Notes under the pieces: model-generated
What the model was told of the DNA's origin: nothing
Seen by the model: the letters and a program-made list of their open reading frames with translations, nothing else
The model's database searches: none
Virus record (IMG/VR): IMGVR_UViG_3300032288_000505
Coordinates: 1 to 27,272 of that record
Length of the DNA: 27,272 bases
DNA from: a virus
Strand: one strand, 5' to 3'
Shown here: positions 1-27,272 of the stretch, one piece after another
Layout: each line of letters begins with the position of its first letter
Position numbering within the stretch: position 1 is the first letter of the stretch
Made by a program: the position numbers and the translations under genes

Positions 1-1520
1 TGGACGGAATGGATAAGCCTAAAACAGAATTAGCCTTTCGTGTTCCTGCGTCAAAGATTACCAAGAAAAACATGTACACTTCAGATGACAATACTGTTAG
101 TGGACTAGACACAACCATCGATTGGAAAAACACAGAAGATAACTCTTATGATGGTGAGAAGCTCAAGTTCTTAGCTCATGATGAGAGTGGTAAGTGGATA
201 AAGCCAAATAACATTAAGGAGAATTGGAGGATTACAAAAACATGCTTGCGACTAGGTAGTAAAATTATAGGCAAATGCATGATGGGCTCAACTTCAAACG
301 CTTTAGCTAAGGGTGGTCAGAACTTTAAGGATATATACGAAGAGTCAAGGGTCTCAACAAGAAATGCAAACGGACAAACTAAGAGCGGGCTCTACAAGTT
401 GTTCATACCAATGGAGTGGAATCTTGAAGGGTTTATTGATATATATGGAATGCCTGTGTTTAGAAAGCCCATTGAGCCCGTGCGAGGTATAGATGGCGCA
501 TGGATTAAGAATGGGGCTGTTGATTATTGGGAGGCAGAGGTTGATTCTTTAAAGAACGATGCTGATGCTCTTAATGAGTTTTATAGACAGTTCCCAAGAA
601 CAGAGTCACATGCGTTTAGGGACGAAAGTAAGCAGGCATTGTTTAATCTGACTAAAATCTATCAGCAGATTGATTACAATGACACTTTAATTAAAGAGCA
701 TCACGTTACTCGCGGGTCCTTCATGTGGAAGGATGGGATAAAAGATACCGAGGTTATATTTTCCCCTGATAAAAGAGGAAGATTCCTTGTGAGTTGGACT
801 CCAAAGAAGCACATGCAAAACAATGTGCACACAAGAAACGGAATTAAGTTTCCGGGCAATGAACATCTTGGCTCGTTTGGTTGTGACTCTTATGATATAT
901 CAGCAGTAGTTGATGGTCGAGGGTCCAATGGGTCGCTTCACGGAATGACTAAGTTCCACATGGACGAGGCTCCGGTCAATGAGTTCTTTCTAGAATATAT
1001 AGCTCGCCCACAAACGGCTGAGATTTTTTTTGAAGACGTTCTAATGGCATGTGTATTTTATGGGATGCCCATACTTGCTGAGAATAATAAACCAAGGTTG
1101 CTATACCACTTTAAGAACAGAGGGTATCGAGGCTTCTCTATGAATAGACCCGACAAGGTATACGCCAAGCTTAGCAAAACAGAAAAAGAATTAGGTGGTA
1201 TACCCAACTCTTCAGAAGATGTTAAGCAGGCTCATGCAGCAGCAATAGAATCTTACATTGAGAAATATATTGGATTGGATTTAGAAGCAAAGTATAGAGA
1301 CCCTGAGGAAATGGGGACGATGCCTTTTCCAAGAACACTTGAAGATTGGGCAAAATTTGACATAAGCAACAGAACAAAGTTTGATGCCTCGATTAGTTCG
1401 GGCCTAGCTATAATGGCTAATCAAAAATACCTTTACGTTCCTGAGAAAAAAGAATCAAAAATTAGTGTTAACTTCGCAAGATACAAGAACGACGGAGTAA
1501 CAAGTCAGTTAATTAGATGA
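1..1520 (+). CDS. terL: Terminase large subunit (C-terminal part, truncated by window start)
   Basis: This is the packaging motor that translocates phage DNA into the prohead and cuts it. The frame is open from the first bases with no stop before the first ATG at 9, so the true start and the Walker A loop lie outside the window. A Walker B-like stretch, FLAHDESGKW, has its Asp-Glu pair at 180-185. It is followed by GSTSN (about 285-300), which fits the coupling motif of terminase ATPases. The C-terminal half looks like the RNase H-fold nuclease: GCDSYD with an acidic residue at 885-887, then PILAENN near 1075. The stop overlaps the portal start by four bases (ATGA at 1517-1520), so the two are probably translationally coupled. 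The assignment rests on these motifs and on the portal gene directly downstream. Confidence 0.88.
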   Translation, partial: DGMDKPKTELAFRVPASKITKKNMYTSDDNTVSGLDTTIDWKNTEDNSYDGEKLKFLAHDESGKWIKPNNIKENWRITKTCLRLGSKIIGKCMMGSTSNALAKGGQNFKDIYEESRVSTRNANGQTKSGLYKLFIPMEWNLEGFIDIYGMPVFRKPIEPVRGIDGAWIKNGAVDYWEAEVDSLKNDADALNEFYRQFPRTESHAFRDESKQALFNLTKIYQQIDYNDTLIKEHHVTRGSFMWKDGIKDTEVIFSPDKRGRFLVSWTPKKHMQNNVHTRNGIKFPGNEHLGSFGCDSYDISAVVDGRGSNGSLHGMTKFHMDEAPVNEFFLEYIARPQTAEIFFEDVLMACVFYGMPILAENNKPRLLYHFKNRGYRGFSMNRPDKVYAKLSKTEKELGGIPNSSEDVKQAHAAAIESYIEKYIGLDLEAKYRDPEEMGTMPFPRTLEDWAKFDISNRTKFDASISSGLAIMANQKYLYVPEKKESKISVNFARYKNDGVTSQLIR

Positions 1521-3952
1521 AAGACATAGTAATAGATATTACGGCTACAAGCTTTCCGAGTCAATTTGCAACAGACGCGGAAAAGGCGTCCGAAAGTTTC
1601 GGACTCCAAGTAGGACAGGCTATTCAATATGAATGGTTTAGAAAAGACGGAACATCGTGCAGATACTATTCTCAGTGGAGAGACTTTCATCGTGTTCGGC
1701 TTTATGCTCGTGGAGAGCAATCAACAGCTAAGTACAAGAATGAACTAGCTATTGACGGAGACCTTTCTTATTTAAATCTTGATTGGACTCCTGTTCCTAT
1801 TATCCCAAAGTTTGTTGACATTGTTGTAAACGGAATGTCAAACCGCCTATTTAAAGTAAAGGCATACGCTCAAGATGCTATGTCTCAATCAAATCGAAGT
1901 AAGTACCAAGAGATGATTGAACAGCAAATGGCAGGTAAAGATGTTCTTTCAATAATTCAGCAAAAGACAGGAGCTAATCCATTTATGATGGACCCCGATG
2001 AGCTTCCTGAAACTGACGATGAGATGTCTTTATACATGCAGCTGAATTATAAGCCTGCAATTGAGATAGCTGAGGAAGAGGCTATTGATACCATCTTTGA
2101 TGCAAATCATTATCAGGACATAAGAAAGAGATTGGACTATGATGAAATGGTATTGGGTATACAGGTTGCTAAGCATGAGTTTTTACCCGGAGCCGGCGTT
2201 AAGATTTCTTATGTAGACCCTGCCAATATTGTATATAGCTACACAGAAGACCCATACTTCAAGGATTGTTTTTATTGGGGAGAAATCAAAACGGTTCCTC
2301 TTACGGAGCTGTACAAGATAGACCAAAGCCTTACAAGAGAAGACCTTGAGAATATCTCCCAATACAGTCAAGGTTGGTACGACTACTATAATGTAGCTAG
2401 ATTCTATGAGAACAGTGTATTCTTTAGAGATACCTGCACTCTAATGTATTTTAATTACAAGACTACCAAGAAGATTGTATATAAAAAGAAGAACTTAGAC
2501 AATGGTGGCGTAAGATATATTGAGAAGGATGATAACTTCAATCCTCCTACGGAAATGATGGAGGAAGGAAATTTTGAGAAGGTTGAGAAAACCATTGACG
2601 TTTGGTACGAGGGTATCATGGTTATGGGAACCAACATTCTTCTTAAGTGGCAAATGGCTGAGAACATGGTTCGCCCAAAGTCAGCTACACAGCACGCCCT
2701 TCCGATGTACGTTGCTTGCGCTCCAAGAATGTATAAGGGTGTTATTGAGTCTTTGGTTCGCAGAATGATTCCATTTGCTGACTTAATTCAAATCACTCAC
2801 CTTAAACTTCAGCAAGTTATTGCTCGTGTTGTTCCTGATGGAGTATTTATTGATGCTGATGGATTGAATGAGGTAGACCTTGGAACAGGTAACGCTTACA
2901 ATCCGGAGGATGCATTGAGACTTTACTTTCAAACGGGTAGTGTGATAGGAAGAAGTTTTACTCAAGATGGCGACTTTAATAATGCTCGCGTACCTATAAC
3001 CCAACTTACTTCAAATTCAGGGGCAAGCAAGACTCAAATGTTGATTGCTAACTACAATCACTACATGGATATGATTAGGACTGTAACAGGTCTTAACGAG
3101 GCTCGTGACGGTTCAACACCTGACCCTAACTCATTGGTTGGATTACAAAAACTTGCCGCGCTTAATTCCAATACGGCTACAAGACACATATTGGACGCAG
3201 GTTTATACGTATACCGTTCCTTGGCTGAAGCTCTTACTTACAGGATTGGAGATATTCTTCAGTACGCTGACTTTAAAGATGAGTTTATCAATCAGATTGG
3301 AAGGTTCAATGTATCTATCCTTGAAGATATATCCGACCTATACATATATGACTTTGGAATATTTGTAGAGATATCTCCTGACGAAGAACAGAAGGCACAG
3401 CTTGAGGCCAATATTCAAATGGCATTATCAAGAGGCGACATAAACCTTGAGGATGCTATAGATATTCGTGAGATAAGAAATATCAAACTTGCAAATCAAC
3501 TGCTTAAACTTAAGAGAACTAAGAAAGAGCAAAGAGAAGAAAAGATGGCTATGCAAAAACAAGCTATCATTTCTCAGCAGCAATTAAAGTCTCAAGAGAT
3601 GGCTTCTCAAGTTGCTATGCAAAAAATTCAAATGGAGTCTCAGTCTAAGATGCAAATCAAACAGGCAGAGGTGGCTTTTGAGATTGAGAAGATGAAGCAG
3701 GAAGCCATGCTAAAATCAAAGTTAATGGCGGAAGAGTTTGCGTACAATCAAGAACTTGCTAAGATTAACTCTCAAGTATTAGGCGAAAGAGATAATACAA
3801 AAGAAACTGCAAAAGACAAAAGGATAAGCATACAGAATACTCAACAGTCAAAGCTTATAGAGCAGAGAAAGAACAATCTTCCTGCTGTAAATTTTGAGTC
3901 TAACGAGGACAGTTTGGATGGCTTTGATTTGGCTGAATTTTCACCTCGATAA
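1517..3952 (+). CDS. Portal protein
   Basis: An 811-residue protein directly after the terminase, the usual place for the portal that forms the dodecameric DNA channel at one capsid vertex. The N-terminal two-thirds is a mixed alpha/beta domain with a characteristic early segment, PKFVDIVVNGMSNRLFKV (about residues 95-115). From about residue 620 to 790 it becomes a long, nearly uninterrupted helical region rich in Gln, Lys, Glu and Met (repeated QKQ, SQQQ, KSQEM, MQK). This would suit the extended barrel seen above some podovirus portals, or a docking surface for internal core proteins. The length is on the large side for portals but similar to those of large podovirus-like phages. The start at 1517 overlaps the terminase stop. 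Function is by position and composition; I see no catalytic motif. Confidence 0.83.
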   Translation: MKDIVIDITATSFPSQFATDAEKASESFGLQVGQAIQYEWFRKDGTSCRYYSQWRDFHRVRLYARGEQSTAKYKNELAIDGDLSYLNLDWTPVPIIPKFVDIVVNGMSNRLFKVKAYAQDAMSQSNRSKYQEMIEQQMAGKDVLSIIQQKTGANPFMMDPDELPETDDEMSLYMQLNYKPAIEIAEEEAIDTIFDANHYQDIRKRLDYDEMVLGIQVAKHEFLPGAGVKISYVDPANIVYSYTEDPYFKDCFYWGEIKTVPLTELYKIDQSLTREDLENISQYSQGWYDYYNVARFYENSVFFRDTCTLMYFNYKTTKKIVYKKKNLDNGGVRYIEKDDNFNPPTEMMEEGNFEKVEKTIDVWYEGIMVMGTNILLKWQMAENMVRPKSATQHALPMYVACAPRMYKGVIESLVRRMIPFADLIQITHLKLQQVIARVVPDGVFIDADGLNEVDLGTGNAYNPEDALRLYFQTGSVIGRSFTQDGDFNNARVPITQLTSNSGASKTQMLIANYNHYMDMIRTVTGLNEARDGSTPDPNSLVGLQKLAALNSNTATRHILDAGLYVYRSLAEALTYRIGDILQYADFKDEFINQIGRFNVSILEDISDLYIYDFGIFVEISPDEEQKAQLEANIQMALSRGDINLEDAIDIREIRNIKLANQLLKLKRTKKEQREEKMAMQKQAIISQQQLKSQEMASQVAMQKIQMESQSKMQIKQAEVAFEIEKMKQEAMLKSKLMAEEFAYNQELAKINSQVLGERDNTKETAKDKRISIQNTQQSKLIEQRKNNLPAVNFESNEDSLDGFDLAEFSPR

Positions 3953-3971
3953 AAGTGTATCAATTTTTGTA

Positions 3972-3979
3972 TAAATTTG
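3972..3979 (+). promoter_or_regulatory. Bacteroidota -7 box (TAAATTTG) ahead of scaffold
   Basis: TAAATTTG matches TAnnTTTG, the -7 element of Bacteroidota primary sigma-factor promoters. It lies 22 bases before the ATG at 4002, in a 49-base gap. No TTTG is visible at the expected -33 distance, so only half of the consensus is present. It would start a transcript for scaffold plus capsid protein. This is a short motif in AT-rich DNA, so chance is possible. Confidence 0.4.
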
Positions 3980-4001
3980 CAACAAATCAAATTTAAATCA
4001 A

Positions 4002-5111
4002 ATGGAAAATATAAAGGTGAGATTGGTAGATGGGTCCGAATCAAAAGGAGTTGCTGAAAGAGAAGCTGAATTGCTTGCTAAGCATGAGGCAGAACAGGCG
4101 GCGGAAACAGGAGAGGCATCTAATACCAACGGTGATGCTGATGAGGCAGGCAGTAATGACAACAACAATACTCCTGACTTAAAAGAAGAAGACGTTCTTT
4201 CATATATTGGAAAAAGATATAACAAGCAAATCAGTTCATTTGATGAGTTGATGGCCGAGCGTAATCAGAATGAAGACATGCCTGAGGACGTGGCCGCTTT
4301 TATGAAGTATAAAAAAGAAACCGGACGAGGATTTGAAGACTTCCTTAAGCTAAAGGAAGATTTTGATTCAATGGACGGGGACCAACTTTTAAAGCAATAT
4401 CTTCGCTCTACACAAGATGGTCTTGACAATGAGGACATCGAAACGTTGATGGATGATTATAGGTTCGACGAGGACCTTGATGATGAGTCAACGGTAAAGA
4501 AGATAAAGATTGAAAGAAAAAAAATTATTGCCGAAGCGAAGAAATTCTTCAACGAGCAAAAGGAAAAATACAAAATGCCACTTGAGTCAAGCACGGCAGG
4601 TATCTCCGAAAGCGAGAAAGAAGAGTTTGAATCGTATCGACAATATATAAAGCAGGCTAAGACTGCTGAAGAGGAAGCAAGTCGTAAGCGTCAATGGTTT
4701 GACCAAAAAACGAATGAAGTATTCTCAAGCGAGTTCAAAGGTTTTGAGTTCAACGTGAATAACAAAAAGATTGTTTTTTCTCCGGGAGACACTACCGAAC
4801 TAAAGAAAGCTCAGTCAACTCCAACAAACTTTATTAATAAGTTTTTGGATGACAAGACGGGCTTAATGAAAGATGCGGAGGGATATCACAGGTCTTTAGC
4901 AATAGCTATGAATCCGGAAAAGTTTGCCAAGTTCTTCTATGAGCAAGGACTATCAGACGCTACGGACGGAACTCTCAGAAACATTAAAAACATAAACATG
5001 TCTGAGAGAAGAACGCCTGAGGTTACAAAAACGACCGAAGGTATGCAGATTAGAGAGGTAAACCCTGATTCAGGGAAAGGCTTGAAAATCCGCAGTGCAA
5101 AAAAAGTTTAA
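4002..5111 (+). CDS. Probable head scaffolding protein
   Basis: A 369-residue, highly charged protein placed between portal and major capsid protein, the classical scaffold position. Residues about 15-65 are an acidic, low-complexity segment (Glu, Ala, Asn, Asp) that is probably disordered. The middle is helical and Lys/Glu-rich with coiled-coil character (around residues 95-230). The C-terminus is basic (ending LKIRSAKKV), a feature used by several phage scaffolds to contact the capsid protein. I see no serine-protease motif that would make it a prohead protease. The leader contains ATCAAA just before the ATG, also seen before the next two genes. The role is inferred from position and composition, not from a recognised domain. 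Confidence 0.65.
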   Translation: MENIKVRLVDGSESKGVAEREAELLAKHEAEQAAETGEASNTNGDADEAGSNDNNNTPDLKEEDVLSYIGKRYNKQISSFDELMAERNQNEDMPEDVAAFMKYKKETGRGFEDFLKLKEDFDSMDGDQLLKQYLRSTQDGLDNEDIETLMDDYRFDEDLDDESTVKKIKIERKKIIAEAKKFFNEQKEKYKMPLESSTAGISESEKEEFESYRQYIKQAKTAEEEASRKRQWFDQKTNEVFSSEFKGFEFNVNNKKIVFSPGDTTELKKAQSTPTNFINKFLDDKTGLMKDAEGYHRSLAIAMNPEKFAKFFYEQGLSDATDGTLRNIKNINMSERRTPEVTKTTEGMQIREVNPDSGKGLKIRSAKKV

Positions 5112-5128
5112 CTTAAAATCAAAACAAA

Positions 5129-6571
5129 ATGGCAAATGCTCTATTGAGTAACCCGACATACGCACTTCAGCCTAGCGCAGAGCAGGTAGCGTTGTCAACA
5201 AACTATATCACTAGCTTCAACTTCCTCAATCAGTATCTTCCTGATACTTATGAGAAGGAATTTGAGCGCTATGGTAATCGTACAATCGCATCATTCCTAC
5301 GTATGGTAGGAGCAGAGATGCCTTCAAATTCTGACCAAATCAAATGGGCTGAACAAGGCCGTTTGCACATCAAGTACACAAGCGTTGGATGCTCTGCTGC
5401 TACTGCAGCAGGTTCTGCTACAGCTACATTCCAAGTGAATGACGCAAACGTTACTTATGTTGCTATTCGTGTTGGTCAAACCTTGATGATTCAGTCGAAC
5501 TCCACAGGTGTTTTCAACAAGGCAATCGTTACAGCGGTTCCTTCTGCGAATACATTTACCGCTGCTTTCTATGAAGCAACCGGTCTTGCAATTGCAGGGA
5601 CAGGCGTAGGTAGTGCGGACTTCACTGTATTTATTTACGGTTCTGAGTTCAAGAAAGGAACAAACGGAATGGTTGGTTCTTTGGAAGCTGAAGATGATAT
5701 CTACTCTAACAATCCAATTATCATCAAGGATAAGTACGCAGTAAACGGTTCTGACATGGCTCAAATTGGTTGGGTTGAGGTTACTACCGAGAATGGCGCT
5801 ACAGGATACCTTTGGTATTTGAAATCAGAGCACGAGACTCGTCTTCGTTTTGAGGACTATCTTGAGACTGCAATGATTGAAGCTGTTCCTGCTGTTGCAG
5901 GTGCAGGTGGTGGTGCTGCTGCCGCAGGATACATCGGTTCTCAAGGTGTTTTCTATGTTGTAAACCTTCGTGGTAACGTATGGGGTGGTGGTACACCAAC
6001 TACTCTTCCTGATTGGGATACAATTGTTTCTCGCTTGGACAAGCAAGGTGCAATTGAAGAGAACGTTGTGTTCGCTAACCGTGGATTGAGCTTCGACATC
6101 GACAACATGTTGGCTACATTGAACGGTTACAATGGAACAGGTTCTGCAAACGGTGCTTCTTATGGACTGTTTGATAACGATGTTGAGATGGCATTGAATC
6201 TTGGATTCAGCGGTTTCCGTCGTGGTTATGACTTCTATAAGTCTGATTGGAAATACTTGAACGACCCAACAATGCGCGGTGGTCTAAACTCTACTGCTGC
6301 AACAGCAACAGGTACTGTAACAGGTATGCTTGTTCCTGCAGGTTCAACTTCAGTGTATGACCAAATCATGGGTAAAAACGCTAAGCGTCCATTCTTGCAC
6401 GTGCGTTATCGCGCTAGTGAGGCTGAAGACCGCCGTTACAAAACTTGGATTACAGGTTCTGCCGGAGGTGCTCAAACAAGTGACCTTGATGCAATGGAAG
6501 TTAACTTCCTTTCTGAGCGTTGCGTATGTACTCTAGGCGCAAACAACTTCGTGTTGTTCCGCTACGGATAG
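5129..6571 (+). CDS. Major capsid protein (crAss-like, HK97 fold expected)
   Basis: A 480-residue protein that builds the icosahedral shell. Segments such as YGSEFKKGTNGM, ANRGLSFDIDNMLA, GFRRGYDFYKSDWKYLND, KRPFLHVRYRASEAEDRRYK and FLSERCVCTLGANNFVLF resemble capsid proteins I know from crAss-like phages. These are expected to adopt the HK97 fold. Residues about 85-170 form a Thr/Ala/Val-rich beta segment that looks like an inserted domain, and an Ala/Gly run (GAGGGAAAAG) follows near residue 260. All 20 arginines use CGT or CGC, whereas neighbouring genes use AGA freely, a sign of selection for high translation. An intrinsic terminator follows 13 bases after the stop. It is 17 bases downstream of the scaffold gene, with an A-rich leader containing ATCAAAACAAA. 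Confidence 0.9.
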   Translation: MANALLSNPTYALQPSAEQVALSTNYITSFNFLNQYLPDTYEKEFERYGNRTIASFLRMVGAEMPSNSDQIKWAEQGRLHIKYTSVGCSAATAAGSATATFQVNDANVTYVAIRVGQTLMIQSNSTGVFNKAIVTAVPSANTFTAAFYEATGLAIAGTGVGSADFTVFIYGSEFKKGTNGMVGSLEAEDDIYSNNPIIIKDKYAVNGSDMAQIGWVEVTTENGATGYLWYLKSEHETRLRFEDYLETAMIEAVPAVAGAGGGAAAAGYIGSQGVFYVVNLRGNVWGGGTPTTLPDWDTIVSRLDKQGAIEENVVFANRGLSFDIDNMLATLNGYNGTGSANGASYGLFDNDVEMALNLGFSGFRRGYDFYKSDWKYLNDPTMRGGLNSTAATATGTVTGMLVPAGSTSVYDQIMGKNAKRPFLHVRYRASEAEDRRYKTWITGSAGGAQTSDLDAMEVNFLSERCVCTLGANNFVLFRYG

Positions 6572-6584
6572 TATTTTTGAAAAT

Positions 6585-6616
6585 GAGGGGTGTCTTCAAA
6601 GACACTCCTCTTTTTC
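6585..6616 (+). terminator. Intrinsic terminator after major capsid gene
   Basis: A near-perfect inverted repeat, GAGGGGTGTCTT and AAGACACTCCTC, is separated by two bases (CA). It gives about an 11-bp stem with one G-T pair, followed directly by a run of five T and further T-rich sequence. This is a textbook rho-independent terminator and separates the capsid unit from the gene at 6649. Confidence 0.9.
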
Positions 6617-6648
6617 TTTATCGTTAAAATTAAATTTATTTCAATCAA

Positions 6649-7395
6649 ATGTCAAAAGCAAAAATACCGGTAGACAAAGTCTACAAACTAAACAATGGAA
6701 CTCCATTGTCATTTACATTAGCTTCTAGAACTCATCCAAGATTTCCACTAATGTGGTATGATGAGTCAAAGAATCAAAACCGTGTATTACGATATGCGGT
6801 AAATCAAAAGACGCCTTTTGAAGATGAGCAAGATGGCAACGCTATTCTTGAACCAATTGTTTTTGAAGACGGATTACTAACAGTTCCAAAAACAAACCCT
6901 GTATTGCAGGAGTTTCTTCATTATCATCCTCATAATGGAATTATCTTTTCGGAGGTTGATAAAGAGAAAGATGCTACAACAGAGGTTGAGACTCTTAATT
7001 TTGAGGTTGACGCCTTAATTGAGGCTCGCAAGCTAACCATTGACCAAATGGAGATGCTTACTAGAGTTCTTTTTGGGAAAGACCCATCGACAGTGTCGAC
7101 TGCAGAAATGAAGCGGGACCTTTTGGTGTTTGCTAAAAACGACCCGATAGAATTTTTGAATGTGATTAACGACCCTGAGTTGAAGTTCCAAGCAAAAATC
7201 CGTATGTTCTTTGAGAAAAGCTTGCTGACTCTTAGAAGTAATGGAAAAGAAATATGGTTTAATACCTCAACGAACAAGAAGAAAATGTGCTCAGTTCCGT
7301 TTGGAGAAGAGCCGGCAGATGTGGCTGCTTCGTTCCTACAGAGCGACGATGGCATTGACTCGTTGAAGATGTTAGACATGTCATTAGAAGATTGA
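6649..7395 (+). CDS. Conserved-looking virion-associated protein of unknown function
   Basis: A 248-residue soluble protein with no signal peptide or membrane segment. The N-terminal half contains RYAVNQKTPFEDEQDGNA followed by ILEPIVFEDGLLTVPKTNP and LQEFLHYHPHNG. This pattern seems familiar from uncharacterised proteins next to the capsid gene in crAss-like and related Bacteroidota phages, but I cannot name a function. The C-terminal half is helical and charged. The gene has terminators on both sides, so it is its own transcription unit inside the head cluster, which suggests a dosage different from the capsid protein. Possible roles are a capsid auxiliary or decoration protein or an assembly factor. 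The start at 6649 follows CAATCAA, matching the leaders of the two genes upstream. Confidence 0.7.
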   Translation: MSKAKIPVDKVYKLNNGTPLSFTLASRTHPRFPLMWYDESKNQNRVLRYAVNQKTPFEDEQDGNAILEPIVFEDGLLTVPKTNPVLQEFLHYHPHNGIIFSEVDKEKDATTEVETLNFEVDALIEARKLTIDQMEMLTRVLFGKDPSTVSTAEMKRDLLVFAKNDPIEFLNVINDPELKFQAKIRMFFEKSLLTLRSNGKEIWFNTSTNKKKMCSVPFGEEPADVAASFLQSDDGIDSLKMLDMSLED

Positions 7396-7429
7396 TTTGT
7401 TCTGCATGTGTTTATATTGTGATGTGAAA

Positions 7430-7458
7430 GGGAGGGGCCAATTGGCCCTTCTTTTTTT
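7430..7458 (+). terminator. Intrinsic terminator after 6649 gene
   Basis: A GC-rich palindrome, AGGGGCCAATTGGCCCTT, extended by G-T pairs, is followed directly by a T-rich run (CTTTTTTTAT). It ends the single-gene unit upstream and sits immediately before a TAnnTTTG box. Confidence 0.88.
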
Positions 7459-7460
7459 AT

Positions 7461-7468
7461 TACATTTG
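7461..7468 (+). promoter_or_regulatory. Bacteroidota -7 box (TACATTTG) ahead of connector genes
   Basis: TACATTTG matches TAnnTTTG and lies 13 bases before the ATG at 7482, directly after a terminator. A new promoter is needed here to transcribe the long tail operon, so position supports the call. The sequence where the -33 TTTG is expected is occupied by the terminator stem and does not match. Confidence 0.5.
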
Positions 7469-7481
7469 TAAAAAAGAAGCA

Positions 7482-8459
7482 ATGATAAATTCGGTAAGAA
7501 ACACTGTACTGTCTGTCCTTAATAAGAACAACTACGGGTATATTTCTCCGTCCGATTTTAACCTGTATGCTATGCAGGCTCAAATGGAGTTATATGAAGA
7601 ATACTTCAGTAGCTACAACAAGGCTGTGAACATGGAGAACCAACGTCTATCAGGAACGGATTACGCTAACATAGCGCAGCCTCTTGCTGAAATGTTGGAG
7701 ATATTTATAGTGAACGACTTTTTGTATCCTGTCTTTAATGGAATAGGAGCGCCGATAAATCAGTTCTATATACCTTCAGTTACTACTACAGGCAATGAGG
7801 CGTACATGATTAATAAGGTTGTTTGCTACACAAGTCTATTATCGACGGGGCTTCAAGGATTGGTTACTACTCCTTTTCAATTAGAGTCTACCGCTCCGGG
7901 AAACTTTATTACAAATGGAGTTTCTGTTGGAGACATTGTGTTGAATACAACAACCTATCAAAGCGCGTTTGTTTCGGCTGTTATATCGGAACAAATTCTT
8001 GGTCTTACTGAGGATATATTTCAAAACGTATCAGAAGGTTACTCTGTGTACTCATCCACTTCCTATTCAGAAGCGGAGAAGGTGTCTAACGGAAAGATAA
8101 CTATGTTGAATATGTCTATGCTGACATCTCCATCATTACAGTTTCCTGCTTACGTATTGAATGACTCTGTTATAAGCATCTATCCTTTTTCTTTATCAGG
8201 ATACGGAGCAATAAACGCTACTTATTTCAGATATCCGAAACCACCGAAATGGACTTATGTTACTCTTATTAATGGAGAGCCATCATTCGACCAATCGCAG
8301 CCGGACTATCAAGACTTTGAGATGCCTCTTGAGGATGAGTACAAATTGGTTATGAAGATTCTCCAATATTGTGGTATGTCTATTAGAGAGATACAAGTAT
8401 CTCAATTTGGTATAGCTCAAGAACAACATGAGCAGCCATCATTTAGTCAGCAACAATAA
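7482..8459 (+). CDS. Probable head-tail connector / ring protein 1
   Basis: A 325-residue structural protein opening with MINSVRNTVLSVLNKNNYGY and ISPSDFNLYAMQAQ, an N-terminal signature I associate with a conserved virion protein of crAss-like phages, located between capsid and nozzle genes. The first 80 residues are helical; the middle is beta-rich with Ser/Thr. Later segments TYFRYPKPPKW and FEMPLEDEYKLVMKILQYCG lead to a short Gln/Ser-rich tail (QEQHEQPSFSQQQ). It is probably one of the adaptor rings stacked under the portal. It is followed after 11 bases by a second connector-like gene. The family is recognised by pattern only, so the exact position in the connector is inference. Confidence 0.62.
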   Translation: MINSVRNTVLSVLNKNNYGYISPSDFNLYAMQAQMELYEEYFSSYNKAVNMENQRLSGTDYANIAQPLAEMLEIFIVNDFLYPVFNGIGAPINQFYIPSVTTTGNEAYMINKVVCYTSLLSTGLQGLVTTPFQLESTAPGNFITNGVSVGDIVLNTTTYQSAFVSAVISEQILGLTEDIFQNVSEGYSVYSSTSYSEAEKVSNGKITMLNMSMLTSPSLQFPAYVLNDSVISIYPFSLSGYGAINATYFRYPKPPKWTYVTLINGEPSFDQSQPDYQDFEMPLEDEYKLVMKILQYCGMSIREIQVSQFGIAQEQHEQPSFSQQQ

Positions 8460-8470
8460 AATAAAAAAGC

Positions 8471-9394
8471 ATGACTTATATTTCACAATATCAGTATTAC
8501 GAAAATAACGGCAATACACCTCAGGACAAGAATTGGGGGTCATATCAATATGTGAGCCTACAAGATGTTGTTACAAACTTTATGTTGATGCATACAGGTA
8601 ACCACTCCTTGGTCAACAATGAAGAAAGATACAAGATTCTATTTCATGCTAAGCGAGCTATTCAAGAGCTTAATTACGATGCGTTCAAGGAGGTAAAAAT
8701 CCTAGAGCTAGACGTCACTGAATCTTTGAGGTATGTGCTTCCTTCTGACTACGTCAATTGGGTTCGTATATCTCTTTACAAAGATGGGTGGTTAAGACCA
8801 TTAACAGAGAACATTCAGACCTTATCGTCCAATGCTTATTTGCAGGACAATAATGGCAATATTCTGTTTGATATAAACGGCAATATCCTTCAGCCTCAGT
8901 TCTCCAATATCGACTACGACAGGCTTCACAAATTAAAGAAGAGTATCTACCTAAACGAGAACAGCCCATACAATGGGAATTGGGGATGGTATATAGATGG
9001 AAGTTGGTATTTTGATTATAGGATTGGTGCTGCGTTTGGATTGGATACAGAAACAGCAAACTTCAATCCCACTTTTAATATCGACAAGAAAGCAGGAGTG
9101 ATTAACTTTGACTCAAGTATGTCGGGTCAGACCTGCATCCTTGAGTATGTCTCAGACGGAATGGAGAATGGAGACAATTCATTGGTCACTGTAAACAAGT
9201 TGTTTGAGCAATATATTTACGCTTCAATTAAATACGAGTTACTAAACTCTAAGCTTGGAGTTCAAGAGTATGTTGTTACTCGCGCAAGAAAAGAAAGGTC
9301 TGCGCTTTTGAGAAATGCAAAAATAAGAATGAGTAACATTCATCCGGGAAGACTATTAATGAATCTTCGTGGAATGGACAAGTGGATTAAATAA
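8471..9394 (+). CDS. Probable tail adaptor / gatekeeper (T7 gp11-like position)
   Basis: A 307-residue protein immediately upstream of the nozzle gene, the position of the T7 gp11 gatekeeper and of the second connector ring in crAss-like phages. The helical N-terminal part (LFHAKRAIQELNYDAFKEVK) is followed by a beta segment with LPSDYVNWVRISLYKDGWLRPL, a pattern seen in this adaptor type. A duplicated DNNGN/DINGN turn occurs near residues 125-140. The C-terminus is helical and basic (VTRARKERSALLRNAKIRMS). It ends in TAA one base before the ATG of the nozzle gene, so the two are tightly coupled. The assignment combines synteny and motif appearance. Confidence 0.62.
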   Translation: MTYISQYQYYENNGNTPQDKNWGSYQYVSLQDVVTNFMLMHTGNHSLVNNEERYKILFHAKRAIQELNYDAFKEVKILELDVTESLRYVLPSDYVNWVRISLYKDGWLRPLTENIQTLSSNAYLQDNNGNILFDINGNILQPQFSNIDYDRLHKLKKSIYLNENSPYNGNWGWYIDGSWYFDYRIGAAFGLDTETANFNPTFNIDKKAGVINFDSSMSGQTCILEYVSDGMENGDNSLVTVNKLFEQYIYASIKYELLNSKLGVQEYVVTRARKERSALLRNAKIRMSNIHPGRLLMNLRGMDKWIK

Positions 9395-9395
9395 T

Positions 9396-12300
9396 ATGGC
9401 AAACTTCACTAGAAATTTTATTGCGGGCAAAATGAATAAGGTTGTTGATGAACGCCTTGTTCCTGACGGAGAATATATTGACGCAATGAATGTCAGAATG
9501 GGTTCTACCGAACAGTCTGAGATTGGTGTTATTGAGAACACAAAGGGGAATCTTCCTTTAACTTCTCTTGCTTATTTTGATGGAACTCCCACTAGTGTTG
9601 ATGCTGTTTGCATTGGAGCGTTTGCTGATAGTGCAAACGAAACGGTGTATTGGTTTGTGCATGACCCTAATTTTACTAGCACTACTTCAGGCCCTAATCC
9701 AACGGGGAAGCTAGACTTAATACTTTCCTTCAATACCATTACTAATATTCTTACATATCATGTGATAAGCATAAATGATGGTGGCGGAGTAAACACAACA
9801 CTGAACTTCAACCCAAGATATCTTATTACGGGAATTGACAAGGTAGGAGACCTTTTATTTTTTACAGACGATTATAACCAACCTAGGTTTATAAACATCA
9901 ATAGAAACTATCCTAATCCTATTGGAGATATAGATGGAGGTGGGCTTCCTAACGGACCTGACCTATTAGCCGAGTCTTTGCTTGTAATAAAGAAGCCCCC
10001 TATTGCTGCGCCTACAGTTCAGATGATTGAGCAGTCAGGTCAAAACAACTATCTAGAAGAAAGGTTTATTTGTTTTGCTTATAGATACCGATACATAGAC
10101 GGAGAATATTCCGCTACGTCTCAGTGGTCTGACCCTGCGTTCATACCTAGTGAATTTGCTTTTAGCAGCAATAGCTATCTCAATGAAGGAATGACCAACT
10201 CTTTTAATGCAGCTATTGTGTCGTACAATACAGGCGGACCACTAGTCGTTGGCATAGACCTTTTGTTTAAAGCAGCAAACAGCAATATTATCAAGGTTAT
10301 TGAAAAGCTTGACAAGGCAGAGATGGGTATATCGGACAACGTCATAGAGACCCTCACCTTTAATAACAGCAAGATATTTACGATACTTCCTGATTCAGAA
10401 ATTTTAAGGTTGTACGACAATGTTCCTAGGCTTGCAAAAGCTCAAACCATAATGGGGAACAGGCTTATGTATGGAGCGTACCTTGAAGGATACGACCTGA
10501 TTGATAAGTACGGAAACCCTACAAGACTAGAGTACGAGACTTCGCTTTTAACTGAAGACATAGGGCTTGAGGATATTCCGTACACTTTGACTTCGGGAGA
10601 TTATTTTTTTGGGACCGGAATAGCTATTGCTGATTCTGTTATTCAGATAGATTTAGCGGGAATAGAATTAGTGGCAGGGTCTGCTATAACAATAGAAGTG
10701 AGCTTGACACACGTGGTTTATACAGGAGATGCTCCATACCCTACCGATACAGTTTCTGATTTAGCTGTTACATTTTCTTTTTCACTTGCAAATGACTATG
10801 CTTCGGTGTACGCATTGGCTACAAGCGCAGAGTTTCAAGATGCAGTTGGTACTGCCTTCAATATACTACCTGTGTATTCTCCAATTGTTGGAGACGATAC
10901 CTCTTGTGACGGAACCACATTTACTGACCAAGTAAACTGTCTTCTTCCAAATACATTGGCAACACCAAATGCCTTTGGGACGGTAACTAAGTATGAGGCC
11001 GGCATATCCGCAGCAAATGAACCTATTGCTATAACAATAGCATCCCCATCTAGCACTGTAATTGAGTTGCAGTTTCTTGCTATGAGATACGTTGACAATG
11101 TTTCTGCTATTACTCAAAACATTTACGACCATTACAAAGTATCAGAAGCGGAGGTTTATTTCCAAAAAGTATCAACCCCAAGAAGCTTGCATAGCAATAG
11201 AGGTTATGAGATAGGGATTGTGTACATGGACGAGTTTAACCGCTCGACTACAGCGCTAGTAAGTCCATTCAATACTGAACACGTACCATGTGCAAACTCT
11301 ATTACCAAGAACTCTATAAGAGTCACTATACCCACTTCTCAAAGAGCTCCGTCTTGGGCTAAGAGATACAAGTTTGTTTGTAAAGCGGACGCTGAAAACT
11401 ATGAGACAATATACACGAGTATATTTTTTACAGAAGAAGCAACAACCGATGTTTACTTTCTTCTTGAAGGAGAGAATATGCGTAAGGTTGAGTCGGGGGA
11501 TAGATATATAGTGAAAAGAGATACCGGCGGCCCTTTATATACATGTGCTTATGCGACTGTATTAGAGAAGGATGCAAAGGAGGCAGGCTTTATAATTACT
11601 CAAGAAGGAGTGGTTCCTCCTGCCGGTGTTTATATGAAGATTAAACCATCTTCTTTTCAGGCTACTCAAACAGCAAATGCAATTATTAGTCCGGGGCCAA
11701 GAACTACTAACGAGAATAATGGAGGTGATTTTCCTATGCAAGAATATCCTATGAATATATGGGATGGCTCAGCATGGGTTGACTATACTGTTCCTGCAGG
11801 AAGCAGGATAACTATGGCTTTTAGGTTTCAAAGATTAGGAACAGGAGATGGAGGTCGTAAGTGCGAGAGACGAATATATACATTAGAAGTTAGTTTGACG
11901 GCGTCAGCTAACTATGATAATATGTACGATTGGTGGGTGGGAGACAATGTAGCTTCTGTATTGAATAATGGATTTTCAGATGTTGGAGACGGAGAGTGTC
12001 CTGTGTCGAATGTATTCATTCCAACTTTAGGAATACCAACACCTGAGGTATGTACCAATTACTATCAGTTTTATAGATACGGTGATGGCCGATTGGTATT
12101 AAACATAACAGGTACAGTTAGGTGTAACGGAGCGACAGGAGCTGATAAAAGAAGGTCTTCTATTACTTCGCAGATAACTGTATTTAGAGCAGACAACACA
12201 TTGGTTTTTGAAACCGAGCCATTGGACACCCTTCCTGATGTGTTCTTTGAAAATGAATTATCGTTTGCCATTGACTCTGAGGGAAACCACCTATCAGGGA

Positions 12301-14105
12301 ACAGCGCAGGAGACGTGTCTCAAGACATTACAGCAGGAATACCCGGGGAAGTACAAACCGGATTCTTCAATTGTTTCGCTTTTGGTAACGGAGTAGAAAG
12401 CTATAAGATTAGAGACTCGATTGTTGGTCGCTCATTTAATCTTGGAAACCGAGTTACTTCTGTTGCAGCTCAGGACTATAAGGCAGCTGATAGATATGCT
12501 GACATTACCTATAGCGGTGTTTACAACCAAGAGACAAACGTCAATAAGCTCAATGAGTTCAATCTAGGTCTTCTTAACTTTAAGAATTTAGAGACCTCGT
12601 TTGGGAGGATATATATAATAGACGCTAGGGATACTGACGTTCTCGTGCTACAGGAGGATAAGATATCGTATGTTTTAGCGGGTAAAAATTTGCTGTCTGA
12701 CTCAACAGGAGGAGGCGCTATATCATCAGTTCCCGAAGTATTGGGCACTCAAATAGCTAGAACAGAAAAGTATGGGATTAGCTTTAATCCTGAGAGTTAT
12801 GTTCAATGGGGATATGATAGATTTTTTACAGACATAAAGAGAGGAGCCGTACTTCAGCTTCGCGGCAACTCTCGTTCAAACGAAGACCTAAACGTTATTT
12901 CTGAATTAGGTATGCGTACTTGGTTTAGAGATAGATTCATAGAATCTTTTGGCACTCAGAAACTAGGAGGGTATGACCCTTACATGAACGAGTACGTTCT
13001 GTCCTTAAATGACAGAGAGCTTCCTGTAAACCCCGAATGCCTTGCGTGTGGCGTTTCTCAAACCCTCACCTTGTTCCTGCCGGCAGGAGCGGAAACAAAT
13101 ACTTTTGAGTATTGCGTAGAGTTGGGCCCTAATATTGGGCAGACCACTATATCTTGGATGGTGTCTAGTGTTGAAGGTGAGTTTGACATTAGCGCTACAT
13201 ATAATGGAACAACCACTTCTTCGGGGCCTCAGACCACTTCGGGCAACATAACATTTTTTAAAGACTCCGTTTCGGAAGGTTCTGTATTAATTGAAATAAC
13301 ATATACGGGCCCTGTAGTTTTGACTATGCTTATTGATTGCCCTGTTCCTGATGTTTTGAATGTTGTTGAGGTAGTGATAACTAGCGACAGTGATTCGGGA
13401 AAGACAATTCATTCTCAGTTCAGATATACAAACGGAACATTTGTTGGTCCTCTTCAATCAAATTCAGTTGTGTTCCAATCAGGGATAGACACTCCTCTTG
13501 TTTCAAGGTACAATCTAACTACAGGATATGTAGGGACGGGAGCTTTTCCGCCTGATGGAAGTGACGTAATACTTCAGACAAATAAGATAGCCCCTGACGA
13601 TTTTGTATTCAATTCACTTGGAAACAAGTTCAGATACTTAAGAAGTTCTACGCTTTACTTAAATAACTCTGTTGATATTTTAGCTTTGCTATTAGCTTCT
13701 TCAGTAGCATCTCCAATTACGGGAGGAGGCAACTTATTTGAGGCGCAATTTGCCGTCCCATCTTCTACACTTGGAAACTATTTGTACTTAATTTGGGACC
13801 TAAGACGAACAAGTATAACCGGCTTATGCTATACAAATGATGGGTCTGAGGAGAGCTTAACGTCCCTTTGCTGTGATTGCCTTGTTTGTCAAGATGAATG
13901 TTTTGTAATAGAGATAGTAAATCTTTCAGCAACAGAAACGGCAGGAATCTCTCTTCCGGGAGGGCTTTGCGGTAGTGGGATTCCTGTCTCATTGACCCTT
14001 GACCCCGAAGAAGTGGTTAAAGATTTATGCATAGTAAACGCCGATTACTACGTTGCCTTTGGAGATGTAGATATAGAATTTGTTAAATGTAATTGCTCCG
14101 TATAA
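9396..14105 (+). CDS. Large tail nozzle / muzzle (stabilisation-type) protein
   Basis: A 1569-residue protein, the largest complete gene here. The N-terminal signature (FIAGKMNKVVDERLVPDGEY, then IDAMNVRM, then IGVIENTKGN) is typical of podovirus tail nozzle and stabilisation proteins and of the crAss-like muzzle, which forms the tail tube end through which DNA leaves. The rest is beta-rich, with propeller-like segments, aromatic residues and later Ig-like stretches (about residues 1240-1330). The C-terminal region has LYLIWDLRRTSITGLCY followed by a Cys cluster, CCDCLVCQDEC, and the protein ends KCNCSV. I chose ATG 9396, one base after the previous stop, rather than the GTG at 9369 inside the upstream gene, because the signature begins right there. 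It overlaps the next start by one base (TAATG). Confidence 0.8.
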   Translation: MANFTRNFIAGKMNKVVDERLVPDGEYIDAMNVRMGSTEQSEIGVIENTKGNLPLTSLAYFDGTPTSVDAVCIGAFADSANETVYWFVHDPNFTSTTSGPNPTGKLDLILSFNTITNILTYHVISINDGGGVNTTLNFNPRYLITGIDKVGDLLFFTDDYNQPRFININRNYPNPIGDIDGGGLPNGPDLLAESLLVIKKPPIAAPTVQMIEQSGQNNYLEERFICFAYRYRYIDGEYSATSQWSDPAFIPSEFAFSSNSYLNEGMTNSFNAAIVSYNTGGPLVVGIDLLFKAANSNIIKVIEKLDKAEMGISDNVIETLTFNNSKIFTILPDSEILRLYDNVPRLAKAQTIMGNRLMYGAYLEGYDLIDKYGNPTRLEYETSLLTEDIGLEDIPYTLTSGDYFFGTGIAIADSVIQIDLAGIELVAGSAITIEVSLTHVVYTGDAPYPTDTVSDLAVTFSFSLANDYASVYALATSAEFQDAVGTAFNILPVYSPIVGDDTSCDGTTFTDQVNCLLPNTLATPNAFGTVTKYEAGISAANEPIAITIASPSSTVIELQFLAMRYVDNVSAITQNIYDHYKVSEAEVYFQKVSTPRSLHSNRGYEIGIVYMDEFNRSTTALVSPFNTEHVPCANSITKNSIRVTIPTSQRAPSWAKRYKFVCKADAENYETIYTSIFFTEEATTDVYFLLEGENMRKVESGDRYIVKRDTGGPLYTCAYATVLEKDAKEAGFIITQEGVVPPAGVYMKIKPSSFQATQTANAIISPGPRTTNENNGGDFPMQEYPMNIWDGSAWVDYTVPAGSRITMAFRFQRLGTGDGGRKCERRIYTLEVSLTASANYDNMYDWWVGDNVASVLNNGFSDVGDGECPVSNVFIPTLGIPTPEVCTNYYQFYRYGDGRLVLNITGTVRCNGATGADKRRSSITSQITVFRADNTLVFETEPLDTLPDVFFENELSFAIDSEGNHLSGNSAGDVSQDITAGIPGEVQTGFFNCFAFGNGVESYKIRDSIVGRSFNLGNRVTSVAAQDYKAADRYADITYSGVYNQETNVNKLNEFNLGLLNFKNLETSFGRIYIIDARDTDVLVLQEDKISYVLAGKNLLSDSTGGGAISSVPEVLGTQIARTEKYGISFNPESYVQWGYDRFFTDIKRGAVLQLRGNSRSNEDLNVISELGMRTWFRDRFIESFGTQKLGGYDPYMNEYVLSLNDRELPVNPECLACGVSQTLTLFLPAGAETNTFEYCVELGPNIGQTTISWMVSSVEGEFDISATYNGTTTSSGPQTTSGNITFFKDSVSEGSVLIEITYTGPVVLTMLIDCPVPDVLNVVEVVITSDSDSGKTIHSQFRYTNGTFVGPLQSNSVVFQSGIDTPLVSRYNLTTGYVGTGAFPPDGSDVILQTNKIAPDDFVFNSLGNKFRYLRSSTLYLNNSVDILALLLASSVASPITGGGNLFEAQFAVPSSTLGNYLYLIWDLRRTSITGLCYTNDGSEESLTSLCCDCLVCQDECFVIEIVNLSATETAGISLPGGLCGSGIPVSLTLDPEEVVKDLCIVNADYYVAFGDVDIEFVKCNCSV

Positions 14106-15064
14106 TGCCTACTCAATCCCCACAACCATTTTTTCTTAATGGAACGTCGCTATCCGACTCTACGTCGATATACACCAACTCAGCATTAACTATTTTTGCA
14201 GTGAATGGATGGTATTCAGACGGAACTGTTATTAGGCAATTAATCGACGGGGTTCTTCAGCCTGTTCAAGCGTGTCCGTCGTGCGGAGTTCCGTGCGGAG
14301 AGGGTGTGATTTTGGTGTCGGAAGGAAGCGGAGCATACATGCTGAACATAAACACAGGCGCTTTAGCTACTGATGTTGGAGCCATTGTAATTAGGTTTAT
14401 GCCTCAAAGTGTTCCTGACGGAATAAAGGCAGTTTTTCAAGGGATTACGTACAATAAGTTAAGCTCTGAAAATTTTGGATATTTAGCCGCTCCTGCGGGA
14501 CTTGCTACATACGCAGGAATTACAGGCTCAGAAGTTTCTGCTTGTCCTGCAGGCTCATTAGTTGGAGGGCCTTATTCTTTAACTGACTATCTTTGGGATG
14601 GGGCAGCATTTGTTGCTACAGGCGGCACTTCATCGATAAGCGTCGCAGCATCTCAAGATTTGACAACTGCTACAAATCCGGGAGAATGCGTAATGGTTAT
14701 CCCAAAAACAAGTTATGCATCTCCTGTTGTTGACATTACTTGTTATTCAGTTTGTGTTGACGCAATATTTAGCATCTCCATTGAGTGCCCGACAATGCTC
14801 AAAAAATTTAAATCATCTGTACGTGTAGCTTCATTAGACGACCCTATTGCCTTTTGCGAACTTGAGTTGAATCAGTCATATTGTGTCGTTGGCGTCAGCG
14901 GGGTTTATCCATACCTTGGTTTATATGATTGGGTTTTCTCAGACCCGTATGGACAAAACGTACTATTGGATGGGTACTACAAGACAAGCAATTTGACCGG
15001 GGCTAACGATACCATTAGGGTTCAGAACGGAGTGATAACGGAAATACTAAATACCTGCCCATAA
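14105..15064 (+). CDS. Tail protein with CPSC-type cysteine motif
   Basis: A 319-residue beta-rich protein that follows the nozzle with a TAATG overlap; a TTG at 14093 is possible but the ATG fits the overlap. The start (FFLNGTSLSDSTSIYTN, then WYSDGTVIRQLIDGVL) and the Cys motif ACPSCGVPCG near residues 55-65 resemble modules I know from tail proteins of Bacteroidota phages. The segment IVIRFMPQSVPDGIKAVFQG, followed by YNKLSSENFGYLAAPAG, also recurs in such proteins. Six or more further cysteines occur in the second half, so disulfides or a bound metal are possible. Likely roles are a tail fibre, a tail-associated adhesin or a nozzle accessory. There is no enzymatic motif, and receptor binding is only a guess from position. 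Confidence 0.6.
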   Translation: MPTQSPQPFFLNGTSLSDSTSIYTNSALTIFAVNGWYSDGTVIRQLIDGVLQPVQACPSCGVPCGEGVILVSEGSGAYMLNINTGALATDVGAIVIRFMPQSVPDGIKAVFQGITYNKLSSENFGYLAAPAGLATYAGITGSEVSACPAGSLVGGPYSLTDYLWDGAAFVATGGTSSISVAASQDLTTATNPGECVMVIPKTSYASPVVDITCYSVCVDAIFSISIECPTMLKKFKSSVRVASLDDPIAFCELELNQSYCVVGVSGVYPYLGLYDWVFSDPYGQNVLLDGYYKTSNLTGANDTIRVQNGVITEILNTCP

Positions 15065-15065
15065 A

Positions 15066-15890
15066 ATGACATATACACTTACATATAGCCAACAAGCGCA
15101 GGGATGGCCTTCGTTCTATTCCTTTTATCCCGATTGGATTATTGGGATGAATAATTTTCTATACACATTCAAAGGAGGAGACCTTTATCGTCATAATACG
15201 AACTCATCAAGAAATACATTCTATGAGGCTTATTGGACAAAGGTTGGAGACCCCGCTCTTGCGTTTACACCGACGAGTATTCAAAGCGTATTCAATACAG
15301 TCCCTCTTGAGAACAAGCTATTCAAGACCATAAACCTAGAGGGCGACTCTATTTGGGACACCCTATTGACAACTGACCTTCAATACTCAGGATTTATTGA
15401 TGCAGGTTGGTATGAAAAGAAGGAGCAGTCTTGGTATGCTTTCGTTAGAAACTCAGGAAGCGTTCCCGCTACTCCTGCAGAATATCCTCTTAGAAGCTTG
15501 AACGGAATAGGAAGAAGCTATCAAGTTATGGGCGCATTAAATGCAATTGACTTTTCAGTATCCCCGCTTATTCAGATAGGCAATATAGTCAGCATAGGGG
15601 ACTATCTGTACTTTGCAACTCCTCCGTATACCACTCCTCAATTGGCGGGACAGATAACAGGCATAATTCAAAACTACCCCTTAGGAATAAATCGAATCAC
15701 AATAGACACATCAACTCCCGGCTCTGTTCCCATACCAATTCAAGACGCATACTTCTTGTACATAAAGGGTTCAATAGCTGAGTCACACGGAGTGTTGGGG
15801 CATTACTGCGTATTTACTCTTGAAAATTCGTCTACAAATAAAATAGAACTGTTTGCTGTGGAGTCTGAGGTGATGAAAAGTTATCCTTAA
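15066..15890 (+). CDS. Conserved tail-region structural protein
   Basis: A 274-residue protein with MTYTLTYSQQAQGWPSFYSF at its N-terminus, then DWIIGMNNFLYTFKGGDLYR and HNTNSSRNTF. I recognise this pattern as a conserved structural protein next to the nozzle in crAss-like phages. It is aromatic- and beta-rich; the region LFKTINLEGDSIWDTLL gives way to another beta domain with IGNIVSIGDYLYFA. There are no cysteine clusters, signal peptide or membrane segments. It starts one base after the previous stop and closes the tail operon segment before a 21-base gap with a -7 box. A tail fibre attachment or muzzle-bound role is likely but not shown. Confidence 0.6.
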   Translation: MTYTLTYSQQAQGWPSFYSFYPDWIIGMNNFLYTFKGGDLYRHNTNSSRNTFYEAYWTKVGDPALAFTPTSIQSVFNTVPLENKLFKTINLEGDSIWDTLLTTDLQYSGFIDAGWYEKKEQSWYAFVRNSGSVPATPAEYPLRSLNGIGRSYQVMGALNAIDFSVSPLIQIGNIVSIGDYLYFATPPYTTPQLAGQITGIIQNYPLGINRITIDTSTPGSVPIPIQDAYFLYIKGSIAESHGVLGHYCVFTLENSSTNKIELFAVESEVMKSYP

Positions 15891-15896
15891 ATTTAA

Positions 15897-15904
15897 TACC
15901 TTTG
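15897..15904 (+). promoter_or_regulatory. Bacteroidota -7 box (TACCTTTG) ahead of GNAT gene
   Basis: TACCTTTG matches TAnnTTTG and ends seven bases before the ATG at 15912. A transcript from it would be nearly leaderless. No TTTG is found at the -33 distance. It would start a unit for the GNAT protein and the internal virion proteins. Confidence 0.4.
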
Positions 15905-15911
15905 TGCGTAT

Positions 15912-16325
15912 ATGGATTCCCTTGTAGTACGCGCTTTAAATGAAAACGACTACCACGATACTTTGGTTGGATGGTGGGAGCAATGGGGATGGGTTCCTCC
16001 ATCGTTAGACTTTCTTCCTGACAATGGGAAGAGTGGTATAATGATTATGGACGGTGACACACCTGTTTGCGCCGGATTCATGTACCTAACCAATTCAAAA
16101 GCGGCTTGGGTTGATTGGATTATTTCTAATAAGAAGTACATCAATAAGCCCAAAAGAAAGGAAGCTATTGAGCTTTTAATTTCTTCGCTTACAGGAATAT
16201 GCAAATCAGCGGGGTCAAAATATTGTTATGCTTTGATAAAGCATCCGGGCCTAATAAACACCTACAAGAAATTAGGATACACGCAAGGAGATTCGTATAC
16301 AAGTGAGATGATAAAAACTCTATAA
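15912..16325 (+). CDS. GNAT-fold protein in T7 gp13 position
   Basis: A 137-residue protein with the order of a GNAT (acyl-CoA N-acyltransferase) fold. It has an N-terminal MDSLVVRALNENDY strand-helix, GIMIMDGDTPVCAGFMYL in the central strands, a basic helix KPKRKEAIELLI, and the C-terminal NTYKKLGYTQGD typical of the last GNAT helix-strand. The classical acetyl-CoA loop (Q/R-x-x-G-x-G/A) is not evident, so catalysis is doubtful. T7 gp13 has nearly the same size and a similar basic helix and end, and it also lies between the nozzle gene and the internal core genes. The protein may therefore be a gp13-type morphogenesis protein rather than a modifying enzyme. It is followed one base later by the next gene. 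Confidence 0.68.
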   Translation: MDSLVVRALNENDYHDTLVGWWEQWGWVPPSLDFLPDNGKSGIMIMDGDTPVCAGFMYLTNSKAAWVDWIISNKKYINKPKRKEAIELLISSLTGICKSAGSKYCYALIKHPGLINTYKKLGYTQGDSYTSEMIKTL

Positions 16326-16326
16326 A

Positions 16327-17130
16327 ATGGCAGTAACAACAGCAATAATAGTTAGCACAGCAGCCACAGCGGCATCAGCAGGAATGTCTTTTAGCCAAGC
16401 TAATAAGCAAAAGAAGCTTCAGAGGGAAGCTGAAAGAGAGGCTCAAAACGCTCTAGCCAAAGCGGAGAAAAGGCTTGACGTAAACTTCTATGACCGATTG
16501 CCTATATTCAAAGAAATTTATGAGAACCAACAAAACGCCTTGCTTTCAGCGGGTGCTCAAGCTATTCAAGCAGGAGTAGAAGGAGAGTCAAGGGGAGTTG
16601 CTCCAACAGCGGGCCGTGTCCTCATGGCTCAAAATGAGGCTCAGGCAGACGTGAGAGAGGCTCAGGGTCAGGAGCTTTCTGATTTAGCTAGACTCAGTGC
16701 TACTGAGGAGTCAAGGCTTGGTGATATAGGCGTACAATTAAATCTAGAAAAAGTTGCAGGCGCTCAGATGGCGGCAAGAGACGCTCAAGAAGCTAGAGCT
16801 GCAGCTATTGCTCAAGGGTTTGAGAGTGTTCAAGGACTTGCTCAAACAGCTATTCAAGCCGCTCCTTTGTACACTAGAAATATAGGCGCTCAAAAATCTG
16901 CTTTATCCCAAATGCAATTTACTCCTGAGGAATTTGCTAAATTTGAAGCTCTTGGTGGTAAGCCACTGAAGGAAGGAGAGTTTTCATCATTAGATTTTCA
17001 AGGAATCGGAGATATGAACAATTCTCAATATCGACAATTTAGGAATAACTTAACTTCTGAGCAAAGACAGATGTTGTTTCAAAATCAACAATACTTGCAG
17101 AACTACAATCCGTTTAACCCATTCCAATAA
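16327..17130 (+). CDS. Probable internal virion protein (T7 gp14-like position)
   Basis: A 267-residue protein that starts with an Ala/Thr/Ile-rich stretch (residues 1-22, MAVTTAIIVSTAATAASAGM) able to insert into or lie on a membrane. A long Ala/Gln/Glu helical region follows (ANKQKKLQREAEREAQNALA, then coiled-coil-like up to about residue 180). The C-terminus is Gln/Asn-rich (YLQNYNPFNPFQ). Composition and place, after the gp13-like gene and before two larger genes, fit the small ejection protein that forms an outer-membrane channel during podovirus infection. Sequence identity to T7 gp14 is not visible by eye, so this is synteny plus composition. It ends six bases before the next start. 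Confidence 0.58.
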   Translation: MAVTTAIIVSTAATAASAGMSFSQANKQKKLQREAEREAQNALAKAEKRLDVNFYDRLPIFKEIYENQQNALLSAGAQAIQAGVEGESRGVAPTAGRVLMAQNEAQADVREAQGQELSDLARLSATEESRLGDIGVQLNLEKVAGAQMAARDAQEARAAAIAQGFESVQGLAQTAIQAAPLYTRNIGAQKSALSQMQFTPEEFAKFEALGGKPLKEGEFSSLDFQGIGDMNNSQYRQFRNNLTSEQRQMLFQNQQYLQNYNPFNPFQ

Positions 17131-17136
17131 TAGCAG

Positions 17137-19014
17137 ATGGCAACATATTTTAAATACGCTGAACGCGAGGCCGACAGTTATGTGAATTGGGCCGAGATAG
17201 GAAAGAACATGTCCGACATGCTCAAAGAAGAGACTCGGATACGTGAAGAAAAGAAAGCCGCAATAGATGAAGCTTCCCGCCAATACGGTGAACAGCTTGC
17301 TAACGCACCACAAGGAGACCACAAAGGGATGAATCAGTGGGCATTGGAGTATGGCTCTGATGCTTCACAAGCTAGATTGATGCAAGACAAGCTATTGAAG
17401 TCGGGTCAGCTAAAGCTGAAGGACTATATGGTGATGCGTCAAAACATAACTGACGGAACCAATCAAGCGTTTGACTTGATGAAGGAATACCAAACAGAGT
17501 ATACCAATAAGATAGCACGCATGAAGGCTGATAAATCTCAAGACCTTGAGCCTTGGCTTATGGGCGAGGCCGAGGGATTTGCTAACTTCTCAAAAACAAA
17601 ACTATATATAAATCCGACAGACGGAACGGTAAGCGTTGCAAAAACAATAAAGGGTCCTGATGGTGTTATAAACATGAGTGATAACCCAAATGATTTCACA
17701 ACTGTAAACGCATTGCGTAATAGAATGAAAGGGCACTTTGATAAGTTTGACGTTAAATCAAACGTTGGTGCTTATGTCCAAGGATTAGGTGAGGAGATAA
17801 GCGTTCTCACTGACATTAAAAATAAATATAAGCGAGGTACAGTTACTGAGATTCTCGACATAACAGAGAGAAGTTATTTGAGCGAAGATGAGAAGGGAGT
17901 ATTGATAGGCTTTGAGGATGCGGAAAAAAAGATGCTTCTAGGCATGATGTCTAATGATTATCACACAAGTTCTATCCTTACCAATGAGTTGAATTTTGAG
18001 AAAGAAACAGGGAAAGAATACACGTACACTTGGAATTCCGACCCAACATTTCTTAAGAACAATCCGGAACTTATTCTTTTAAAGAACGACCCAAACTCAG
18101 ACAACCCTGTGCCTCAATTTAGCGAGGCTCAGAAAGAGGCGGCGTTTATATATCTCAGAACTCAAGCGCGACTCATGTACGACAAGACTGAGAAGGTGAC
18201 TGTAATTGGCGCTTCTGAAAAAGCGCCGGAACAACAGTGGCAATACTTAGCAAGATTAGATAAGCAAAGGAAAGAGTCTGTATTCCAATCTTGGCAAGAC
18301 CTTTACACAGGAGATGACGCAAGAGTACAGGCGGCTACTGATGCAATCTTGGGATTGCCTGAGTCAAAGGAAGAGGGCCTTATAGGTATTAGTAGAGGTA
18401 AGTACATCGACCCTAAAACAAACAAAGAGGCTTATGGAGTTACGTTTAAATACGCTGACCCAAATAAAAATAGGTCTATACCATTTACTGACGCCAATTT
18501 AAATATTAAGTCGTCGAATGATTGGTTTAAATCGGGAACTGAGGTGTTTGGAGAGATTACTGATTCTGATTTGAATAGATTCGGAAAAGGTGACTTTGGT
18601 ACTGCGGACTACGAGAAGAGCATTGAATCTAGTAGAGACTACAAGGGAACTGCTGCTGCTGCTACAGGCCCTAGTTCTAAAGATTTATGGAACGCTGCTG
18701 TTGATGCAAATAAAGACATGATAGAAGGATATATTCTTTCTTCAGCAGAAGAGCTATCTGTCACTAAGATGGCTGAGATACTTGAAGGCTCAGGCTTTTC
18801 TGTTGAGGAGTCGGGAGTGACAAACAATCTCGTTATAACTGCACCCGACAACGTCACTAAAATAGAGGTCGGAACAAACGAAGGAGACGTAGATGAACGG
18901 CGCTCGGATGCGACTATGATTATGAATTTTTTGAAAGCTAATATGTCAACGACAGCGGCTGACGAGTGGAATAAGTCAGGTGGTGGTGTTGGCGGAAAGT
19001 ATAATGATAAGTAA
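17137..19014 (+). CDS. Probable internal virion protein (T7 gp15-like position)
   Basis: A 625-residue, mostly helical, soluble protein. The N-terminal 60 residues are charged and coiled-coil-like (NWAEIGKNMSDMLKEETRIR). Residues about 70-160 remain helical with aromatic contacts, and the middle is mixed with DNPVPQFSEAQKEAAFIYLR. The C-terminal part has a small alpha/beta unit (SVTKMAEILEGSGFSVEESG) and ends with a Gly-rich WNKSGGGVGGKYNDK. No enzymatic motif is evident. Its size and place between a gp14-like gene and a giant gene fit the second ejection protein of a T7-type core (T7 gp15 is about 750 residues). A plain tail or cargo protein is the main alternative. Confidence 0.55.
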   Translation: MATYFKYAEREADSYVNWAEIGKNMSDMLKEETRIREEKKAAIDEASRQYGEQLANAPQGDHKGMNQWALEYGSDASQARLMQDKLLKSGQLKLKDYMVMRQNITDGTNQAFDLMKEYQTEYTNKIARMKADKSQDLEPWLMGEAEGFANFSKTKLYINPTDGTVSVAKTIKGPDGVINMSDNPNDFTTVNALRNRMKGHFDKFDVKSNVGAYVQGLGEEISVLTDIKNKYKRGTVTEILDITERSYLSEDEKGVLIGFEDAEKKMLLGMMSNDYHTSSILTNELNFEKETGKEYTYTWNSDPTFLKNNPELILLKNDPNSDNPVPQFSEAQKEAAFIYLRTQARLMYDKTEKVTVIGASEKAPEQQWQYLARLDKQRKESVFQSWQDLYTGDDARVQAATDAILGLPESKEEGLIGISRGKYIDPKTNKEAYGVTFKYADPNKNRSIPFTDANLNIKSSNDWFKSGTEVFGEITDSDLNRFGKGDFGTADYEKSIESSRDYKGTAAAATGPSSKDLWNAAVDANKDMIEGYILSSAEELSVTKMAEILEGSGFSVEESGVTNNLVITAPDNVTKIEVGTNEGDVDERRSDATMIMNFLKANMSTTAADEWNKSGGGVGGKYNDK

Positions 19015-19023
19015 CTATAGTAG

Positions 19024-19031
19024 TATATTTG
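19024..19031 (+). promoter_or_regulatory. Bacteroidota -7 box (TATATTTG) just before giant gene
   Basis: TATATTTG matches TAnnTTTG but ends only four bases before the ATG at 19036. If used, transcription would begin at or inside the start codon, giving a leaderless message. No -33 TTTG is seen. It may be chance, or an RNA-level feature. Confidence 0.3.
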
Positions 19032-19035
19032 AGCT

Positions 19036-22000
19036 ATGAATGAAGAAGCAATTAAAGATGCCTATAATCTTTTTGTAGGTACAGGATATAAAAAATCTTA
19101 CGAAGATTTTAAGCAACTCATGCTTTCAAATCCTGAGGCATTAAACGACGCTTACAATCTTTTCGTTGGTACGGGATACAGAAAAGACATTAATGCTTTT
19201 AAAACCCTAATGGGGGTCGGTGGGGCTGAGGCTGAGCCACAAATGCAAGAGCAGGCTCAACCACAGATGCAGATGCCGGCTCAGCAACAAATGCCGGCTC
19301 AGCAAGAATTAAAAAAAAAAGAAGAAACCGTTACTACGGGATTGTCTTCGGCAGGTTCTTCTTCGGCTTCTCGACAGCCGGAGAAGTTTGACTTTAGCGG
19401 AATAACTCCGCCGCAGGATGAGAATCAAAAGCTAGGCATAAACCCAAAGATTGACTTTGCTAAAATAGCTCAGACAAGAGCTGAGAAAGAAGCGGCTACT
19501 CCTGAGTTCTATAAGTCTTCACTAGACATCATAACTCCTGACTTAATAAATAGCGAGGAAGAATTTGTTGTGCCTAAAATGAACTATCAGTTTGGCCCAA
19601 TGGGATTCAGTTTTGAGGAGTCAGGAGCGACGGGTGATTGGATGATTGCTACTGCTCCTAATGGGCAGAAGATGGAGTTTTCTCTCGACCCTATCTTCGG
19701 GGCTGAGGCTGAGGCTAAAAAACTCCGTCAATTTATTGATGACAACACGGAAGTAACAGGGCTTAAGTCTTTAGAAAAACAATACTCAGAGCAGAATAAA
19801 AGATTTGCTAATGACGAGGAGAGAGATGCGGAAATTAAAAAGCTAAACGATAATGTTACTGTTCTTAAAAACGACATCACATCATTCTTATCAGAAAAGA
19901 AAAAGCTAGACGAGGAGAAGGCTGCTATTGATGCTGTTCCATTAAAAGACAGAAACACCCCTGAGTTCAAGCAAAAGTCTGCTAACTATTTTCAAAAAGA
20001 AAGTCTATTAATTGCAAAGCAACAACAGCTTGCTGCACGTGAGTCCAACATTACACTTGACGCCAAAAATCTAGACCAATCAGTTGGTCGGTATGTGGGA
20101 ATGAAAGGGCAGCAAGGTACAATGGGAGGCGCTCTAATTGACAACCTCTTGGGAGGTGTAGGGCGAATGGCTGCAGGACAAGTGAGCGCATTTATTGACG
20201 CTATGTTTTCAGAATACAGCCCATTAGGTGTAGGCGAAGATGTTGAGGCATCTCTTACCGACAAAAAGGCTACAGGAAATCCGGTCGAGGACGTCAAATC
20301 AGGGAGCATTGCCATATCTAATGCCGCTAGAATAAATGAAATTTACGATGAGGCTGTTGCAGAGTCAAAGAAGAGGGGCGACAAGTTTGTTGTAGTTCCT
20401 ATAGGAACTCCTCAACCTATCCCAATGCCCAAGGCCGGGCAAACCGAAAAGGATTGGTATAATAGCTTGACTGACGAGCAAAAGGATTCTATTAATGCAT
20501 TGCCAAACGATGATTTAAGAAAGGAATTTAAAAGAAATCTACTCCCATCAATAAGGGTTGGAACTGAGATTGTAATGGGAGACCCTAACACTACGGTTGA
20601 GTTTTCTGATTTAAAAAAACAAGGATTTTGGGGAGGAGCTATACTTGGCGTCGCGCAGTCATTGCCGGCAATGGTCGGCGGAAATACTACAATGGGATGG
20701 GCGCAGAGAACCGCTCAAATGTATGCTCAAGTTACAGACCATGTGTACGAGGAGATGTCAAAGAACCCTGAGTTTGATAAAATATCGGAGAATGAAAAGC
20801 TATCTGTTATAGCTCCAATAGGAATTACATCTGCAATCCTAGAGTCAATAGGTCTTAGGAACGTGATAGCTAACAAAGGAATGATGAACCGAATCATCCT
20901 AGGCGCTATGGGGAAGGCAGGAGCCACTACCACTGCCAAGACATTTGGAGAGCTTGTTAAAAATGAGGTCGACAGCATGCTTGCTCGTGGTCTTATCACC
21001 GTGGGCGGAGCGGCTCTTGCTGAGGGTGAGACCGGATTTCTACAACAGGTTTCTGAGTATGCTTTAAAAGATATGTACAACACGGCGAAGGGAAAGGATA
21101 TGTTCCAAACTCCTGAGTTCCTTTCTGCTGAATATATAAAAGACGTAGCTATTGCCGGAGCTCAAGAGGCTGTCGGTGGCTTTGTGCTTGGGGTTCCTTC
21201 CGCTGTTTCTGCAGCTTATTCTAAGAAGGGATTCCTATCTATGGACGACAAGCAATTTGATTTCTTTAGGGCTGCAGCAAACGATAGCAACATAGAGAAG
21301 GCTTATGTCGTGAGGCTAAAGCAATTGGCTTCTACCGGAGACATGACAATGGCAGAAGCCAAGGAGTCGCTGAACAATTACAGAAACTCAGTTGGCTTGT
21401 ACCGCTCTATTCCTGAAGGGCTATCAACTCAAGATGCCAAAGAAGCAATGAACTTGCTCAAGGAAAAGAAGGACTTACAACAGCAGATACAAGGCAAGGA
21501 TAGCTCGTTGGTTAAACGTCAGAACAATCGTATCAATGAGATTGACGCAGAGCTTGATGCGATTGCAAATAGACCCGCCGCACAACCTACTGCCGCGCCT
21601 ACTACAGGAGCTCCGGGAAATGCAATTCAAGTATTGACGGACGAGGAAGAGGAAAGAAGGCTTAAGCTTGAGGAGGCTGTTGCAAAAGCTATTAGGACTG
21701 CGCCTGAAGGTATTTCACCATTGGCTGTGTCTATTGGTGGTGAGCTTGTTGCATTTGAAGACGCTCAAAAAGAACTAGACGCCTTAAATGAAAGGATGAA
21801 CGCACCTGCTGCCGCACAGGCAGCGCCTGAAACCGTTTCCGTACTATCCACTCCTGAGACCACTGCAGCCGCATTAGAGCTGCTTCCAACCGAGGAGAGC
21901 ACGAACATTACCTTCATGCAAGAAGATGGCACAGAGATGCCTGTCGTTGGTAATGAGAGAATGTTAGCCGAGATGTTCCATCAGGCGCAATCAACCCCTG

Positions 22001-25000
22001 AAGACCAAAGGACTCAGGCGCAACAAGATGCTATAGACGCAGTGACCGTGTCTTTGAAGACACAGATTGATGAAGAGCAAAGACAAGCTCAACAACAACA
22101 ACAAGAGCAAGAGCAAGAACAACCTCAACCACAAAGACAAGCCCCGACACAAGGAAAAGTTTTTGGAGTTGTAGATGACAATCTTGTTGAGATGTCTGAT
22201 AGTTTTTTTGAGGGACTAAACGATAATGAGCCTTATGAGCTTACAGTAAACTCTATAGACCAAGTCCCACCGAGATTCCGTTTTTCTCAATACTTAAGCG
22301 AAGGAGTTGCGGATGGGAAAAGAAAAAAAATCTTTGGCCTACCCATTGGGAAGAAAGGACAAGAAAAGGTTTTTAAATTAAACCTTTATGGCAGTGAGAT
22401 AAAAGATTTTAAAGCTGAGTTTATTGCTTCAATGGGTGACAAAATGGGCACAAATAAGGCTGAGGTCTTTGCTAATACTGCACGCTCATTGGCTACTATA
22501 TTTCCTAACTTAAAGATTAAAAATCTTAAGTCATTGGAGGAGATGAAAGAGTATGCGATTCAAAGATTTGGCACTTCGTTTTCAAGTCAGATTCTTGGCG
22601 GCGAGGGAGGTATGATTATCTACGACTTGAATAATAAGCCTATTGAGATATTGATTAACGACTCAGTGTCTGACGCTACCACTCTTCCGCACGAAGCTTG
22701 GCATGCAATATTAATCAAGGCATTTGGTGACAATCAAGTATTGTTTAATGAGTTCAGAGATAGCGTAAGACAATCTCTTATTGACAATGGATTCAATGAA
22801 ATTGCAAAACAACTTGATGAATTTTCAGAATCAGAAGCGTATAAGCAATCAGGCAATCAAGGTGAAGAGTGGCTTGTCCAACTTGGAGGATTACTTACTG
22901 CAGCGGGAATCACAACTGACAATCTAACCCCAAAAGCAAAGACACTTCTTGAGGAGATAAAGTCTTTGTTTAATGATATAGCAATAGATATTTTAGGGCG
23001 GCCAATGTTCTTAGAGGACGCTAGGCCGGAGGACGTATTGAATTTCATGGTGACTATCTCTGAGCGTATGTCTAAGGGACAAGACATATCAATGTTCTTT
23101 AGAGATGTTGAAGCCCAACAAGCAGCTAGTCCAAATAGAGTAAGCCGTCAGGTCGATGCCTTCCATGGGAGCCCTCATAACTTTGGTAAGTTTACAACTG
23201 AAGCAATAGGAACAGGAGAAGGCAATCAAGCCTTTGGATGGGGACTGTATTTTACAGACATCAAAAGCATAGCGGAGACTTATGCAAAAATGTTAAGCGA
23301 CACGTATTATGTAGTAGATGGGAATGAGGTTGGTTTATACACTAATGTAAGAGATAAGGGACAATTTTATTTTGCAACTTTAGCAAGCATTTACGACAAC
23401 GGATATGATACAATTGTACGCAGACTGTCAACACCCGGACAATTTTATTCAGAGGCAGCAGAGAAAGAAATGCTGACGTATATTGATGAGTTAAAGGGGA
23501 AAAAAATAACCAAAAGAAGTACGGGGCAATTATACGAAGTATCTCTTCACGATGGTAAGACTCCTGACCAATACACTTGGTTAGAATGGGATAAAAAACC
23601 AAATAAAGAGCAGGTAAACAAGTTGTTTTCTAAATTGACTCAAGAACAATTAGATAAAGGGTTTTATTATGGCCTTGCTCCTGACGCTACTAATGGAACA
23701 TTATATAGAGGTCTTTCCAATGCGTTAGGAAGTGCAAAACAAGCGTCACTATTTTTGCTTGAAAATGGCATTGACGGTGTTAAGTACCCTGCTGAAAGTA
23801 TTGCTCGTGGAGCTACATCAGAAAATGCAAGAGGGTTTAACTATGTGGTATTCGATGAGAACGCTGTCACTATAAAAAACAAAGCTAGTTTTCAAAAGCC
23901 GAAAGCGGAAGCAGCTACTCTTCAAGAGACTGCTCCTAAAACGTCTTCTCTAAAAGACATTGACGTTAAGCTTGTCCGCACTCTTAGCCGTGCAGGAAGC
24001 AGAGTTTCGAAAGGCTTGGCTATCTACGCAAGAAACAAACGGAAGATTGTAGAAGAAGCACCGGAACTTTCACTTGCTTATGTAAAAGAAAATGCTCCGG
24101 ATGTATTTATCAGCAATGCCAATCTTATTGCTCAGTATCCAATCGTCAGAGGAGTTAAAGCATTCAACGAGATAAAAACTATTGAGCAAGCTCAAGAAGT
24201 TTACGATATATTTTCTCGTCAGATTGCAGATAACTTAGAGTATCTGATGGACAACTTTAGACAAGACCTAAGAGAGATTGCAACACTGTGGTATGATGGA
24301 GCAAATATATTGGCCCAAAACTTTGGTAAAAAGTATGGTATCACAACCGAACAAGCTGCAGGTATTATAGCTTCACTATCTCCTCAAAAAGATTGGTATC
24401 AGAATGTTCGTCTTGCCGAAATGGTAATGATGGCATTTAAAGATAACCCCGTTATGAGCCAAGAGATGGTTGACTATCAGAGAGGAATCATTAATATCGG
24501 CTTGGAAGGCAAGCAGAAGAAAATAAACAAGGCTAAGGCAGCATACAAGAATAGCCGGTCAAAGGCTAATGCTAACAAGTTAAAAAAACTAATAGCTAAG
24601 TATGATAATGCCGTTAAAAAAAGCGATATAGTTTTGCAAAATCTTGCCGGCTTAATAGGAACGAAGATGAATGACGCTCCTAATTATGCTAAGCCATATT
24701 ACGTCCGAACATATAACGAGGTAAACACCACTAAAGATTACGACATTTTAAGTCCCGACGGTAAGGTAATTGGAATAGCTAAAAAGAAAGACGGCTCTAA
24801 CGCTCAAGTCGCTTGGGGTTCATATACTGAAATTGGTAAAGCAGTTGCAATTTATCTTGATGGAAGCCAAGGGAATATCACAAGAACTCTTGGAGAGATG
24901 CACAAAATTCGTAACTTCTACAATAATATCATCGACCCAATGTCGGCTGATAAAGACGTGACAATGGACACCCATGCGGTAGCCGCTGCGTTATTACTTC

Positions 25001-27272
25001 CTTTATCGGGAAAATCTAAACAAGTTGAAGCTAATTTTGGAACCGGTACATCAAACTCAGCCCCACTTGGAATCAAAGGGTTGTACTATGCATTTGCCGA
25101 AGGATATAATTTAGCCGCAGAAGAAACGGGCTTATTGCCTCGTCAAGTACAGAGCATTACTTGGGAAGCAGTAAGAGGATTGTTCACTGATGATTTCAAA
25201 AGAGATAAGAAAAAGGTTGAGGCCATCAATCAAATAGTAGAAAATTACGTAAACAAAAAAATCACATTAGATGAATCAAGAAATCAAATCACAGAGTATG
25301 CAGGAGGAATCAAAACCCCAAGTTGGGCAGGAGGACCTCTTCAAGAAGGGGCTACAGATAATGTTGAAGGAGAAGCTGTCGGACGAAGAAGTAGAGGAGC
25401 TAAATCTGATACTGTCGGGACTAAGCGAGGAGGACCAAGAGTAAGCAAACAAAATCAAGGGGAGGGCGGAACTCTTCAAGAAGTTCAAAAGATTGCTCGA
25501 CGATACAACATGAATACTAACGGCTTCTCTCCCGCACAGGTGAATGAGTCCGCCATGAATAGAGAGCTTAATGTCTTTGGTTATTCAGCTAAGAGAGCTA
25601 AGCCTGATGCTAATGGAAGACCGGGTGGAGTGTATATCCTAGGACCAAACGGAAGATTCTTCAATCCATTCAAGGCTAAGTTCTCCCGGATTAATCTAGG
25701 AGGAGGAAATCTTCAGGAGAATGTAGACACAATTCCGGGATACGCACGTATGCTTGATGTTGCCAATGGAATTATTGAGAAGTCTATAAAGCGTGGCCTA
25801 GATAAGGCAAAGACTATGGATAACGTCATGAGGTATGTTACCCAATCAAAGGTCTATGAGGTAGCAAATGACTCTCAACGTGAGCAATTATTTCGTAATG
25901 TAGAGACTGAGTTTGGCAAGAGACAAAAAGCTTCGCCATCACTTAGCCGAGATTTGTTTATGGGGCTAGGTCGTCTAGTGCTTGGGGATATAGCTGACGT
26001 TAAAAGAATCACGATGTCAGAGAAGCAGTTGCTTAAGAAACAAATTCGGGACCTAGCGCGAGGAGCAAGACAATCAAAGATTGCCTTTATGAAAGCTGAA
26101 GCTGAGTTAGCTAAGCAAGTAAACGAATTAGTATTGTCGGGCAAAATAAAATCCAAACAGGTAGCAAGCATTATCAGAAGATTTGCGGCAGTCAATGTAT
26201 TCAATCAAGATTCTGTAGACAAGTTCGTTGACTATATGATTAATGTATTTGAAGATGCTGACTACGACCAAAAGATAGAGACTGCTCGCAGGAAATTAAA
26301 AACGGCTAAGGTAAATATCAGGACTAAAATAGGTATTGCTGAATCAGCAGGACCTCTGTTGTCCAAACTATTCTCAATCAATCCAAATCTAATCCCTGAT
26401 TCAGTATTAGATAAATACCTTGCGTTGGTAGATACATTTGGAGAGAACGCTGCAGTATTAAAATTGGAAGAGGCAAACAGGGTTATCTCTACCGTGAATG
26501 AAATACTCGACGCAGTAAACGAGGAGGAGTCATTAGTTGAAGAGTTGGCTATCCTGTTCGACAACTATGAGGACAAGGTAATTGATGAAGATGGAAAGAT
26601 TGATTTTGCTGAGACTCTAATTAAGATGTTAGAAGAGGGAGAGATTACAGAGGCTGAGGTGAAGTTGATGAAGAAACACAAAAGCCTTATTATTCCAAGG
26701 GTTGAGAAGGCTAAAATGACTGAGGAGGAAATTGAGGAAGAAAAAAGAAAATTGATTTTGGCAATTAGAGGGCTCGACATTAACGCCGAGAATCTTCCAA
26801 CAAGAGACGAAAGGAACTTGGCAAAAGAGCTCAAAGACCTGCTAGTTCCTTCGCTTTTAAATCAACTTAGTATTTCTCAGCTAGAAAACGTAATCAAATT
26901 AATAGACAACATTAACAACGGGTATCTTCCGAGTTATGCTGAGCTTACTGTTGAGAGACTTGATTCATTTAAAAAATCAGAACCATTAATAGAGTCAATC
27001 AAAACAGGTGTTGCCTTAAAATTTGAGAAGGCGTATGCAAGGATTAAAAAGTTTTTGACTCGCTCTAAAAATTCGGCTGATTTTGTAATGGTCGAGCGTG
27101 GTCCATTATATAATATGGAGCAGTTGTTTGGAGACTTCAAAACAAAAAACATATTCAACTCTGTATTTGCAGGACTTGCAAAGGGACAAGCCTTTTTTGA
27201 TTCTGAGATGAACAAAATCAATAAGACGTTGGACGCGGCTAGACAAAAAGTTGCTTCGTCTTATAAGAATAA
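19036..27272 (+). CDS. Giant polyvalent internal virion / ejected protein (truncated by window end)
   Basis: The frame is open for 2745 codons and leaves the window without a stop. In-frame stops lie just upstream (19021, 19030), so ATG 19036 is the first start. Order by residue: two 30-residue repeats (4-63); Gln/Met/Pro linker; coiled coil (about 240-350); Gly/Ala-rich hydrophobic segments (363-395, 531-726); Gln/Glu-rich linker (about 1014-1040); zinc-peptidase-like domain with HEAWH (1219-1223); ADP-ribosyltransferase-like domain (1375-1615); uncharacterised phage domain with SLSPQKDW (1780) and TMDTHAV (1976); Gly/Arg-rich linker; helical C-terminal part (2226 onward). The place after two core-type genes matches T7 gp16, but it is over twice as long. 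It is probably packaged and injected, with enzymatic domains acting on the host early. LQE recurs at four linkers, possibly for processing. Confidence 0.85.
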   Translation, partial: MNEEAIKDAYNLFVGTGYKKSYEDFKQLMLSNPEALNDAYNLFVGTGYRKDINAFKTLMGVGGAEAEPQMQEQAQPQMQMPAQQQMPAQQELKKKEETVTTGLSSAGSSSASRQPEKFDFSGITPPQDENQKLGINPKIDFAKIAQTRAEKEAATPEFYKSSLDIITPDLINSEEEFVVPKMNYQFGPMGFSFEESGATGDWMIATAPNGQKMEFSLDPIFGAEAEAKKLRQFIDDNTEVTGLKSLEKQYSEQNKRFANDEERDAEIKKLNDNVTVLKNDITSFLSEKKKLDEEKAAIDAVPLKDRNTPEFKQKSANYFQKESLLIAKQQQLAARESNITLDAKNLDQSVGRYVGMKGQQGTMGGALIDNLLGGVGRMAAGQVSAFIDAMFSEYSPLGVGEDVEASLTDKKATGNPVEDVKSGSIAISNAARINEIYDEAVAESKKRGDKFVVVPIGTPQPIPMPKAGQTEKDWYNSLTDEQKDSINALPNDDLRKEFKRNLLPSIRVGTEIVMGDPNTTVEFSDLKKQGFWGGAILGVAQSLPAMVGGNTTMGWAQRTAQMYAQVTDHVYEEMSKNPEFDKISENEKLSVIAPIGITSAILESIGLRNVIANKGMMNRIILGAMGKAGATTTAKTFGELVKNEVDSMLARGLITVGGAALAEGETGFLQQVSEYALKDMYNTAKGKDMFQTPEFLSAEYIKDVAIAGAQEAVGGFVLGVPSAVSAAYSKKGFLSMDDKQFDFFRAAANDSNIEKAYVVRLKQLASTGDMTMAEAKESLNNYRNSVGLYRSIPEGLSTQDAKEAMNLLKEKKDLQQQIQGKDSSLVKRQNNRINEIDAELDAIANRPAAQPTAAPTTGAPGNAIQVLTDEEEERRLKLEEAVAKAIRTAPEGISPLAVSIGGELVAFEDAQKELDALNERMNAPAAAQAAPETVSVLSTPETTAAALELLPTEESTNITFMQEDGTEMPVVGNERMLAEMFHQAQSTPEDQRTQAQQDAIDAVTVSLKTQIDEEQRQAQQQQQEQEQEQPQPQRQAPTQGKVFGVVDDNLVEMSDSFFEGLNDNEPYELTVNSIDQVPPRFRFSQYLSEGVADGKRKKIFGLPIGKKGQEKVFKLNLYGSEIKDFKAEFIASMGDKMGTNKAEVFANTARSLATIFPNLKIKNLKSLEEMKEYAIQRFGTSFSSQILGGEGGMIIYDLNNKPIEILINDSVSDATTLPHEAWHAILIKAFGDNQVLFNEFRDSVRQSLIDNGFNEIAKQLDEFSESEAYKQSGNQGEEWLVQLGGLLTAAGITTDNLTPKAKTLLEEIKSLFNDIAIDILGRPMFLEDARPEDVLNFMVTISERMSKGQDISMFFRDVEAQQAASPNRVSRQVDAFHGSPHNFGKFTTEAIGTGEGNQAFGWGLYFTDIKSIAETYAKMLSDTYYVVDGNEVGLYTNVRDKGQFYFATLASIYDNGYDTIVRRLSTPGQFYSEAAEKEMLTYIDELKGKKITKRSTGQLYEVSLHDGKTPDQYTWLEWDKKPNKEQVNKLFSKLTQEQLDKGFYYGLAPDATNGTLYRGLSNALGSAKQASLFLLENGIDGVKYPAESIARGATSENARGFNYVVFDENAVTIKNKASFQKPKAEAATLQETAPKTSSLKDIDVKLVRTLSRAGSRVSKGLAIYARNKRKIVEEAPELSLAYVKENAPDVFISNANLIAQYPIVRGVKAFNEIKTIEQAQEVYDIFSRQIADNLEYLMDNFRQDLREIATLWYDGANILAQNFGKKYGITTEQAAGIIASLSPQKDWYQNVRLAEMVMMAFKDNPVMSQEMVDYQRGIINIGLEGKQKKINKAKAAYKNSRSKANANKLKKLIAKYDNAVKKSDIVLQNLAGLIGTKMNDAPNYAKPYYVRTYNEVNTTKDYDILSPDGKVIGIAKKKDGSNAQVAWGSYTEIGKAVAIYLDGSQGNITRTLGEMHKIRNFYNNIIDPMSADKDVTMDTHAVAAALLLPLSGKSKQVEANFGTGTSNSAPLGIKGLYYAFAEGYNLAAEETGLLPRQVQSITWEAVRGLFTDDFKRDKKKVEAINQIVENYVNKKITLDESRNQITEYAGGIKTPSWAGGPLQEGATDNVEGEAVGRRSRGAKSDTVGTKRGGPRVSKQNQGEGGTLQEVQKIARRYNMNTNGFSPAQVNESAMNRELNVFGYSAKRAKPDANGRPGGVYILGPNGRFFNPFKAKFSRINLGGGNLQENVDTIPGYARMLDVANGIIEKSIKRGLDKAKTMDNVMRYVTQSKVYEVANDSQREQLFRNVETEFGKRQKASPSLSRDLFMGLGRLVLGDIADVKRITMSEKQLLKKQIRDLARGARQSKIAFMKAEAELAKQVNELVLSGKIKSKQVASIIRRFAAVNVFNQDSVDKFVDYMINVFEDADYDQKIETARRKLKTAKVNIRTKIGIAESAGPLLSKLFSINPNLIPDSVLDKYLALVDTFGENAAVLKLEEANRVISTVNEILDAVNEEESLVEELAILFDNYEDKVIDEDGKIDFAETLIKMLEEGEITEAEVKLMKKHKSLIIPRVEKAKMTEEEIEEEKRKLILAIRGLDINAENLPTRDERNLAKELKDLLVPSLLNQLSISQLENVIKLIDNINNGYLPSYAELTVERLDSFKKSEPLIESIKTGVALKFEKAYARIKKFLTRSKNSADFVMVERGPLYNMEQLFGDFKTKNIFNSVFAGLAKGQAFFDSEMNKINKTLDAARQKVASSYKN
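19045..19224 (+). repeat. Two 30-residue tandem repeats at N-terminus of giant protein
   Basis: Residues 4-33 and 34-63 repeat the pattern DAYNLFVGTGYKKSYEDFK / DAYNLFVGTGYRKDINAFK followed by LM. The DNA has diverged at synonymous sites, so protein-level selection keeps the repeat. Similar helical units occur at the N-termini of other large phage virion proteins and may bind a partner in the virion. Confidence 0.85.
19273..19305 (+). repeat. 18-base tandem repeat in linker (MPAQQQ)
   Basis: The 15-base unit ATGCCGGCTCAGCAA occurs at 19273-19287 and again at 19291-19305 (period 18), coding for MPAQQ twice in a Gln/Met/Pro linker. It is identical at DNA level, so it is likely a recent slippage duplication. 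Confidence 0.85.
20626..21213 (+). other. Hydrophobic Gly/Ala-rich segment of giant protein
   Basis: Residues 531-726 contain several membrane-prone or amphipathic helices (FWGGAILGVAQSLPAMVGG, IAPIGITSAILESIGL, then ALAEGETGFLQQVSEY and VAIAGAQEAVGGFVLGV). The pattern of Gly/Ala helices with an E-x-FLQQ motif resembles a segment common in very large phage ejection proteins. It may help cross or anchor in the host envelope; that role is inference. Confidence 0.5.
22153..22935 (+). other. Zinc-metallopeptidase-like domain of giant protein
   Basis: Roughly residues 1040-1300. The motif LPHEAWHAIL places an HExxH zinc site at residues 1219-1223 (22690-22704). A Glu pair at 1277-1278 (GEEWLVQLGG) is a candidate third zinc ligand, as in gluzincin-like peptidases. 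A preceding strand, IEILINDS, fits the edge strand of the fold. Such peptidases are known in phage polyvalent proteins. It could process its own polypeptide or cut host proteins; neither is shown. Confidence 0.68.
23158..23880 (+). other. ADP-ribosyltransferase-like domain of giant protein
   Basis: Residues about 1375-1615. FHGSPHNFGKF, then GTGEGNQAFGWGLYFTD, is the signature of the ADP-ribosyltransferase-like domains found in phage polyvalent proteins. A plausible catalytic set is His1377 (HGS), Tyr1405 (GLYFT) and Glu1608 (FDENAV). LLENGIDGVKYPAES and FNYVVFDENAVTI form the expected C-terminal strands. It would transfer ADP-ribose from NAD to a host target on entry; the target is unknown. 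Confidence 0.75.
23953..25290 (+). other. Uncharacterised phage domain (SLSPQKDW / TMDTHAV type)
   Basis: Residues about 1640-2085. The helical stretch with GITTEQAAGIIASLSPQKDW and the later TMDTHAVAAALLLP, plus LLPRQVQSITWEAVRG, recall a family of unknown function in phage proteins with an ALSPxxxWxxN motif (I believe DUF7178-like). A roughly 80-residue unit (around YDILSPDGKVIGIAKKKDG) appears inserted between the two motifs. The conserved Asp and His are candidate active residues, but no reaction is known. Confidence 0.5.
25271..25444 (+). CDS. Possible overlapping small gene inside giant ORF linker
   Basis: A second frame (+1 relative to the giant gene) is open for 57 codons from ATG 25271 to TAA 25442-25444. 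The predicted protein starts MNQEIKSQSMQEES and ends LNLILSGLSEEDQE. It reads like a natural amphipathic, acidic helical peptide (DLFKKGLQIMLKEKLSDEE in the middle). In the same place the giant protein's own frame gives an unusual Gly/Arg/Ser-rich linker. Against it: third codon positions of the giant frame are A/T-rich like the rest of the gene (34 of 40 codons in 25321-25440), while those of this frame are mostly G/C in 25322-25381. There is no clear leader. It may be a true overlapping gene, a relic, or chance. Confidence 0.3.
   Translation: MNQEIKSQSMQEESKPQVGQEDLFKKGLQIMLKEKLSDEEVEELNLILSGLSEEDQE
25711..27270 (+). other. Helical C-terminal region of giant protein
   Basis: From residue 2226 to the window end the protein is almost wholly helical and charged, with no enzymatic motif. 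The stretch MSEKQLLKKQIRDLARGARQ, then SGKIKSKQVASIIRRF and DSVDKFVDYMINVFEDADYD, looks like a recurrent associated module of large phage virion proteins. It is probably structural, for packing in the capsid core or contacting portal and DNA. Confidence 0.5.

Follow-up and report, generated by a model that had tools for sequence, protein, structure and literature searches.

The window analysed here (the whole stretch of 27,272 nucleotides, positions 1 to 27,272 of the IMG/VR record IMGVR_UViG_3300032288_000505) comes from a record that is a virus fragment, and its terminase, portal and head genes match those of Bacteroidota podoviruses. The portal protein shows 77% identity to that of MW202828, 49% to Maribacter phage Panino, 47% to Flavobacterium elemo phages and 34% to Cellulophaga phi38:1; the host bacteria of the virus are probably aquatic. 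The genes and domains considered below, including the parts of the giant protein that we refer to as the chassis (i.e., the regions kept among relatives), are as follows:

16327-17130, plus strand: 267-aa gene in the gp14-like place, a candidate small internal virion protein
17137-19014, plus strand: 625-aa gene in the gp15-like place, assigned by position and size only
19036-27270, plus strand: giant gene, ATG start, 2745 codons, open at the window edge
19036-19218, plus strand: N-terminal tandem repeat (residues 1-61; two units of approx. 29-35 aa, DAYNLFVGTGY..), chassis
19423-21309, plus strand: N-terminal and helical chassis regions (residues 130-758), their order kept in relatives
22414-23124, plus strand: zincin-like peptidase (residues 1127-1363) with HEAWH and E1278 as candidate third ligand
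23149-23895, plus strand: ADP-ribosyltransferase (ART) domain (residues 1372-1620) with H1377, Y1405 and D1607; absent in the relative L002
24139-25350, plus strand: DUF7178 domain (residues 1702-2105; Pfam 9.8e-25) with K1957 and D1978 as candidate catalytic residues
25753-27270, plus strand: start of the C-terminal chassis (residues 2240-2745), which runs past the window

As the initial annotation had stated, the giant protein occupies a single frame of at least 2745 residues, with no stop codon between the ATG at 19036 and the end of the window. A complete version of the gene, encoding 3292 aa, is present in L002, a virus contig of 58.8 kb; the two proteins are 94% identical in the C-terminal half and 77% identical in the N-terminal half, and they are collinear end to end except for approx. 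257 residues missing from L002, which represent the entire ART. The five motifs that had been picked out from the sequence of the window all lie where they had been placed, i.e., HEAWH (residues 1219-1223, positions 22690-22704), HGSPH (residues 1377-1381), GWGLYFT (residues 1401-1407), SLSPQKDW (residues 1780-1787) and TMDTHAV (residues 1976-1982), and are conserved beyond chance in relatives. All measured regions of the protein are under purifying selection, with dN/dS values of 0.07 to 0.21 across the regions compared between the window and L002 and of 0.13 for the ART compared to its closest relative (dS was near saturation in several comparisons of both kinds). The N-terminal repeat recurs in 38 ORFs of related loci, likewise at the N-terminus or close to it (start at residue 2 to 25). 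The proposal of membrane-prone helices holds in a weak form, as two segments (residues 588-608 and 704-724), both mildly hydrophobic, pass a permissive hydrophobicity cut. At the other end, the C-terminal chassis region is shared with the elemo structural protein (E 1e-15, in a comparison made with L002). In two relatives the giant gene is broken within this C-terminal region, into two ORFs in one (L019:2-8444) and several in the other (L025:8033-15814); these splits may be frameshifts, assembly errors or natural fission.

The giant gene is the last and largest member of a cluster of internal-protein genes arranged as small, middle and largest, which is also the order of gp14, gp15 and gp16 in T7 (PMC8954989). 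Its placement in the slot of T7 gp16 thus agrees with size and position; a match to an internal virion protein family, and a weak one (0.0017), was obtained for the small gene only, which also matches a PHROG virion structural protein (2.7e-10), and the 625-aa gene matches a PHROG family of unknown function (9e-24). Among the Pfam and PHROG matches of the giant protein there was no gp16 or internal virion protein family and, as homology to gp16 was not detectable, the likeness to gp16 is to be read as "works like" only. The proteins in the same slot of the elemo phages and phi38:1 are annotated as "structural protein", in the case of phi38:1 explicitly by similarity; such labels are annotation and therefore suggest, by analogy, that the giant protein is present in the virion.

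A 137-aa gene (15912-16325) lies between the tail and internal protein genes of the window and matches a PHROG family of unknown function (1.6e-38); its counterpart in MW202828 is labelled N-terminal acetyltransferase. MW202828 is the nearest named relative by portal, and its slot protein (L003:741-12320; 3859 aa) has only approx. the first 250 residues in common with the window protein, the remainder being other payload with two HEFGH motifs. The slot protein of Panino (L004:35462-40951) is labelled "tRNA methyltransferase", with no Pfam family found in the protein, and that of an elemo phage (L006:2064-13145) carries DUF3293 (1e-12) directly ahead of an HExxH domain. No recognised enzyme domain was found in the slot proteins of Panino and phi38:1.

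A comparison of 64 non-redundant relatives (a biased sample, as the loci had been selected for a peptidase, an ART or DUF7178) revealed a fixed order of N-terminal repeats, N-terminal and helical regions, peptidase and C-terminal region. The peptidase came after the helical region in each of 29 cases, and ART or DUF7178 came after the peptidase in each of 9. Between the peptidase and the C-terminus lies a variable segment that holds ART, DUF7178, LPD23 or a methyltransferase-like domain, or in which no domain was recognised; within this biased sample, ART and DUF7178 were found together on the chassis in the window only. Close relatives, with portals 83-95% identical to that of the window where the contig includes the portal, differ in this central segment: L098 (in which the portal was not found and which is possibly a fragment) and L100 carry ART and lack DUF7178, and L019 carries DUF7178. 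As L002 lacks the ART despite a portal 95% identical to that of the window, the ART is exchangeable, optional cargo. We also considered the ART as the defining element of the giant protein and rejected this on account of its absence from L002. The idea of a multidomain protein of the polyvalent type is thereby supported, with zincin motif, ART and DUF7178 in one ORF and an architecture that varies among relatives; judged by these alignments, the giant protein is a constant chassis with a predicted built-in protease and exchangeable putative enzymes.

Combinations of the same domains also occur elsewhere. Three other giant phage ORFs join DUF7178 with ART-PolyVal (L026:6362-16423, with four stretches of ART-PolyVal, L053:4253-12028 and L061:4202-12550), and those of L053 and L061 additionally carry an inorganic pyrophosphatase domain and, at the N-terminus, a peptidoglycan hydrolase. 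In two Rhodobacteraceae phages (L011:3001-5859 and L013:1693-4200) a methyltransferase-like stretch precedes DUF7178, a call based on the record label in L011 and on inspection of the sequence in L013.

The predicted zinc site proved to be highly conserved, as H1219, E1220, H1223 and the downstream E1278 were present in all 51 non-redundant relatives, which upholds the assignment of a zincin-like peptidase. Matches to IrrE-type zinc peptidases were weak (E 0.07 and 0.3), though in register, a match to DUF6782 was also weak, and the window peptidase itself scores below the Pfam cut-off. Since the peptidase is always found just before the variable segment and is as constant as the chassis, we group it with the chassis and favor a function in self-processing, a role that has been proposed for the zincins of polyvalent proteins (PMC5512222); such self-processing seems likelier than a part in host takeover. 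A peptidase directed against the host would be in keeping with the frequency of zincins among effectors and with the several possible roles discussed for polyvalent zincins (PMC5512222), but a true payload would not be expected to be the most constant element beside the chassis, always ahead of the variable segment, and we regard this alternative as unlikely.

The ART-like domain is of the polyvalent H-Y-D type, the pattern given for polyvalent ARTs (PMC5512222). H1377, G1378, Y1405 and F1406 are conserved in all 69 non-redundant relatives and D1607 in 86% of them. In a mixed alignment of peptidase and ART sequences, 50 of the 85 rows matched Pfam ART-PolyVal (best 6e-11) and 15 matched PARP, and the window ART alone falls below the Pfam cut-off for ART-PolyVal and Tox-ART-HYD2 (19-22 bits vs. 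31.2). The alignments thus make a strong case that the ART-like domain that had been proposed belongs to the ART-PolyVal family. A HMMER search of PDB sequences with the ART profile yielded nothing useful, and the sole PADLOC match was a weak one of LmuC to the ART.

The domain with SLSPQKDW and TMDTHAV had been described as uncharacterised. Its function is indeed unnamed in Pfam, but the domain itself is already a Pfam family, DUF7178 (PF23802), which scores 88 bits in the window against a curated cut-off of 27 and is widespread in phages. Hundreds of viral contigs carry it, in at least 567 stretches, and it is part of 58 non-redundant giant ORFs of at least 600 aa (median 1902 aa). Stand-alone genes of approx. 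200 aa occur in cyanophages, Siovirus, mycobacteriophages and Streptomyces phages, and depositors label some of them "glycosylase" or "N-glycosylase/DNA lyase"; in Siovirus P12053L and T7-like cyanophages, such genes are positioned early (L341:304-894, L337:292-915 and L335:307-909). None of 42 long relatives departs from K1957 or D1978, and the equivalent Lys and Asp are likewise invariant in 13 compact ones; overall, 87 of 87 sequences show a K...F...D pattern, with a Lys-Asp spacing of 17-22 in 86 of them.

As this order of motifs resembles that of HhH-GPD enzymes, we compared DUF7178 with HhH-GPD families. HMMER, Pfam and PDB sequence searches showed no link between the two, and hhalign comparisons with Nth, MutY and AlkA were not significant. 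When compared to OGG2 chains from the PDB (fetched by an approximate OGG2-like query, the real chains then being compared), the 13 compact DUF7178 sequences reached a score of 30 (P = 6e-4), and a set of 45 DUF7178 sequences (compact members) reached 41.9 (86%, P = 4.7e-6), as compared to 17 or less in 40 column-shuffled controls and to scores of 31-44 among accepted HhH-GPD families in the same set-up. Both the catalytic Asp (IDxH) and the last Trp helix align in register. The profile of the long, window-type form alone did not reach OGG2 in hhalign, and pooling long and compact forms in one alignment (Q4) gave a weaker profile; the long form is tied to the compact one by the Pfam DUF7178 assignment and the common invariant residues. 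AlphaFold models of the long and compact forms were confident and all-helical (pLDDT 94 and 89, respectively). Foldseek searches of the PDB with both models gave no significant match (E 0.4 and worse); for the compact form, glycosylases were found at ranks 1, 2, 8 and 9, with E-values of 0.4-1.6 that are below significance (1xg7, which we take to be AGOG, Pab-AGOG and a human MutY homologue), and for the long form there was no glycosylase among the 50 matches listed.

Overall, these data make it quite likely that DUF7178 is a HhH-GPD DNA glycosylase, and lyase chemistry by Lys1957 and Asp1978 is predicted with slightly less assurance. A different all-helical domain that acts on or binds DNA, in which the Lys/Asp pattern arose by chance, would account for the non-significant Foldseek results, the lack of a HMMER link to HhH-GPD and the unmatched Nth, MutY and AlkA. 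We consider it improbable, as the OGG2 comparison equals the scores between accepted families, lies far above the shuffled controls and places the catalytic Asp in register, as AGOG and MutY entries appear in the Foldseek top ten for the compact form (not significantly), and as depositors arrived at their labels independently.

Taken together, the giant protein is probably the largest ejection-type internal virion protein of a podovirus whose relatives include the flavobacterial phages Elemovirus, Panino and phi38:1, and a polyvalent chassis with exchangeable enzymes. Judging from gene order, it would be packaged with the gp14- and gp15-like proteins. By analogy with the ejection models for T7 gp16 (PMC8954989) and crassvirus cargo (PMC10172136), it would then exit by way of the tail in a partly unfolded state, either before the DNA or together with it, and its N-terminal and helical parts may help to span the envelope. 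The chassis zincin, given its constant place and conservation, could cut the polypeptide, either within the head or once entry has taken place, and so free the payload. The freed ART, for which the family assignment is strong, would use NAD+ to modify proteins of the host, in the manner of T4 Alt. The freed DUF7178, with a moderate assignment, would act as a bifunctional HhH-GPD glycosylase, in which Lys1957 attacks the sugar C1' with assistance from Asp1978, removing a base and nicking the DNA.

The DNA acted upon could be host DNA and its modified bases, or damage on the entering genome. We slightly prefer a host-directed role, because some T7-like and Siovirus phages have a stand-alone DUF7178 gene close to their left (early) end and because DUF7178 keeps company with ART and, in L053 and L061, with peptidoglycan hydrolases. 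In its broadest form, the hypothesis would be that many lytic phages eject a DUF7178 base-excision enzyme, from an unrecognised branch of HhH-GPD, as an exchangeable payload released by the zincin, which in the first minutes of infection introduces abasic sites and nicks into the DNA of the host, or excises bases that are damaged or host-modified; we put this forward tentatively, as a possibility that is rather unlikely.

A payload that protects the phage, with the glycosylase repairing oxidised or UV-damaged bases of the entering genome and the ART blocking host defence, and with no takeover of the host, appears similarly doubtful. Surface-water phages carry damaged DNA, and the profile match is to OGG2, i.e., 8-oxoguanine enzymes; host enzymes, however, could perform this repair equally well, and DUF7178 accompanies ART and muralytic domains and has its stand-alone copies among left-end genes. 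A purely structural role for the giant protein, as a core or scaffold of the virion whose enzyme-like domains are decayed or structural, is very unlikely, as the catalytic residues are invariant and the domains are under purifying selection, even if slot proteins in relatives bear structural labels and those of Panino and phi38:1 are without a recognised enzyme domain.

With this prediction, a DNA glycosylase is added to those activities that are likely to be delivered by virions, and DUF7178, a very widespread "unknown" phage family, gains a testable function. The class of polyvalent proteins (PMC5512222) and virion-delivered ARTs are both already known. The polyvalent protein paper (PMC5512222) makes no use of the word "glycosylase", and DUF7178 was not mentioned in the literature searched (open-licence papers; an earlier description elsewhere is possible); as far as could be found, a glycosylase component of such giant proteins is undescribed. 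The natural series of close relatives with and without the ART, at 95% portal identity, also separates delivery chassis from payload and lets one ask what each payload gives the phage.

Among known systems, polyvalent proteins (PMC5512222) are likewise very large multidomain phage proteins that combine a zincin, an ART and more in variable architectures and are predicted to be injected; the window protein differs by its DUF7178 domain (a predicted DNA glycosylase/lyase) and by the constant chassis that flanks the payload in its lineage. T4 Alt resembles the window ART in concept, as an ART delivered with the virion (for the window ART, delivery is proposed), but Alt is a free protein of the R-S-E class and the window ART is of the H-Y-D class (PMC5512222). 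Like the OGG2/AGOG glycosylase-lyases (PDB 3fhf, 3n0u, 3fhg and 9o00), DUF7178 has the Asp in register, the same last Trp helix and a comparable distance from Lys to Asp (17-22 residues vs. 18 in OGG2); unlike them, it has a shorter hairpin, a Lys one residue nearer the conserved Phe, a large insertion in the long form and no significant fold-search match. Crassvirus cargo also comprises very large proteins in virions of Bacteroidota podoviruses (PMC10172136), as is proposed for the window protein; these cargo proteins are RNA polymerase-related and appear to be of other families. T7 gp16, finally, is more than two times smaller and shows no detectable sequence homology to the giant protein, in which no transglycosylase domain was found, but both are the largest and last members of a small-middle-large cluster, mainly helical and with weakly hydrophobic segments (PMC8954989).
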